Positions 1 to 64,000 of a DNA stretch of 64,000 nucleotides are shown here, one piece after another. A program made the translations under genes and the position numbers. This DNA is from Paenibacillus massiliensis subsp. panacisoli DSM 21345 (lineage in GTDB: Bacteria; Bacillota; Bacilli; Paenibacillales; Paenibacillaceae), in assembly GCF_000426545.1 (NCBI RefSeq), contig NZ_KE384534.1, forward strand, positions 423,115 through 487,114. Direction: 5' to 3'. The notes beneath the pieces were generated by a model, which worked only from the letters and a program-made list of their open reading frames with translations, made no database searches and had not been told where the DNA came from. Within the stretch, counting starts at the first letter, position 1, and each line of letters opens with the position of its first letter.

Positions 1-3000
1 ACAGTGACAGAAGCACCTGTGGTAAACAACGTGACAGTCACTCCAGGCACAGCAAGCGTGGTGCAAGGATCGAGCGAGCAGCTGACCGCGACGGTGAACG
101 TCAGTGGTGGCGCAGCGGATACGGTGACGTGGAGCAGCAGCGACCTGACGGGCAATGTGTTGGTGAGCAACACGGGCCTGGTAACCGTGTCTGCAACAGC
201 GACACCGGGTCCGTACACGATCACGGCGACGTCCACGGAAGACAGCAGCAAGCAAGGCGCAGCAACGATCACAGTGACAGCCGCCCCAGCGGTGAACAGC
301 GTAACGGTGAGCCCAAGCACAGCCAATGTGGTACAGGGAGCAACGGAACAGCTGAGCGCGACGGTGAACGTGAGCGGTGGCGCAGCAGATACGGTGACGT
401 GGAGCAGCAGTGATCTAACGGGCAATGTGTCGGTGAGCAACACGGGCCTGGTCACCGTGTCTGCAACAGCAACACCGGGTCCGCACACGATCACGGCGAC
501 GTCTACAGAAGACAGCAGCAAGCAAGGCACAGCGACGATCACGGTGACAGCCGCCCCAGCGGTAAACAGTGTAACGGTGACTCCAGGCACAGCCAATGTG
601 GTGCAGGGAGCAACGGAACAGCTGAGCGCGACAGTGAGCGTCAGTGGTGGCGCAGCGGATACGGTGACGTGGAGCAGCAGTGATCTGACGGGTAACGTGT
701 TGGTGAGCAACACGGGCCTGGTAAGCGTGTCTGCAACAGCGACACCGGGTCCATACACGATCACGGCGACGTCTACGGAAGATAGCAGCAAGCAAGGCAC
801 AGCGACGATCACGGTGACAGCGGCCCCAGAGGTTCCAGCGGTGAACAGCGTAACGGTGACTCCAAGTACAGCAAATGTAGTGCAGGGAGCAACGGAACAG
901 CTGAGTGCGACGGTGAACGTCAGTGGTGGCGCAGCTCAGACGGTGACGTGGAGCAGTAGCGATCTGACGGGTAACGTGTTGGTGAGCAACACGGGCCTGG
1001 TCACCGTGTCTGCGACAGCGACGCCAGGTCCGTACACGATCACGGCGACGTCCACGGAAGACAGCAGCAAGCAAGGCACAGCGACGATCACGGTGACAGC
1101 CGCACCTGAGGTTCCAGCGGTGAACAGCGTAACGGTGAGCCCAAGTACAGCCAATGTGGTGCAAGGATCAACGGAACAGCTGAGTGCGACGGTGAACGTC
1201 AGTGGTGGCGCAGCTCAGACAGTGACGTGGAGCAGTAGCGACCTGACGGGTAACGTGTTGGTGAGCAACACGGGACTGGTAAGCGTGTCCGCGACAGCGA
1301 CACCGGGTCCGTATACGATCATGGCAACGTCTACGGAAGACAGCAGCAAGCAAGGCACAGCGACGATCACAGTGACAGCGGCCCCAGAGGTTCCAGTGGA
1401 GTACACGGTGCATGTTGCTAATCAGGCTGGAGGTACAATCACAGTTAATCCGACAACTGCTTCTGCAGGAGTCCCCATTACAGTGTCCGTTGTGCCTGAA
1501 GCTGGTAAGCGACTTCAACCAGGCTCCCTGAAGTACATTTTCGACTTGGAAGCTTTCACAATTAGCAATGGCTCATTCCTAATGCCAGCGGGAGACGTAA
1601 CAGTAACTGCAGAGTTCGAGGATATTGGTGAACAGACTTCAGAGCTCGCTATTGCTGCACCTGTATTTGATCAAGTTCGGGCTGGATATACACGTCCTGC
1701 AGCAAGACCGCTGCTGATGACCAATGCCGGCAATACCATGGCGGTAATCGAGAGTGTATACTCCAGTGATTCTAATTCCTTTGCGCTTCATACGGGTGCT
1801 ACCAATATAGGGTCAGGTGAGACGATTGACAGTTGGACAATTCAGCCGATAGCTGGGTTGACTGCAGGCACATATTCGACTGTAGTAAGTGCCGTCTATG
1901 GAGAAGGAGCTATTGCTACAGCTACCGTTACCTTTGTCGTCCTGCCAAGACGCTCTGGTGGGGGGAGCAGTGAAGATGGAGGTTCAACAACACCTGTACC
2001 GAATTCTCCAGGGACGAGTGATCCAACTCCAACAGAGCCATTACCAAATGGTGTTCCGGTGCTCGTGAATGGAAGAGCTGAGAATATCGGAATGTTGGAC
2101 ACAACAACTGTCAATAATCAGACGATCACTACGATTACACCTGATTCTGTTAAGCTACTTGAGTGGCTAGAGCGGGAAGGGAATAACGCAGTGGTAACGA
2201 TTCCGGTACAGGTAGACTCGGATAGGACTACGGCTGTACTCAACGGAGGCATTGTGCAACAGCTGGCAGAGCGATCTGCTGTACTGGTATTCACAACTCC
2301 TAGTGCTTCCTATCAATTATCAGGCAGCCAATTACCATGGGGTGATATAGCAATTGACTTAGGTGCAGCTGCCAACCTTGCAGACGTAGACTTTAAGCTT
2401 ACGATTGCCAAGGCCAGCCCAGCGGATAAGAATCTGCTGCAGGCTGCTTCTAACCAAGCAGGCACTACCTGGCTGGTGGAGCCGGTTCATTTTACGATGA
2501 CAGCTACCTACAAGAATACTACTACGGATATCAATCGCTTTAGTAGCTATGTTAGACGAGACCTGCTTATTCCAGACACGGTTAATCCGAATCAGATTAC
2601 GACTGGAGTAGTGGTAGGACCAGATGGCTCTATCCATCATGTACCTACTTATGTACGGCAGCAGGACAGTCAGTATTACGCGGTCATTAACAGCTTGACG
2701 AACAGTATGTATTCCTTGGTGTGGCATCCTGTTACCTTCCCGGACACAGTCAATCACTGGGCGGAGAATGCCATTTCTGATATGGGCTCCCGAATGATCG
2801 TTACAGGAGTCGCTCCAGACAGATTCGAGCCGAACCGGTATATTACCCGGGCAGAATTTGCAGCAATGGTGGTCAGAGCACTGGGATTGACTCCAGGCAA
2901 AGGGGATACATCCTTTACAGATGTGCAAGCATCCCAATGGTTCGCAGGATATGTACAGACCGCACGTGAGTACCAACTAATCGAAGGATATGAGGATGCT

Positions 3001-3300
3001 CGATTTGCTCCGCAGGACCATATTACTCGTGAGCAAGCGATGACGATCATGTCCAAAGCGATGGTTCTCACGGGTATTCAAACGACAGCATCTCAGGAGC
3101 AAATAGAAGCCGAACTGGCATCGTTCAAGGATCAGTCCTCCATAGCAGGCTATGCAAGGGCGCATATGGCTGCCAATCTGTCGCAGAATATTGCCAAGGG
3201 CCGGTCAGCTTCGACGCTTGCACCTAAGGGCCAAATTACTCGTGCAGAAGTAGCGCAGCTGCTTCAGAATTTGCTTCAGCAATCCGAACTTATTCAATAG
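1..3300 (+). CDS. SLH-domain surface protein with tandem Ig-like repeats (5' partial)
   Basis: The reading frame is open from the first base, so the true start and any signal peptide lie left of the window. The visible 1099 residues begin with five near-identical Ig-like (BIG2-type) repeats of 90 to 93 residues, reaching about residue 465. A divergent beta domain follows, then a Gly/Ser/Pro/Thr-rich linker near residues 650-685, a beta domain often found before SLH modules, and three SLH domains from about residue 915 to the end (motifs FPDTVNHWAENAI, FTDVQASQWFAGYV, FKDQSSIAGYARAH). SLH domains bind pyruvylated cell-wall polymer, so the protein should be displayed on the cell surface. A hairpin terminator follows the stop, so it probably ends its transcription unit. 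Ligand or enzymatic role cannot be told from the visible part. Confidence 0.88.
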   Translation, partial: TVTEAPVVNNVTVTPGTASVVQGSSEQLTATVNVSGGAADTVTWSSSDLTGNVLVSNTGLVTVSATATPGPYTITATSTEDSSKQGAATITVTAAPAVNSVTVSPSTANVVQGATEQLSATVNVSGGAADTVTWSSSDLTGNVSVSNTGLVTVSATATPGPHTITATSTEDSSKQGTATITVTAAPAVNSVTVTPGTANVVQGATEQLSATVSVSGGAADTVTWSSSDLTGNVLVSNTGLVSVSATATPGPYTITATSTEDSSKQGTATITVTAAPEVPAVNSVTVTPSTANVVQGATEQLSATVNVSGGAAQTVTWSSSDLTGNVLVSNTGLVTVSATATPGPYTITATSTEDSSKQGTATITVTAAPEVPAVNSVTVSPSTANVVQGSTEQLSATVNVSGGAAQTVTWSSSDLTGNVLVSNTGLVSVSATATPGPYTIMATSTEDSSKQGTATITVTAAPEVPVEYTVHVANQAGGTITVNPTTASAGVPITVSVVPEAGKRLQPGSLKYIFDLEAFTISNGSFLMPAGDVTVTAEFEDIGEQTSELAIAAPVFDQVRAGYTRPAARPLLMTNAGNTMAVIESVYSSDSNSFALHTGATNIGSGETIDSWTIQPIAGLTAGTYSTVVSAVYGEGAIATATVTFVVLPRRSGGGSSEDGGSTTPVPNSPGTSDPTPTEPLPNGVPVLVNGRAENIGMLDTTTVNNQTITTITPDSVKLLEWLEREGNNAVVTIPVQVDSDRTTAVLNGGIVQQLAERSAVLVFTTPSASYQLSGSQLPWGDIAIDLGAAANLADVDFKLTIAKASPADKNLLQAASNQAGTTWLVEPVHFTMTATYKNTTTDINRFSSYVRRDLLIPDTVNPNQITTGVVVGPDGSIHHVPTYVRQQDSQYYAVINSLTNSMYSLVWHPVTFPDTVNHWAENAISDMGSRMIVTGVAPDRFEPNRYITRAEFAAMVVRALGLTPGKGDTSFTDVQASQWFAGYVQTAREYQLIEGYEDARFAPQDHITREQAMTIMSKAMVLTGIQTTASQEQIEAELASFKDQSSIAGYARAHMAANLSQNIAKGRSASTLAPKGQITRAEVAQLLQNLLQQSELIQ
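22..1395 (+). repeat. Five tandem Ig-like coding repeats (270-279 bp units)
   Basis: Units begin at about 22, 292, 562, 841 and 1120. The first two spacings are exactly 270 bp and the next two 279 bp, because an extra three-codon step (EVP) appears at the junctions. Identity is very high at the DNA level as well as the protein level, which suggests recent unit duplication or gene conversion. More units may lie left of the window. Confidence 0.9.
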
Positions 3301-3344
3301 AAGCTAACTATGAAAGATAAGTAATTATGGAAGCTAAGTGTTCA

Positions 3345-3372
3345 GGGCCAGACTGTATGTCTGGTCCTTTTC
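3345..3372 (+). terminator. Terminator after the SLH gene
   Basis: A 9-bp stem (GGGCCAGAC with GTCTGGTCC, one G-U pair) closes a 7-nt loop and runs into TTTTCT. It lies 45 bp after the SLH stop codon. Confidence 0.8.
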
Positions 3373-3561
3373 TATACCTTTCAATAAGATATAATGAAGA
3401 AGTACGAGAGGTCTTTCTTTACTTTCCAGCAGAGCCAGCATGTTACGTACCATTTATGATGTAAGGAGTCATCCTTATAGAAGGAGTATCTTTGCAGGAT
3501 AGAAGAAGTATCATTTCAGGTGTGGAGCACGCTAAGGCACCTGAGACTAGGAGGGATTCGG

Positions 3562-4194
3562 ATGGAATCATATTGGAATAAGCGCTTCACACAGTCAGGG
3601 ATGATCTGGGGGACCGAGCCCAGCGCTACGGTATTTCACGCGATCGAGCTATTCAAGGCCAATGGCGTTCAGCGGGTTCTGGTTCCGGGGGCGGGCTATG
3701 GCAGGAACAGCAAAGCTTTATCCGCATATTTTCAGGTAACGGGCATCGAACTGTCAGCTGAGGCTATTCATCTGGCCCGTCAGTGGGACACAGCCAGTGA
3801 TTACATTCAGGGCTCTGTACTTGAACCTGTAACGACTCCACAGCAGTTCGATGCCATCTATTGCTATGATGTACTACATTTATTTTTGGAGACCGAGCGG
3901 CAGGAGTTCGTTTCGCGCTGTGTTGATTATGCAAGAGATGGTGGCATGCTATATTTCACGTGCTTTTCCGATGAGGATAAGCATTATGGTGTTGGTAGGC
4001 AGTTGGAGAAGAATACATACGAATATACAGATGGGAAGTACGCTCATTTTTTTAGTGAAAAGGATTTGGAAGAGCACTTCGCCGGCCTGCACATCCTGGA
4101 CACAGGAACTAGCCACGAGACGCTAACCTATCAGGGCAACCGTACTAAGGAATACACCCTCAGATACATTTTGGCTAAGAAGATCGACACATAA
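3562..4194 (+). CDS. Class I SAM-dependent methyltransferase
   Basis: This 210-residue protein has the Rossmann SAM-binding features of small class I methyltransferases: VLVPGAGYGRNSKAL near residues 35-50 (motif I), an acidic residue at the end of the second strand (VTGIELS) and FDAIYCYDVLHLF (motif IV region). The N-terminus SYWNKRFTQSGMIWG resembles TehB and thiopurine-methyltransferase-like proteins. The frame is open further upstream to a GTG at 3520, but the ATG at 3562 is preferred because AGGAGGG sits 7 bases before it. It stands alone between a terminator and a convergent gene. The substrate is unknown. Confidence 0.82.
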   Translation: MESYWNKRFTQSGMIWGTEPSATVFHAIELFKANGVQRVLVPGAGYGRNSKALSAYFQVTGIELSAEAIHLARQWDTASDYIQGSVLEPVTTPQQFDAIYCYDVLHLFLETERQEFVSRCVDYARDGGMLYFTCFSDEDKHYGVGRQLEKNTYEYTDGKYAHFFSEKDLEEHFAGLHILDTGTSHETLTYQGNRTKEYTLRYILAKKIDT

Positions 4195-4234
4195 AATCGA
4201 CATGTAATCTAGAAGATTATGCCTGAACACAAGT

Positions 4235-5101
4235 TCATACCTCTTTCTGATCTCTTTTCCATTGCTCATGCAAATACCAAACCCGTGTCCATAGCTCATC
4301 CCGCTCCATGGAGCTATAATGAATCAGCTTCTCATGAAACACATCGCCGAGCACCTCCAGCCATTTTGATTTAGTCACTATCTCTGTTTTCTCAATATGC
4401 GCACCCTCCCGTTTTTTCCAGATGCACCCTCTTAATTCATTGCTCCCTTGAGCGTGTCTGTTACGAACCAGAAATAAATTGATCCAGGGAGAATCCGGAG
4501 AGAGACTGTATATTTCATGCTTGGGCACAAACTCCTCAATACTTTGGAGTCCTTCACGCTCGTAATCCACACCAACAGATGAACCCAGAGGATCATGAAC
4601 CATTCTCCATCCGCTCGGATCAATTGTGGAAGGGACAACCTGATATTGGAAGGGGCCTTGCGTATAACTACCGGAACGGACAGGAAGAGGCCTATACGGC
4701 ATATCTCCAAGTCCAACGTCAGCAATCCATAGCTCCTCCTCCTGTTGTTCTGTCATGAGGGCTACGGTCAGACCGAGATGGAAGGAATTAATTCTTGGTT
4801 CCTGTCCAAAAGGCTGAACGCCTGCTCTATGCCATGAGACATTATAGCCGAGAGTGCGTAGAAGCTCGCCAAAAGCCCCGTTCAAATGAAAGCAGTATCC
4901 ACTTCTTCCCCCGGTCATTAGGTGAACGGAAGACTGAAGATCAATTGGCATCGGCCTGCCAGTGATGATATCTAGCGTCTGCCAGGAAATGTTCTCTATA
5001 TGTGCCTGATGCAATTTGCACAGGTAAGAAAACGAAGGCGGTTCTATATCTGTGATTCCTAGTCTTTTTAGATATGATTTTGTTTCTTCTTTTTTCAACA
5101 T
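4235..5101 (-). CDS. Arylamine N-acetyltransferase
   Basis: At 288 residues this has the size of the NAT family, which moves acetyl from acetyl-CoA to arylamines and hydrazines. The catalytic triad can be read: Cys70 in GGRSGYCFHLN, His108 in NSFHLGL and Asp128 in WIADVG. The start chosen at 5101 has AAAGGAG 7 bases upstream; an in-frame ATG at 5155 has no ribosome site. The gene converges with the methyltransferase and diverges from the S66 peptidase, with a short inverted repeat in the divergent gap. The physiological acceptor is not evident. Confidence 0.88.
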   Translation of the reverse strand: MLKKEETKSYLKRLGITDIEPPSFSYLCKLHQAHIENISWQTLDIITGRPMPIDLQSSVHLMTGGRSGYCFHLNGAFGELLRTLGYNVSWHRAGVQPFGQEPRINSFHLGLTVALMTEQQEEELWIADVGLGDMPYRPLPVRSGSYTQGPFQYQVVPSTIDPSGWRMVHDPLGSSVGVDYEREGLQSIEEFVPKHEIYSLSPDSPWINLFLVRNRHAQGSNELRGCIWKKREGAHIEKTEIVTKSKWLEVLGDVFHEKLIHYSSMERDELWTRVWYLHEQWKRDQKEV

Positions 5102-5201
5102 GCTATTCTCCTTTGTGCGGGCTCCGCTGGCGGAAGACGATTTACTGTACGTCATTATAATAAATGAATTTCTTTCTAGATAACTATTGCTTTTTGCACC
5201 A

Positions 5202-5217
5202 TCTGTACTGGTACAGA
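5202..5217. promoter_or_regulatory. Inverted repeat in divergent intergenic region
   Basis: TCTGTAC-TG-GTACAGA is a perfect 7+7 palindrome between the divergent NAT and S66 peptidase genes. It could be an operator serving either gene, but no linked regulator is present. Confidence 0.35.
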
Positions 5218-5311
5218 AATGGTGAAGTCAAATTTGATCGTTTTCGTTTGATGTAGGATAATATTTCCTAATCTTCTTTGATACAATGGGAACTAAATGG
5301 GAGGGAATAGT

Positions 5312-6355
5312 GTGCTGAAACCTAAAAGAATTATGCCTGGTTCGAGAATTGCCATCATATCGCCGTCAAATGGTTTACCTCATCTATTTCCAGATATTTA
5401 TGAGCTGGGACTCAAAAATCTCCAAGAACTTATGGGGCTTGAAATTGTTGAAATGCCGACGGCAAGAATGTCTCCTGATGATCTGTATCGACATCCACAG
5501 TTACGTGCGGAGGATATTAACCAATGTTTTCGCGATGAGACAATTGATGGTGTAATAACCTCTATTGGCGGATATGAGTCCATAAGGATTTTGCCTTATT
5601 TAGATAAGGAGGCCATCATGAATAACCCGAAGTTTATCATGGGTTTTTCAGATGCAACCACCTTTTTGGCGTATATCAATCAACTAGGAATGGTTACTTT
5701 TTATGGTCCATCCATTATGGCTGGAATCGCTCAGATCAGGAATCTTCCTTCTGAACATCTCGAGCATCTAAGGGCTATGCTCTTCTCGGATGATTTTCCG
5801 TATTACTACGCCCCGTATCCCCAATGGACAAATGGATATCAGGACTGGAGCAGACTTGAGACACTTGGGGAGTGCAAGGAGTTCCATGACAATGAGAAAG
5901 GTTGGTCTTTTTTACAGGGGGATTCCGCACAGAAAGGCACGCTATGGGGCGGTTGCATTGAAGTGCTCGAATTTATGAAAGCTACCGAATTCTGGCCTGA
6001 ACGATCATTCTGGCAGGATAAAATACTAATCTTCGAAACTTCAGAGGACAAGCCTTCACCTGATCAAGTAGGCTATATGCTCCGCAACTACGGAATGCAG
6101 GGAATATTCACCCAAATCCAAGGTGTTATGTTTGGTAGAGCCAAGGATTATACGGACGAAGAGAAGCAGCGATTGAATGAAATCATTGTAAATGTGATCA
6201 AGGATGAATTCGGGGCTGATCATATAGCGATTGTAGTGGATCTTGATGCGGGGCATACGGACCCGAAGCTGATCTTGCCTCTGGGAGGTCGAATCGAGCT
6301 ACGTCCTGGGACTCAAGAGATTATTCTTCTTGATTGTCCGTTCAGGGAGTCCTAA
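5312..6355 (+). CDS. S66-family peptidase (LD-carboxypeptidase / MccF-like)
   Basis: The 347-residue product matches the S66 fold of LD-carboxypeptidase and microcin C self-immunity proteins. Visible signatures are the nucleophile Ser in GFSDAT, a Glu in FETSED, and His in DAGHTDPK; Ser-Glu-His is the family triad. There is no signal peptide, as expected for cytoplasmic enzymes that trim recycled muropeptides or cleave acylated toxic peptides. The GTG start at 5312 is preferred over the ATG at 5297 because GGGAGGG lies 6 bases before it and would be inside the longer frame. It may be cotranscribed with the dehydrogenase gene 120 bp downstream. Confidence 0.85.
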   Translation: MLKPKRIMPGSRIAIISPSNGLPHLFPDIYELGLKNLQELMGLEIVEMPTARMSPDDLYRHPQLRAEDINQCFRDETIDGVITSIGGYESIRILPYLDKEAIMNNPKFIMGFSDATTFLAYINQLGMVTFYGPSIMAGIAQIRNLPSEHLEHLRAMLFSDDFPYYYAPYPQWTNGYQDWSRLETLGECKEFHDNEKGWSFLQGDSAQKGTLWGGCIEVLEFMKATEFWPERSFWQDKILIFETSEDKPSPDQVGYMLRNYGMQGIFTQIQGVMFGRAKDYTDEEKQRLNEIIVNVIKDEFGADHIAIVVDLDAGHTDPKLILPLGGRIELRPGTQEIILLDCPFRES

Positions 6356-6475
6356 TTAACTCTACATGGGGGACTAGAAATCAAAGGAGCGTTCCTTAGC
6401 GCCCTGCTAGTTCGTACTACTCTCGCACAGGAGGGGGCCATTAGAGGTGCACTGTTTATTAAAGGAGGAGCAGCT

Positions 6476-7207
6476 ATGCTACAGCATATGAAGGTTATTG
6501 TCACGGGAAGTGGCTCAGGAATAGGAAAGGCTATCACCTTGCAATGCCTCCAAGAAGGTGCGGCAGTGATGGCATGTGATATCAATGAAGATGCGCTAAC
6601 CAAGCTTCAGGCCGATGCAAATACGGAGCAGCTATCTACGTACAGGCTGGACATCAGCGCATACGAGGACGTGAGTTCATTCTTTGCTTACATATCTGAG
6701 AAGCACCCCGATGTGAACGGCTTAGTGAACAATGCAGGCATTTACTTAGGTAAGTCATTATTGAACTATACACCTAACGAAATGGCCAAGGTGATGAACG
6801 TAAATGTTATGGGGAGCGTGTATGTCTCACGTTGCTTTGGTGAAATGCTGTTACAGCAGCAGCGTCAAGGAACGATCGTTAATATGTCCTCTGTATCCGG
6901 GTTGGAAGGAAGCTCAGATGCCGTCTACGGGATGTCCAAAGCAGCCATTCTAGGGCTAACCAAGAGCTGTGCTATGAACTTTGCCCCATATATCCGAGTG
7001 AATGCGGTAGCCCCAACGATGGTAGATACTAGCATGATGGAGGAGATCCCTGTATGGAGAAAGGAAGAATATTTAAATCACCAACTGATTAAACAGCCGC
7101 TAAGCCCCGAGAGTGTTGCTGATACAGTGATTTTTTTATTATCAGACAAATCGAGGCACTATACCGGTGCTACCTTCGATATTAATAATGGCGGTTATCT
7201 TAGATAG
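6476..7207 (+). CDS. Short-chain dehydrogenase/reductase (SDR)
   Basis: This is a classical 243-residue SDR. It has the nucleotide-binding TGSGSGIG near residues 10-17, the structural NNAG, the catalytic Ser in NMSSVSG and the YGMSK active-site pair. Asp after the second strand (CDINEDA) favours NAD(H) over NADP(H). A strong AAAGGAGG precedes the ATG. The frame between the upstream peptidase stop and this start is open for 40 codons in register, but the ribosome site marks the present start. The substrate is unknown; the C-terminus NNGGYLR is typical of alcohol and sugar SDRs. Confidence 0.87.
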   Translation: MLQHMKVIVTGSGSGIGKAITLQCLQEGAAVMACDINEDALTKLQADANTEQLSTYRLDISAYEDVSSFFAYISEKHPDVNGLVNNAGIYLGKSLLNYTPNEMAKVMNVNVMGSVYVSRCFGEMLLQQQRQGTIVNMSSVSGLEGSSDAVYGMSKAAILGLTKSCAMNFAPYIRVNAVAPTMVDTSMMEEIPVWRKEEYLNHQLIKQPLSPESVADTVIFLLSDKSRHYTGATFDINNGGYLR

Positions 7208-7251
7208 ATGACCGCTTCATAGCGGAAACAGAAATCCCTTGTCTCAAATGC

Positions 7252-7300
7252 TTGCAATTTCAAGAAAGCAATGATATATTGGTTCGTGTAAACGTTTTAT
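7252..7300 (+). promoter_or_regulatory. Promoter and cre site of the beta-glucoside PTS operon
   Basis: TTGCAA (7252-7257) and TATATT (7275-7280) are separated by 17 bp, a good housekeeping promoter. A 15-bp sequence at 7286-7300 (GTGTAAACGTTTTAT) fits the CcpA cre consensus at most positions and would overlap the transcription start, the arrangement expected for carbon catabolite repression. The leader downstream is about 310 nt and carries the RAT/terminator switch. Confidence 0.65.
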
Positions 7301-7484
7301 TTTGCGAGAGTACCCGGGACATTGTATGACAATGATCTTTCGCGAGATAAGGATCATAGGCTATATATGGACGCATATGATCTAAGTAAGCTATAGCATG
7401 TTCATTCAGCTGGAATAAGTATAATCAATTAAGCATATATCATTAATGCACAGAGCTGTGCATTCCATACATCATATCCAATCT

Positions 7485-7563
7485 GGCGTGTTACTGTTCG
7501 GCAGGCAAGACCTGAATTGGGTAGTGAGCATTTTATGTTCCTACCCTCTTTAGGTCTTTTTTT
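7485..7563 (+). promoter_or_regulatory. RAT antiterminator overlapping an intrinsic terminator
   Basis: Positions 7485-7513 match the ribonucleic antiterminator bound by BglG/LicT proteins (core GTTACTG...GGCAGGCAAGACCT). The 3' end of this element (AAGACCT, 7507-7513) is also the 5' arm of a terminator whose other arm is AGGTCTT at 7552-7558, with an inner GGGTAG/CTACCC stem and a run of T to 7563. Protein-stabilised RAT therefore excludes the terminator. The cognate regulator is the LicT-like gene two positions downstream. Confidence 0.9.
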
Positions 7564-7593
7564 ATTCTCTATTTTCCGGAAAGTGAGTGTTGA

Positions 7594-9525
<1,932 letters not shown>

Positions 9526-9566
9526 CACCAGGAGAAATCAGCCTAGAAAGTGAGAGGTCATAGGAT

Positions 9567-10400
9567 ATGAAAGTCATTAAGATTCTCAATTCGAGTGTTG
9601 TGCTTGCGAGGCGTGATGACTACAAGGAAGTCATCGTGATGGGGAAGGGCATCGGATTCAAAAGCAAACCGGAGGATGAAATACAGGAGCATGAAATCGA
9701 GAAAATATATGTCCTTGAGAATGAAAGTATTTCCTCCGATCTGACTGCATTAATGAAGGAGACGCCGAAGGAATACCTGATCGTGGCGGACGAAATCATA
9801 TCCTATGCCAAGCAAGCCTTATCTAGGGAACTGAACGAGCATTTATACCTGTCCCTGACGGATCACCTGTATATGGCGGTCAAACGTTACAAGGAAGGTA
9901 TGACCTTGCAGAACCGTATGCTGTGGGAGATCAAGAAATTTTATCCACAGGAATTCGGGATCGGGCTTCATGCCTTGGAGCTAATGGAGCAGCATCTTGG
10001 TGTTGCTCTTCCCGAGGAGGAGGGCGCCAATATTGCCTTCCATCTGGTGAATGCGTCACAGACCGAGGATAACATGAACCAGGTGCTGTTGATGACAAAT
10101 ACCGTTAAGGACATTCTGAATATCGTCAAGCTTCATTTCGGCATTGAGCTGGATACGACGAGCATTAACTACTCTCGATTTCTGACGCACTTGCAGTTCT
10201 TCGTCCAGCGTCTGTTGGAGCAGAAGATGCTAGAGTCCCAGGATCATGATCTACTTGGGCAAATTATGAGCAAGTACCCGGAGGAAGAGCTGTGTACAGA
10301 GTCCATTCGACGTTATATTGAAGCGAGATTCGGCTACCATATTTCCAGCGAAGAGACGATGTACCTGATCATCCATATTAACCGCGTCATTAGCAGGTAA
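9567..10400 (+). CDS. licT: BglG/LicT-family transcription antiterminator
   Basis: The 277-residue protein has an N-terminal CAT RNA-binding domain (residues 1-56, MKVIKILNSSVVLARRD) followed by two PTS regulation domains. PRD1 (about 65-170) and PRD2 (about 172-277) carry the usual His positions, for example near SLTDHLYMAVKR and GANIAFHLVN in PRD1. LicT proteins dimerise on RAT hairpins when substrate is present and stop premature termination. Here the target is the RAT at 7485. It is the second gene of the operon, 41 bp after the transporter, so it should be autoregulated. Confidence 0.92.
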   Translation: MKVIKILNSSVVLARRDDYKEVIVMGKGIGFKSKPEDEIQEHEIEKIYVLENESISSDLTALMKETPKEYLIVADEIISYAKQALSRELNEHLYLSLTDHLYMAVKRYKEGMTLQNRMLWEIKKFYPQEFGIGLHALELMEQHLGVALPEEEGANIAFHLVNASQTEDNMNQVLLMTNTVKDILNIVKLHFGIELDTTSINYSRFLTHLQFFVQRLLEQKMLESQDHDLLGQIMSKYPEEELCTESIRRYIEARFGYHISSEETMYLIIHINRVISR

Positions 10401-10456
10401 TGAGCTACTCGACTCTTAGAATGGTTCAGTTGACAACAATAGAAGCAGACATGTAG

Positions 10457-11953
<1,497 letters not shown>

Positions 11954-12007
11954 AGATAACGAACTTTACTTGGATAAAAAAAGATGAGTATGATCGTCCT
12001 GAAGCAG

Positions 12008-12052
12008 AAGGTCGAGAGCGGAAAAATGTAGCACATCCGCTCTCGACCTTTG
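12008..12052 (+). terminator. Hairpin ending the beta-glucoside operon
   Basis: A perfect 15-bp stem (12008-12022 with 12036-12050, AAGGTCGAGAGCGGA) closes a 13-nt loop. The T tract is weak (TTTG), but the stem is strong and well placed 55 bp after the last stop. Confidence 0.7.
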
Positions 12053-12094
12053 TTCCATACTAGAGAAATTTCTATAATTAGTAGTTTCGTCATG

Positions 12095-12134
12095 TGATTT
12101 AATAAGGTAACAGTTGATTTAATAAGGTAACAGT
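12095..12134. repeat. Perfect 20-bp tandem duplication
   Basis: TGATTTAATAAGGTAACAGT occurs twice without a gap (12095-12114, 12115-12134) in noncoding DNA between convergent operons. Confidence 0.9.
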
Positions 12135-12146
12135 ATGCACACAAGT

Positions 12147-12295
12147 AGCGGAGAGGACGAAGCAATTCCAAAGAAGCGGCAGCGTTCGCCTTTGTCCCCG
12201 AATTGTATCCGCTATAAAATTTATAATTGGAATTTCGGGGACAACAGTGATCGGAGGAATGGTTCGTTCTGTTCTCGGAGCGCCTTTGCTCCGCT
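12147..12295. repeat. Long imperfect inverted repeat (REP/MITE-like hairpin)
   Basis: The outer ends AGCGGAG (12147) and CTCCGCT (12289-12295), the middle arms (GGACGAAGCAATTCC against a reverse-complement GAACGAACCATTCC) and the inner arms TTGTCCCCGAA (12192-12202) and TTCGGGGACAA (12234-12244) share one symmetry centre near 12220. The region could fold into a hairpin of about 150 nt. It fills most of the 443-bp gap between the convergent PTS and ABC operons. No transposase or obvious gene is inside. Confidence 0.6.
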
Positions 12296-12396
12296 GCCTT
12301 ATCGCCTCGTTTTCTCACTATCTTATTGTCTCACCACTAAACTATGCGACTACTCACCACTACATCACTACGCGCCAACCGTATACTATTATTGAT

Positions 12397-13221
12397 TTAT
12401 CCCTTAACAGCCCCTGAGGTAAGACCTCCTACAATATATTTCTGTCCCAGGAGGAATACGAGCAGCACAGGCAGAGACGTAAGCACGATATCTGCACTGA
12501 CCAGGTTCCACTGCGCACTGAATTGCCCAAAGAAATTGTACACGGCCAGCGTCATCGGCCACATATCGACCGTATTGAGCATATACAGCGGAGCGGTGAA
12601 TTCATTCCACACACTCAGGAAGTTGAGGACAAAGACGGTCACCAGTACAGAGCCCAGCAGCGGCATAATAATTTTCCAGAATAGCTTAATGCCGTTGCAG
12701 CCGTCCATAATCGCAGCCTCATCCAGCTCCTTGGGGATGCCTGACACGAATGCATACGTAATAAATAGAGAGATCGGGATCCCCATAGCTGTGTAGAGCA
12801 GGATCATGCCCAGATGGGAATTGATCATGCCGAGCGTCTTCATGACCTCCATGAGCGGAATGTAGTTCAGCGGCAGGGTAATGCCGAGAATCAGGAAAAA
12901 GTACAGAAAGTTGCTGAGCCTGGAGTGATTACGCGAAAGTGTAAAGGCCGAGAACGCTACTACAAATACCAGCAGCAAGGAGGACGAGGTCGCATGCAGC
13001 AGGCTGTTCAAGAAGGATTTGCCCAGATGCCCTTGCTCATAGACAATCTGATAATTCTCGAATATAAATTTTTCAGGCAAGCTTAGCTTCAGCACCTTCG
13101 CCTCGGCGTCCGACTTGAATGAATTCAGCACAATGACCACGAAGGGAATGAGCACGATCAGGCTCAGAATCCAGGCGAGCGCATTCAGTCCGATGGAGGT
13201 AAGCCTTTTACGCCATTGCAT
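12397..13221 (-). CDS. Sugar ABC transporter permease (MalG/AraQ type)
   Basis: This 274-residue membrane protein has six predicted segments and the cytoplasmic EAA loop that docks the ATPase (KELDEAAIMDGCNGIKLFWK). It is the second permease of a CUT1-family carbohydrate importer. Its ATG immediately follows the stop of the other permease with no gap, so translation is probably coupled. No ATPase gene is in the operon; such Paenibacillus importers usually share a distant MsmX-type ATPase. Confidence 0.9.
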   Translation of the reverse strand: MQWRKRLTSIGLNALAWILSLIVLIPFVVIVLNSFKSDAEAKVLKLSLPEKFIFENYQIVYEQGHLGKSFLNSLLHATSSSLLLVFVVAFSAFTLSRNHSRLSNFLYFFLILGITLPLNYIPLMEVMKTLGMINSHLGMILLYTAMGIPISLFITYAFVSGIPKELDEAAIMDGCNGIKLFWKIIMPLLGSVLVTVFVLNFLSVWNEFTAPLYMLNTVDMWPMTLAVYNFFGQFSAQWNLVSADIVLTSLPVLLVFLLGQKYIVGGLTSGAVKG

Positions 13222-14094
13222 CTACAATTCCACCTTTCTGCTCATCAAGCGGATAATGAACACGGAGATGATCGCCATAATGAGGAACAGTATAGTAGAC
13301 AGCGCACTGCCCAGACCCCAGTATCCTTTGGCAAAGGAAGAGTAGACAGCGGTGTTGATGACATCCGTTGCGTTCCCTGGCCCTCCGTTGGTCAGCACAT
13401 AGACGGCGTCAAATACTCGCAGTCCGTACGTAATGTTCAGCACGGTTGCAATCGTAATGGTAGGCATCAGCATAGGCAGCGTGATGCGGAACAGCCGTTG
13501 CCAGAAGCCTGCACCATCGATCGCAGCTGCTTCGTAATAATCCCTTGGAATGGCGAGGAGACCAGCGATGAACAGCACCATGATGTAGCCCATCCCCTTC
13601 CAGGTGTCCACAGCCATAATGGAGGGCATCGCCCAGGTGAGCGAGCCCAGCCAATTCTGCGCTAGCGCATCCAGACCGAGTGAGCGCAGGGTGACATTGA
13701 CGAAGCCGTTATTGGGGTCCAGCAGGCTCTTGAAGACCAGACCAATAATCAGGAATGAGAGCACCTGCGGCGAGAAGATGATCATCCGATGCAGGCTGGC
13801 CGCCTTCACTCCGCTGACGAGCAGCAGAGCGAGGAGCAGACCCATGATTGTCTTTGCAATGGAGGTCACCAGCGTGAACAGCACCGTATTCTTAATGAAT
13901 AGCAGGTAGGTCGGATCGCCTGCCAGAATGGTGCGGAAATGCTCAAGTCCGATAAAGTTCTTGTCCGGGCTATAGCTATTCCAGTCTGTGAAGGAATAAT
14001 AGATTCCCAGCACAGCAGGAGCGACGATGAAAAGTGCATATAACACAATCGCCCCGGAAGAGAAGTACCATGGATAGATTTTGTTAAGGTTCAT
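13222..14094 (-). CDS. Sugar ABC transporter permease (MalF/UgpA type)
   Basis: A 290-residue permease with six predicted membrane segments and an EAA loop (IPRDYYEAAAIDGAGFWQRLF). It lies between the binding-protein gene and the second permease on the minus strand, spaced 58 bp after the binding protein. Together they form the membrane channel of a CUT1 sugar importer. The substrate is not clear from sequence. Confidence 0.9.
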   Translation of the reverse strand: MNLNKIYPWYFSSGAIVLYALFIVAPAVLGIYYSFTDWNSYSPDKNFIGLEHFRTILAGDPTYLLFIKNTVLFTLVTSIAKTIMGLLLALLLVSGVKAASLHRMIIFSPQVLSFLIIGLVFKSLLDPNNGFVNVTLRSLGLDALAQNWLGSLTWAMPSIMAVDTWKGMGYIMVLFIAGLLAIPRDYYEAAAIDGAGFWQRLFRITLPMLMPTITIATVLNITYGLRVFDAVYVLTNGGPGNATDVINTAVYSSFAKGYWGLGSALSTILFLIMAIISVFIIRLMSRKVEL

Positions 14095-14152
14095 ATCAGG
14101 TCACACTTTCCTTCCTGCCGTGAGCAGGCATGCTTGCGGAGGAACGCGCGTC

Positions 14153-15454
14153 TTATTGCCACGCCTCGTCCTTCAGCACCTTGGCTTGCTCTGCCCGGCG
14201 TTTATCAATATTCTGTAGAATCTGCTCCGGCGTCATCGCACCTGCAAACATTCCTGAGATGTCCTTGCCAATATCCATCCATTGCGGGTCAATGTATTTG
14301 ACAGCAGCCTGCATTACCGTGCCTTTCTCATGTGCCTTCTCATACTCGATATAGTCAGGAGTCAGCTTAGGTTCGATTTCTGGCCAACAGATCGTCAGAT
14401 TACCCTCGCCTCCGTCAAATACCTTTTGCAGATTGTCATGCTGTGTAATCCAGCGGAAGAACTTCAGCACCTCTTCAGGATGCTTGCTGTTTTTGTTGCC
14501 GAACATAGCCGCCGATCCCCCCGGGTTGACGCCTATCGTCTGATTGTCTCCCCAAGGCATAACGAAGAATCCCATATTGTCCTTCATAGCAGGATATGCA
14601 TCAGATACTTCTTTTTCTGTACCCGGCACCCGTAGCAGCATGGCCGCTTTCTCCTGACCGAAGGCCTCGATGCCAGCTTCTACCGTGTTGGACAGGAAGT
14701 CCTTGCCAAAATACCCGAGCTCTGCGAACTCATTCAATTGCTCCAGCACCGTTCTGAGCTGCGTCAGTTCCTCGACCTTCATCTCGTTATTGTTCAGCTT
14801 GTCATAGGTCCCAGGTGCGAGCTTCTCATAATTGGGCCCCGTCTCGAACAATGGGAGCACCTGGTACCAGCCGCTAGCTGGAGCCTGATAGAATGGGGTA
14901 ATGCTCTTATCCATGATCTTCTGACTGATCTCCTTGAATTCGGCATAGTTAGTTGGAGGTTCGATACCAAGCTCATTGAAGATGCGTTTGTTGTAGTAGA
15001 CGTACCAGATTTTGGACGGGGCGAAGGAGACGCCATATACTTTATCCTTGTGGCTAACGGTAGGCAGAATCTCCTCAGACATGCGAGAAGTGAACTCCTC
15101 ATTCGTCAGGTCAATGGCGTTCTCTTCAGGTCGCACATTGGCAGGCATGCTGAGCGGGTCTACGTCCACGTTGAAAATATCCGGAGCCTCTCCCGAGGCC
15201 AGCTTTACCTTGATGAGATCACGCCATTGGGCATCCGGGACGACCTGAAAGTCGATTCTAACGCCAGTCTCCTGCTCGTATTGCTTGGCCATTTCCTGCA
15301 TAATACCTGTACGAGGGATACCGGTCTGGCTGGTCCCAAAGGTCAGGGTTACTTTGTCGGAGCCGCCCGAGCCTCCTGACGAGCTACATGCGCCCAGCAA
15401 CAGGCCGGACAGCAGCAGCAAGCTTGCAAGTGGAGCGATAATTCTTTTTTTCAT
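14153..15454 (-). CDS. Sugar ABC transporter substrate-binding lipoprotein
   Basis: The 433-residue protein starts with a lipoprotein signal (MKKRIIAPLASLLLLSGLLL, lipobox LGAC) followed by a Ser/Gly linker and a family-1 extracellular solute-binding domain (LTFGTSQTG... YEQETGVRIDFQ). It should be lipid-anchored outside the membrane and capture an oligosaccharide or sugar for the two permeases. GGGGAGGAT precedes the start at 15454; the same frame is open further upstream to 16138, but that part is the antisense of the divergent kinase. A good cre site lies about 50 bp before the start. Confidence 0.92.
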   Translation of the reverse strand: MKKRIIAPLASLLLLSGLLLGACSSSGGSGGSDKVTLTFGTSQTGIPRTGIMQEMAKQYEQETGVRIDFQVVPDAQWRDLIKVKLASGEAPDIFNVDVDPLSMPANVRPEENAIDLTNEEFTSRMSEEILPTVSHKDKVYGVSFAPSKIWYVYYNKRIFNELGIEPPTNYAEFKEISQKIMDKSITPFYQAPASGWYQVLPLFETGPNYEKLAPGTYDKLNNNEMKVEELTQLRTVLEQLNEFAELGYFGKDFLSNTVEAGIEAFGQEKAAMLLRVPGTEKEVSDAYPAMKDNMGFFVMPWGDNQTIGVNPGGSAAMFGNKNSKHPEEVLKFFRWITQHDNLQKVFDGGEGNLTICWPEIEPKLTPDYIEYEKAHEKGTVMQAAVKYIDPQWMDIGKDISGMFAGAMTPEQILQNIDKRRAEQAKVLKDEAWQ

Positions 15455-15502
15455 GAGTGATCCTCCCCTAAAATATGCTTGTGATCGCTTGCAGAATCGG
15501 AA

Positions 15503-15517
15503 ATGTAAGCGTATTCT
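15503..15517 (-). promoter_or_regulatory. cre site upstream of the sugar ABC operon
   Basis: ATGTAAGCGTATTCT matches the CcpA consensus WTGNAARCGNWWWCA at 14 of 15 positions. It lies between the divergent binding-protein gene and the kinase, 50 bp before the binding-protein start, as expected for catabolite control of the importer. Confidence 0.7.
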
Positions 15518-15634
15518 TATGTGCATAACTTTACTTTGAAAGTGGGTGTCACTCAATAGACAAAAGCGTTCTGTTGAGGTGGACATTTTCGTGCGGAAGC
15601 GGCAGCGCGGATTATTTGGTGAGGTGAAAGCATC

Positions 15635-17530
15635 GTGCGATATCGTTTTAGAACGCTGCAGCAAAGTCTGTTTACCTACTACTCGGTCGTATTCATTATC
15701 TTCTCGCTCCTGGTGGCAAGTCTGTTGTATGTATTTTTGGCAAATGACATCCGCAGTCGCAGCGCTGATCAGCAGAAGCAATTGGTCACGTCCATTGTGA
15801 GCAATCTGGATCAGGAAATTATCAAGATGAACAACCTTTCGATGAACATTGTGTATTCCAATCTGGTCAAGGAGCACTTTAGTCATTATTTGTCTCTGGC
15901 GGAGGATGAGCAGAAGCGTGCTGCTGTGGACCCGTTGTTCTATAAGGACAACACCACGCTGATCGACGTCATACTGGCAATTATCAGCAGCTCGAATACA
16001 GCACAGCAGGCCAATATCTATGATAGCAACGGTAAAATGCTGGGCGCCGGGGCATTCAATGGCCAGCGGGTTGTTGATCTGACACAGAGGCCCTGGTATG
16101 AGGAGACCTGGAGACGAAATGGCTGGCGTGTACTGCAAATGCTACAGGGCGGCTCCCTCCCAGTCCCCACGGCATCTGGTCCCTCCGAGCATCGGTACCT
16201 GTCGTTAACCCGTGTGTATAAGGACGGAAATTATGTTAGCCAGGGGGTAGTGGAGATTTTGCAGGACGCAGCGACGGTGTTCCGTTACCCCCATGAGCTG
16301 GTCGCGGATAACAAGGAGGTCTCCATCTATGTGCTGGATGAGCAAGATGCCGTATTATATCCCTTTACTTCCGAGTCTGGGGAATGGTCTGCTGTCGGTG
16401 ACTATTATGAGGAATTAATCCACAGCAGGCATTACTCGCCTGAGACGATGCATGAGGTGGCTGAATTTGGCGGTACTGCCAAGCAGATGATGACGTATGC
16501 CGTATCACCAGAGACGGGATGGACAATCGTCGTGACACAATCACAGCGATCACTCTTCGCTGGACTGAATCGGGTCACGCTGCTGGTGGTTGGAGCGACC
16601 CTCGCTACACTCACATGTATATTGCTGATATCTTATCTCATATCCAAGCGCGTGACCCTTCCGCTGCACCGACTCCAGCAGTTGATACGCACTACAGATG
16701 CGCAAGCTCTGGCGACGGGACAGAAGCCCGGCCAATTGCTCAAGCTGGAGAACCCTGGAGCGATTCGCGAGCTGGATGAGCTGAACGATACGTTCTTCAA
16801 GCTTAATCAGCAGCTGGTACAGTCCTTTCAGGATTTGTTAGCACTCAAGACCGAAGAAGCTGAAGCTCGACTACTGGCCCTGCAATCCCAGATGAATCCT
16901 CATTTTCTGTATAACAATATCGCTAACATCAGCATTATGGCAGAGGAGGGGATGAACGACGAGATTGTAGCCTTTTGCGGGCATATTACAGCGATGCTTC
17001 GATACATTTCAGGGTCCAGCAAAAACGGAGTCCCGTTGTCAGAGGAGCTGGAGTATTGTGAGCGCTACCTGGAGTGCATGAAGATCCGCTTTGAGGACGA
17101 TCTGCAATATGAATTTAGCATCCCGGAGGAAATGAAGAATAATCAGGTTCCGATGCTGCTGATCCAGCCGCTGCTGGAGAATACCATGAAATACGGTCTT
17201 CGTGATACACCTCCCTGGCGTGTACGAATTATGGGTGAGCAGGATAAGACGAACAATATATGGAAAATAACAGTTGAGGATAATGGCCCTGGCATGGAGC
17301 CGGAGGCCATGAAGGCTATGCAAGAGTATATGGAATCCTCACGGGATTGGCAGCGTATGCCCAATATGCGCATTAACGGAATGGGTATGAAAAATATATG
17401 GATTCGGCTGAAATTATGGTATGGCGATGCGGCAGATATGCATATCACGAATCTACCCACTGGTGGGGTGGAAATTGCAATCTCTGGTTCTATTCGAAAG
17501 GAGTCGGTTAACGATGGCGATGACCTATAG
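15635..17530 (+). CDS. Sensor histidine kinase, YesM/LytS type
   Basis: This 631-residue membrane kinase has a first membrane helix (residues 12-33), an extracellular Cache-like sensor domain (about 35-300), a second helix (about 310-335), a HAMP segment, a His_kinase domain (QSQMNPHFLYNNIANIS) and a C-terminal ATPase (LIQPLLENTMKYGL, DNGPGM, GMGMKNI). The start is GTG after GAGGTGAAAG. It is divergent from the sugar ABC importer and overlaps its response regulator by 17 bp. Such triads in Bacillota sense extracellular sugars and control the adjacent importer; that link is inferred from position. Confidence 0.92.
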   Translation: MRYRFRTLQQSLFTYYSVVFIIFSLLVASLLYVFLANDIRSRSADQQKQLVTSIVSNLDQEIIKMNNLSMNIVYSNLVKEHFSHYLSLAEDEQKRAAVDPLFYKDNTTLIDVILAIISSSNTAQQANIYDSNGKMLGAGAFNGQRVVDLTQRPWYEETWRRNGWRVLQMLQGGSLPVPTASGPSEHRYLSLTRVYKDGNYVSQGVVEILQDAATVFRYPHELVADNKEVSIYVLDEQDAVLYPFTSESGEWSAVGDYYEELIHSRHYSPETMHEVAEFGGTAKQMMTYAVSPETGWTIVVTQSQRSLFAGLNRVTLLVVGATLATLTCILLISYLISKRVTLPLHRLQQLIRTTDAQALATGQKPGQLLKLENPGAIRELDELNDTFFKLNQQLVQSFQDLLALKTEEAEARLLALQSQMNPHFLYNNIANISIMAEEGMNDEIVAFCGHITAMLRYISGSSKNGVPLSEELEYCERYLECMKIRFEDDLQYEFSIPEEMKNNQVPMLLIQPLLENTMKYGLRDTPPWRVRIMGEQDKTNNIWKITVEDNGPGMEPEAMKAMQEYMESSRDWQRMPNMRINGMGMKNIWIRLKLWYGDAADMHITNLPTGGVEIAISGSIRKESVNDGDDL

Positions 17531-18290
17531 AACGATCATTGTAGAGGATGAGGCACTCATCCGTCGCAATGTGTCCCGTAAGTTCCGTGAACTGGATTTC
17601 CGCTTTGAGGTCATTGGCGAAGCCAGGAACGGGCAGGAGGCACTGAAGCTGATGGAGCAGGCTGTACCGGATCTGGTCGTCACGGATATCCAGATGCCGA
17701 TTATGAATGGGCTGGAGCTGGCGAAGCATCTGTATTTTGCCTATCCTCATGTCAAAATTGTTATCCTGAGCGGTCATCATGAATTCGAATATGCACGACA
17801 GGCCATCACCTATAAGGTTGAAGATTATTTGCTCAAGCCGCTAACGGAGGAACAGCTACGTGCCTTGCTGCATTCACTTGAGATCAAGCTGGGCCATGTG
17901 AATGATTCGCTGGCCCAAGTAAGCGCGGTGACCGATGAACAGCTTCAGGCCGAAGATATAGCCGAGGCCGTCAAGCTGTACCTGAAGCAGAACTACATGC
18001 ATGAAATTACGTTGCAGGATATGGCGGGGCAGCTGCATTTTTCGGTGGACTATCTTGGGAAATGCTTCAAGAAGGTGACGGGTGAGACGCCTCTCAAGTA
18101 TTTGACAGGCCTGCGGCTGAATGAGGCCAAGCGGATGCTGGTGACCTGCGGGGATATGGATATCAAGCATGTAGGCAAGGCGGTCGGCTACAGTGACCCG
18201 CATTACTTTAGCCGAATCTTCAAGAACAAGACAGGGATGTACCCCAGTGAGTACAGACAGCAGTGGCAGGCGCCCGGAGATACGAATTGA
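17514..18290 (+). CDS. Response regulator with AraC-type DNA-binding domain (YesN type)
   Basis: The 258-residue protein has a receiver domain (acidic pocket E11-D12, phospho-acceptor Asp58 in VVTDIQMP, Lys in LLKPL) and a C-terminal AraC helix-turn-helix pair (ITLQDMAGQLHFSVDYLGKCFKK, VGKAVGYSDPHYFSRIFKNK). The ATG at 17514 follows GAAAGGAG and overlaps the kinase stop by 17 bp, indicating translational coupling. It should activate the divergent sugar transporter operon when phosphorylated by the kinase. Confidence 0.93.
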   Translation: MAMTYRTIIVEDEALIRRNVSRKFRELDFRFEVIGEARNGQEALKLMEQAVPDLVVTDIQMPIMNGLELAKHLYFAYPHVKIVILSGHHEFEYARQAITYKVEDYLLKPLTEEQLRALLHSLEIKLGHVNDSLAQVSAVTDEQLQAEDIAEAVKLYLKQNYMHEITLQDMAGQLHFSVDYLGKCFKKVTGETPLKYLTGLRLNEAKRMLVTCGDMDIKHVGKAVGYSDPHYFSRIFKNKTGMYPSEYRQQWQAPGDTN

Positions 18291-18444
18291 CTTAATAGAT
18301 CTGTAGGTGGGGAACGTAACCTGCAGGTATCATTTGACAGGAGGGGAGGGTGGATATACCTTCAGATAGGGGACACATTCTTGTATGCCATTGGTAAATA
18401 GAGTGACGATGCTGAACTCCAATGCTACTAATGTCTATGCTAAG

Positions 18445-18474
18445 TGACTGGCTGATGAATGCATCAGCCAGTCA
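18445..18474. repeat. Perfect 13-bp hairpin
   Basis: TGACTGGCTGATG and its exact complement are separated by AATG. There is no T tract, so it is a weak terminator candidate for the two-component operon or an operator for the genes that follow. Apart from this and a possible 58-codon frame, the 18291-18662 gap shows nothing else. Confidence 0.6.
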
Positions 18475-18489
18475 GACCGGAAGGATGGG

Positions 18490-18666
18490 ATGAGTGCAAT
18501 GCTGGAATGCATGTGGATAAACGCTGCAGATGCTGAGGCCGCTGAGGCCATAGTGGAATTTTCCGGTCAGCAAGCCGACCAGTCAGGGTGTTCAGGCGCA
18601 GTCTTGCTAGTGATTCAAGGACGATTGTGGAGGCTATTCAGGCTGACAGGAGATCGTGCTTCATGA
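18490..18666 (+). CDS. Possible small protein upstream of the DUF4269 gene
   Basis: A 58-codon frame starts at ATG 18490 with GGAAGGATGG just upstream. Its stop codon overlaps the ATG of the next gene (bases 18663-18666), the arrangement of a translationally coupled leader. The product is Ala/Glu-rich early and Leu/Arg-rich late, with no recognised domain. It may be noncoding. Confidence 0.25.
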   Translation: MSAMLECMWINAADAEAAEAIVEFSGQQADQSGCSGAVLLVIQGRLWRLFRLTGDRAS

Positions 18667-19247
18667 TGGAGCTTGACTACAGTGAGGATTTCAGGAGCAT
18701 AGACTATATGCAGGAAGGTAATCCCAGACAGAGACGATGCTATGATATTCTGAAGCGATTGGGAATTATGGAGCGATTGGAAGGCTTCAGCCCTCTGCTC
18801 GTAGGGACTATACCGATTGATATCGATCTGCCGGATAGCGATCTGGATATTATATGTGAGGTTCATGATATGGAGGCTTGCTCGGCGATTATGGAGGTTT
18901 ACAGGAAGCAGCCTGGGTTTCGTCAGACCATTCGCACAGTACACGGTGTTCAGCGAATCGTAATCTCCTTCCAGCAGGAAGGGCAGTGGGTTGAAGTATT
19001 CGGCCAGCCGATTCCGACGGTAGAGCAAAATGGCTATCGGCATATGCGGGTTGAGCATAAAATCCTGACACTGCTTGGGAGCCCATATCGAGAGAGGGCT
19101 CGGGAGTTGAAGAGACAGGGCTTGAAGACAGAGCCTGCCTTCGCTGAACTGCTTGGTCTGCAGGGTGATCCATATCTACGTCTGCTAGAGATGAGCTATT
19201 GGAGTGACGAGCAATTAAGGATATTTTTACAAGGGAAGGTGATGTAA
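18663..19247 (+). CDS. DUF4269 nucleotidyltransferase-fold protein
   Basis: The 194-residue protein contains LLVGTIPIDIDLPDSDLDIICEV. This places an Asp-x-Asp pair after a Gly-Thr step, as in polymerase-beta-like nucleotidyltransferases, and matches DUF4269. The ATG at 18663 has AGGAGA 9 bases upstream; a GTG at 18588 in the same frame lacks a ribosome site. One base separates its stop from the next gene (GNAT), so the two are cotranscribed. The biochemical role of DUF4269 is not established. Confidence 0.75.
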   Translation: MMELDYSEDFRSIDYMQEGNPRQRRCYDILKRLGIMERLEGFSPLLVGTIPIDIDLPDSDLDIICEVHDMEACSAIMEVYRKQPGFRQTIRTVHGVQRIVISFQQEGQWVEVFGQPIPTVEQNGYRHMRVEHKILTLLGSPYRERARELKRQGLKTEPAFAELLGLQGDPYLRLLEMSYWSDEQLRIFLQGKVM

Positions 19248-19248
19248 G

Positions 19249-20076
19249 GTGAAGCAGCCCAGTGGATTGCTTCCGTCCCTGTCATTAGTACAGAAGATCG
19301 AACGTGCAGAGATGGATTATATGACAGATCGCATGCTTGCGATACAGCATAGAGAGGGCAACCCGGAGGGGGTTGAGCTACAAAGATTCGGACATGCAGT
19401 CTGTTACTATAGCAGAACTATGCCCTGGCCTTCTTTTAATACGGTAAAGGGGTTAACAAATGCAGATTTTGAGCATCTTGAGCCGATATTAGAATTCTAT
19501 CGCCAGAGAGGGCGCAAGCCTCAGCTAGAGATTATTCCCGGACAGGTGGACGAGCGACTGATCAGCCACTTGTCGGAGCTAGGGCTGTACCCATCAGGCC
19601 ACCACTGCTCCCTCATCGCGGAGCCTAGTCACATCCTGAATCCTTCAGAGCAAGTCCGTCTTGAGGAGGTGAAGGAGGGGCAAATGGAGCTGTATGCTAC
19701 CATTCACTGCAGAGGCACAGGATTGTCCGATGATGGTATTCCTTATGTAACCCGCAACAATGAGGTGCTGCTCCATCGCCCAGGCTGGAAATTCTATATT
19801 GCCTACGTGGATGATCGACCCGCTGCAGTTGCAGTGATGTATATCAAGGATCGCAAGGCCTCTCTGACCTTCGCGGCAACCCTTCCGGAATTCAGGCAAC
19901 GTGGACTCCATCGGTTGCTGCTGATCAGAAGGATAACGGAGGCCTATGCGACAGATTGCGGGCTCGTAGTCGGACAATGTGCGTATCTGTCCCAAAGCCA
20001 TCGGAATATGGAGCATGTTGGCATGAAGCTGGGATATGTTCGTGCTTCATGGACAGTCCGTGATCCGATGATTTGA
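19249..20076 (+). CDS. GNAT-family N-acetyltransferase
   Basis: A 275-residue protein with the GNAT acetyl-CoA-binding stretch in the C-terminal half (AAVAVMYIKDRKASLTFAATLPEFRQRGLHRLLLIRR: beta-4 strand followed by the Q/RxxGxG/H loop). The N-terminal half probably carries a second, degenerate GNAT lobe. The start is GTG at 19249, one base after the DUF4269 stop, with AAGGTGAT as ribosome site. The acceptor molecule is unknown. Confidence 0.78.
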   Translation: MKQPSGLLPSLSLVQKIERAEMDYMTDRMLAIQHREGNPEGVELQRFGHAVCYYSRTMPWPSFNTVKGLTNADFEHLEPILEFYRQRGRKPQLEIIPGQVDERLISHLSELGLYPSGHHCSLIAEPSHILNPSEQVRLEEVKEGQMELYATIHCRGTGLSDDGIPYVTRNNEVLLHRPGWKFYIAYVDDRPAAVAVMYIKDRKASLTFAATLPEFRQRGLHRLLLIRRITEAYATDCGLVVGQCAYLSQSHRNMEHVGMKLGYVRASWTVRDPMI

Positions 20077-20104
20077 TGACGTGGGTACTAGCGCACACTA
20101 GCCA

Positions 20105-20941
20105 TTACTTCGAGATATCGATGAAGCCTTCACCAAAAACATCACGCACGTCATGGATGGTGACAAAGGCGTTCTTGTCCTCTGCCCGCACAATTCTCTT
20201 CAGCATGGACACTTCCTGCTTGCTGATGACGATGTACAGCACTTCCTTGTCCTGCCCCGTATAGTAGCCAGAGCCTCGCAGCACTGTTACACCCCGATCC
20301 ATGAGCTTCGTTACCTGCGCTGCAATGCTGTCATGCTGTGCTGATATAATCGTCACTGCTTTTTTGGGATTCAAGCCTTCCACAATGAAATCCATGACTT
20401 TCGTTCCTACATAAAGAATGACGACCGTAATCATAGTCTTCTCAATCCCAATGACGAAGATCGAGAAGCCAGCAACGATCAGATCGAAGAATAACAGGGC
20501 GTAGCTAATATTCCAGTCCCAGTATTTGTTGGCTAGACGCGCCAGGATGGTCGTCCCTGCGGTTGTACCGCCCACCCGGATGATCAGCCCGATGCCGACT
20601 CCGGCCAACAGCCCTGCAAAAATAGCGTTAATAAAGGCCTCACTCGATGATATCTCCCAATGCTCGGTTAGATACAGGAACAGTGAGTTAAAGCCGACCG
20701 CTATGATCGTATATAGTGTCGTTTTTTTATCCAGCAGCCTATAGCCGACAATCAACAAGATCCCGTTCAGAACGATACTGACAATGGCCGGAGACCAGCC
20801 GAGGAGATAGTATAAAATGATGGTGATCCCCGTTACGCCGCCTTCACCATAATCGTTCGGTATGACGAATAAATTGACAGCGAGGGCAAACAGAAATGCA
20901 CCGACCAGCAGCATGAGCAATTCGTACATTCTTTTCTTCAC
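20105..20941 (-). CDS. YitT-family membrane protein (DUF161/DUF2179)
   Basis: The 278-residue protein has five or six membrane helices in its first 170 residues (motifs NLFVIPNDYGEGGVTGI and GGTTAGTTILARL) and a C-terminal DUF2179 domain (AVTIISAQHDSIAAQV). This is the YitT layout, a family of unassigned membrane proteins. The GTG at 20941 is chosen because GGAGG lies 8 bases before it; the ATG at 20956 would place that ribosome site inside the gene. Its leader contains a promoter followed by an intrinsic terminator, suggesting attenuation. Confidence 0.88.
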   Translation of the reverse strand: MKKRMYELLMLLVGAFLFALAVNLFVIPNDYGEGGVTGITIILYYLLGWSPAIVSIVLNGILLIVGYRLLDKKTTLYTIIAVGFNSLFLYLTEHWEISSSEAFINAIFAGLLAGVGIGLIIRVGGTTAGTTILARLANKYWDWNISYALLFFDLIVAGFSIFVIGIEKTMITVVILYVGTKVMDFIVEGLNPKKAVTIISAQHDSIAAQVTKLMDRGVTVLRGSGYYTGQDKEVLYIVISKQEVSMLKRIVRAEDKNAFVTIHDVRDVFGEGFIDISK

Positions 20942-20978
20942 AGACAAAACCTCCATTTACGACTGAATTCACACAAAA

Positions 20979-21081
20979 AAAGCGATTAAAGGAAAAAAAC
21001 ATCCTTTAATCGCTTTATTCACACATGAAGTGCCAGCTCTTTTGATAGTCCTATTATAATTGGCAGATCACGGAATGTAAA
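20979..21081 (-). promoter_or_regulatory. Promoter and leader terminator of the yitT-like gene
   Basis: On the minus strand TTTACA (21081-21076) and TATAAT (21058-21053) are spaced exactly 17 bp. About 30 nt after the expected start a perfect 15-bp stem (AAAGCGATTAAAGGA, 21016-21002 with 20993-20979) is followed by a run of T, all before the ribosome site. A terminator between promoter and gene implies conditional readthrough. No known riboswitch or T-box consensus is visible in the short leader. Confidence 0.65.
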
Positions 21082-21193
21082 TGCTAGGTTGGCACCAAGA
21101 GGTGCTCTCATGAAGAATGTATTAGAAGATAGCATTTGCTACTCAGTAATAATATGATAGATGTCGTAAGGTGTGTTATTGGAGGGATATGCA

Positions 21194-21655
21194 GTGCCAA
21201 GACATGAGTTCATTGTAGGAGGAGAAACGCAGAGGAATATATTCTGGAGTGGCGACAAGCTATACGAGAATGGCTCGGAGCTCTCTTTATACGCTTCATT
21301 AGATGATGAACTGTTCGATTATGTGTCAGATACGCTAACATGGATACGAGCAACCCATCCGGACGGAAATATCCGTTCGGGTCTGAACTACTACGGTTAT
21401 TCAATTATTACAGAACAGCAGGATCTTCTGCTGCTGAGAAACGTAATTCGATCATGGATGAATTTATTTGAGCAAGGGCCGGAGGAAATAGAGCTAACAG
21501 GCAGATTTTCCTGGAAAGATGACAAGGCGAGTAACGGTAACTATGAAAAAAATACTTTTCAAAGACATGATATCATTCATCAATTTAGCTTAATTATCCA
21601 AGTCGTAGACAGTGCACTTGAATCAGAACAATCTGTAATTCACTACGGGATCTAA
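21194..21655 (+). CDS. Hypothetical protein
   Basis: A 153-residue soluble protein with no signal peptide or membrane helix and no family I recognise. The start is GTG at 21194 with GGAGGG 7 bases upstream; a GTG at 21173 in the same frame lacks one. The sequence is rich in aromatic and acidic residues. It lies 17 bp before the HAD hydrolase gene and is probably cotranscribed with it. It could be an immunity-type or regulatory protein, but there is no direct evidence. Confidence 0.65.
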   Translation: MPRHEFIVGGETQRNIFWSGDKLYENGSELSLYASLDDELFDYVSDTLTWIRATHPDGNIRSGLNYYGYSIITEQQDLLLLRNVIRSWMNLFEQGPEEIELTGRFSWKDDKASNGNYEKNTFQRHDIIHQFSLIIQVVDSALESEQSVIHYGI

Positions 21656-21672
21656 GATAGAAGGAGGAACAT

Positions 21673-22269
21673 ATGCATACTGAAAAACCACATTTAGTAT
21701 TGGATGTTGGAGGAGTGCTGCTAGCCAATATCACGCCTGTATTCTGGGAAGAGGCAGCTGAGCTACTCAAGGTACCATATACAACGCTACGAAGTCTCTA
21801 TAAGGATCAAGTTCGCCAGCAACTGTGGGATGGAACGATCAGTGAAGAGCAGTTCTGGGCCTGGCTTCAGCAGCAGTCCTCCAACGAAAATGTAGTATTG
21901 AGCAATATCCATGTTACCAAGCATCTTCAACCTCTCCCTGCTTGGGATAAAGTGAAGGAATGGAGCGAATGCTTCCAGGTCCACTTGCTCAGTAATCATC
22001 GGGCTGAGTGGATTACTCCGGTATTGGAGCCGATTAGGAACTATATAACTTCCATGACGATTTCCAGTACCGTCGGCTGCTCGAAGCCTAATGCGAATAT
22101 ATTCCAGCTTGTCCAAGAGCAATTATCTGACTCGCAGCCGGTCGTATTCGTAGATGATGCTGAGCAGAATCTAGAGATGGCCAAGGCCATAGGCTGGACT
22201 ACCATTCTGGCAGATGCTGATCACCAATGGATTGATGAGGTCAAGCTACATATACAAGAAATGAAATGA
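21673..22269 (+). CDS. HAD-superfamily hydrolase
   Basis: This 198-residue protein has the four HAD motifs: Asp11 nucleophile in LVLDVGGVL, Ser in HLLSNH, Lys in GCSKPNANIF and the acidic pair in VVFVDDAEQN. The second motif-I Asp is Gly, as in many haloacid-dehalogenase-like and YihX-like proteins. AGAAGGAGG precedes the ATG. The cap is helical (C1 type). It probably acts on a small phosphorylated metabolite; the substrate is unknown. Confidence 0.85.
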   Translation: MHTEKPHLVLDVGGVLLANITPVFWEEAAELLKVPYTTLRSLYKDQVRQQLWDGTISEEQFWAWLQQQSSNENVVLSNIHVTKHLQPLPAWDKVKEWSECFQVHLLSNHRAEWITPVLEPIRNYITSMTISSTVGCSKPNANIFQLVQEQLSDSQPVVFVDDAEQNLEMAKAIGWTTILADADHQWIDEVKLHIQEMK

Positions 22270-22455
22270 ACGGGAAGAAGGCGACCGATCGAGCTCACCG
22301 ATGCATGATTGACAGGGGAGGAAAATGGACTATTGCGGGGAAGCTTGTGAGGGAGGGAGAGTTTTTTGGACATTCGACAACTGCTCCATACGGTAATCTC
22401 GACTGATAAATTCATTTAATAGGAATACTTACTTGAGTAGGAGGTGTGCATAGAA

Positions 22456-23022
22456 ATGAGCCATTCGTGTATACGTCACTTGGTAGATAAGGCGGGACGG
22501 CATATCATCATTCGTCCTGCAGCAGGCTTGGATGCCGAACAGGTCCTGGCATACAATCAGGCTATTATTCGCACCGAGCCGTATTTGCTAACAACACCTG
22601 AAGAATTCACAATTACTGCCGAGCAGGAACGGAAGTGGATTGAAGAGACCCAGCACAAGGAGCATCATCTCATCCTGTTGGCGGAGCATGAAGAGCAGCT
22701 TGTAGGATTTCTGTCCTTTCATGGTGGACATAAATCCAGAATTGCCCATACGGGGAGCTTTAGTGTTAGCACACATCAAGATTATCGTGGGAGTGGTATC
22801 GGGCGTGCGCTAATGGAGGTGCTGATCGGTTGGGCGAGGGCTCATGAGTACATTTCCAAGCTGAAGCTGGAGGTGTTCGAGCATAATCAGGCGGCGATCC
22901 GGTTGTACAGGTCACTTGGGTTCACGGAGGAGGGGGTCCTTCGTCATGAAATCAGGCTGGAGGATGGCAGCTATGCGGACATAATCGCGATGGCCCTATT
23001 CGTAAAAGATGCACCGCAATAG
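22456..23022 (+). CDS. GNAT-family N-acetyltransferase
   Basis: A 188-residue GNAT enzyme of the RimI/PhnO-like type. FSVSTHQDYRGSGIGRALMEVL provides the beta-4/alpha-3 acetyl-CoA loop (QxxGxG/A), followed by LKLEVFEHNQAAIRLYRSLGFTEEG, a strongly conserved GNAT tail. The ATG at 22456 is 11 bases after TAGGAGG; a GTG at 22444 overlaps that site and is less likely. It is monocistronic. The acceptor is unknown. Confidence 0.87.
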   Translation: MSHSCIRHLVDKAGRHIIIRPAAGLDAEQVLAYNQAIIRTEPYLLTTPEEFTITAEQERKWIEETQHKEHHLILLAEHEEQLVGFLSFHGGHKSRIAHTGSFSVSTHQDYRGSGIGRALMEVLIGWARAHEYISKLKLEVFEHNQAAIRLYRSLGFTEEGVLRHEIRLEDGSYADIIAMALFVKDAPQ

Positions 23023-23138
23023 TCAGCTTTCCTTATGCTGATGTACCCGTTATAATTTTCAGGTATGGCAAGCGTCACCGTATATCATATCTTAACGATT
23101 TTACGAATGCTGAGCAAAAGCGAGGAGTAGTGAATAAC

Positions 23139-23687
23139 ATGGCGACTATTTATGATTTTAATGTAACGAAGACCAATGGTGAGCGCTTTCCACTGTATCA
23201 ATATGAAGGAAGACCTGTACTTATTGTGAATACGGCTAGCAAATGCAAATACACACCGCAATTCGACGATATGCAGAAGCTGTTCGATGAATACCGGGAG
23301 CGTGGCTTACAGATCATTGGTTTTCCTTGTAATCAGTTTGCTGAGCAGGAGCCGGGCAGCAGCCAGGATGCAGAAGCATTTTGCCAGATTAACTATGGCG
23401 TGAAATTCCCGATGTTCTCCAAGATTGATGTGAATGGGGAGAACGCTCATCCATTGTACGATTACTTGCGCAAAGCCATTGCCTTTGAGGGCTTCGACGA
23501 GGATGATATCAATGCGAAGCTGCTGAAGCTGATGGTGGCCGACAAGGCCCCAGAATGGCTGCATGGTAATGCGATTAAATGGAATTTCACCAAATTCCTG
23601 ATTGATGCTGAGGGGCGTGTCGTCAAGCGCTTTGAGCCTGTGTCCTCGATTGAGAGCATCCGTGCAGGTATTGAAGAGGTCCTGTAG
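23139..23687 (+). CDS. Glutathione peroxidase-like thiol peroxidase
   Basis: This 182-residue enzyme matches the GPx/BsaA family. The peroxidatic Cys36 lies in NTASKCKYTPQ, the Gln in GFPCNQFAEQEPG, and the Trp/Asn pair in IKWNFTKF. It contains Cys rather than a selenocysteine codon, as expected in Bacillota, where such proteins usually use thioredoxin. ATG 23139 is 11 bases after GAGGAG; the GTG at 23130 is only 2 bases after it. The function is reduction of hydrogen or organic peroxides in the cytoplasm. Confidence 0.92.
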   Translation: MATIYDFNVTKTNGERFPLYQYEGRPVLIVNTASKCKYTPQFDDMQKLFDEYRERGLQIIGFPCNQFAEQEPGSSQDAEAFCQINYGVKFPMFSKIDVNGENAHPLYDYLRKAIAFEGFDEDDINAKLLKLMVADKAPEWLHGNAIKWNFTKFLIDAEGRVVKRFEPVSSIESIRAGIEEVL

Positions 23688-23727
23688 TACTTGATAGGCT
23701 GGTAGAACTGGCCAACAAGTGAAGAGC

Positions 23728-23756
23728 AAGTCACCAGTAAGTCACGAGTAAGTCAC
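23728..23756. repeat. Short 11-bp tandem repeat
   Basis: AAGTCAC recurs at 23728, 23739 and 23750, giving an 11-bp period of about three units (AAGTCACCAGT-type) between the peroxidase and NUDIX genes. Confidence 0.7.
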
Positions 23757-23801
23757 TGTCATGAGCAATTCCGAAGCAAACCTGATTGGGGGACAATACA
23801 G

Positions 23802-24260
23802 ATGAAGCCAATTCGTAATTCCTGCAAGGCTGTCATTGTGCAGGATGGCAAGCTCTTGCTTACGAAGAATCGCGATCAGTTCGGGGAGGCTTACCTGTTC
23901 CCCGGTGGTGGGCAGGAGCACAGCGAGCCGCTATCTGAGGCTGTATATCGCGAATGTCTGGAGGAGCTGGGAGCCGAGGTGATCGTCAAGGATATCATCC
24001 ATATCCGTGAATATATCGGTCGGAATCATGAATTCGCAGAATGGGATTCGGATTATCATCAGGTGGAGTTTTATTTTGAATGTGAGCTGAAGAACCCGAC
24101 CATGAAGCTTGAGGGTGGGGCCGTACCAGATCCTAACCAGATCGGGATTGAGTGGGTGGCTCTGGAGGAGCTGGAGGACATTCGACTGTATCCTGGCAAG
24201 CTTGGACGGATCATTCGTGACCGTATCCAAGCAAGTGTGTACATAGGCGATGTGAACTAA
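23802..24260 (+). CDS. NUDIX hydrolase
   Basis: A 152-residue NUDIX protein. The NUDIX box GGQEHSEPLSEAVYRECLEE followed by LGAE fits GX5EX7REUXEEXGU exactly, so Mg-dependent hydrolysis of a nucleoside-diphosphate-linked compound is expected. FPGGG before the box is typical of ADP-ribose and NTP clean-up enzymes. It sits 115 bp after the peroxidase gene and ends shortly before the thrS promoter. Substrate not determined. Confidence 0.9.
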   Translation: MKPIRNSCKAVIVQDGKLLLTKNRDQFGEAYLFPGGGQEHSEPLSEAVYRECLEELGAEVIVKDIIHIREYIGRNHEFAEWDSDYHQVEFYFECELKNPTMKLEGGAVPDPNQIGIEWVALEELEDIRLYPGKLGRIIRDRIQASVYIGDVN

Positions 24261-24368
24261 GCAGACATCACTAGGCAGACATCATAGCGAATGCTTTGCT
24301 TGTCCTGACCTCTTGGGTCCCTATTTCCCGCTATGATACGGGTTGGCGTACGGATTCTAAAAAGTTGC

Positions 24369-24398
24369 TTGACATTGTCAAAAATCTCCTTGTAATAT
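24369..24398 (+). promoter_or_regulatory. thrS promoter
   Basis: TTGACA (24369-24374) and TAATAT (24393-24398) with an 18-bp spacer lie just upstream of the T-box leader. Confidence 0.7.
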
Positions 24399-24404
24399 AA
24401 AAAG

Positions 24405-24708
24405 CATATTCAAAGGCAATGATCAAAGACATGATTCCCATGTCGGGCTGCCAGAGATAGGGGTGATTGGTGCGAGCCTCTTCAGCTGTCGAATGTGGAG
24501 TTACCCCTTTGTAGCCGCAGCCTGGAACCCCGTCTTGTTCAGAGACGCTAGTATAGGCCGCCGACTCGTCCACGTTATCGGATGCCAATTAAGGACCTGA
24601 AGCTGCCCGCATTGATGTCTCGTCATTGCTGTGCGTCTGCTAATGGTCGAATTAGGGTGGAACCACGAGCACACACTCGTCCCTTGATACCGGGACGGGT
24701 GTTTTTTT
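24405..24708 (+). promoter_or_regulatory. T-box riboswitch controlling thrS
   Basis: The conserved T-box sequence AGGGTGGAACCACG is at 24654-24667. The competing terminator stem pairs 24673-24683 (ACACTCGTCCC) with 24692-24702 (GGGACGGGTGT) and ends in T7. Upstream, GGTGCGAGCC and the segment around 24490-24510 form the stem I region, with ACC at 24503-24505 in the expected specifier position, a Thr codon that agrees with the downstream gene. Uncharged tRNA-Thr should stabilise the antiterminator and allow thrS expression. Confidence 0.92.
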
Positions 24709-24769
24709 GCATTCACATAACCAGCATACGTCCCGGACAAAAGAAAGCAAGAACGAGGAGGAAGCAGAA

Positions 24770-26683
24770 ATGGCAGTAAGTATTCATTTGCCGGACGGCT
24801 CGGTCCGGGAGTATGCAGAGGACAGTCGTATTGAGGATGTGGCTGGATCGATCAGCAGTGGCCTGCGTAAGAACGCTGTGGCAGGCAAGCTGAATGGAAG
24901 GATCGTAGACTTGTCCACCAAGCTGATGGAAGGAGCACATATCGAGATTGTGACTCAGGACACAGCTGAAGGCCTTGAGGTCATACGGCACAGTACGGCG
25001 CATCTACTGGCACAAGCTGTTAGGCGTGTGTACGGCAGCAAGGAGGTGCAACTCGGTGTAGGTCCGGTTGTCGTAGATGGCTTTTATTATGATATGGATC
25101 TGAAGCATTCGCTCAATATCGAAGATCTGCACAGGATTGAGAAGGAAATGAAGCGGATAGCAGAGGAGAATCTTCCGATCGTGCGTAAAGAAGTCAGTCG
25201 TGAGGAAGCAATTAAGCTGTTTACAGAGCTGGGTGATCCTTATAAATTGGAGCTGATTCAGGATCTGCCTGAGGATAGCATCATCAGTCTGTATGAGCAA
25301 GGTGAGTTCGTGGACCTGTGCCGCGGACCGCATGTTCCTTCGACAGGCAGACTTAAAGTATTCAAGCTGATGAATGTAGCTGGCGCGTACTGGCGTGGAG
25401 ATAGCAAGAACAAGATGCTGCAGCGAATATACGGAACAGCATTCGTGAAGAAAGTAGAGCTGGATGAACATCTGTACATTCTGGAGGAAGCGAAGAAGCG
25501 TGATCACCGCAAGCTTGGCAAGGAGCTGGGATTGTTCATGTTCTCGGAGGAGGCACCAGGGATGCCGTTCTATCTGCCGAACGGGATGATCGTGCGTACG
25601 GAGCTTGAGGATTTCGCTCGCCAGGTTCAGCGTAAGCTGGATTATGAGGAGGTGCGGACACCTCTGATGATGAATAACCGGATCTGGGAGCAGTCGGGCC
25701 ACTGGGATCATTATAAGGATAATATGTACTTCACAAATGTGGACGACACAACATACGCGCTCAAGCCCATGAATTGTCCGGGCCACATGCTGATCTATAA
25801 GGACCGCCGTCATTCCTATCGTGAGCTGCCGATCCGGCTGTCGGAATTCGGTCAGGTACATCGTCATGAATTCTCTGGTGCACTTGGCGGAATGACACGG
25901 GTGCGCACCTTCTGTCAGGACGATGCCCATCTGTTCGTCCTGCCGGAGCAGATCGAAGAGGAGATTGGACGCGTCATTGATCTGATTGATTACATGTATG
26001 GCGTATTCGGCTTCTCCTATGAGATTGAATTGTCCACACGTCCAGAGGATTCCATGGGCTCGGAAGAGCTCTGGACGCAGGCCGAGCAGTCCCTACGGAG
26101 CGTGCTGGAGAAACGTGGCGTAGCTTACAAGCTCAATGAAGGTGACGGGGCCTTCTACGGACCCAAGATCGACTTCCATATCCAAGATGCGCTCAAGCGA
26201 AGCTGGCAATGTGGCACCATTCAGCTGGACTTCCAAATGCCGGAGAAGTTCGAGCTTAGCTACATTGGAGAGGATAATGGCAAGCATCGTCCTGTGGTGA
26301 TCCACCGTGCGATCTACGGCTCTATAGACCGCTTCATCGGGATTCTGACGGAGCATTACGCAGGTGCTTTTCCGCTGTGGCTCGCGCCTGTCCAGGCAAG
26401 AATATTGCCGGTATCTGATCGGTACGTGGACTATGCATTGAGCGTCAAGCGCACACTCGCAGACGCGGGGCTCCGGGTCGAGCTCGACAGTCGGAATGAG
26501 AAGCTGGGCTACAAAATCCGGGAAGCCGGGCTGCACAAGGTCCCATATATGATCATCGTCGGAGAGAGTGAGATGAATGCGAGTCTGGTGTCTGTTCGGA
26601 AGAGAGGAACGGACGAGAACAGCGGTATGGATGCCAGTACGCTTATAGAGCAGCTGCAAGAGGAAGTGGCTACCAAGCGGTAG
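24770..26683 (+). CDS. thrS: Threonine-tRNA ligase
   Basis: The 637-residue enzyme has the full ThrRS layout. It starts with a TGS domain (1-60, MAVSIHLPDGSVREY), then an editing domain with the HxxxH pair in HSTAHLLAQAV, class II catalytic motifs including MNCPGHMLIYK and GQVHRHEFSGALGGMTRVR, zinc ligands in the catalytic core, and a C-terminal anticodon-binding domain. It charges tRNA-Thr in the cytoplasm. The ATG at 24770 follows GAGGAGGA; an ATG at 24707 lies within the terminator tail and is not used. Expression is controlled by the T-box. Confidence 0.97.
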   Translation: MAVSIHLPDGSVREYAEDSRIEDVAGSISSGLRKNAVAGKLNGRIVDLSTKLMEGAHIEIVTQDTAEGLEVIRHSTAHLLAQAVRRVYGSKEVQLGVGPVVVDGFYYDMDLKHSLNIEDLHRIEKEMKRIAEENLPIVRKEVSREEAIKLFTELGDPYKLELIQDLPEDSIISLYEQGEFVDLCRGPHVPSTGRLKVFKLMNVAGAYWRGDSKNKMLQRIYGTAFVKKVELDEHLYILEEAKKRDHRKLGKELGLFMFSEEAPGMPFYLPNGMIVRTELEDFARQVQRKLDYEEVRTPLMMNNRIWEQSGHWDHYKDNMYFTNVDDTTYALKPMNCPGHMLIYKDRRHSYRELPIRLSEFGQVHRHEFSGALGGMTRVRTFCQDDAHLFVLPEQIEEEIGRVIDLIDYMYGVFGFSYEIELSTRPEDSMGSEELWTQAEQSLRSVLEKRGVAYKLNEGDGAFYGPKIDFHIQDALKRSWQCGTIQLDFQMPEKFELSYIGEDNGKHRPVVIHRAIYGSIDRFIGILTEHYAGAFPLWLAPVQARILPVSDRYVDYALSVKRTLADAGLRVELDSRNEKLGYKIREAGLHKVPYMIIVGESEMNASLVSVRKRGTDENSGMDASTLIEQLQEEVATKR

Positions 26684-26708
26684 AGGGGGACATCCCTCTA
26701 CTTTTTTT
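26680..26708 (+). terminator. thrS terminator
   Basis: GTAGAGGG (26680-26687) pairs with CCCTCTAC (26694-26701) across a 6-nt loop and runs into seven T. The thrS stop codon is inside the stem. Confidence 0.85.
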
Positions 26709-26744
26709 ATTTCAATAAAGAATCAAAGTTATTTAGAAAAATAG

Positions 26745-26776
26745 CCCAAATTAGGGTTTGGTATTAATGATTTGGG
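26745..26776. repeat. Inverted repeat upstream of the toxin operon
   Basis: CCCAAAT (26745-26751) and ATTTGGG (26770-26776) flank 18 bases. It lies in the 290-bp gap between thrS and the island and may be an operator; the gap otherwise holds the terminator at 26864. Confidence 0.3.
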
Positions 26777-26863
26777 ATATTATTCCGATAACAATGAAAT
26801 AACCTTGTCGGCCCTATACATCTCGAAGCTGTTAGGTAAGAACGGACATCATATGCGCAGCTT

Positions 26864-26917
26864 AGACAGCGATTACTATCCCGAATCATTCATCGGGACG
26901 GTTTCGCTGTCTTTTTT
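26864..26917 (+). terminator. Terminator-like hairpin in front of the toxin operon
   Basis: AGACAGCGA (26864-26872) pairs with TCGCTGTCT (26904-26912), an inner CCCGA/TCGGG stem extends it, and TTTTTT follows. It lies 80 bp before the first gene of the island and after a separate thrS terminator, so it may act as an attenuator in the leader of the operon. I could not identify a convincing promoter on either side. Confidence 0.65.
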
Positions 26918-26996
26918 GTAACTGAATACCGCTTGGTAGGTATGGAGGAAGTGGCAAGGGTAGAAGAAGAGTATATATGGTGGAAGAGGTGTGTAC

Positions 26997-27695
26997 ATGC
27001 CCCCATTTATCGATGAGCAATTTCTTAGGATGATTCGGGAGGAAGAACAGCAGGAACAAAAACTGGCTCGAGAGAATCGACTTTCGATCCCGGAAGTAAC
27101 GAGGGCAGTTCTTGCTGGTGAACTGGAGCTTGAGGAGGAAAGCATTGAGTTTACCATAGCAGAAGTGATTCCAGGGCACATAAGCTTGCGTTTACCAAAG
27201 TCTTTTACCGAAATGCCAGAAGCTTATGTCAAAATCAAATACCCGTCAGAACGGCGCCCCAAGCTGATTTACACCAATGGTACCTTAACGGTTAATGTTA
27301 CGGTCAATCCTACGGACAATCGACTGTATGATGACGAAATGCAGGTCTATCAAACGGAATTGCTTAAGATGCTGAAACGCATGCAACCGAATGCCTCTTG
27401 GTTATCCGACGGAGTATCTGAACTTCGCGAAGTTGAAACGAAAGCGCATCTCTCTCAGGAGCAGTCTGAGATGACGGAACAGAAGAGAAAGAAAAGTATG
27501 GGCTATTATGAATTTGTCTCCCCAGCAATGGACGGCAATATGTATAACTTAACTTTCTTTATGTCTTGGGAAGAAAAAGGGCTTTTTTTAGGGGTGAATT
27601 GCATGGAGAAAGAAATGCAGTTATGGCGTCCGATCGCTCACGGCATCATGTCATCCTTGCAGGTGATAGGCCCAGAACATATAGAGGAGGGATAA
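26997..27695 (+). CDS. DcrB/Eag-like protein, first gene of the Rhs island
   Basis: A 232-residue soluble protein. After an acidic helical N-terminus (to about residue 40), residues 45-140 (FTIAEVIPGHISLRLPKSF ... VNVTVNPTDNRLYDDEMQVY) and 160-230 (ending LWRPIAHGIMSSLQVI) have the beta-rich pattern and terminal W...SL helix of DcrB/DUF1795 proteins. In type VI systems DUF1795 (Eag) proteins are chaperones that load Rhs effectors onto VgrG. The assignment is inferred from pattern and position only. ATG 26997 is 7 bases after GAGG; the next gene starts 3 bp downstream. Confidence 0.55.
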   Translation: MPPFIDEQFLRMIREEEQQEQKLARENRLSIPEVTRAVLAGELELEEESIEFTIAEVIPGHISLRLPKSFTEMPEAYVKIKYPSERRPKLIYTNGTLTVNVTVNPTDNRLYDDEMQVYQTELLKMLKRMQPNASWLSDGVSELREVETKAHLSQEQSEMTEQKRKKSMGYYEFVSPAMDGNMYNLTFFMSWEEKGLFLGVNCMEKEMQLWRPIAHGIMSSLQVIGPEHIEEG

Positions 27696-27698
27696 AGT

Positions 27699-29195
27699 AT
27701 GGAACAGGCGTTGAATTCGTACATTGTGATCGAGCCGTTTGAACTGGAGCGGTTGCAGGAGTTGAAGATCGACAAGAGAATGAACGAGCATGTAAAGCTG
27801 ACATTTAAAGGGATCGTTCCTGAGAGCCGCAAAGACAGTTATGTGCAAATGGCCGATGCGCAGACAGAGATTGTGGCCAAAGAAGTCGATGAGCAAGGCA
27901 AGAAGGTGACGCTGTTCCACGGCATGATTCTGGATGTAGAAATACAAATGGTGCAAGGGGTCTATTTCATATCTGTGGAAGCTGTGTCAAACACCTACAA
28001 ATTGGACTTACAGCCAGTGGATCGCTCTTTTCAGCAAATTGGTCTGGCCTATCGGTCATTGATGAATCAAGTCATCAGTACGTACCCCCATGCGGACTTG
28101 ATTGATTACGCTTCCAATGAATCTTCGCTGGAAAGTATGATTCTACAATATCAGGAAACGGATTGGCAGCTACTCAAACGGTTGGCTTCGCATTTTCATA
28201 CAGGAATTGTTCCCACTGCCATGGATGAGCGGATTTTGTGTTATGCAGGTCTACCGCAGCTTGGAAGCAAGGGCAGATTGACCGTGCACAATTACCGCGT
28301 TCAAAAAAGAATGGACCTATATCAGCAGGCATTGCGCGCCCGTATTCCGAATGTGCTGGAGCATGATTTTGTGTTCTATGAGGTGGAGTCACGGCAGGTA
28401 CTGGATATCGGACATGAGGTGGAATTTAATGGGAAAAATTTGCTTGTGAGCCAGAGTGTATTGCTTCTGGAGCAAGGGGTCATTAAACGGAGATATACGT
28501 TGGCCAGAGCAGGTGGCTTAGTGATTCCGAAGCAGTATAACATAACGATCGTTGGCGCTTCGGTGCAGGGGACAGTTCTAGCTGTAAGCAAGGATACTGT
28601 TAAGGTACATCTTAATATGGACACCAATCAGGAGGAAGGAACGGCTTGCTGGTTGCCATACTCTACGATTTACGCGACTGCAGATAATGCAGGATGGTAT
28701 TTCATGCCAGAGCAGGGGGACAATGTGCGGATTTATTTTCCGACGCATGAGGAGAAGGACGCCTTTGCCACCAGTTCAGTGGCGAAATCGGGAGGAGCAA
28801 GCGCAGGAGGAGCTTCGGGGAGCGGCACGGCATCGGGTTCTGGTGCAGGCGCGGGGGCTGGAGGGGCCAGCAGTGCAGCTGGTGCGAACGGAGGTGATCC
28901 GATGCAGGACCCAGAAGTCAAAACACTCAAGACGAAGAATGGAAAAATGATTGTGCTGGCGCCGGATTACGTTCTGATCTCTGGGGAAGGCGTCTCGATT
29001 CTGCTGGAGGATGAGAATGGAATCACGCTGACAAGCAGCAAGGATATTAAAGTAACCGCGACGGAAAATGTGATTCTGCAGTCGAAGAACATTACGCTTA
29101 CAGCAAGTGAGAAGGTGGAGATGAGCTGTAAGGACAGCTCGCTTGTAATTGAAAGCGATGTCGTACTAAAAGGTAGTCAGGTGCGAAACAACTAA
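27699..29195 (+). CDS. VgrG-like spike protein (stand-alone)
   Basis: The 498-residue protein matches the VgrG/Pvc8/phage gpD hub. Residues 90-340 contain the gp27-like region with SLMNQVISTYPHADL and the signature LQYQETDWQLLKRLASH, then an OB-fold-like segment (GTVLAVSKDTVKVHLNMD ... VRIYFP). A Gly/Ala/Ser-rich linker follows (about residues 362-402) and a short beta-repeat tail (ENGITLTSSKDIKVTATENV) like the needle of spike proteins. There is no signal peptide. It is a paralogue of the N-terminal part of the giant Rhs protein downstream. No sheath or baseplate genes accompany it in the window. Confidence 0.82.
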   Translation: MEQALNSYIVIEPFELERLQELKIDKRMNEHVKLTFKGIVPESRKDSYVQMADAQTEIVAKEVDEQGKKVTLFHGMILDVEIQMVQGVYFISVEAVSNTYKLDLQPVDRSFQQIGLAYRSLMNQVISTYPHADLIDYASNESSLESMILQYQETDWQLLKRLASHFHTGIVPTAMDERILCYAGLPQLGSKGRLTVHNYRVQKRMDLYQQALRARIPNVLEHDFVFYEVESRQVLDIGHEVEFNGKNLLVSQSVLLLEQGVIKRRYTLARAGGLVIPKQYNITIVGASVQGTVLAVSKDTVKVHLNMDTNQEEGTACWLPYSTIYATADNAGWYFMPEQGDNVRIYFPTHEEKDAFATSSVAKSGGASAGGASGSGTASGSGAGAGAGGASSAAGANGGDPMQDPEVKTLKTKNGKMIVLAPDYVLISGEGVSILLEDENGITLTSSKDIKVTATENVILQSKNITLTASEKVEMSCKDSSLVIESDVVLKGSQVRNN

Positions 29196-29211
29196 GATAG
29201 AGGTGACGAGC

Positions 29212-30321
29212 TTGACGGAATCGGTAGAATGGGAGATTTCTCAACTGCAGGAAACGCTGCTGCTCAAAATCGATGAGTATTGGCGTAACGGAATGATGGA
29301 GTCGCATTCCGCTGAACTGATTGAAGCATTTCGTCGGCTTTGTCTGCGGATTAGTGAGCAGCAGGCAAGCGGGAAGAAAGCAGCGATTGCTTATATTCAT
29401 TTTTCTTATCTAAGGTCCTGGATAATGCAAGAGAAATTAATATACAGCCTGGAAGCTTATGATGACCGCTGGTACATTGATCGGAACGAATGTATGGAGC
29501 TGGTTGAACTGCCGCAGTTGAATACTTTTTTGCGGGGCTTCCAACAAGAGCTTCGTAAGAAACTGTTCAGAGTAGTGTCAGAGCTGGAGCAAGATGCAAT
29601 CTTGCTTCGGGAGATCACTGTTCTTCATCAATATGTGAAGGAGTGGATTCGGCGGATTGTGCCGCAGTTGATAGCTCTACCGGAGTTTCGATTGCTAGAA
29701 CGAACAGACGTGCTCAGATTGCTAACTGGGGAGTATAAGGACTTTAGCGAACAGATTTGGGTGGAAGACGGAGTGGAGAAGGATTCAGAATCCCTGAAGC
29801 GATGGCTGGAACAAAAATTACCTAATGTCTACATGAATAGTGATTTTCGTGGGCTAAATTTGAGCGGAGGGCATTACGAGGAAATCGATTTGCGCTACAG
29901 CCATTGCACTGGGAGCAATTTCCGAGATTCAAGTTTGCAAGGGAGCGTCTGTATCGGAACTGATTTTAGCTGCAGTATCTTGAGTGGGGCCGATCTAAGT
30001 CAAAGTTTGCTGTATGATGCTGATTTTAGCGGGAGCGATCTGCGTGGTGCCCGATTGACGGAAGCCGTTGGTAGCGAGCGGTTTATCCACGAGAGAATGG
30101 TGCTGGGTTTTGGTGGCGTCCGCTTTAATAACGCTAATCTGGAAGGAGCCAATCTATTATATGCCGATTTAGCTGGGGCTGATTTCCGTGGAGCAAATCT
30201 ATCCAAAGCTATGATCATGCAAAAGGATGCCTTAAATTGGCGACTTAGTGAGGAGCAGAAGAGTAGCGCCGTCTGGATGGTAGAAGACGACAATGGTGCT
30301 CTCGTACCAGCTAAAGATTAA
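29212..30321 (+). CDS. Pentapeptide-repeat protein of the Rhs island
   Basis: This 369-residue protein has a helical N-terminal domain (1-200) of no family I recognise and C-terminal pentapeptide repeats (about 205-345). The repeats, such as SDFRGLNLSGGHYEEIDL and NLEGANLLYADLAGADF, fit the A(D/N)LXX pattern and predict a right-handed beta helix. Pentapeptide proteins occur beside VgrG genes in type VI clusters as adaptors or spike extensions; that role here is inferred. The TTG at 29212 is favoured because AGAGGTGA lies 5-7 bases upstream; a GTG at 29203 overlaps that site. Confidence 0.75.
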   Translation: MTESVEWEISQLQETLLLKIDEYWRNGMMESHSAELIEAFRRLCLRISEQQASGKKAAIAYIHFSYLRSWIMQEKLIYSLEAYDDRWYIDRNECMELVELPQLNTFLRGFQQELRKKLFRVVSELEQDAILLREITVLHQYVKEWIRRIVPQLIALPEFRLLERTDVLRLLTGEYKDFSEQIWVEDGVEKDSESLKRWLEQKLPNVYMNSDFRGLNLSGGHYEEIDLRYSHCTGSNFRDSSLQGSVCIGTDFSCSILSGADLSQSLLYDADFSGSDLRGARLTEAVGSERFIHERMVLGFGGVRFNNANLEGANLLYADLAGADFRGANLSKAMIMQKDALNWRLSEEQKSSAVWMVEDDNGALVPAKD

Positions 30322-30338
30322 GAAGGGAAGCAGTTGCT

Positions 30339-30824
30339 ATGCATTATTTTGTACTGGAGCAGGATGAACGGAGCAAGCCGTCGTTAGTCATTAACGCCAG
30401 CGCTAACGATGTGCTGGAAGGAAGCAGCTTGTACGTCCGAGAGGAATTGGAGGTTGTATTTATCGATTTTGTCGAGGAACCGCAGCCAATAGTATCCAAT
30501 CGGATGAAGCAACTATTGGAATTGTATGAATCCAGATTGGCTTGGACGCCCGTTGTTTTGACAGCTAAAGAGGCCAAACGGCAGGAATTGTACTGGTATT
30601 TACAGCCGAGTGAACGGGAGGTGTTATCGGATAAAAGCAAGTGTGATCGACTCGGTAATGTGACCACGGTTGTGCTAGACGGTAATAGGCTTCAGCAGGA
30701 ACGGCTATTTTGCGCGGGAGGACGTATCATCATCCAATTGGACGTAGCTGAAAGCCTGCTGCGCAGGGCTTACACGGGAATGCGGTTGATACCGGTCGAA
30801 GTGGACCATCGATCTAGCAATTAA
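30339..30824 (+). CDS. Imm11/DUF1629-like protein
   Basis: A 161-residue protein whose layout (MHYFVLEQ..., then PIVSNRMKQLLELYESRLAWTPVVLTAKEA ... YWYLQPSE) resembles Imm11 (DUF1629) immunity proteins of polymorphic toxin systems. These have the same order of a beta start, an SxxMxxLLExY helix and a YWxLxP strand. It sits between the pentapeptide gene and the PAAR-like gene rather than after a toxin, so it may instead be a structural or chaperone part of the island. The family call is from pattern recall only. Confidence 0.5.
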   Translation: MHYFVLEQDERSKPSLVINASANDVLEGSSLYVREELEVVFIDFVEEPQPIVSNRMKQLLELYESRLAWTPVVLTAKEAKRQELYWYLQPSEREVLSDKSKCDRLGNVTTVVLDGNRLQQERLFCAGGRIIIQLDVAESLLRRAYTGMRLIPVEVDHRSSN

Positions 30825-30845
30825 GGAGCTGAAGGAGGCTAAATG

Positions 30846-31226
30846 ATGGTATCTGCAAAAAGAGCAAACACTGTCGTTCAGGAAGGGGCTAGCGAGGAGT
30901 TCAGTTATGTGGTACGGGGAGCGATGCTACGCTGCGGGTGTGGTAGCTTCCCAAATATGCTGAATTTACCAACATGTCACGGTATGTATATAAAAGGCCA
31001 GCCGTTGATGAATGTGGCAGACAGTAAGGCTGGCGATAATATATCAACCTTCGGAGTATGCGTGGCACGAGACAAGCCGTGTGAGCCAGAGGTGAATATG
31101 GAGTGGGTGAACGGCAAGCCGGACCTCCTGGTCGAAGGTAAGCCCGCGCTCCTGAGCTGCTCTTACGTCAATTGTATTCATCATGAGAATGGGATTATTT
31201 ATGTGGAAGACGACGGTCAGAAATAA
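30846..31226 (+). CDS. DUF4280 PAAR-like protein
   Basis: The 126-residue protein has the DUF4280 signatures GAMLRCGCGSFPNMLNL, NISTFGVCVA and the final CSYVNCIHHENGIIY, with several Cys and His that may bind a metal. DUF4280 proteins are regarded as PAAR-like spike tips and are found next to VgrG-like and Rhs genes in Gram-positive bacteria. ATG 30846 is 7 bases after AAGGAGG. The next gene starts 17 bp downstream, so the tip and the Rhs protein should be made together. Confidence 0.85.
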   Translation: MVSAKRANTVVQEGASEEFSYVVRGAMLRCGCGSFPNMLNLPTCHGMYIKGQPLMNVADSKAGDNISTFGVCVARDKPCEPEVNMEWVNGKPDLLVEGKPALLSCSYVNCIHHENGIIYVEDDGQK

Positions 31227-31243
31227 TGGGAAGGAGGAGCGAA

Positions 31244-34200
31244 ATGCTGGATCAAAAAGAGCGAAAGCATGAGAGTCTGACGCTTCAGGATATTTACCTA
31301 AAATGGCCTTACGGCCAGATTCGACTTGAACGAATCAAGATCATTCGCCATCCGGGTAATCACGCGCAGTTACTACTGCGGGGGCTCCTTCCGAAACATA
31401 ATGGCGAGCAGATCGTCGAGCAGGCGAGCGGCGGTGATCAGGTCGGATTATGGGCATATGGTCTGGGCGAAGATCAGGACTATCCGCTGTTCCTCGGGCA
31501 GCTTCATCAGTTGGACCTCCATGAAGTACAAAATAATCAATATGTTGAACTGGTCGTGATCTCGTATACATATCAAATGGATATTGAGCGCAAGAGCCGG
31601 TCATTTCAGCAGCTGAATATGCGTTATTCTGAAATCATCGATGAAGTGTTATCGCCTTATCGGCACCATCTTCAGGAAAATGCATTTGATACATCTAGGC
31701 AAATTGGTAAGCTGCTGCTGCAGTACGAAGAGACGGATTGGGAGTTTCTTCAGCGGATCGCTTCCCACGCAGGGGCCGTGTTAACTCCGGACGTCGCCGG
31801 TCATGAAGCGCGGATCTGGATCGGAGCACCGGTCGGATCAAGACGCTGGAAGCTGCCGGAAGGGACAGCCTACCGGCTCGGGCGGAAAGTGGATTCTTTC
31901 TTGACCGCGATCGCGGGGCCTTATGAAAATCTGCAGGAGAGTTCTTTTACCCGTTGTGTGATTGGGCTGGAGCAGTTAATGCAGTTGGGCGATCAGGTGG
32001 AACTCGGCGGGGTTTGGTATACGGTAATGGGAATAGAAGCGGAACTTCAAAAGGGAATCATGGAGTTTGAATATTTGTGTGCCCTTCCGGAAGGGGTTAG
32101 GCAGAACCAAAAATACAATTCGAACCTGGTAGGGCTCGCAGTAGAAGGTAAGGTCATCGGGGTTAAGCCGAATATGGCTAAGGTACATTTAGATATCGAT
32201 CAGGAGCAGGATGAAGCGGGAGCTGTCTGGTTTCCTTATTCATCGCCATTCAGTCATTTGCTTCACACGATGCCCCAGGTCGGATCCAGGATAAAATTGT
32301 ATTTTCCGGGACAAGACGAAGACGAAGCAATGCTGATCAATTCCGTACGCACGCCTCTGTCTGCCGGGGAAGAAGCGGCTGACAAAGCCAATCAGAAAAT
32401 GGCTGATTCCACGGTAAAGTCGTTCACGACTAGCTATGGCAAAGATTTTGTATTGGGACAGCAGGACATTTCCTTTACGGCCAAGGAGGGCTCCTTGTTC
32501 CTGTCGATTCATGAAGACAAGGGGATTGAACTGCATAGTGAGCAGGATATCATCTGGATGGCACCAGAAGAGATTGATTTTAGCGGATTCAAACAGTTTC
32601 AGGCGATAGCTGACGAGGAGATCATCGTCGTCGGCAAGGGCGGCAGCATAATCATTAACGACAATGTGGAGACGTCTGGTGAGGTCATTGTTGCTGAAGG
32701 TCGGGATCGGCAGTCGTATGCGAAGCTGACCAATCCAGAAGCTGAGCAGGCGAAGATTGATAAAGAAAAGGAGGGGTTCTGGGATAAGATCCAGACAGGG
32801 CTTGACGTGCTTGGTATGCTTCCTGGGGTGGGTGCCGTATTTGACGTAATCAATGCGGGGATCAGCTTAGGACGAGGTGATTTTCTCGGAGCGGGACTAT
32901 CGCTTGTATGCATGATACCTGGGGTCGGGGATGCCTTCGGAGCTGCCCGTCTGGCTGGTAAAGCTGCCAAAAAGGTCGGCAAAGCTGTTATGAAGTACGG
33001 TGGGGAGAAAGTGCTGAAGCTAGGCAAAAGCCAATTGGACAAGGTGCTCACGGCTGCAAAGAAGGTCATGGGGCAGACCGACCTCATTCGGAAGCAACTT
33101 GCAGAGAAGCTGGCGAAAACGCAGGCCGAGCTGGCGGAGAGAACGGGCAAGCTATTGCAAGCGGCGGCGAAGAAAACGGGCGCGGATAAATTGATGTCAG
33201 CTTTCAATCGCAAGGTACTGGATAAATTTAATTGTACAAAAAAGCTTAAGGATAAATTCTGTAAATGGGGCTTTGAACCGGTTGAGCTCATTACTGGGTT
33301 GATGATGAGTCAAGCAACAGATTTTGAATTCCCGGGTCCGCTACCGTTGGTCTGGGAGCGTCGATGGATCAGTGACAGTCGTTTCAGGGGATGGCTTGGC
33401 CATGGTGTGCATCATTCGCTGGATATGCGCTTAACGGTCATGAATGAAGGGATTGGGGTACTGCTTGATGATGGCCGGGCTGCGGCGTTTGAATTATTGC
33501 ATCGTGGCCGCATGGAGACCTTTAACCGCTCCGAGCGGTTGACGCTGCGTCGAATGGGACTCAACTATGCGTTGTTCGAGCATGAGCGACGACTGACGTA
33601 TTATTTTGCACCTGTGATCGGGAGCGAGGATCGGGGGGAACTTGATTCGTTAACTGAGGCCTCCATGCCGTACCAGTTGGTGAGCGTGGAAAATGAGCTC
33701 GGCCAGCGTATTGAACTGCATTATGACGAGCAGGGCTATTTGCAGCAGGTCATCGACAGCGTGGGACGGATACTTGAGATTAGTACGGATGCTACGGGAC
33801 GAATTGCGAAAGTAACCCACGTGTATCGCACAAATCCAGATAGCCCGCTTAGCGAGCAACGTGAAGTACTGGTGCAGTACCAATATAACGAATCTGGTGA
33901 CTTGATTGCCGTTACGGATGCACTGGGACAGACTACTTCTATAGCCTATGAGCAGCATCTGATGATTGAGAAGAAAGATCGCCATGGGTATAGCTTCTAC
34001 TGGCGTTATGACGGTCCGACCACAGGAGCGCGCTGTGTACATACATGGGGCGAGGATGGACTGCTGGAAGGACACATTGCTTATTTCGACGGATACAACG
34101 AGGTGACGAACAGTCAGGGGCATACGACGACTTATGAATATACTCCTGAATTCTACTGCACGGCGATCACGAACCCGTTAGGCGATCGATACGAATATAC

Positions 34201-36862
34201 CTATAGTGATACGGCTGATTTACTGTGCGCAAAGGACGCTGAGGGGCGTACTACGCAGTACATGTATGACGAGTTAGGCGAACTCGTGCAGATCATTCAG
34301 CCAGATGGTAGCAGTTGGAACTACGCCTACAGCGAGCAGGGGCAATTAATGAAAGTGACCGATCCGGAAGGTGGGAGCGAGTCTTGGGAGTATGACAAGC
34401 GAGGGAGATTAAGCAAGACGATCCGTTCTGATGGAGCCACAGCGACGTTCATATATGATGAACACCAGCGGCTGTGTGAACTGATAAATCCGTTGGGTGC
34501 GGTGACGACACTGACTTATGACGATCATCACAATTTGACCCGGATGATGATGCCGGATGGATCGAGTGCAGAGTGGGCCTATAATCACCGGGGAGAATGC
34601 CTCGAAACAACGAGTCCGCTGGGTGCGAAGCAGTATTTTACCTATGATGCGCTGGGTCGAGTGGTCCGTGCTGAACTGCCAGATGGCAATGTCGTGAAGC
34701 TGAAGTATAATGCATACGAAGAAGTCATCGCCGCGGAGGATTCACAGCAGCGCGTTACATTCGGGTATAGCCCGCTTGGTCAAATGACTTGGCGTGAAGC
34801 TAAGGGCAGAAGAGTTGAGTTGGTATATAACAACGAGGAAGAGCTAACGACAGTCGTGAACGAGCATGGAGAACGGTATGTCCTGGAGCGCGATGAGAAC
34901 GGCCAAATCGTTCGGGAAACGGGGTTTGACGGCATTGTCAGACAATATGTGCGTAGCCCTGGAGGGTTACTGGAAAGGATGGAGCGTCCCGGTGGCCGCT
35001 GGACGTCGTTCAGCTACGATGAAATGGGCCGGGTGACACAAACAGCTTATAGTGATGGTCTGGCCGAAACGTTCAAGTACAACCGGATCGGGGAATTGCT
35101 GGAGACCACCAATCCCTTTGCGACGGTCAAGCTGGAGTATGATGGGGCGGGGCGTCTAATCAAGGAATGGCGGGACAAATATTTCGTCGCGAGTGGTTAT
35201 GATGAACTCGGTAATCGGCTGGAAGTAAGTAGTAGCTTGGGCGCACAGATTAAGATGGACCGGGATGTGCTGGGCCAGATTAGTCAGTTACAGGCCGAGC
35301 AAGTGTGGCAGGGGCAGGGTAAGGGCAGTAATGAAACATCTTCCACGGCATCTAACAAGCCATGGACTGCGCAAATGACCTACAACAAGCTGGGACAAGA
35401 GATTGAGAGACTACTTCCGGGTGGTGCAGTAAGTCAGTGGCAATATGATATCGTCGGAAGACCGGAACAGCACAGGGTGAACACTGGCGGTCGAGAAAGT
35501 CGGAAAAGAAGGTACAGCTGGGGTATGAATTACCGTCTGAAATCACTGACGAACGAATTGACAGACAAGACGATTCGCTTTAACTATGATGACTTCGGCA
35601 CTTTGGTCGGGGCAAGTAACGATTTCGGGAAGATCTTCCGTATGGCGGACGAAGTCGGGAACCTGTACAGCAGCGGCCAGCGTACGGACCGGAAATATGG
35701 TGAAGGCGGGCGCTTGCTCGAATTCGAGGAAGCGACGTACAGCTATGATGAGGAAGGCCAACTGATCGAAAAGCTGGAGAAGGACGGCAGTTGCTGGAGC
35801 TATGAGTACTACGGCAATGGCATGATGAGCAAGGTTGTACGTCCAGATGGTCAGGAAGTGCTATTCACCTATGACAGTCTAGGACGTCGAATTGAGAAGC
35901 ACTTCAACGGCGTAGTATACTGTTATATATGGGATGGGAACCAGATTTTGCATGAGTGGACAGCAGACAGCAAGCAAGACGAGCAAGATGGAATGCCTGA
36001 AGCTGGCTTAGCTGCACCTCAAGGAGCAGCAGAAAAATTCAGATCACTGCTGTCTCAACCTGCTGCAGGAGAACCAGACCCTGTAAAACTGACGACTTGG
36101 GTATTTGAAGACGGGACATTCCGTCCAGCCGCCAAAATTACGACCGATGGTACGTATAGCATCATCACTGATCACCTGGGCACACCGGTAGAAATGTACA
36201 ACGAACAAGGGGAACGCGTATGGGCTTGTGAGCTGGACATTTACGGTAACGTCCAATCTATTCATCTCCAGGGTAAACGATCTGATTGTCCGTTCCGTTA
36301 CCCAGGGCAGTATGAGGATGAGGAGACAGGTCTGTATTACAACCGTTTCCGCTACTACTCACCGCATGAGGGGATGTATACGCAGCAGGACCCAATAGGG
36401 CTTAATGGCGGTTTAGTGCTATACGGGTATGTAAGTGATCCGAATGCTTGGGCGGATCCGTTTGGTTGGATTAAAGCCCCTGCTTTACTGCCCAATAAAC
36501 CGGGAGTATACATTTTATCCAGTGAATCAGCCAAGCTTGCTTATGTAGGGAGTGGAGTTGATATGAACACTCGGGTATCACAATTAAAACATACGAAAGC
36601 ACAAAAGTTATTAGGTATGGCTGACGTTATAGTTGAATATGTAGAGGTTAACTTAGGTGATGCAAAAAAATGGCCTAACCAGAATCATATTCTTAGACAT
36701 TTTGAGCAGATTGAGTATGATAATTTAAGATTCAATGAGAATTATGACTATACAATGATGAACGATAACAGGCCAGAGGCGATAAAGAAAAAAGCAAAAA
36801 ACATGGCTGAAGTTAAAAAGTTCGGAGCATCATCAAATCCAAAAGTGAGGTGTAAAGGGTGA
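31244..36862 (+). CDS. VgrG-Rhs polymorphic toxin with C-terminal GIY-YIG nuclease
   Basis: This 1872-residue protein has, in order, a VgrG-like region (about 1-470, signature LQYEETDWEFLQRIASHAG), a hydrophobic Gly-rich segment (about 510-570, LGMLPGVGAVFDVINAG), a Lys-rich helical linker and an Rhs N-plug region (EPVELITG, about 670). YD/Rhs repeats follow (about 800-1640), then the Rhs core end (DHLGTPVEMYNEQG, YDPIG-type boundary near 1717-1742) and a 130-residue toxin. The toxin has GVYIL...AYVGSG, an Arg after it and a conserved Glu in RHFEQIEYDNL, fitting GIY-YIG nucleases. No signal peptide is seen. ATG 31244 is used because GGAAGGAGG lies within the longer frame from 31226. The toxin-coding end is more AT-rich than the core. 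An immunity gene overlaps the stop by 4 bp. Confidence 0.9.
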   Translation: MLDQKERKHESLTLQDIYLKWPYGQIRLERIKIIRHPGNHAQLLLRGLLPKHNGEQIVEQASGGDQVGLWAYGLGEDQDYPLFLGQLHQLDLHEVQNNQYVELVVISYTYQMDIERKSRSFQQLNMRYSEIIDEVLSPYRHHLQENAFDTSRQIGKLLLQYEETDWEFLQRIASHAGAVLTPDVAGHEARIWIGAPVGSRRWKLPEGTAYRLGRKVDSFLTAIAGPYENLQESSFTRCVIGLEQLMQLGDQVELGGVWYTVMGIEAELQKGIMEFEYLCALPEGVRQNQKYNSNLVGLAVEGKVIGVKPNMAKVHLDIDQEQDEAGAVWFPYSSPFSHLLHTMPQVGSRIKLYFPGQDEDEAMLINSVRTPLSAGEEAADKANQKMADSTVKSFTTSYGKDFVLGQQDISFTAKEGSLFLSIHEDKGIELHSEQDIIWMAPEEIDFSGFKQFQAIADEEIIVVGKGGSIIINDNVETSGEVIVAEGRDRQSYAKLTNPEAEQAKIDKEKEGFWDKIQTGLDVLGMLPGVGAVFDVINAGISLGRGDFLGAGLSLVCMIPGVGDAFGAARLAGKAAKKVGKAVMKYGGEKVLKLGKSQLDKVLTAAKKVMGQTDLIRKQLAEKLAKTQAELAERTGKLLQAAAKKTGADKLMSAFNRKVLDKFNCTKKLKDKFCKWGFEPVELITGLMMSQATDFEFPGPLPLVWERRWISDSRFRGWLGHGVHHSLDMRLTVMNEGIGVLLDDGRAAAFELLHRGRMETFNRSERLTLRRMGLNYALFEHERRLTYYFAPVIGSEDRGELDSLTEASMPYQLVSVENELGQRIELHYDEQGYLQQVIDSVGRILEISTDATGRIAKVTHVYRTNPDSPLSEQREVLVQYQYNESGDLIAVTDALGQTTSIAYEQHLMIEKKDRHGYSFYWRYDGPTTGARCVHTWGEDGLLEGHIAYFDGYNEVTNSQGHTTTYEYTPEFYCTAITNPLGDRYEYTYSDTADLLCAKDAEGRTTQYMYDELGELVQIIQPDGSSWNYAYSEQGQLMKVTDPEGGSESWEYDKRGRLSKTIRSDGATATFIYDEHQRLCELINPLGAVTTLTYDDHHNLTRMMMPDGSSAEWAYNHRGECLETTSPLGAKQYFTYDALGRVVRAELPDGNVVKLKYNAYEEVIAAEDSQQRVTFGYSPLGQMTWREAKGRRVELVYNNEEELTTVVNEHGERYVLERDENGQIVRETGFDGIVRQYVRSPGGLLERMERPGGRWTSFSYDEMGRVTQTAYSDGLAETFKYNRIGELLETTNPFATVKLEYDGAGRLIKEWRDKYFVASGYDELGNRLEVSSSLGAQIKMDRDVLGQISQLQAEQVWQGQGKGSNETSSTASNKPWTAQMTYNKLGQEIERLLPGGAVSQWQYDIVGRPEQHRVNTGGRESRKRRYSWGMNYRLKSLTNELTDKTIRFNYDDFGTLVGASNDFGKIFRMADEVGNLYSSGQRTDRKYGEGGRLLEFEEATYSYDEEGQLIEKLEKDGSCWSYEYYGNGMMSKVVRPDGQEVLFTYDSLGRRIEKHFNGVVYCYIWDGNQILHEWTADSKQDEQDGMPEAGLAAPQGAAEKFRSLLSQPAAGEPDPVKLTTWVFEDGTFRPAAKITTDGTYSIITDHLGTPVEMYNEQGERVWACELDIYGNVQSIHLQGKRSDCPFRYPGQYEDEETGLYYNRFRYYSPHEGMYTQQDPIGLNGGLVLYGYVSDPNAWADPFGWIKAPALLPNKPGVYILSSESAKLAYVGSGVDMNTRVSQLKHTKAQKLLGMADVIVEYVEVNLGDAKKWPNQNHILRHFEQIEYDNLRFNENYDYTMMNDNRPEAIKKKAKNMAEVKKFGASSNPKVRCKG
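35648..36400 (+). repeat. Rhs core segment duplicated at 39305-39917
   Basis: This 753-bp stretch of the Rhs core is nearly identical to 39305-39917, apart from two internal deletions in the downstream copy (77 bp and a net 63 bp). Identity stops abruptly after the DPIG codons at the toxin boundary. Confidence 0.92.
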
Positions 36863-37749
36863 GTGTTGATTACATGGATATAAGAAAACGTTACTTGCGT
36901 CCAGAAGGAATAACAGTAGTAGTAGGGGAAGAGAAGAAGCAAGAAGATAAAATTATCTATATAACGAAGGATGAGTTATATAGACTAGTAGATGAACTAA
37001 CTCCTTCTAAAATTGTAATAGATAAGGGAATAGGCCTAGAAAGTAAGGAATTGCTCAATATTATTTCAACTAAAAAATCACTAAAATTTATTCGCATGCC
37101 TAATGACTACTTACCTTTGACAAATTTACCTTCTGATGATGTAAATGCACTGTGGATCAATCCATTTTGTGACAAAGAACTATTTAACGGATACCAAGAA
37201 TATAGTTGGGATTTAGAACACGTAATGCCGAATGTAGAGTTCTTTAGTTTTATGGATGGTGACGGAAGGTACGATTTAGCTGGAGTTACATCGAAAGCAT
37301 TTCCGAATCTGAAGTGGATCGAATGTATGCTGGATAAAAAGGGAAGGACGTTGGAAACGCTCCAAAATTTTTCTAACCTATCTTCTGTCTACCTGCATGA
37401 GGTTTGGAATCATCGGATATTTTCAGCCCTAAAAGAACATCAGATAAAGAGATTTAGGTTAGAGGGGTTTACACGTGGATTTTCATTCGAAGATATTACG
37501 AATTTCACAGAGGTAGAGGTGTTAAAGGTCAACGGATATCGTGAGCATTTTGATATGCAATTGTTAGCTAAGCTTCCGATTAAAGAGATTAGCTTTATTA
37601 GTTGTATTCGAATGGAGCACGTTGATGTCCTATTGCAGATTCCTACTTTAGAAAGATTAACCATAATAGATTGTAAAAAGCCACTAACCCAAGAAATGAA
37701 AGAGGTTCTTAAAGAAAAATTATTAGTGGCTGATGTGGACTTCCAGTAA
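36859..37749 (+). CDS. Probable immunity protein with leucine-rich-like repeats
   Basis: A 296-residue soluble protein whose GTG start overlaps the toxin stop (GTGA). The middle and C-terminal parts show irregular leucine-rich repeats (for example FPNLKWIECMLD, LQNFSNLSSVYLHEV, FTEVEVLKVNGY, IPTLERLTIIDC). Position directly after the GIY-YIG toxin and tight coupling are the main reasons to call it the cognate immunity protein. Base composition is AT-rich like the toxin end, which fits transfer as a toxin-immunity unit. Confidence 0.65.
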   Translation: MSVDYMDIRKRYLRPEGITVVVGEEKKQEDKIIYITKDELYRLVDELTPSKIVIDKGIGLESKELLNIISTKKSLKFIRMPNDYLPLTNLPSDDVNALWINPFCDKELFNGYQEYSWDLEHVMPNVEFFSFMDGDGRYDLAGVTSKAFPNLKWIECMLDKKGRTLETLQNFSNLSSVYLHEVWNHRIFSALKEHQIKRFRLEGFTRGFSFEDITNFTEVEVLKVNGYREHFDMQLLAKLPIKEISFISCIRMEHVDVLLQIPTLERLTIIDCKKPLTQEMKEVLKEKLLVADVDFQ

Positions 37750-37829
37750 TTTGCATGTAACATGCTCAGCTACCTTTGCTTTGGCTAATGAGTGTGAACT
37801 TGTTTTCAATCATATTGGAGGCTGGGATA

Positions 37830-38231
37830 TTGGAGAAATTGCTATGGGAAATAATTGAGGACTCAAAACAAAATAAAGCATTTTTGAAAAGTGAGGTTCA
37901 GTTCGAGACTCTTAAGAGGAGGTTATCCCAGTATGGGGAGCAGACAAATAAAGAGTTGATGGATGAGTTTCATAAATTGTGGGAAAAACTGAGGTTATCG
38001 GATGAGTTTGAAAGGCTTCATGAAGAAGAGGGCGGCATAATCAGTGACGATTGGAGCTATGAGCAGTTCTATATGGATTTTGGAAGCTGGATTGTTGCGC
38101 AAGGGAAAGATCTGTATTATATGTTTTTTAGAGAAGGTCACGAAGCGGTTCTTTCCTACATTGAAGAGCGTGGTGTTACGGAAGAAGACTATATGTTTGA
38201 AAGTATGATGTACGCTTTTAAAGGTGATTAA
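37830..38231 (+). CDS. DUF4240-domain protein (immunity-like)
   Basis: The 133-residue protein fits DUF4240: LLWEIIEDSKQN start, helical middle, then SYEQFYMDFGSWIVAQGKDLYYMF and a final MMYAF helix. DUF4240 proteins are common in immunity arrays behind polymorphic toxins. The TTG start at 37830 is supported by GGAGG 8 bases upstream; the frame is open further upstream without a ribosome site. It ends at a terminator. Confidence 0.7.
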   Translation: MEKLLWEIIEDSKQNKAFLKSEVQFETLKRRLSQYGEQTNKELMDEFHKLWEKLRLSDEFERLHEEEGGIISDDWSYEQFYMDFGSWIVAQGKDLYYMFFREGHEAVLSYIEERGVTEEDYMFESMMYAFKGD

Positions 38232-38243
38232 ATTGTTCTATAT

Positions 38244-38279
38244 ACCTTGATTGGCTACGGTCTAATCAAGGTTCTTTTT
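38244..38279 (+). terminator. Terminator after the first immunity genes
   Basis: ACCTTGATT (38244-38252) pairs with AATCAAGGT (38264-38272) and is followed by TCTTTTT. Confidence 0.85.
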
Positions 38280-38280
38280 G

Positions 38281-38439
38281 TATAAGCTTCCCCTAACTTG
38301 GCTGAGGAGGAGGCCTTCTGAGCTTTATTTTAAAGGCAAAAATATGAGCATGCTTGAAGCATTGGAGGATTGGAACTCAAAAGGTAATACTCATGTATTA
38401 AGCCAAGAACTAAAAGCTGCCTCAATGTGTCCAAGCTAG
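38281..38439 (+). pseudogene. Fragment resembling a toxin C-terminal tail
   Basis: A frame without its own start runs from the terminator to TAG at 38437-38439. Its last part reads KNMSMLEALEDWNSKG and onward to ...AASMCPS. It sits just before an immunity-like gene with AT-rich composition, the place where a displaced toxin end would be. No core sequence precedes it, so it would be a remnant. It may also be chance. Confidence 0.3.
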
Positions 38440-38447
38440 GAGGATGT

Positions 38448-38930
38448 ATGGAAATAAATGATATTTTAAAAGTGAAAAGATATGAAGAGCTACATATCTT
38501 CTTATCTAATTTTTTATTTCTTACCGAGACTAAGGTTCAGGAATTCTTGAAAAAAAATGATTTATTGCGAGCATTGGTAAAAAAGGAACTGCAAGTTGGG
38601 CACATTTCAAAAGCAAAGCTTGTACGAGGTGATAAGAAAATAAGCCTTGTATCATACTCTTTGAGCTACACTTTTTTTAACGATATAGAAGATGAGGTTG
38701 GTCAGCGTCCAAATGACGTTGAATTGGGTATTTTAATTCACTTTAATGATTTGAATGATATTACTTTTACTAGAGATATTGTTTCGGAGTTTGGGGATGT
38801 GGATTATGCAGATTTTAAGTTTGAGGAATTAACAAGTGTGATAGAAAAAGAAATACTTGATATGGATCAAGTGTATCTTCAAGTAATGCAGAATTTTTTC
38901 GAAAAAAGATTAAACATTGATCTAACATAA
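38448..38930 (+). CDS. Hypothetical protein, possible orphan immunity protein
   Basis: A 160-residue soluble, AT-rich gene product with no family I recognise. It is acidic and Phe-rich, with alternating helix and strand (LVSYSLSYTFFND, ELGILIHFNDLND). AGGAGG lies 4 bases before the ATG; a GTG at 38427 is an alternative. Its place in the chain of toxin fragments and immunity genes is the only hint of function. Confidence 0.55.
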   Translation: MEINDILKVKRYEELHIFLSNFLFLTETKVQEFLKKNDLLRALVKKELQVGHISKAKLVRGDKKISLVSYSLSYTFFNDIEDEVGQRPNDVELGILIHFNDLNDITFTRDIVSEFGDVDYADFKFEELTSVIEKEILDMDQVYLQVMQNFFEKRLNIDLT

Positions 38931-39247
38931 AACAGATTTACGCTACAACATTGGTTTCTATATCATACAGCAAACAAATGGGCAAAAGGAGCAAGTGAGG
39001 TTTTAGTGGTACTTATTATCACAAAGCCTTTGTGTTCTATTGTATAGAGATTATGAGATTAATAATCGAAACAATTTCGCGTGTGGAATTCTGCAACTCA
39101 TGGCCGGAGGTTTATACACAGGAAAGTTATAGGTATTTTATAGTAGAAAGAATTGAGAAACTAAAATTACTCAAGAAGGATTTTATAATGTCATTGTAAG
39201 CGAATATTTACATTTTTAGGAGATGATTTCATAGATTTAACTTAATC

Positions 39248-39300
39248 AAAAGAGTAGCGTAAATCCTCGGAAAATGGATTGTACAGCTACTCTTTTCTTT
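39248..39300. terminator. Terminator before the displaced Rhs cassette
   Basis: AAAAGAGTAGC (39248-39258) pairs with GCTACTCTTTT (39286-39296), followed by CTTT on the plus strand and by A-rich DNA giving T on the minus strand. The duplicated Rhs core starts five bases downstream. The 38931-39247 stretch before it shows no supportable gene. Confidence 0.75.
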
Positions 39301-39304
39301 ATAA

Positions 39305-39917
39305 GACGAAGTCGGGAACCTGTACAGTAGTGGTCAGCGTACGGACCGGAAATATGGCGAAGGCGGGCGATTGCTCGAATTCGAGGAAGCAACGTACAGC
39401 TATGATGAGCAAGGTTGTACGTCCAGACGGTCAGGAAGTGCTATTCACCTATGACAGTCTAGGACGCGACCGGGCAGCAGCAGACAGCAAGCAAGACGAG
39501 CAAGATGGAATGCCTGAAGCTGGCTTAGCTGCACCTCAAGGAGCAGCGGAAAAATTCAGATCACTGCTGTCTCAAGCTGCTGCAGGAGAACCTGACTCTG
39601 CGAATCTGACGACTTGGGTATTTGAAGATAGGACATTCCGTCCAGCCGCCAAAATTACGACCGATGGTACGTATAGCATCATCACTGATCACCTGGGCAC
39701 ACCGGTAGAAATGTACAACGAACAAGGGGAACGCGTATGGGCTTGTGAGCTGGACATTTACGGTAACGTCCAATCTATTCATCTCCAGGGTAAACGATCT
39801 GATTGTCCGTTCCGTTACCCGGGGCAGTATGAGGATGAGGAGACAGGTCTGTATTACAACCGTTTCCGCTACTACTCACCGCATGAGGGGATGTATACGC
39901 AGCAAGACCCGATAGGG
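39305..39917 (+). repeat. Displaced copy of the Rhs core with two deletions
   Basis: This segment is nearly identical to 35648-36400. The first deletion (77 bp) ends in one copy of ATGATGA, which is present twice in the parent (35745 and 35822), the footprint of slippage between direct repeats. The second removes a net 63 bp near 39466. The 77-bp loss changes the reading frame, so the upstream part is out of register with the Rhs reading frame. Confidence 0.92.
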
Positions 39918-40367
39918 ATGGCGGGGAATAACCCTACGTTGTATGGGTATGTGAGTGATCCGAATCGAAATGTTGATGTATTCGGCCTATACTCTGATTT
40001 ATTAGATACTGGAATGGGGCATCATCTAATGCCAAGATCTATAGCGAAGGCACTAGGTATTTCTGAATTGAGTCAAATTAATTCAATTGCATGGTACCCG
40101 AACAAGGGAATTGGAACAGCAGATCTCCATAAACAATTGCATAGAAATCTTATTGATGCAGGTGTTCCATACCATGGTTCCAAATTTACGGGAACTGCTG
40201 ATGAATTTTTTAACAAAGCAATGAAGGCATATGCAGATATTGATGTTAAAGGATATATGAAAATTCCATTTACACATGAACATTTGTTTAAGAATTTAAC
40301 TCCTTCAGAAGCATTGGACAAGCTAAGAGAACTGAACACGCAAGGAACAATCCCTTGCAGTAAATAA
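39402..40367 (+). CDS. Orphan Rhs core and HNH-like toxin cassette
   Basis: From ATG 39402 the frame encodes 321 residues: a piece of Rhs core identical in most of its length to the main protein (MMSKVVRPDGQ, DHLGTPVEMYNEQG, DPIG boundary) and then a different 125-residue toxin domain. The toxin has GMGHHLMPRS, WYPNKGIG and a downstream H-x(3)-LH pattern (ADLHKQLHRN), which suggests an HNH/Endonuclease VII-like nuclease. There is no ribosome site, signal or N-terminal delivery part, so it is probably silent unless recombined into the main gene. Its immunity gene follows 15 bp downstream. Confidence 0.7.
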   Translation: MMSKVVRPDGQEVLFTYDSLGRDRAAADSKQDEQDGMPEAGLAAPQGAAEKFRSLLSQAAAGEPDSANLTTWVFEDRTFRPAAKITTDGTYSIITDHLGTPVEMYNEQGERVWACELDIYGNVQSIHLQGKRSDCPFRYPGQYEDEETGLYYNRFRYYSPHEGMYTQQDPIGMAGNNPTLYGYVSDPNRNVDVFGLYSDLLDTGMGHHLMPRSIAKALGISELSQINSIAWYPNKGIGTADLHKQLHRNLIDAGVPYHGSKFTGTADEFFNKAMKAYADIDVKGYMKIPFTHEHLFKNLTPSEALDKLRELNTQGTIPCSK

Positions 40368-40382
40368 TAAGGAGCTGGGGTA

Positions 40383-40961
40383 ATGGATAAAGTTTTAACA
40401 GCCACAAGCTATGGAGTTAGTGTATTTTCTCTTGATGTTTTTCAAGAGTTTTTAAAATATGAAAAAGTGAGAACAAAAAAGGTGTTGAAAAACTTTCAAG
40501 ATAATCATGATCGTTATTTACAGTCTCTTAGAGAGGGGGTTTGGATTCCTTTTGTGCCTATAGATGCAATAGATTATTTGATAAAGTTGGAGAACAATGG
40601 AGAGTTTTTTAATGATGAGTGGAAAAAAGTATTTGAGCATGTAGATTTCAATATACAAATCAAAGATTACCTGTGGATAGCGGGTTTAGGAGTATTTCTG
40701 GATTTTAATAAGGAAAGATTTAACGAGGATGTAATCAAATCTAAAACCTTTGATGGAGAGCCTATATATTATGGATTTAGATACAACTTTAAAAGCGGAA
40801 AATATTTACTTAAGATTTCGGGATACACTCGTAAAGAGAAATTAGAATACCCTAATGCAAACTATGGATTTTCATTCTCGCTTGTTGAAACTAATGAATT
40901 TGTTGGCTCAAATGATCCACGAGAAGATGAGATATATAATTTTAATGTAGCTGATATGTAA
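40383..40961 (+). CDS. Probable immunity protein for the orphan toxin
   Basis: A 192-residue soluble, AT-rich gene product with GGAGCTGGGG upstream of the ATG. No known family is recognised; the sequence has a helical first half and a beta-rich second half (YYGFRYNFKSGKYLLKISGY). Immediate position after the displaced toxin is the basis for the call. Confidence 0.6.
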   Translation: MDKVLTATSYGVSVFSLDVFQEFLKYEKVRTKKVLKNFQDNHDRYLQSLREGVWIPFVPIDAIDYLIKLENNGEFFNDEWKKVFEHVDFNIQIKDYLWIAGLGVFLDFNKERFNEDVIKSKTFDGEPIYYGFRYNFKSGKYLLKISGYTRKEKLEYPNANYGFSFSLVETNEFVGSNDPREDEIYNFNVADM

Positions 40962-40984
40962 ATAGTAAGATGGGTTGTTGCAGT

Positions 40985-41104
40985 GTCATCTGAATCGTTT
41001 CCATGCTAGAGAGAACTATAAAGGAACAACGAAGATTTACCATTGAGGAAGTTGTTGAGCGGTTAAGGAATGAACTGGGAGAAGAAGTTGAACTCTTTTA
41101 CTAA
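40985..41104 (+). pseudogene. Overlapping remnant frames after the orphan cassette
   Basis: One frame ends CHLNRFHARENYKGTTKIYH before a stop near 41045 and looks like the His/Asn-rich end of an HNH toxin. An overlapping frame from ATG 41003 encodes 33 residues (ending EEVVERLRNELGEEVELFY). Neither has a ribosome site or complete domain. They look like debris of another toxin-immunity module. Confidence 0.3.
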
Positions 41105-41125
41105 TCGGTAAATTTGACATGTGGA

Positions 41126-41163
41126 AGGGCCTATTCAGCATAGGATAGGCCTGTTTTCTTTTT
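41126..41163 (+). terminator. Terminator closing the Rhs island
   Basis: GGCCTAT (41128-41134) pairs with ATAGGCC (41145-41151), then TGTTTTCTTTTT. Confidence 0.75.
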
Positions 41164-41353
41164 ATATGTCGATAGAAGATACATAATTTCTTCGATTACG
41201 TAAATTCAAAAGTTACCTCAAGCCTAAGGCATATGCATCTGTTCCATAACTTGGTATAATGTGATCTGTTAAAATGAATATATTATTGGCTGTTTTCTAA
41301 CTCATAACTTTCCTTATGTTGATATAAGTTAACATCAGAAGGGTGGTTTACCT

Positions 41354-42697
41354 ATGCAAATCACACCTACGATTCGGACAGAAATACAAGATTATTTGGA
41401 ACAGCACAAAATGAACATGAGTCAGTTTGCTGCCAAATCCGGACTCAACGCGGGTACAGTAAGTGGTATTGTAATGAGCAACCGTGCCATTTCTGTACAT
41501 CAACTGGATTGTGTTACACAGGCCATGGAGAAGCCAGAAGATTACTACTATACCCGATATGTTCAGGAATATATGCTGGAGGCATCTCTGGATTGGCGTA
41601 GAGTGAAGGCTTTTTTGCAACGCTGCACAGAATTGAACAGGCTCGATTGCATAGCTCAAGTTGTATCTGTTCTTATGGACAATGTGGCATATTATGTGCC
41701 ACTGGTCTTTGAGCTGGCTGAGGAGTTTTTTGATCAGAAGCTTTATAGGGCTGCAGAAATACTTTACGAGAACGTTGCCAGTGGCGAAAGAAATCAGCAT
41801 TCAGAACGTCTGGCCTTAAGCCAGTATAGATTGTTTACGATTCGTATTGGTGATGATCAATCTCTCAATCTCAGAGTTGCAACACTATTTGAGCCTTACG
41901 TGGAGCGTCTGGATGAAATTGATCAGTTGGATGCACTTAAGGATTTAGCCAACGTGTACAGATCGTTACATGAATGGGACAAAGTAAATGCTACGGCCAT
42001 CAAGCTGAATCGTTTGGCAGAAATTCAATATGCTTTGGAATCTGTCACCAAAGAGCCACTTCGACCCTTATTTTTTTATGTTGCGTATAGCAATTTGTTA
42101 ATGGGTGGCTTTTACCATGATCAAGGTAACTATGAATTGGCTCTAGAAAAAGCTAACCAGTATGCGAATCTGTCATGGGTACGAGAGACGGATGCTGATA
42201 CTCTGCACTGGAAGGCTCTGTTCGTAGAATGGGCAAGAGCGAATATTCTGCTAGCCAGGCTAATGTCAGGTGAGACGCAGCTATTATCAGATTATGTTGA
42301 GTTTATCGAGACCAAGGAAATTGAAGTTACTCGTGGCCTATGGAATATAATGATCGTGGCAAACCGTTTTAAAGTGGATGTAGATCAGATTATAACCAAA
42401 TACGAACAAGAGATCTCCAGTCTTTTGAAGCAGGATAAAAATGAAATATATAATCAGCAAAATACCGATGATCAACATATTGGCTTATTGTATGAACTGG
42501 CACACTACAGCTTAGTGCAAGAAAAATATGAAAAAGGCTATCTCCATTTGTTAAAAGGTTTGGAAAAGTCCACTATAATTAATAATGATAACTCTACTCT
42601 TCGATTTATGAGATTATTTGAACATTTCCGTGAATTTGCATCGGACGAAGCTAAGGTAGAGTATCACAATCTAGTCAGAATGGAGGCGACAGTATGA
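41354..42697 (+). CDS. RRNPP-type peptide-responsive regulator (AloR-like)
   Basis: A 447-residue protein with an N-terminal helix-turn-helix (residues 1-65, LEQHKMNMSQFAAKSGLNAG) and a long all-helical TPR-like domain (about 75-440, e.g. YRSLHEWDKVNATAIKLNRL, YHDQGNYELALEKANQYANL). This is the layout of RRNPP receptors that change DNA binding when they bind a secreted peptide. The gene overlaps the next one, a 32-residue export-type peptide, by ATGA. This closely matches the AloR-AloP pairs described in Paenibacillus polymyxa. A TATAAT sits at 41255-41260, without a clear -35. Confidence 0.82.
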   Translation: MQITPTIRTEIQDYLEQHKMNMSQFAAKSGLNAGTVSGIVMSNRAISVHQLDCVTQAMEKPEDYYYTRYVQEYMLEASLDWRRVKAFLQRCTELNRLDCIAQVVSVLMDNVAYYVPLVFELAEEFFDQKLYRAAEILYENVASGERNQHSERLALSQYRLFTIRIGDDQSLNLRVATLFEPYVERLDEIDQLDALKDLANVYRSLHEWDKVNATAIKLNRLAEIQYALESVTKEPLRPLFFYVAYSNLLMGGFYHDQGNYELALEKANQYANLSWVRETDADTLHWKALFVEWARANILLARLMSGETQLLSDYVEFIETKEIEVTRGLWNIMIVANRFKVDVDQIITKYEQEISSLLKQDKNEIYNQQNTDDQHIGLLYELAHYSLVQEKYEKGYLHLLKGLEKSTIINNDNSTLRFMRLFEHFREFASDEAKVEYHNLVRMEATV

Positions 42698-42792
42698 AGA
42701 AAATGCTCTCATTGATGTTCGTAAGTGGTCTGGTTGTCATGATGGTGACGAATTCCATTATTACGTTGACCAGCATTCATGGTGGTGGCTGA
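42694..42792 (+). CDS. Signalling peptide precursor (AloP-like)
   Basis: A 32-codon gene whose ATG overlaps the regulator stop. The product starts MKKML, continues with a hydrophobic export segment (SLMFVSGLVVMMV) and ends TSIHGGG. A short Lys start, hydrophobic core and small C-terminal mature peptide are typical of RRNPP pro-peptides. As I recall, a P. polymyxa AloP yields the hexapeptide SHGRGG; the end here, SIHGGG, is similar. GGAGG lies 9 bases before the ATG, inside the regulator gene. Confidence 0.8.
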   Translation: MKKMLSLMFVSGLVVMMVTNSIITLTSIHGGG

Positions 42793-42866
42793 CATTCATT
42801 TTTGATTGCTGAGAATATTCAATTTTCCAAGCATTTGTCTCAATTTAGTGCTATCATAAAATCTAT

Positions 42867-42904
42867 AAAGGACTCTTGGCCAACTATGTTGGTGGGGTCC
42901 TTTT
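42867..42904 (+). terminator. Terminator after the peptide gene
   Basis: AAAGGAC (42867-42873) pairs with GTCCTTT (42897-42903), and an inner CCAAC/GTTGG stem extends the hairpin. TTTT follows. Confidence 0.85.
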
Positions 42905-43050
42905 ATGCTGTATATTTCAATTCGTTCTTATTAATCAAGTATAGAATTGAATTCCTCAGACCACAGACCTTGCTGCTTGACTTTTGGATAAGCCATCGGT
43001 TGTGCAATACAGAGGGATCATGTACTGTCTAAGCTAGGGGGAGGTGTATC

Positions 43051-43533
43051 ATGAGTGAGCTTGAACGAGCAATTAAGCTTCGGGAAACGGGACAGCTGGA
43101 GCAGGCACAAGAGCTGCTGCTGCGGCTAACTACGGAATTCTCCACTGATCCTGCTGTATGGTATCAGTGCGCCTGGGTGCATGATGTGATGGAGCTGGAG
43201 CGGGAGGCTGTCCCGTATTACGAGCAGGCGTTGGCACTTGGATTGGATGGGGAGGATCGTAAGGGAGCATACCTTGGCTTGGGTAGCACCTACCGCACAC
43301 TTGGCAGGTATAAGAAAGCCGCTGCTACGCTAAAACAGGCCATGTTCGAATACCCGGGGAATCGGGAATTTGAGGTGTTTTACGCCATGGTGCTGTATAA
43401 TCTTGAGGATTATAAAGGAGCCATGGAACGTCTGCTGCGCCAGCTTGCAGAGACAAGCGAGGATGCAGGCATTCGAGCATACCGGAAGGCGATTCTGTAT
43501 TACTCAGATAAGCTGGATGACAGATGGGATTAG
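43051..43533 (+). CDS. Tetratricopeptide-repeat protein
   Basis: This 160-residue soluble protein consists of about four TPR units (e.g. GQLEQAQELLLRLTTEF, EREAVPYYEQALALG, GRYKKAAATLKQAMFEYP, EDYKGAMERLLRQL). TPR folds bind peptides or partner proteins. GGGGGAGG precedes the ATG. It is the first gene of a small operon of unknown proteins downstream of the quorum-sensing pair. No enzymatic motif is present. Confidence 0.82.
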   Translation: MSELERAIKLRETGQLEQAQELLLRLTTEFSTDPAVWYQCAWVHDVMELEREAVPYYEQALALGLDGEDRKGAYLGLGSTYRTLGRYKKAAATLKQAMFEYPGNREFEVFYAMVLYNLEDYKGAMERLLRQLAETSEDAGIRAYRKAILYYSDKLDDRWD

Positions 43534-43641
43534 GCGGGGTGTAGCCACTTCGAACGGGACTTTGACCTTACTGACGAGTACGTTGATCTCGATCATGCCG
43601 TCATTCTATGGTATGGGGCACAGCATGGAGAGCTAGGCAAG

Positions 43642-43872
43642 GTGAAGCGAAGCGCGAATGCTGCACTGGAGGAAGGCTTTGCCTTTATCATTGATCCGGT
43701 TGCTGAGCTGCTCGTAGAGAAAGGGATAACAGAGATCAGTTATATGATAGCCATCCCCGAGATCGACTATGAAGGTCAGGTCCAATTCAACAATACAATG
43801 GTTTTTCTGGGACAGGTGGAATGTGAGGAGGAGAACAGCAGCTGGCTCGATGAAATTCTGAATGATATGTGA
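43642..43872 (+). CDS. Hypothetical protein, N-terminus uncertain or frameshifted
   Basis: The 76 residues from GTG 43642 are only the C-terminal part of a longer coding frame. Codons from 43534 (SHFERDFDLTDEYVDLDHA...) stay open and protein-like but have no start codon, and they begin directly after the TPR stop in the same frame. A one-base loss in the GGGG at 43530-43540 would join an ATG at 43522 to this frame. It may be a nonsense- or frameshift-damaged gene, or a gene with an unusual start. The family is not recognised. Confidence 0.5.
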   Translation: MKRSANAALEEGFAFIIDPVAELLVEKGITEISYMIAIPEIDYEGQVQFNNTMVFLGQVECEEENSSWLDEILNDM

Positions 43873-43882
43873 GTGATACATC

Positions 43883-43981
43883 ATGACGGGCGATCAGCAC
43901 GATAGCGGAACGGAACAAGGAAAGAAGAAGGAAGAAAGAAGTAAAGAAGAGAGACAGAACGAAAAAGAACAGATGGATTGA
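43883..43981 (+). CDS. Possible small Lys/Glu-rich protein
   Basis: A 32-codon frame (MTGDQHDSGTEQGKKKEE...) made of charged residues, between two larger genes and without a clear ribosome site. It may be only a spacer. Confidence 0.2.
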   Translation: MTGDQHDSGTEQGKKKEERSKEERQNEKEQMD

Positions 43982-43991
43982 GGTAGAGGCC

Positions 43992-44438
43992 ATGAACCAT
44001 GAATTTACAACAGTAACAGACACGTCCACCGTAGCGATCTTCGATCTGGCAGCGATTCGCCATCGTTTCGATGATACGTCAGATTGGTGGAGCATTCCCG
44101 AGGATGAGCTGGATGAGATGAACCAAGGCCATATTTTGTTCTTGGGCGTTGGCCATGATGGCCAATATCATATTTCGATTGTAGATCAATTGGATGATGC
44201 CGATGGATTGTTACATTTGCAGGCACCTTCGGGCCAGATCTTCGTTGGAGCAGGAGAGGACACGACCGGAGGAGAATTGGAGCCAGATGACTCTACAGCT
44301 GTATCCGGGGCTATGCTGACCATGAACCCTGGCAATTATGCTGTTACATACCGTATGGAGCACAACACAATACATCTTTCCTTTATCCCGTCCGAGCAAG
44401 GAACCAATACACTTGTCACTCCGATTCGCTTGAAGTAG
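43992..44438 (+). CDS. Hypothetical protein, possibly DUF6386-like
   Basis: A 148-residue soluble acidic protein. The start region VAIFDLAAIRHRFDDTSDWWSIPEDEL followed by beta strands (GHILFLGVGHDGQYHISIVD) resembles the DUF6386 family as I recall it, but I cannot verify this. GAGGTAGAGG lies upstream of the ATG. It is followed 12 bp later by another unknown gene. Function unknown; such proteins are seen near toxin systems. Confidence 0.6.
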   Translation: MNHEFTTVTDTSTVAIFDLAAIRHRFDDTSDWWSIPEDELDEMNQGHILFLGVGHDGQYHISIVDQLDDADGLLHLQAPSGQIFVGAGEDTTGGELEPDDSTAVSGAMLTMNPGNYAVTYRMEHNTIHLSFIPSEQGTNTLVTPIRLK

Positions 44439-44450
44439 GGAGGAGCAGGC

Positions 44451-44885
44451 ATGACGGAGAATACTGGACATATGGCCTATGATTTCGAAGGTCTGGAGCG
44501 ACAGGTGACATGGAGTCACGCTGAGGCTCGTGAGCTGTTCCTTCATTACTTTGTATTGAAGAATAGCTATTGTTTCTCGGGTGCGGTCGACTATGAGGAG
44601 CTGGACACGGTGCTGCAAGACGAGTGCTATCTTGTCTTCAACCATGAGCCCCGTTATAAGGGAAGACAACTATTTTTCACTGGACATGGGGTTCAGACGA
44701 CGAAGGAGGCACTCCTGCATTTCATGAAAGGCCCGATTGAGCAGCACGACCTGATCGTCCCCTTGCTCATCATACCTGTGGTGGCGCAGACAGCAGCTCA
44801 TCTAGATGTACAAAAAGAGACTCCTGCCTACATCATTGCTACCCAGGAGGACCCGGTGTTCGAAATCTGGCGTCGGACAGTCTAA
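44451..44885 (+). CDS. Hypothetical protein
   Basis: A 144-residue soluble protein with a strong AGGGAGGAG ribosome site. It shows a mixed alpha/beta pattern with a hydrophobic strand in the second half (HDLIVPLLIIPVVAQTAAHL), too polar at its flanks to be a clear membrane helix. No family is recognised. It ends the small operon that begins with the TPR gene. Confidence 0.6.
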   Translation: MTENTGHMAYDFEGLERQVTWSHAEARELFLHYFVLKNSYCFSGAVDYEELDTVLQDECYLVFNHEPRYKGRQLFFTGHGVQTTKEALLHFMKGPIEQHDLIVPLLIIPVVAQTAAHLDVQKETPAYIIATQEDPVFEIWRRTV

Positions 44886-44941
44886 CTAGTATCTTGAGTG
44901 AATATGACTATGAACTTGAATGACCTCTAGAAAGTATGGTT

Positions 44942-45074
44942 AGCGGAAAGCGGGGAAGCCCTAGAGAAACGGAGTGCCCATCTTTAAGCTTGCTGATCAT
45001 CAGATTTTCAATTTCGTTCGAAAGAACAGCAAGCTTAACAATGGTCGACAGGGCTCCCCGCTTGCAGCGGCTCT
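44942..45074. repeat. Long imperfect hairpin between convergent genes
   Basis: AAGCGGGG (44948-44955) with CCCCGCTT (45056-45063), AGCCCT with AGGGCT, and AAGCTTGCTG (44986-44995) with CAGCAAGCTT (45027-45036) share a centre near 45008. The 130-bp element fills the gap between the convergent unknown gene and the AraC regulator. It may serve as a bidirectional terminator or be a mobile palindromic repeat. Confidence 0.6.
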
Positions 45075-45121
45075 ACACTCATCTTTACTTCGATCAAGGT
45101 ATTAGCACCTGATCATGAGGA

Positions 45122-46021
45122 TTACTGATGCAGCTTGCGATATTGTGAGGGAGTCAGTCCGTTGTTGCGCTTGAAGGTGGCAATGAAGTAGCTGAGATTG
45201 TCGAAGCCGACTTCCATGGCGATGTCCACGACCTTGCGGTTACTGTGCTCCAGCAATCGGCAGGCACGCTGAATGCGATAGCCATTCGTGTATTCCACGG
45301 GGCTCTTCTGCACCATCTGCTTGAAGAAGCGGCAAAAATGACCCTCGCTCATGTGCAGGGTATCTGCAATCTGCTTCAGACGCAGTGGCTCCTGATAGTG
45401 AGCATGAATGTAGTCCAGAGCTTGCTTGATGCGCTCGATCTTCTCGTGATGACCAGGTACACTTGCGGTGGCCTCAATGGGCTGCATGAACGGCTCCAGC
45501 AAGGCGAGCAGGGTGTACAGTCTGCCCTTGGTCATCAGCTCAAGTCCTGGAGCCGGCTGGCGATGGTCAGCAATGATGCTGCCAATGATGTCAATAATCT
45601 CACGTCCACCGGGATCACCTGGGTGGATATGCGCTCTAGGGCGCTTTTTTTTATGCAAAAAAGGCTCAATATACTCAAGCTGTACAATATCGCTAATGTG
45701 ACAATTGAGCCAATCCGGATGGAATACGACAGCAGAAAAGATGCAGTGCGAATCATCCTGCAGATATCCTGCGTGTAGCTCCCCACGGTTCACGAACAGT
45801 ACCTCCCCCGCACGTACCTGTGTATAGTCCATATCCGTCTGAAACAGGGCACTTCCTTCTTCCACAAGGATAAACTCCAGCTCCTCATGCCAATGGGGCT
45901 CAAGTATGCAGTTTCCATTCAGCTGCTCCACGTCCGGGTATACCCGCACTGGGTACATGGCATCCCCGTGCACACGGTCTTCCCGCAGATTCTCTCTCAA
46001 ACGCAACCGATCCTGGTCCAT
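45122..46021 (-). CDS. AraC-family regulator with cupin sensor domain
   Basis: The 299-residue protein has an N-terminal cupin (HWHEELEFILVEEGSALFQ, GEVLFVNRGELHAGY) that binds sugars in this family, and a C-terminal double helix-turn-helix (LKQIADTLHMSEGHFCRFFKQ, VVDIAMEVGFDNLSYFIATFKR). It is divergent from the GH31 gene across a perfect inverted repeat, so it is the likely activator of that gene. GGGAGG lies before the ATG. Confidence 0.9.
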   Translation of the reverse strand: MDQDRLRLRENLREDRVHGDAMYPVRVYPDVEQLNGNCILEPHWHEELEFILVEEGSALFQTDMDYTQVRAGEVLFVNRGELHAGYLQDDSHCIFSAVVFHPDWLNCHISDIVQLEYIEPFLHKKKRPRAHIHPGDPGGREIIDIIGSIIADHRQPAPGLELMTKGRLYTLLALLEPFMQPIEATASVPGHHEKIERIKQALDYIHAHYQEPLRLKQIADTLHMSEGHFCRFFKQMVQKSPVEYTNGYRIQRACRLLEHSNRKVVDIAMEVGFDNLSYFIATFKRNNGLTPSQYRKLHQ

Positions 46022-46062
46022 CTTTATTTACCTCCCTGACATCTGATGCACATATATAGAAT

Positions 46063-46088
46063 TATAGTATCAAGATAGTGATACTATA
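46063..46088. promoter_or_regulatory. Inverted-repeat operator between the AraC and GH31 genes
   Basis: TATAGTATCA (46063-46072) and TGATACTATA (46079-46088) form a perfect 10+10 palindrome with a 6-bp spacer, placed between the divergent starts. It is a candidate binding site for the AraC regulator or another factor. Confidence 0.5.
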
Positions 46089-46180
46089 GGTCAAAATATA
46101 ACAAGAAAACCCTTTCTTTAATCAATATCATTATAGTATAGAACAGAGTAGGGCTCCAAGCCCCCAAGGAGGAAGCGGTA

Positions 46181-48496
46181 ATGAAGTTTACGGATGGATA
46201 TTGGCAAATTCGAAAAGGGTACGAGGTGCAGAATCCGGCAGACATTAGGGATCTGGTGACGGAGGACTCTTCCTTGACCTTGTATGCAGCGAGCAAAAAA
46301 GTCCAGCACAAAGGGGATACACTGAACGGAGCACTGCTGAAGACGACCTTTAGCTCCCCCATGCCCGATGTCATTCGTGTACGGATGAATCATCATAAAG
46401 GAAAAGTCATGAAAGGACCTGTCTTCGACATTCATACCGAGCCTGTGGATGTGAAGATTACGACTGACGAGCAGACAGCTGTCCTGCAGAGCGGCAAGCT
46501 TGATGTCACGGTGAAGCTTACGGAGGGCTGGAGCATTGCCTTCAATTATGATGGCAGGAAAGTCACTGGCAGCGGCCACCGTGGGCCTGCTTATATTAAA
46601 GGTCCGAATGAACAGGCCTATTTTCGGGAGCAATTGGAGCTTGGCGTTGGAGAATACGTATATGGATTGGGCGAACGCTTCACTCCTTTCGTGAAGAATG
46701 GTCAGGTTGTTGACATCTGGAATGAAGACGGAGGAACGAGCAGTGAGCAGGCTTACAAAAATGTCCCGTTCTATCTATCTAGTAAAGGCTACGGCGTATT
46801 CGTGAACCATCCAGAGCGCGTGTCCTATGAGGTCGCTTCAGAGAACGTATCGAGAGTGCAGTTCAGTGTGAAGGGAGAGACGCTCGACTATTTCATTATT
46901 GGCGGAGCCAATCCCAAAGAAGTGCTGGATAATTATACGAAGCTCACGGGCAAGCCAGCGCTACCACCGGCATGGACCTTCGGACTCTGGCTCACCACCT
47001 CCTTCACAACTGATTATGATGAGGCTACGGTGAATCATTTTGTAGATGGTATGGCTGAGCGTGATCTGCCCTTATCGGTCTTTCATTTTGACTGCTTCTG
47101 GATGAAGGAGTATCAGTGGTGTGACTTCCAGTGGGATAAGGATATGTTCCCGGACCCTGAGGGCATGCTGCGGAGGCTGAAGGAGAAGGGGCTCAAAATC
47201 TGTGCCTGGATCAATCCATACATTGCCGAGAAGTCAATCCTGTTCGATGAAGGTATGGAGCATGGCTATCTAGTGAAGACGGCCGACGGAAGTGTGTGGC
47301 AGTGGGATATGTGGCAGGCCGGAATGGGACTGGTTGATTTCACGAACCCGGATGCTGTGCGCTGGTATCAGAGCAAGCTGAAGGTGCTGATTGATCAGGG
47401 GGTGGATTGCTTCAAGACAGACTTTGGCGAGCGGATTCCAACTGATGTCGTCTATTATGACGGCTCTGACCCGCAGAAAATGCACAATTACTACACTCAC
47501 CTATACAACAAGGCGGTATTCGAGCTGCTGGAGGAAGAGTTGGGCAAAAATGAGGCGGCCTTATTCGCTCGCTCCGCTACGGCTGGCGGTCAGCAGTTCC
47601 CTGTTCACTGGGGAGGAGATTGCTCGTCTAATTACGAATCCATGGCAGAGTCACTGCGTGGTGGTCTATCGCTAGGTCTCAGTGGCTTCGGCTTCTGGAG
47701 TCACGATATTAGCGGCTTTGAAGCAACGGCTCCGCCAGATGTCTACAAGCGCTGGGTACAGTTCGGATTGCTGTCTTCTCATAGTCGACTGCATGGTAAC
47801 CATTCTTATCGGGTGCCATGGCTATTCGATGAAGAGGCCGTAGATGTTCTGCGCAGCTTCACCAAGCTCAAGTGCACGCTCATGCCTTATATCTACAGCT
47901 CAGCCGTGGAATCCTCCGTACGGGGCTTACCGATGATGAGAGCTATGGTGCTGGAGTTCCCGGAAGATCCGACGACTCATACATTGGACCGCCAATACAT
48001 GTTCGGGGATTCCTTGTTAGTTGCACCTATCTTCAATCGTGAAGGGGATGTGCAATATTATCTGCCCGCTGGACGCTGGACGAACCTGCTGACTGGCGAA
48101 GTTAAGACAGGAGGAGCCTGGCAGACAGAGCAGCATGATTTCACGACATTGCCGGTTCTTGTCAGACCCAACACACTACTGGCGATCGGGCAGGAGGATA
48201 GCCGTCCTGATTACGATTATGCAACAGGGGTCGAGCTCCATCTATTCGAGCTGGAGGCAGATGCCAAGGCTGAAGCCGTCGTTGTGAATGGTCAAGGGGA
48301 ACGGGAGCTGGCTGCTAAGGCCGAACGTACTGGTGATACGATTCAGGTGAGCGCAGAAGGTGCTGGCAAGCCATGGAAGCTCGTACTGCGTGGCATTAAG
48401 CAGCTTGCAGGAGTACAAGGCGGGTCGGCTCAGGTCAGCGCTCAAGGCGTCATCATCACGCCAGAAGCAGGCCATGAAGTGATCATTTCTCTCTAA
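46181..48496 (+). CDS. yicI: Alpha-xylosidase / GH31 glycosidase (YicI type)
   Basis: This 771-residue GH31 enzyme aligns in plan with YicI: N-terminal beta domain, (beta/alpha)8 barrel and C-terminal beta domains. The nucleophile is Asp414 in KTDFGER and the acid/base Asp480 in HWGGDCSSNYESM, spaced as in YicI. YicI-like enzymes release alpha-xylose from isoprimeverose and xyloglucan oligosaccharides. No signal peptide is present, so substrates must be imported. It is controlled with the divergent AraC regulator. GGAGGAAG precedes the ATG. Confidence 0.9.
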   Translation: MKFTDGYWQIRKGYEVQNPADIRDLVTEDSSLTLYAASKKVQHKGDTLNGALLKTTFSSPMPDVIRVRMNHHKGKVMKGPVFDIHTEPVDVKITTDEQTAVLQSGKLDVTVKLTEGWSIAFNYDGRKVTGSGHRGPAYIKGPNEQAYFREQLELGVGEYVYGLGERFTPFVKNGQVVDIWNEDGGTSSEQAYKNVPFYLSSKGYGVFVNHPERVSYEVASENVSRVQFSVKGETLDYFIIGGANPKEVLDNYTKLTGKPALPPAWTFGLWLTTSFTTDYDEATVNHFVDGMAERDLPLSVFHFDCFWMKEYQWCDFQWDKDMFPDPEGMLRRLKEKGLKICAWINPYIAEKSILFDEGMEHGYLVKTADGSVWQWDMWQAGMGLVDFTNPDAVRWYQSKLKVLIDQGVDCFKTDFGERIPTDVVYYDGSDPQKMHNYYTHLYNKAVFELLEEELGKNEAALFARSATAGGQQFPVHWGGDCSSNYESMAESLRGGLSLGLSGFGFWSHDISGFEATAPPDVYKRWVQFGLLSSHSRLHGNHSYRVPWLFDEEAVDVLRSFTKLKCTLMPYIYSSAVESSVRGLPMMRAMVLEFPEDPTTHTLDRQYMFGDSLLVAPIFNREGDVQYYLPAGRWTNLLTGEVKTGGAWQTEQHDFTTLPVLVRPNTLLAIGQEDSRPDYDYATGVELHLFELEADAKAEAVVVNGQGERELAAKAERTGDTIQVSAEGAGKPWKLVLRGIKQLAGVQGGSAQVSAQGVIITPEAGHEVIISL

Positions 48497-48561
48497 GTGC
48501 GCTTAGGTGAGGAGCTAGCGTACATCTGATTGTCTAACTATTATAACTACAGATCCAAGAG

Positions 48562-48600
48562 GCGCGAGTGACGGGATTATCCCGGTGCACGCGCTTTTTT
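48562..48600 (+). terminator. Terminator after the GH31 gene
   Basis: GCGCG (48562-48566) with CGCGC and CGGG with CCCG, separated by a small internal loop, form a hairpin followed by TTTTTT. Confidence 0.75.
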
Positions 48601-48766
48601 CATGGTAGCTGGCATCGGTAGAAACTTGACAGTGTCTGGAGTTAGCTCACAGACTCTAATGCATAAAATCCTTCCGGAACAACCACAATACAACTATCTG
48701 CCTGTGTACTGAATCCTGGGGGGAATGGTATATGAAATCAGGTCCTTGGACATGAAGGATACGAGT

Positions 48767-50098
48767 ATGAAGTACGGTAATTCAAGTAAAAATTCGGATA
48801 AGAAGACGAAGCATACACTCTTACTGGCGCTGGGTTCTATTCCTTTGATGATGACGCTTGGCAACTCCATGCTCATTCCTGTTCTACCCGAAATGGCCAA
48901 GAAGCTGAACGTTACCTCCCTGCGGGTAAGCATGTTGATCACAGTGTACGCTGTAGCGGCCATTATCCTCATACCTATTGCAGGCTACCTGTCTGATCGG
49001 TTTGGACGCAAGGCAGTCATTGTACCTAGTCTCATTACAGCGGTTATTGGGGCAGGCATATCCGCTGCTGGTGCGTGGCTGCTTGCAGACCAAGCTGCCT
49101 ATTGGACGATTATCGGCGGCAGGCTATTGCAGGGAGTAGGCGCGGCAGGGGCATTTCCAATCGTCATTCCGCTCGTAGGGGATCTATATACACAGGAGGA
49201 GGAAGTTAGTCGCAATTTGGGAATTGTCGAGACCTATAATACATTTGGAAAAGTATTGAGTCCTATTCTGGGTGCGGCTTTGGGAATGGTGCTGTGGTAC
49301 TTGCCATTGCTGTCCATTCCGGTGTTTTTTCTCATCTCCTTGCTGCTTGTTATATTCTTCGTGTCCGTTCCGCGCCGTAAGCAAAAGGCAGAGGTGTCAT
49401 TCAAGGAATTTCTGTCAGAGCTCAAGGCTGTGCTGGGCAAAAATGGTCGGTGGCTGTATGCTATATTTGCCATGGGCGGCATTTGCATGTTTGCTATTTT
49501 TGGTACCTTGTTCTATTTATCTGAGACGTTGGAGTCCAAGCATCATCTGCATGGCGTTATGAAAGGCGGAGTTCTGGCTATTCCACTGGCTTTTCTATGC
49601 GTTAGCTCCTATATTGGCGGGAAGGTCATTGGTAAGAATAAAGCTCGTATGAAATGGCTCGGCTTTAGCGGTCTTGCTCTTCTTACGATCTGCTTTACCC
49701 TCATCTCCTTTTTCAAAAATATCTATATAGAAATCGGACTATTCGCTTTGGGAAGCGCTGGGATTGGTCTGACCTTACCGTGCCTGGATTCGTTAATAAC
49801 ACGTGGTATAGAGAAGAAGGAGCGTGGGACCATCACCTCGCTGTACAGTAGTATGCGGTTCGTCGGGGTATCGCTGGGTCCTCCGATCGTATCGCTGTTG
49901 TTACATCGGGGGCACAGTCTTCTGTTCATTGTAATGAGCGTGCTCAGCGCTGTAGGAGGGCTGCTAATGCTATTCGCGGTGAAGCCTCGTGAAGACGAAG
50001 CAGATGAAGGACGGGTGAATGATCCCCATGGAAAGCAGCGGGGGAAGGACATTGCACGGCGAATACCAGGCATACGTAAAAAAGCAGGCTACCGTTAG
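48767..50098 (+). CDS. MFS transporter (drug or siderophore exporter type)
   Basis: The 443-residue protein has twelve predicted membrane segments and the MFS loop motif GYLSDRFGRKAVIV between helices 2 and 3, plus GRLLQGVGAAGAFPIVIPLVG (motif C-like region), typical of proton-linked exporters such as YmfD and Bmr relatives. The ATG at 48767 is chosen because AAGGA lies 7 bases upstream; the longer frame starts at 48725, one base after a G run. The C-terminal 40 residues are polar and charged. Substrate unknown. Confidence 0.8.
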   Translation: MKYGNSSKNSDKKTKHTLLLALGSIPLMMTLGNSMLIPVLPEMAKKLNVTSLRVSMLITVYAVAAIILIPIAGYLSDRFGRKAVIVPSLITAVIGAGISAAGAWLLADQAAYWTIIGGRLLQGVGAAGAFPIVIPLVGDLYTQEEEVSRNLGIVETYNTFGKVLSPILGAALGMVLWYLPLLSIPVFFLISLLLVIFFVSVPRRKQKAEVSFKEFLSELKAVLGKNGRWLYAIFAMGGICMFAIFGTLFYLSETLESKHHLHGVMKGGVLAIPLAFLCVSSYIGGKVIGKNKARMKWLGFSGLALLTICFTLISFFKNIYIEIGLFALGSAGIGLTLPCLDSLITRGIEKKERGTITSLYSSMRFVGVSLGPPIVSLLLHRGHSLLFIVMSVLSAVGGLLMLFAVKPREDEADEGRVNDPHGKQRGKDIARRIPGIRKKAGYR

Positions 50099-50208
50099 GC
50101 AGAAACTTTCTCGTATGATACCCACTGAAAATTACACCAATACAACATCAGGCTGTGGTGGAACTCTGGCTGAATGAAGTTGTGCTACAACTATACTGCG
50201 TATAACAC

Positions 50209-50275
50209 AAAAAAGCCGCCTGTTTGCTTCAGCCTTCCTGAGAAGGGCTGGAACAGACAAGCGGCTTTATCTTTT
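50209..50275. terminator. Bidirectional terminator between convergent MFS genes
   Basis: AAAGCCGC (50212-50219) pairs with GCGGCTTT (50261-50268), with an inner CAGCC/GGCTG stem. A run of A lies before it and T after it, so it can work on both strands. Confidence 0.8.
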
Positions 50276-50304
50276 TAAGAAATACGGTATCGCTTAAAAT
50301 CCTC

Positions 50305-50371
50305 TATCATGTAAGTCCCCGTATCATTTAGGTCAAAATATCATGTAAGTCAGAATATCATGTAAGCTCAA
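50305..50371. repeat. 17-bp tandem repeat, about four units
   Basis: TATCATGTAAGTC-type units start at 50305, 50322, 50339 and 50356, an exact 17-bp period with 4-bp variable spacers. The last unit supplies the stop codon of the minus-strand MFS gene. Confidence 0.85.
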
Positions 50372-51584
50372 TCGCAGCTTGAGAGCGTCTCGTACTCCAC
50401 TGCAGCCAGACATACATTAGCACCAGCGCTACGATAGCTGTGGCTGAAATTCTATACATCATCGCATAGCTCGACCATTTCGCGATGGAGCCGAGAAGGA
50501 GAGCACCTGTAGCTACCCCGAAGTCCGTAGAATTCAGGAAAGAGCTGCTTGCTGTTCCGCGCTTGCGTGGAGGCACACATTGAATCATCCAGGTCTGGAA
50601 AGCTGGCTGCATGCTGCCGAAGCCTGCTCCGTAGCACATGGCAGCAAGGTACAGCATCCCATCCGTACGTGCAAAGGATAACAGGAGAAGCCCCGTCAGC
50701 AAGAGTAGAGAGCCTGGCCCAATAATAGCCTTATGGCCGAACCGATCATAGAGTCTCCCAGCAAAGGGCCTAACCAGCAGCACTGCTCCTGCAAGGAATA
50801 GGAAAAAGAAGGCTGCATGTGTCAAGCCCGCTTCCTGGCCGAATAAGACCATGAAGCTAAGCAAGCCGCCATAAGTGATGGCCATGAGATAATTCAGAAA
50901 GGAAGGCAGCCAGAGCTTGCGCCATAGTGGTACTCCGTCACTCTCCTCGCTAGACACGGTTGCTTGCATTGCGTTCATTCCAGCACCCTGTCCAGACTTC
51001 GAAGGGTCTGGGAGTTGTCTCAGTAGCCATATGGTCATAGGTACGACTAGAATAATAACAGCGCAGGTAGTATAGACTAGCGCATTGAACCCTCCGTATT
51101 GCAGGAGACTAATGCCAATCGTGGGTCCGATGGACATGGCTAGTGTTGAGGATAGGCCAAAGTAGCCCATGCCTTCACCCATTCGCTTGGCAGGAACAAT
51201 ATCTGAAGCCATAGTGGGAAATGTAGTGCTGCTAAGCCCAAAGCCAAGCCCGAAGATCACCCGCATCAAGAGCAGAATACCTACCGTAGGAGCCAGCACA
51301 TAACCGAGAGTCCCGGCAAGAGCAAGCGCGAGCCCGATCAGGACGATATACGCTCGAAAGCCCTTTTCCAGATAACGGGTCGAGAGAACACGAGCAACGA
51401 TCGCACTGAGGGCGAATAAGCTCGTGACCAATCCTACCTGAATCGCACTGGCAGAGAAGGCGTCTTTTACGTAAGACGGCAGTGAGGGGACGATCATTTG
51501 TAGCTCTAAGAATAATAACAGGTTAACGAAGGTCAAAATAACAAAATGCTTGGTCCATAGACGTTCTGTGATGTGTTGTTGCAT
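50358..51584 (-). CDS. MFS transporter
   Basis: A 408-residue transporter with twelve predicted helices. LLLFLELQMIVPSLPSYVKDAF opens helix 1, a helix 4-5 region GLGFGLSSTTFPTMASDIVP follows, and GRLYDRFGHKAIIG is the second-half copy of the loop motif, as in YfkF/YkuC-like and other drug exporters. GGGAGAGAAG lies before the ATG. Its leader contains a terminator overlapped by a small reading frame, so expression may depend on attenuation. Substrate unknown; an antibiotic exporter is likely but not shown. Confidence 0.85.
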   Translation of the reverse strand: MQQHITERLWTKHFVILTFVNLLLFLELQMIVPSLPSYVKDAFSASAIQVGLVTSLFALSAIVARVLSTRYLEKGFRAYIVLIGLALALAGTLGYVLAPTVGILLLMRVIFGLGFGLSSTTFPTMASDIVPAKRMGEGMGYFGLSSTLAMSIGPTIGISLLQYGGFNALVYTTCAVIILVVPMTIWLLRQLPDPSKSGQGAGMNAMQATVSSEESDGVPLWRKLWLPSFLNYLMAITYGGLLSFMVLFGQEAGLTHAAFFFLFLAGAVLLVRPFAGRLYDRFGHKAIIGPGSLLLLTGLLLLSFARTDGMLYLAAMCYGAGFGSMQPAFQTWMIQCVPPRKRGTASSSFLNSTDFGVATGALLLGSIAKWSSYAMMYRISATAIVALVLMYVWLQWSTRRSQAAIELT

Positions 51585-51634
51585 GTAGCTTCTCTCCCTA
51601 TCTAGTGGCAGCTTGAGGCTGCTTCTCTCTAAAT

Positions 51635-51829
51635 CTATGAGGCACTATACGATGGTAATGGTTCATGCACGAACCTGTCGACATGAAAGAAAACTGAAAG
51701 GAAAACTGAAAGAAAACCAAACGATGAAACAAAGCCTGCATGAAGCTCAAAAAAAGGATTCCAGGCCTTATGGCCTCGAATCCCGCTGCACTCCTTATTA
51801 GTGGCACGAAGTAATAATCCGCTTCTCAC
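51635..51829 (-). CDS. Possible leader peptide of the MFS gene
   Basis: On the minus strand a 64-codon frame from GTG (51829) encodes a product beginning MRSGLLLRATNKECSGIRG. It runs through the terminator hairpin and stops about 50 bp before the MFS start. There is no clear ribosome site. If translated, it would place ribosomes on the attenuator. Low confidence. Confidence 0.25.
   Translation of the reverse strand: MRSGLLLRATNKECSGIRGHKAWNPFFELHAGFVSSFGFLSVFLSVFFHVDRFVHEPLPSYSAS
51748..51783 (-). terminator. Terminator in the leader of the minus-strand MFS gene
   Basis: On the minus strand GGATTCGAGGCC (51783-51772) pairs with GGCCTGGAATCC (51767-51756) with one mismatch and a 4-nt loop, followed by seven T. 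The only gene downstream on this strand is the MFS transporter, and none lies upstream before the divergent TraX gene. Confidence 0.75.
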
Positions 51830-51975
51830 TTTCGGATACCTATTAATATTTTGACATAATTTCGACACAATGACAAGCTATAACCCTATAGCTATAGTAT
51901 AATTAATAAAATATCTTGCATGCCTGCGGACTTCACCCGGGATCAGGATAGACATTCAGGGAGGAGATAACTGCT

Positions 51976-52644
51976 GTGCACTGGCTTGCTATGATTACCA
52001 TGCTGATTGACCATATTGGAGCTGTTTTTTTTCCAGGATCAGCACCTTGGCGAATGATTGGGAGAATTGCTTTCCCTATCTATGCCTTTGCTCTATATAT
52101 GGGCTATGTACATACGAGGAATCTGACCAAATATATGTTGCGTCTTGGTGCACTAGCGCTGATCTCGCAGCTGCCCTTTATGCTGGCCTTCGACACGAAC
52201 GGTCTTAATGTAGTCTGGACTCTGTTAGCATCACTAGGAGCTATCGCCATTGCTGATCGAATGAAGCGTCTATGGCTAGTCGTTCCAATGTATATCTTGG
52301 TTGGACTATTCATGGAAGCAAGCGACATGGATTACGCTGCATATGGCCTGTTACTTGTGCTGATCTATCGGTATTGCAGAGGCTTCTGGATGATTCCGGC
52401 CCATCTCGTGCTGAACCTGCTGTATGAGCTTAGATATTCCTTACCTTACGGAGAGATAACGTTATTCCAGATGACACAGCATTTAAGTCTTGTATCTACA
52501 ATACTTATCGTGAGCCTCCGCTCCGTGCCGTCATTCATTCGCCCACATGTGCCACGCTGGCTCTGGGTCAGCTTTTACCCGCTGCACCTGTCGATCATTG
52601 TTGCCATAAGGTATTACCACGATTACACCATACTTGAGCAATAA
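51976..52644 (+). CDS. TraX-family membrane protein
   Basis: This 222-residue protein has about seven membrane helices and the TraX signature near the start (LAMITMLIDHIGAVFFPG, MIGRIAFPIYAFAL). TraX acetylates F-pilin in conjugative plasmids, but chromosomal Bacillota homologues belong to a wider acyltransferase-like family with unknown targets. GGGAGGAGA lies about 9 bases before the GTG start at 51976. No conjugation gene is nearby, so a link with pili is not suggested. Confidence 0.85.
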   Translation: MHWLAMITMLIDHIGAVFFPGSAPWRMIGRIAFPIYAFALYMGYVHTRNLTKYMLRLGALALISQLPFMLAFDTNGLNVVWTLLASLGAIAIADRMKRLWLVVPMYILVGLFMEASDMDYAAYGLLLVLIYRYCRGFWMIPAHLVLNLLYELRYSLPYGEITLFQMTQHLSLVSTILIVSLRSVPSFIRPHVPRWLWVSFYPLHLSIIVAIRYYHDYTILEQ

Positions 52645-52680
52645 TCGTGCCATCGTTTTAGCTGAATACCGAGACGTAAC

Positions 52681-52716
52681 AGAAAAGCCGATTCACAATG
52701 TGGATCGGCTTTTCTG
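52681..52716. terminator. Bidirectional terminator between TraX and HxlR genes
   Basis: AGAAAAGCCGAT (52681-52692) pairs perfectly with ATCGGCTTTTCT (52704-52715) around an 11-nt loop, serving the two convergent genes. Confidence 0.85.
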
Positions 52717-52736
52717 CGTTGTTGCTATAGATACCG

Positions 52737-53102
52737 CTAAGATCGGACAAGAATCTGATGTCTATGCTGCTCTCCCCATTCCTTCATTTTCATAATAATA
52801 GGAATCAAGGTTTGGCCAAAGGAGGTCAGTGAATACTCCACCTTGGGAGGAACCTGATGATACACCTCACGGTGAACGATACCGTCCTGCTCTAGCTCAC
52901 GCAGCTGCAGGGTCAGCATACGCTGGGTAATCGTCGGACAGATCCGGCGGAATTCATTGAAGCGAACAGGCTGCTTTATCATATGATAGAGTAGTATGCC
53001 CTTCCACTTGCCGCCTATGATATCCAATGTGTAGGCAACGGGACAACCCTCTTCATTTGGACATTCCCCATACTTGCTGCTGTAGTCCTCCAATAGACTC
53101 AC
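52737..53102 (-). CDS. HxlR-family transcriptional regulator
   Basis: A 121-residue winged-helix regulator. GCPVAYTLDIIGGKWKGILLYHM is the HxlR signature, with the conserved Cys20 that acts as redox or electrophile sensor in relatives such as YodB and HypR; a further Cys14 lies nearby. It is divergent from a zinc-type alcohol dehydrogenase/quinone reductase-like gene, a common arrangement in which HxlR proteins repress detoxification enzymes. It is probably autoregulated through sites in the 116-bp gap. Confidence 0.9.
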   Translation of the reverse strand: MSLLEDYSSKYGECPNEEGCPVAYTLDIIGGKWKGILLYHMIKQPVRFNEFRRICPTITQRMLTLQLRELEQDGIVHREVYHQVPPKVEYSLTSFGQTLIPIIMKMKEWGEQHRHQILVRS

Positions 53103-53109
53103 TCCTTAC

Positions 53110-53127
53110 AGTATAAAAAAAGATACT
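53110..53127. promoter_or_regulatory. Possible HxlR operator
   Basis: AGTAT (53110-53114) and ATACT (53123-53127) form a short inverted repeat just before the HxlR start, similar in form to YodB-type sites. Short and not unique. Confidence 0.3.
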
Positions 53128-53218
53128 ACATAACATTAATGTGCCTACTTATGATTTTAGAACAATTGCGTTATATTTACAATCATAGAGCGACCCAATA
53201 AGATCCAAGGAGGAATAG

Positions 53219-54274
53219 ATGATGAATGAAGCACCCAAAGCAACCATGAAAGCAGTTGGTCTATACCGTTATCTGCCCATTGCTGATCCAGATAGTCTAG
53301 TGGATGTAGAGTTGAAGACTCCAACAGCAACTGGCAGAGATCTTCTGGTTCATGTGAGGGCAGTCAGTGTAAATCCGGTCGATGTCAAGCAGCGCGCCCC
53401 CAAGGATAAAGTAGAGCAGGAAGCGCGGATACTGGGCTGGGATGTAGCAGGGATTGTAGTAGAGACTGGCCCGGAATGTACATTGTTCAGACCAGGCGAC
53501 GAGGTCTATTATGCAGGCAGCCTCATCCGTCCCGGAGGCAACAGTGAATATCATCTTGTGGATGAGCGGATTGCAGGTATGAAGCCTGCTTCGCTGGATT
53601 ATGCAGAGGCGGCTGCTCTGCCCCTCACTGCAATTACGGCCTGGGAGGGGCTGTTCCATCGTCTTGGTGCAGGGCTCGCCCCAGCTGAGAATGAGGGTAA
53701 GACATTACTAGTCATTGGAGCGGCAGGTGGAGTGGGGTCCATCGCCATTCAGCTGGCCAAGTACGCGGGATTGCGTGTCATCGGCACGGCTTCACGGGAA
53801 GAGTCCATTGCATGGGCCAGGTCTATGGGAGCCGATGAAGTGATTAATCATCATGAACCCTTCCTGCCACAGCTTCAGGCGATGGGTCTGGATGGGGTGG
53901 ATTACATCTTCTGCTTGAACAGTACCGAGCTGCATTGGCCTAATATGGCTGAATCCATCAGCCCGCAAGGGAAAATCTGTTCTATTGTGGAGACGAAGCA
54001 AGCGCTTGACCTCAATCTCCTAATGGGCAAAAGTGCAACCTTCGTCTGGGAGCTGATGTTCACCCGTTCTATGTTCCAGACAAGTGATATGATCAGGCAG
54101 CATGAATTGTTGAATGAGATATCGGGTCTAATAGATCAAGGCCTGATCCGTTCCACGCTGACTACACGACTGCGACCCATTCACGCAGCCAATCTGCGAG
54201 AGGCTCACGCATTACTGGAGACAGGCAGCACAATTGGAAAGATCGTAATAGAAGAGTTCGAGGGGAATATCTGA
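53219..54274 (+). CDS. Zinc-binding-dehydrogenase-family oxidoreductase (quinone reductase-like)
   Basis: The 351-residue protein has a GroES-like N-terminal domain (LLVHVRAVSVNPVDVKQRAP, GWDVAGIVVETG) and a Rossmann domain with LLVIGAAGGVGSIAIQLAKYAG. It lacks the structural zinc Cys cluster, which places it in the zeta-crystallin/ZADH branch of NADPH quinone or enone reductases. AAGGAGG lies upstream of paired ATGs at 53219 and 53222. It is divergent from the HxlR regulator, its likely repressor. Confidence 0.88.
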   Translation: MMNEAPKATMKAVGLYRYLPIADPDSLVDVELKTPTATGRDLLVHVRAVSVNPVDVKQRAPKDKVEQEARILGWDVAGIVVETGPECTLFRPGDEVYYAGSLIRPGGNSEYHLVDERIAGMKPASLDYAEAAALPLTAITAWEGLFHRLGAGLAPAENEGKTLLVIGAAGGVGSIAIQLAKYAGLRVIGTASREESIAWARSMGADEVINHHEPFLPQLQAMGLDGVDYIFCLNSTELHWPNMAESISPQGKICSIVETKQALDLNLLMGKSATFVWELMFTRSMFQTSDMIRQHELLNEISGLIDQGLIRSTLTTRLRPIHAANLREAHALLETGSTIGKIVIEEFEGNI

Positions 54275-54333
54275 CTTCTACGCAGTGTACCGGATGTGTA
54301 GCAACAAATACGTTTTCGGAAAACGCATCAAAA

Positions 54334-54376
54334 AACGCGAGCATTCAAGACAAGACGTCTCTGAATGCTCGCGTTC
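54334..54376. terminator. Terminator between convergent ADH-like and NRPS genes
   Basis: AACGCGAGCATTCA (54334-54347) pairs perfectly with TGAATGCTCGCGTT (54362-54375). A-rich DNA on one side gives T on the minus strand, so it can end both transcripts. Confidence 0.8.
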
Positions 54377-54502
54377 TGTTGTACTGACATTTGAATTAGT
54401 CATTCTATATTACGGAGCTACAGCATGCTACCAGCTTTAACGGACTCAAGCGAATGTTCAAGCTGTGAAGTGTAAGTGATGCTGAAGCATCTGTGCCCAG
54501 AA

Positions 54503-57500
54503 TCAGCGAGCAGCGGATGGCTGCTGAAGCACGGCGGGCTGCGGAAAATACCCTACGTCTATGGCATGCTTCACCATTTGCTGAATGAAGGCCTGATCGG
54601 TCACGGGGCAGCGAACACCAAGCTGCTCCAGCCGTGCGGCTGTCACTGCGCAGCCATAACGATAAGCGGAGGATTTCGCTCCGTCTCCCTCGAGCTGTCC
54701 CATAGCCAATTGCAACGCATCATCCTGCACTTGACTGCTAGGATTCAGCAGCCAGGAGGTGTATTCTGCGAATGGCAGGGTGTCAATGGTGTAGCCTAGC
54801 TCACGCATCATGTCAATTAGTTCTGCATAAGGCAATGGCTGCGGATTGCAGATATGATAGATGCGGTTCGCGCTCTCCGCGTTGAATGCCAATTCGACCA
54901 CTGCCCGGCTCGCATAGTCAATAGGTGTAAAGTCCGTATCCCAATCCGCCTCGGGAGCTTTGTTCAGCAACAGCATGGCTTTGAGCATCCGGTAATAGGC
55001 ATTGCTCTCGATGTTGGTCTGGAACCGCCCGCTGGCTGAATGACAGGACAGGTTGCCCGCCCGATAGGCCGTGACAGGTATTCCTGAGGCTGCAGCCTCG
55101 AATAACAGACGTTCAGCGTCAAGCTTACTGTTGGAATACAGATTCTCCAGCTGCATATCCGCCGGGAAGGAGGAGTGCTGCAGCGCGCGTTCCCATTGCC
55201 CACTCATGGCCAGATCCTCCGGGATCCCCATCGTCGATATATGGTGGAAGGACATTCCTGGTCTAGAGGCGACAAGATCAAGCAAGGCCCGTGTACCATT
55301 AACATTCGTGCGTTCGAATGCCGCTGAATCTCCAAAGTGGCGCACGTCAGCAGCGCTGTGGATAATAGCATCCAACTGCTCACTCAGCAACTTGTGAACC
55401 TCTGGAAGCATTCCCAGATTAGGCTCCTCCAAATTGCCGTATACGATGGTTACCCGGTCACGCAACACATTGGCAGCGGATGCGCCGAAGTATTCCGTTA
55501 GAATCCCAGCAAGTCGCTGATAGGCTGCCTCTGTCTCCGTATGACGCATCATGACGAAGACCTCTGCCTCAGTAAAGCGCAGTACATCATGTAAGATATG
55601 TGAGCCGAGATAGCCAGAAGCGCCTGTAATCAGCAGCTTGTGAATCGGCCTTGGAGCAAAGGACTTATCCGGTACAAATTCCAGCGGATGCTCGTTCAGC
55701 TCAATCTTGGGACCTTGCTGTGTAAGATTTACTTGCTGCTCGGCACCATCTGCTGATAATGGCTGCTCGGATTGCTGAGCCAGCTGTTGAACATAATCAG
55801 CCAACTGATGCGCCGTCGTATGACGGAAGAAATCACCAATCCGGAGTCCCGGATAATGAGGCTTGAGCTTGGCCAGCACATGGATGATGTGTAACGAGTT
55901 CCCGCCAATACGGAAGAAATCATCGTCACGCATAATGCCACCATGCCCAAGTACCTCTTGCCAGGCATCAGCGATCCGCTGCTCTGTTTCCGTCTGAGGA
56001 GGCTCCCCTGGCAATGCATTGCTCTGTACGTATTGCTCATGTGGCATCGAGGCCAGCTTCTTCCGATCCAGCTTGCCAGTTGGCGATAGGGGCATGCGCT
56101 CCAGCCCAATGATGAAGTCGGGAATGAAGTAGGATGGGAGCTTCGCTGCCAGGTGTGCCTTAATGTCCGCAGTCTCAAGCTCTGTACCATGCGTGGTGGT
56201 ATAGTATCCAACCAGCATATTCTGTCCCTGTGCATCCTTCTTGGCAATAACAGCTACGTCCTGGATATCGGCGTGACGAGCCAGCTGCTCTTCAATCTCA
56301 CCAATTTCAATACGGTTGCCCCGGATTTTGAGCTGGGAATCCTTGCGTCCGGCATACTCCAGAGTACCATTTGGCAGCAAGCGAACAATATCGCCTGAGC
56401 GGTACATACGACCTCCAGGAATGAATGGATTGTCTACGAACGACTGTGCTGTTCGTTCTGGCTGGTTCAGGTAGCCTTTGGCAAGTGCAGGTGTAGCAAT
56501 GCATAGCTCTCCCGGCACATTGACAGGGCAGAGGCGGTTTTCCTCATTAAGAACATAGACTTGATAATTGTGGATCGGTCGCCCGATCGGAATGTGAACC
56601 TGCTCCTCGTCCACGGCACCACGAACCCGATGTGTGGTTGTAGCTACGGTGCATTCAGTAGGTCCATAGACGTTAACAATGTCCGTTCGTGTACCAAATT
56701 TCTTCTGGAATGCCCGGACTTGGTTCCCGTAGAGAGCCTCTCCTGCAACCGTAATAATCTTCACCCGGGACAGCTTGCGATAGCCCTCATCCGATAGATA
56801 GGTGGATAGCTGATTGAAGAATACGGTAGGCAGAATCGTAATAATGGTAGTGCCAGTCCGCTCGACAGCCTCTGCAAATTCTTCGACGGATACCCTCTCC
56901 TCGGAAGAGAGTAAGTATAGCTTAGCCCCGTAAAATAACGCGCCGATGGTATCCCAGATCGAGGCATCGAAGCTGTAGGTTGCGAACTGGGTCAGCACAT
57001 CGTGTGGTTCAATGTCGCAATCCCGCTGCACGACGGCTCCAAGGTTCACGACACCGCGGTGAGCGATCAATGCACCCTTAGGTCTACCCGTTGAGCCAGA
57101 GGTGTAGATAATATAAGCTAGGTCGTCTGGGCTCACATCCAGCTGCGGATTGGCAGTCTCGCGTCCGACTAGTAACTCCTCTATGATCAGAATCTCCCGA
57201 ACGGTCGAGATGGTTGAGCATAGCTCAGCAGCTTGCTCTTGATAGGACTGCTTCGTCAGGACGTAAGCCGAGTGAGTGTCTTCGACGATGAAGCCGTTAC
57301 GCTCCGCAGGGTGGTCTGGGTCTACTGGTACATATACGCCGCCTGCCTTCATGATGCCAAGCAGTGAGATGACAGTCTCGATGCTGCGATCCATGTAAAT
57401 CGTGACGAAATCACCCTTCGAAAGTCCTCTGGACAACAGCTCCGCGGCAATTTCGTTCGCGCGGCTGTTCAATTCCCGATAAGTAAGCTCTACTGTACCT

Positions 57501-58267
57501 GAGGCGATGGCTCCATGCTCAGGATACTGAGCGACTGCGCTTTCGAACATGCCGTGAATGGTCTGCTGCTCCGGGTAAGGTACCTCTGTTGCATTAAGCT
57601 GTTCATGAGCAGCGCGATCATAATCGCTCAGAATATCATACGAGCTGATGGACTTCTCGGGCCGGGCTACTGCTTCTGATGCTATTACGTTGTAATAGGA
57701 AGCATAGCGCTCCATCGTGTCAGCCAGCAGTAGCGAGCGATCATACCGAATGTGAACATGATACGCGTCTTCCTCGGTTGCTACATGTACAGCGATAATA
57801 GGCTCGGGCATAGCTTCAGGTAACGACTGCAAGGATTTTGCCGATTCAGCAGTGTCCTGTACCTTGTCGCCAGCCTGCAAATATGAGAACACAACCTCCG
57901 CACCGATCTCTGTGAGTCGGGATGCGTTAGAGGAATGAAGATCATGGCACTGGTTCATTAGCTCGGACATCGTTAAGGACGGTTGCAGCTCTAACTCCCA
58001 CACATTCCATCCCGCCGTGTTACTGTAGATGAGGGAGGCCAGCTCGGTCTCCGCAGAGAGTCTGTACATCCAGGCAAAGAATACGGCTGTGAAGAACGCT
58101 TCTTGTTGCGCTACAGGAATCTTGGCCTGCACAGCTTCATATACGGTCCGGTCAAGCTGTACATTCAAGTTGTCCTGCTCGTAGGTTCGGTGTCTGCGAT
58201 TACGATCGAGCGGAATAGGAAGTGCCTGAATGACTGGGGCAGTAATATTCGTATTGGAATGACTCAT
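54503..58267 (-). CDS. Single-module NRPS with thioester reductase (A-T-R)
   Basis: This 1254-residue enzyme has a partial condensation-like N-terminal lobe (1-220, without HHxxxDG) and an adenylation domain (about 225-740; A3 core YTSGSTGRPKG near 390, A5 VYGPTE). A carrier domain follows (about 760-830, Ser in GGNSL near 789), then a reductase with NAD-binding TGASGYLGSH near 879. The binding-pocket segment SFDASIWD gives D-A-W, as in GrsA, hinting at a large hydrophobic amino acid. Reductive release gives an aldehyde or alcohol. The plan resembles Lys2-like A-T-R proteins. ATG 58267 follows GGAGGAG. No phosphopantetheinyl transferase gene is near. Confidence 0.88.
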   Translation of the reverse strand: MSHSNTNITAPVIQALPIPLDRNRRHRTYEQDNLNVQLDRTVYEAVQAKIPVAQQEAFFTAVFFAWMYRLSAETELASLIYSNTAGWNVWELELQPSLTMSELMNQCHDLHSSNASRLTEIGAEVVFSYLQAGDKVQDTAESAKSLQSLPEAMPEPIIAVHVATEEDAYHVHIRYDRSLLLADTMERYASYYNVIASEAVARPEKSISSYDILSDYDRAAHEQLNATEVPYPEQQTIHGMFESAVAQYPEHGAIASGTVELTYRELNSRANEIAAELLSRGLSKGDFVTIYMDRSIETVISLLGIMKAGGVYVPVDPDHPAERNGFIVEDTHSAYVLTKQSYQEQAAELCSTISTVREILIIEELLVGRETANPQLDVSPDDLAYIIYTSGSTGRPKGALIAHRGVVNLGAVVQRDCDIEPHDVLTQFATYSFDASIWDTIGALFYGAKLYLLSSEERVSVEEFAEAVERTGTTIITILPTVFFNQLSTYLSDEGYRKLSRVKIITVAGEALYGNQVRAFQKKFGTRTDIVNVYGPTECTVATTTHRVRGAVDEEQVHIPIGRPIHNYQVYVLNEENRLCPVNVPGELCIATPALAKGYLNQPERTAQSFVDNPFIPGGRMYRSGDIVRLLPNGTLEYAGRKDSQLKIRGNRIEIGEIEEQLARHADIQDVAVIAKKDAQGQNMLVGYYTTTHGTELETADIKAHLAAKLPSYFIPDFIIGLERMPLSPTGKLDRKKLASMPHEQYVQSNALPGEPPQTETEQRIADAWQEVLGHGGIMRDDDFFRIGGNSLHIIHVLAKLKPHYPGLRIGDFFRHTTAHQLADYVQQLAQQSEQPLSADGAEQQVNLTQQGPKIELNEHPLEFVPDKSFAPRPIHKLLITGASGYLGSHILHDVLRFTEAEVFVMMRHTETEAAYQRLAGILTEYFGASAANVLRDRVTIVYGNLEEPNLGMLPEVHKLLSEQLDAIIHSAADVRHFGDSAAFERTNVNGTRALLDLVASRPGMSFHHISTMGIPEDLAMSGQWERALQHSSFPADMQLENLYSNSKLDAERLLFEAAASGIPVTAYRAGNLSCHSASGRFQTNIESNAYYRMLKAMLLLNKAPEADWDTDFTPIDYASRAVVELAFNAESANRIYHICNPQPLPYAELIDMMRELGYTIDTLPFAEYTSWLLNPSSQVQDDALQLAMGQLEGDGAKSSAYRYGCAVTAARLEQLGVRCPVTDQAFIQQMVKHAIDVGYFPQPAVLQQPSAAR

Positions 58268-58373
58268 GTTCAGATCTCCTCCAATGAATGTTATAGGGAA
58301 AGAAAAGCCTTCCATCCGAGAAATAAGTATGGAAGGCGCTCTTTGGAAGTTAGCTATACGTTACGACTATGCA

Positions 58374-60131
58374 TTAGCTCGGATTGGATACTTTGAAATA
58401 GGAAATCAGTTCTCTTAGTTCCTCAGACATAGAGCTGAGCTTGTTAGAGGAGTCAATGATTGAGATCGTTGAAGCCTTCTGCTCTTCCACCGTCTGAGAG
58501 ATATAGCCGCTGTTGCTGGCAGTCTTGCTCACTGTGTTTGAGAGTTCTTCTGCGGTAGCCGTCATTTCCTGAGTACCTGCCGAGATCTGTTCGGTAGAGC
58601 TGGACAGGTCCTCGATCTGTGCGACAAAGCTTCTTGTAGCACCGAGAATATTCTCGAACAATGATCCAGCTTTTTCTGTAACAGCAATTCCTTCTTCGAC
58701 CTGCATGGTACCTGTCTCCATAGCGATCGAGGCTTCCTTGATCTCCTTCTGAACCTCTTCAATCAAGCCAGTGATTTGCTGGGTGGCTGCCTGGGATTGC
58801 TCAGCAAGCTTGCGGACCTCTCCAGCAACGACAGCAAAGCCTTTACCTTCCTCACCGACACGAGCTGCTTCAATGGAGGCGTTCAAGGCAAGCAGATTGG
58901 TCTGGCTGGAAATGCCACTAATAATGTTCAGAATGTTACCAATTTCCTGTGAACGACTTTCGAGCAGACGAATAGCCCGCGAAGTGTTCTTAACGGAGTC
59001 TGTAATCTTGTGCATTTGCTCAGCAGCCTGTTGTGCGACCATGTTGCCTTCCACGGAGCGCTGTTGTACGGAATCGGCCTCGGAGGCAAGACTGGAGGCA
59101 TTGACTGCAATTGTCTGAATGACCGATGCCATCTCAGACATGGAACGAGCTGTGTTCATAGAAGATTGCTCTTGAGATTTGATGTTATCCGTAATTTCAT
59201 TGATATTGGCGTTAATTGTGTTAACGTTGGTACCATTTTGCTCACAGATCGCGAGCAGCTCCTTGGCGGATTCATTCACTTCATCGGTTGTAAATTGTAC
59301 TCGGGCCATGGTGTTGTTCATACGCTCAACCATAGTGTTGAATTTGTCATTCACAATGCCAAGGTCATCGACGCCTGCCTTGATACGAACATTCAGATTA
59401 CCTTCACTGACCTCTTCGATTCCATGGATTAATTCCTTGATCGGAGACAGTGTGCGTTTGACGACAATATACTGGACGACGAAGAAAATAACGAAGAACA
59501 AGGCCATGATCGCGATACCAGTCCATAGGGTCTTGGTGAGCCCCTTAGGCACAGCGCTCGCATCCACGTCAACAGCAAAATACGCAAAAATCTTGTTGCT
59601 GCTATCCTTGAGCGGATACATCAGCGTAGTCCAGGTACCGAAGTCATCGGAGTAAATGTCTGAGAACGTTGGGTTGCCAGCATTCAGCATCTTACCCACC
59701 GCATCTGCAATAATTACCGGTTGTTCATACATAGCACCAACGCCCATATCCGCTGCTTCGAAGTCGTTGCGCAGAGCGGTAGGCATAGCGACAATCGAGG
59801 TCCCACGACCATTTTCAAGCTCAACCCCAAAAATGTAAGCATAGTTCACGTTAGGATTGTACTTGCTTATGGTGTCGAGCGTCTCGCGCAGCTTGGTTTG
59901 TGCAGGGCCGTCATAGCTTTGCTCCGTAACCGCCTGTCTAACTTCCTCGGCATCAATCTGTTGATACCAGCTCTCCGTTACCTTTTCAATCTGGCTATGG
60001 AGCTGGTCGATCAGAACAGACTTCTGAATCAGGTAGCTGGACGCGATCAGCAGGGTCCCAATCAAAATAATGTTAATGAAAGAAAGAAGAAGGTTTTTCG
60101 TGAAAAATGAAAGTCGGGTCCAAGTTTTCAA
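58374..60131 (-). CDS. Methyl-accepting chemotaxis protein
   Basis: A 585-residue chemoreceptor with a first membrane helix (residues 12-33), an extracellular Cache-type sensor (about 35-195), a second helix (about 197-222), a HAMP domain and a long cytoplasmic coiled coil. The coiled coil contains the conserved hairpin tip [40 protein letters not shown]. It should signal to CheA/CheW. The ligand is unknown. It lies upstream of the NRPS on the same strand, 106 bp apart. The 60132-60510 gap between it and rpiA shows no supportable feature. Confidence 0.95.
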
Positions 60132-60510
60132 AAATGCTCACTCCTGGTTCGAAATAATGTTGCTAGAACTCATAATCTTGACGCTAGGGAAGCTGGTGGT
60201 CATTCCTTTCTCTATGTATTGACTAAGTTGTTCTGCCCTCCTGTCATATAAGACTCAAGTCCTGGTAATTTGCTGACCCCATATGTAATATCGTAAAAAA
60301 TAGTCTTAAAATGAAGAGCAAAGTGAGAGTTATATGAGATCAGTCGGATGTAAAACTTAGATGTAATTGCGTAAATATGCATTGTTATGCAATCATTAGA
60401 AAAAGAGTACAAAAATATGATACTGGAAAAACTCAAAAAAAACACCTCTAGTTATCAAAGTTTGTAGTACACTTAGGAAGTAAGATTACAAGTGGGGGTG
60501 AGCGATTATT

Positions 60511-61182
60511 ATGAACATGAAAAAAATCGCAGCCGAGAAGGCAGTCGAAGCAATCCAGGATGGGATGAAGGTAGGCCTCGGGACTGGCTCTACTGCTTAC
60601 TGGGCAATTCTGAAGATCGGTGAGCGCGTGCGTGATGGTCTGAAGATTGAAGCGGTGGCAACATCTCGTGCTTCTGAACAGTTGGCGGAGGAATCTGGCA
60701 TTACACTCGTTCCCTTTGAGTCGCTGGATCGCCTGGATCTCACCATTGATGGCGCTGATGAAGTGGATGAGAATCTTCATTTGGTTAAGGGCGGCGGTGG
60801 AGCATTGCTGCGAGAGAAGATCGTGGCGGCTCAGTCGGACAAGCTGATTATTGTAGCTGACGAGAGCAAGGCTGTTCAGACCTTGGGAGCTTTCCCGTTA
60901 CCTGTAGAGGTAGTACCCTTCGCTCATGAATGGACCAAAAGGTCGCTTGAGGAGACGGGTGCCACAGTGAGCTGGAGAAGAGCGGACGGAGAGCTGTATA
61001 TTACTGATAACGGCAACTACATCGCTGACTGCAGCTATGGTCAGATCAAGGAGCCGGGTTCATTGGCAGCTATCTTGAATGCGATTCCAGGTGTCGTGGA
61101 CAACGGCTTGTTCGTAGGCATGGCGGACCAAGTTATTATCGCAGCTGCTGACGGTCAGCTTCGCATCAGAAATCGAGCTTAG
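60511..61182 (+). CDS. rpiA: Ribose-5-phosphate isomerase A
   Basis: The 223-residue enzyme has all RpiA signatures: GLGTGSTAYWAI (substrate phosphate loop), LDLTIDGADEVDENL (catalytic acids) and LVKGGGGALLREKIVA. It interconverts ribulose 5-phosphate and ribose 5-phosphate in the pentose phosphate pathway. The ribosome site is GGGGGTGAG. It is followed by a MarR regulator under its own promoter. Confidence 0.96.
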   Translation: MNMKKIAAEKAVEAIQDGMKVGLGTGSTAYWAILKIGERVRDGLKIEAVATSRASEQLAEESGITLVPFESLDRLDLTIDGADEVDENLHLVKGGGGALLREKIVAAQSDKLIIVADESKAVQTLGAFPLPVEVVPFAHEWTKRSLEETGATVSWRRADGELYITDNGNYIADCSYGQIKEPGSLAAILNAIPGVVDNGLFVGMADQVIIAAADGQLRIRNRA

Positions 61183-61213
61183 CATGTGGACAGGCTACAA
61201 AGCGCTGGTGATC

Positions 61214-61254
61214 TTGACAGTTCCATACAATTAATATATCTTTGAATTAAGATA
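61214..61254 (+). promoter_or_regulatory. Promoter with MhqR-like operator for the MarR gene
   Basis: TTGACA (61214-61219) and TATCTT (61237-61242) are 17 bp apart. The 18-bp inverted repeat TATCTTTGAATTAAGATA (61237-61254) overlaps the -10 and has the same length, arms and central GAATT as MhqR boxes of B. subtilis (TATCTCGAATTCGAGATA), so autorepression is likely. Confidence 0.6.
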
Positions 61255-61276
61255 TGAGGTGTGGAGGCTGGCTTTT

Positions 61277-61720
61277 ATGTCTAATTCAACGGATCATCAG
61301 GAAATATCCCTTAATTTGTTTGTCGTGCTAGCACGAGCTTATAATTCAGTAACATCCCGCACGAATCGGGATATTCATGGCTATGGATTGAATACTACGG
61401 AATTCGGAGTGCTGGACCTATTGTACCATCGTGGTCCGCAGCCGCTACAGAAGATCGGTGAGAAGGTCTTGATTTCCAGTGGTAATATTACCTATGTAGT
61501 GGATAAGCTTCAAAAGAAGAATATGCTGACCCGTCGGGCGTCCCAGGATGACCGGCGCGTGATCTATGCTGAGCTAACCGAGGAAGGTCGTCACTTTTTC
61601 GAGCAGATTTTCCCAGGTCATCGGGAGGTTATCATGGATGCGGTCAGTGGGCTGTCTTTGAAGGAGAAGGAACAGGCCATCACCTTACTGCGTAAGCTGG
61701 GATTCGGAGCGGAGCGATAG
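61277..61720 (+). CDS. MarR-family transcriptional regulator
   Basis: The 147-residue winged-helix protein shows the MarR core (LNTTEFGVLDLLYHRGPQPLQKIGEKVL, recognition helix SSGNITYVVDKL, wing RRASQDDRRVIYAELTEEG). The sequence is close in plan to MhqR/YkmA-type repressors that respond to quinones. ATG 61277 is 11 bases after GGAGG; the GTG at 61259 lies before that site. An MhqR-like palindrome overlaps its promoter. No linked dioxygenase or quinone reductase gene is adjacent. Confidence 0.88.
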   Translation: MSNSTDHQEISLNLFVVLARAYNSVTSRTNRDIHGYGLNTTEFGVLDLLYHRGPQPLQKIGEKVLISSGNITYVVDKLQKKNMLTRRASQDDRRVIYAELTEEGRHFFEQIFPGHREVIMDAVSGLSLKEKEQAITLLRKLGFGAER

Positions 61721-61769
61721 GGTAGAGGGCTCGCACTCCAATTGGCTTTACGAAGAAGTATCGGTGAAG

Positions 61770-61803
61770 AAGTATCGGTATTATGTATACCGGTACTTTT
61801 TTT
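61770..61803 (+). terminator. Terminator after the MarR gene
   Basis: AAGTATCGGTA (61770-61780) pairs with TACCGGTACTT (61788-61798), one G-U pair, followed by T7. A 14-bp tandem duplication (61752-61779) precedes and includes the left arm. The 61804-61996 leader of the next gene shows no certain promoter. Confidence 0.8.
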
Positions 61804-61996
61804 ATTTGAAGATAATAGACTTAATAAGTCCTTTATTTTACGAATTGTTTGCGAATACGGGTTAATTCATGAAGCAGTATACGTTATACTAAAGGTTGAC
61901 CTTATATTACTGTAGCTCATCGTATTGAAGTTCAATTATAGTGTTCATCATTTTGAAGCTCGCGGTACTATATTAATCCGGATGGAGTGAATTCGC

Positions 61997-63085
61997 TTGA
62001 GTATACAAGCTGGATATAGCAACGCTGGCGAATTGCTACTCACACGGGCGGGTGAACTGGCTGATTGGATAGTAGATAGACAATATGATCTTCAACCCGA
62101 GCTGATGGAGCGATATGGTCCAATCGGTAAAGTGAAGACTAGGCAGGATACGCTCTATAGCCTTCAATTTCTGGCAGAGAGTGTCATGGTAGACAGTCCG
62201 AAGCTGTTTGTTCAGTACATTTCCTGGCTCAAAATTCTGCTGGAGGGGTTCGGTATCACCTCTCAGGATCTTGTGATCAACTTGCAGCTGATCGACAATG
62301 CCCTGGAGGAATTACTGGAGCACCCGGGCAAGACGATGCTGCGGGACCATTTGTTACTCGGCATTGAACGAATCAAGGAACCAGAGGAATACCCCTCGTT
62401 CATCCGGCAGGATAACCCGTTATATGAGGAAGCTAGAACGTACCTTGACTTGCTAAGTGCAGGGAACCGAAGAGAAGCACTTGAGCTTGTGGAGGAGCTT
62501 CTGGAGAATGAGGTAGCTATAAAGGATATTTATAAATATATCTTTCAGATTACACAATATGAGATTGGACGACTGTGGCAGATGGGAGACATGAATGTCG
62601 CTCAGGAGCATTTCTGTACGGCAGCCACACAGTTCATCATGTCCAGCCTGTATGGTCGATGGATCGTTCATTCACGTGATGGATATCGGCTACTCGCCAC
62701 CTGCGTAGGGCAGGAGCAGCATGAGATTGGCATTCGAATGATAGCGGATTTCTTTGAAATGGAAGGCTGGAACACGTACTATCTGGGGGCGAATGTACCG
62801 CAGCGAAATGTAATTCAGGCTATTATTGACTATAGCGTCGACCTAGTGGCACTATCGGCAACGATGGCTTTTCATGTTCATCTGATCAAGGATCTGATTG
62901 TTGCGATTCGTGCGGACGAGCGAACAGCCCATGTAAAGATCATGGTGGGTGGACAGCCGTTCAACATGGATGGCAGGCTATGGCAGGAAGTTGGAGCAGA
63001 TGGCTTCGCGATAGATGCGGATCAGGCAGTGAAGGCTGCTGCTGATCTATTGTCACATATAGCCCAGGGAGGTAACACAGCATGA
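61997..63085 (+). CDS. Cobalamin-binding sensor protein with CarH-type Wx9EH motif
   Basis: This 362-residue soluble protein has an unassigned helical N-terminal region (1-140), a cobalamin cap helical bundle (about 145-230) and a B12-binding Rossmann domain (about 230-355). Trp194, then nine residues, then Glu204-His205 fit the Wx9EH motif that marks light-sensing adenosylcobalamin proteins of the CarH/LitR type. Glu240-x-His242-x-x-Gly245 is the lower-ligand ExHxxG motif. It lacks the MerR DNA-binding domain of CarH. Its stop overlaps the start of a histidine kinase gene (ATGA), so it probably delivers a light or B12 signal to the kinase. The TTG start follows GGAG. Confidence 0.82.
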   Translation: MSIQAGYSNAGELLLTRAGELADWIVDRQYDLQPELMERYGPIGKVKTRQDTLYSLQFLAESVMVDSPKLFVQYISWLKILLEGFGITSQDLVINLQLIDNALEELLEHPGKTMLRDHLLLGIERIKEPEEYPSFIRQDNPLYEEARTYLDLLSAGNRREALELVEELLENEVAIKDIYKYIFQITQYEIGRLWQMGDMNVAQEHFCTAATQFIMSSLYGRWIVHSRDGYRLLATCVGQEQHEIGIRMIADFFEMEGWNTYYLGANVPQRNVIQAIIDYSVDLVALSATMAFHVHLIKDLIVAIRADERTAHVKIMVGGQPFNMDGRLWQEVGADGFAIDADQAVKAAADLLSHIAQGGNTA

Positions 63086-64000
63086 GTGATCCTTCGTTGG
63101 AAATTCAGAATCTACGCAAGATCATTGAGGACCTATCCAGGCAGATCGTGACAGCACAGACGGAGCAGGAACGAGTACTAAGCGAATTCTCCGGGATGAA
63201 TAATGAATTAGTGAATCTGCAAAGAAAGCTGACCAAGTCCAATTCGGAGCTGAAGCAGGCGAGAATGGAGGCCGAACGAGCGAATCAGGCGAAGAGTACG
63301 TTCCTTGCCATGGTAAGCCATGAAATTCGTACACCTATGAACGGAATGCTTGGCTTGACAGAGGTGCTTCTGGCAGAGGAGCTGCCTGCTGCCCAGCGGG
63401 AGTCGATACAGTGGATTCAGGAGTCAGGCAAGCTGCTGCTGGACATGGTGAACAATCTGCTCGATCTATCCAAAATTGAGGCCGGAGAAATGAAGCTGCA
63501 GGCTACCTCTATCAATCTGCAGGATATGATGAAGCAAGTTACAGCTTTGCTTGAGGTACAGGCTGCTCAGAAAGGCAATGTGATCTCTACGGAGCTGGAG
63601 CAGGGCGTGGAAACAAGGCTCATCGGGGATGCAGCGAGACTCACACAGGTACTGCTCAACTTACTTGGCAATGCTAACAAATTCACGGTTGCCGGGCAGC
63701 TGCAGATCAAGATCAGGCTATTGGAGAACAGCGACGAACAGCAACGACTGCGTTTTGAGGTGAGCGACACCGGCATAGGCATTTCGGAAGCTGATCAATC
63801 CATATTATTTCAGCCTTATACCCAAACGGTAGAGGGACAGACATCACCACATGGAGGCACAGGCCTGGGGCTATGGATTAGCAAGCTGTTCGTGGAAATG
63901 ATGGGCGGTCAGATCGGATGTATCAGCGTAGAGCAGGAGGGAGCAACCTTCTGGATTGAGCTAGTGCTGCGCAAGGCCAGTGATCCTGAGCTTCACCCCA
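63082..64000 (+). CDS. Sensor histidine kinase (3' end cut by the window)
   Basis: The visible 306 residues start with a coiled coil (1-70, NNELVNLQRKLTKSNSELKQ) and no membrane helix. HisKA follows with phospho-acceptor His80 in MVSHEIRTPMNGMLG, then HATPase with the N box (LLNLLGNANKFT), DTGIGI and GGTGLGL. The frame is still open at 64000, so receiver or other domains may follow as in hybrid kinases. ATG overlaps the stop of the cobalamin-binding protein by 4 bp, and the cytoplasmic coiled-coil input fits a partner-protein sensor. Confidence 0.92.
   Translation, partial: MSDPSLEIQNLRKIIEDLSRQIVTAQTEQERVLSEFSGMNNELVNLQRKLTKSNSELKQARMEAERANQAKSTFLAMVSHEIRTPMNGMLGLTEVLLAEELPAAQRESIQWIQESGKLLLDMVNNLLDLSKIEAGEMKLQATSINLQDMMKQVTALLEVQAAQKGNVISTELEQGVETRLIGDAARLTQVLLNLLGNANKFTVAGQLQIKIRLLENSDEQQRLRFEVSDTGIGISEADQSILFQPYTQTVEGQTSPHGGTGLGLWISKLFVEMMGGQIGCISVEQEGATFWIELVLRKASDPELHP

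Follow-up and report, generated by a model that had tools for sequence, protein, structure and literature searches.

The window, the whole 64,000-nucleotide stretch analysed here, lies on contig C2 of the genome and carries six closely spaced open reading frames (ORFs) on the + strand between 26991 and 36862. The genes p1 to p6 are separated in order by 3, 7, 17, 18 and -1 bases, which bears out the preliminary description that spike, tip and toxin parts form one operon. Its gene list held for five parts, but the sixth gene, at 30339-30824, had been left out. The operon and the genes that follow it are:

26991..27695, + strand: p1, family F4, resembling DcrB/DUF1795 and probably a chaperone for effector loading (family profile against structures)
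27699..29195, + strand: p2, stand-alone VgrG spike (Phage_base_V over cut-off; family profile against PDB)
29203..30321, + strand: p3, pentapeptide-repeat protein, family F2 (Pfam; fixed place in module)
30339..30824, + strand: p4, Imm11-like protein, family F3, recurring module component (family matches to Imm11)
30843..31226, + strand: p5, DUF4280 PAAR-like tip (Pfam)
31226..36862, + strand: p6, VgrG-Rhs protein of 1878 aa (ORF, Pfam, further profile models)
36859..37749, + strand: candidate immunity gene, overlapping the p6 gene by 4 bases (position only)
37776..38231, + strand: DUF4240 protein, possible further immunity gene (DUF4240 29.2 bits, cut-off 27)
39279..40367, + strand: orphan Rhs C-terminal cassette, ending differently (RHS 35.9 bits)

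The operon has both a VgrG spike and a PAAR-type tip, as expected of a type VI secretion system (T6SS). First, p2 matched Phage_base_V in Pfam at 28.2 bits (cut-off 23.8); GPD and DUF2345 both stayed under the Pfam cut-off, and TIGR01646 gave E 3e-9, under that model's cut-off. Using a family profile made from 11 relatives of p2, T6SS VgrG chains were retrieved from the PDB (8gra, E 6e-24), together with Pvc8/Afp8. Second, p5 matched DUF4280 at 83.6 bits (Pfam cut-off 26.3). The large p6 protein has an N-terminal VgrG part (Phage_GPD 32.3 bits, cut-off 30.1), then DUF6531 and RHS repeats up to the Rhs core (~684-1747), and from ~1752 an end whose sequence makes a GIY-YIG nuclease possible (Pfam GIY-YIG, E 0.06, weak; UvrC/Cho-type models over residues 1752-1799, E 0.003-0.08, far under their cut-offs). 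Two VgrG-like proteins and a DUF4280 tip had been proposed before and are confirmed by these matches; of the proposed VgrG-Rhs-nuclease fusion, the VgrG and Rhs parts stand, but the nuclease end is weak. Rhs repeats, an Rhs core end, a variable C-terminus, small downstream genes and orphan cassettes are all present, as in polymorphic Rhs toxins, and p6 would act as a toxin. The product of 36859..37749 was not confidently assigned to any Pfam family, and the cassette at 39279..40367 shares 77% identity with the p6 Rhs tail over 232 aa.

The remaining proteins are accessory components. No Pfam match was obtained for p1, but its family profile matched DcrB (13cz, E 3.3e-4) and DUF1795 (6e8a, E 8.4e-4) structures, so that the possible DUF1795 (Eag-like) chaperone suggested earlier is supported by the structures and not by Pfam. 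A 'DUF1795-like' assignment of p1 is moderately supported, and p1 is probably an effector-loading chaperone; its paralogues adjoin VgrG in loci L003, L006 and L007. Designed SAKe proteins (7q58, E 5.8e-6) ranked ahead of DcrB over ~24 residues only and were taken as a chance match. The pentapeptide-repeat protein p3, as described previously, scored 81.7 bits, and its position in the module is conserved. While p4 itself matches Imm11 weakly (E 0.019), 8 of the 14 members of its family match this Pfam entry (best E 4.8e-12), and the family is found in most modules. A simple hydropathy scan showed no hydrophobic stretch in any of the six proteins, in agreement with the earlier statement that none has a Sec signal.

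The sheath had been reported as absent, which is correct for the window but not for the genome. A contractile core is encoded once, at G000:C7 188370 to ~213600, in the following order:

First part: kinase, vWA membrane protein, unsplit contractile sheath, TssD-like tube, J-domain protein
Middle: two FHA proteins, two PP2C-type proteins, F6, F7, Hsp70-like ATPase, TssK-like protein
End: its own chaperone-VgrG-F2-F3-DUF4280-VgrG-fusion set

The DUF4280 and FHA2 genes of the core are covered by antisense ORFs and were located by a stop-to-stop scan. In databases the core genes are concealed by misleading names, among them transcriptional regulator, DNA and RNA helicase and normocyte-binding protein.

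The sheath, the only one of this new type in the genome, is a single 722-residue ORF with homologues of similar length, and it was recognized by its predicted fold, in a model of intermediate confidence. By sequence alone it was not identified in Pfam, NCBIfam, PADLOC, PHROGs or PDB profile searches, and it has no match to PF04984. It was absent from the phage and plasmid records searched, and none of the 427 stretches picked out in viral contigs by pattern scan was confirmed by tblastn. Matches to parvovirus NS1 (PDB profile, E about 1e-3 to 5e-3) and weak ones to mCpol and TssG (Pfam, E 0.19 and 0.36) were taken as chance. For the tube, 18 of 19 family members match TssD (best 1.6e-5), the protein of this genome being under the curated cut-off, and these matches point to an Hcp/TssD tube; its profile reached PDB Hcp1 at E 0.041 only, and a narrower profile gave none. 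The TssK-like protein was identified by its fold alone: Foldseek places three chains from a single TssK entry first, and five TssK entries and IglD lead in VIA-align, although part of this fold also occurs in phage receptor-binding and baseplate proteins, which tie in Z. A match to MsrA (PDB profile, E about 0.01) was taken as chance.

Candidate membrane proteins of the core are the vWA protein, FHA1 and the two PP2C proteins (hydropathy scan). No Pfam match to TssJ, TssL or TssM was found among the 18 proteins scanned in the cluster, F6 and F7 gave no convincing Pfam or PDB profile match, and none of the ORFs called in L068 and L006 has a Walker A motif, as of a ClpV/AAA+ ATPase. Where an AAA+ ClpV would be expected, the cluster carries an Hsp70-like ATPase and a J protein. 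F8, guessed from its length to be a chromosomal housekeeping gene, shows Hsp70-type motifs, and this guess was dropped.

The core could also be read as an extracellular or cytoplasmic contractile particle, like eCIS or the Streptomyces CIS, which would assemble free in the cytoplasm and be released by lysis or act in its own cell, with no anchoring or outward firing. Its one-chain sheath, as in eCIS and phage tails, the top structural matches of the sheath model (entries from Streptomyces CIS, PVC and phages, which lie within 1 Z of each other) and the lack of a recognized T6SS membrane complex in the cluster agree with this reading. However, the TssK-like protein, the TssD-like tube, the candidate membrane proteins and the set of kinase, PP2C and FHA proteins are reminiscent of T6SS. 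In addition, the four eCIS-type genomes of the class that were compared have proteins of 1189-1894 aa near the sheath, and in three of the four there is a protein of 720-747 aa with a Walker A motif, a motif that none of the called ORFs of the core studied here shows. We consider such a particle unlikely.

The distribution of these genes links the modules to the core. Among 75 genomes of the genus, the Hsp70-like gene of the core is present in 36/36 genomes with DUF4280 and in 0/39 others, and the core genes co-occur with DUF4280 genes. Delivery by the spike without any contractile machine, one of two options raised initially, would fit the satellite loci, including the window, which carry no recognized machine genes of their own; it is not supported, because no genome of the genus (0/75) has DUF4280 without the Hsp70-like gene. 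One genome (G003, 1/75) has a lone VgrG relative with neither gene, as expected of a remnant, and we regard spike-only delivery as extremely improbable. The other option, a distant contractile machine, gained support from the sheath-like, tube-like and TssK-like proteins on another contig. The refuting condition named at the outset, that a known tail or eCIS cluster always accompanies the operon, did not apply as worded, because the cluster that does accompany it is of no known kind.

The modules could also ride on a PBSX-like or prophage tail, since PF04984 sheaths are present in 36/36 DUF4280 genomes of the genus vs 33/39 others (Fisher p 0.026), and this genome has two PF04984 genes, in tailocin-like and prophage-like loci on C15 and C8, outside the core. 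However, PF04984 tails are near-universal in the genus (69/75) and therefore discriminate poorly, in contrast to the Hsp70-like gene. Outside the genus, 3 of 39 DUF4280 genomes (G104, G161 and G192; one single-contig, two drafts) carry core and module although PF04984 has no match in them, by which this carrier is largely refuted and very unlikely. As to an eCIS carrier in this genome, the gp19-type tube PF06841 had no match in G000 nor in any control genome, and so this search had no positive control.

Based on gene content, the folds of two predicted models and co-occurrence, we conclude that the operon is probably a satellite module that supplies spike and effector to a type-VI-like contractile injection machine found in Bacillota, with its core on C7. 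As we envisage it, p1 would load p6 into a VgrG trimer with p5 as its cap, this assembly would seat on the tube, and contraction of the sheath would push spike and toxin outward through the wall into a neighbour cell, while the immunity genes would guard the producer. The assembled machine would be anchored by the membrane proteins of the core, controlled by kinase, phosphatase and FHA proteins, and recycled by the Hsp70/J pair in place of ClpV. Whether this is a true monoderm T6SS in Bacillota, a new type intermediate to eCIS and T6SS with an unsplit sheath, TssD tube, TssK adaptor, new vWA/FHA/PP2C membrane anchor, kinase/phosphatase/FHA gating, Hsp70/J recycling and many satellite VgrG-DUF4280-toxin modules, we judge to be evenly balanced.

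Textbook accounts usually treat T6SS as a device of Gram-negative bacteria. If our proposal is true, some thick-walled bacteria own a version of it, which would explain how large spike-linked toxins leave such cells, and an unsplit-sheath, possibly Hsp70-recycled relative would bear on the evolution of T6SS from phage tails. Candidates for such machines span Paenibacillus, Brevibacillus, Aneurinibacillus, Lysinibacillus and some Clostridia, and the proposal is open to immediate testing in strains that can be cultured. Among the PMC matches listed, no title or abstract opening describes a Gram-positive T6SS, preprints and most subscription papers being outside this scope; the phrase 'Gram-positive type VI' does occur in two of the papers listed, and an earlier description elsewhere is conceivable. 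A 2012 table (PMC3482391) already places firmicutes among T6SS and PVC lineages, with no detail in that passage. Tc toxins of Paenibacillus are called a type VI system in a passage of PMC12381145, which is a different thing, and PMC12923769 and PMC9230969 have eCIS fibres and phage sheaths as their topics.

Compared with known systems, the machine resembles T6SS in its VgrG with C-terminal fusions, PAAR-like tip, DUF1795-like chaperone and satellite vgrG islands, as well as in its TssD-like tube, sheath fold and TssK-like protein. TssD tubes belong to the Bacteroidota-type T6SS, and the kinase, PP2C and FHA genes presumably parallel the threonine-phosphorylation pathway of T6SS. It differs in its monoderm host, in the one-chain sheath instead of a TssB + TssC pair, in the Hsp70-like ATPase and J protein instead of a recognized ClpV, in having no recognized TssJLM among the proteins scanned, and in F6 and F7. 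With eCIS (PVC, Afp, Streptomyces CIS) it shares the one-chain sheath, with structural scores equal to any, and DUF4280-type tips, whereas the eCIS-type loci compared from its own class carry PF04984 sheaths of 565-616 aa, proteins long enough to be tape measures and, for the most part, AAA+-type ATPases, none of which was seen in the core. PBSX-type tails and prophages of Paenibacillus differ in sheath, hub and distribution, and no link to the modules was found. The same spike-tip pairing appears in the Firmicutes neighbourhoods with PAAR_H2 (DUF4280) and Phage_GPD presented in PMC8651086 (2021), with no T6SS/eCIS genes within 20 genes; its passages on them suspect an 'unknown translocation system' and do not name the machine, which, if our proposal is true, the core on C7 would supply.

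The window carries, at 26991-36862, six tightly spaced genes on the + strand, as given by ORF calling:

p1, + strand, first gene of the operon: DcrB/DUF1795-like (family profile against PDB: DcrB E 3.3e-4, DUF1795 E 8.4e-4; no match in the Pfam scan)
p2, + strand: VgrG (Phage_base_V 28.2 bits in Pfam; family profile against PDB VgrG, E 6e-24)
p3, + strand: pentapeptide protein
p4, + strand: Imm11-like (E 0.019 to Imm11 for p4 itself; 8 of the family's 14 members match Imm11, down to E 4.8e-12)
p5, + strand: DUF4280 (83.6 bits, Pfam)
p6, + strand: VgrG-Rhs protein, 1878 residues

The operon of VgrG, DUF4280, pentapeptide, DUF1795-like and VgrG-Rhs genes proposed in the preliminary description was confirmed by ORF calls, Pfam and PDB profile matches, and p4 is an operon gene absent from its list. 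No hydrophobic stretch was detected in any of p1-p6 by a hydropathy scan. The C-terminal ~125 residues of p6 show a weak GIY-YIG nuclease likeness (Pfam E 0.06; UvrC/Cho-type models E 0.003-0.08), and the 296-residue gene downstream, which overlaps p6 by 4 bases, is by position a candidate immunity gene. At 39279-40367 lies an orphan Rhs C-terminal cassette with 77% identity to the p6 tail over 232 aa and a different end, a pattern like that of cassette swapping in polymorphic toxins. The genes at window 41354-42697 and L003:2525-3952 are paralogues (43% identical), each adjoining a spike module; read by eye, the L003 product looks like a repeat-containing helix-turn-helix protein, and the pair are possible module regulators.

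Related modules are found in the genome itself (G000) and across the genus. The 6.33-Mb assembly has nine sites matched by Phage_base_V, the window counted in, and seven DUF4280 genes. All six module families are present at L003, at L007, where the second VgrG gene is split over two overlapping frames at the contig end, and at the core locus on contig C7, while contig ends L004 and L005 carry DUF4280 and VgrG genes. In the 36 system-bearing genomes of the genus, the number of p2 matches (not genes) ranged from 2 to 21 per genome. A variant module occurs at L008 (which is without the p1 family), L022, L025 and L035, and consists of p3-like, p4-like, DUF4280 and VgrG-fusion genes, then F13 and F14, lipoprotein-like by sequence; F21 follows in three of these loci, and a second VgrG in L008, L025 and L035. 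At L018, L036 and L037 (genomes G025, G061 and G060), VgrG-fusion genes adjoin a common block of eight families, F26-F33, in the latter two without other module genes; fusion and block are perhaps a mobile unit.

The core was traced from 40 DUF4280/VgrG stretches, half taken from other genomes of the genus and half from further genera in its family and class. Some modules were preceded by extra conserved genes, including one for an 880-residue protein with Hsp70-type motifs, and upstream extension of these led to a fuller core, found in G000 on C7:

188370-189275: kinase
189882-191960, - strand: vWA protein
192465-194633: 722-residue protein (predicted sheath)
194750-195175: tube
195284-195712: J protein
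195862-196404: FHA1
about 196441-196965: FHA2
196981-197841: PP2C
197951-199498: PP2C-TPR
199784-201235: F6
201214-201921: F7
201965-204607: F8, Hsp70-like
205380-206258: F5, TssK-like
after F5, ending at 213621: spike set of p1-like, VgrG, F2 (p3-like), p4-like, DUF4280 (210290-210649) and VgrG fusion

For the sheath and tube genes that the preliminary description asked to be looked for, C7 supplies a candidate one-chain sheath, not split into TssB and TssC, and a candidate tube. Database names mislead here (sheath, transcriptional regulator; TssK-like protein, DNA and RNA helicase; F6, normocyte-binding protein). Compared with Paenibacillus massiliensis, F6 is 98% and the sheath 100% identical.

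Modules and core occur together. Among 75 genomes of the genus, DUF4280 was found in 36; exactly these 36, and 0/39 others, have the Hsp70-like core protein (Fisher 3e-22). A p2 relative is present in these 36 and in G003, the sole genome with one but without DUF4280 or the Hsp70-like gene, where it is perhaps a remnant. In the class (398 genomes), the new sheath was found in 35 of the 46 DUF4280 genomes vs 0/352 others (Fisher 6e-41). Because the genomes are kin by descent, these p-values are indicative only, and more weight falls on the all-or-none pattern seen from genus to genus. In the phylum (398 genomes), 14 have the new sheath, four from the own family and 10 from outside the class; DUF4280 was found in all 10, above the cut-off in nine. 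G750 and G655 (sheath E 2e-27 and 1e-18) have a compact row of sheath, tube, VgrG, F6 or an F6-length gene, and F7. In these distant Bacillota the core row (L110, L112) also holds F3 (p4-like) and a ~595-aa DUF4280-bearing protein with an uncharacterised C-terminal part.

All 11 class DUF4280 genomes without the new sheath encode an eCIS-size PF04984 sheath (565-616 aa as open frames). Its gene and the DUF4280 gene share a contig in 10 of them, ~20-27 kb apart, and lie on separate contigs in G203. Stretches from five of the 11 showed no core gene by the profiles built here, except VgrG-/DUF4280-type matches; two also match the baseplate-J profile derived from the tailocin. Of four such genomes checked for Walker A proteins, three have them, at 720-747 aa. 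Since an eCIS-size sheath is present as well in 9/28 of the new-sheath genomes that belong to the class but not the genus, both systems can coexist. PF04984 sheaths occur in 69/75 genus genomes. Ordinary tails as module carrier were rejected with G104, G161 and G192, three of the 39 DUF4280 genomes outside the genus, which have core and module and no PF04984 match. The PF04984 loci of G000, with gene roles inferred from order and length, are a PBSX-like tail without visible capsid genes on C15 (L011) and, on C8 (L010), a locus that resembles a prophage and has more genes.

A scan of named genomes gave at least 360 relatives. The best 80 loci, a selection leaving room for more distant hosts, all come from records titled as Bacillota (Paenibacillus, Brevibacillus, Cohnella, Aneurinibacillus, Lysinibacillus, Solibacillus, Clostridium, Tepidibacter, Acetivibrio and MAGs). 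No relative was confirmed in viral contigs, phage records or plasmids. In 64 loci of at least 22 kb, chosen by sheath (64), gene order is mostly conserved, and the counts, low-end because overlapping antisense ORFs can mask genes, are PP2C 64, Hsp70-like 62, F6 60, kinase 59, tube 55, FHA1 55, F7 53, FHA2 52, J protein 48 and vWA 46. F5 was found in 19/64; it and the spike genes lie mostly past the stretch ends.

Most likely, p1 would load p6 into a VgrG trimer with p2, p5 would cap this trimer, and the complete tip would sit atop the C7 machine's TssD-like tube, from which sheath contraction would expel it. The TssK-like protein, membrane proteins and signalling genes suggest a membrane-docked rather than free machine. 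From gene content and motif conservation, we hypothesize that Hsp70/J acts in place of ClpV. A 2021 paper (PMC8651086) covers Firmicutes neighbourhoods that pair DUF4280 (PAAR_H2) with Phage_GPD and have no T6SS or eCIS genes within 20 genes, and suspects an unknown translocation system. Firmicutes are tabulated among T6SS and PVC lineages in a 2012 paper (PMC3482391). Among the papers listed by our literature search, with preprints and most subscription journals outside its scope, there was no prior description of a C7-type machine. The predicted machine would work like a T6SS. The canonical T6SS has a split sheath and ClpV, and neither was found in the C7 cluster; as its membrane complex is also unrecognised, it is not to be classed as a canonical T6SS and is a novel variant among contractile injection systems.
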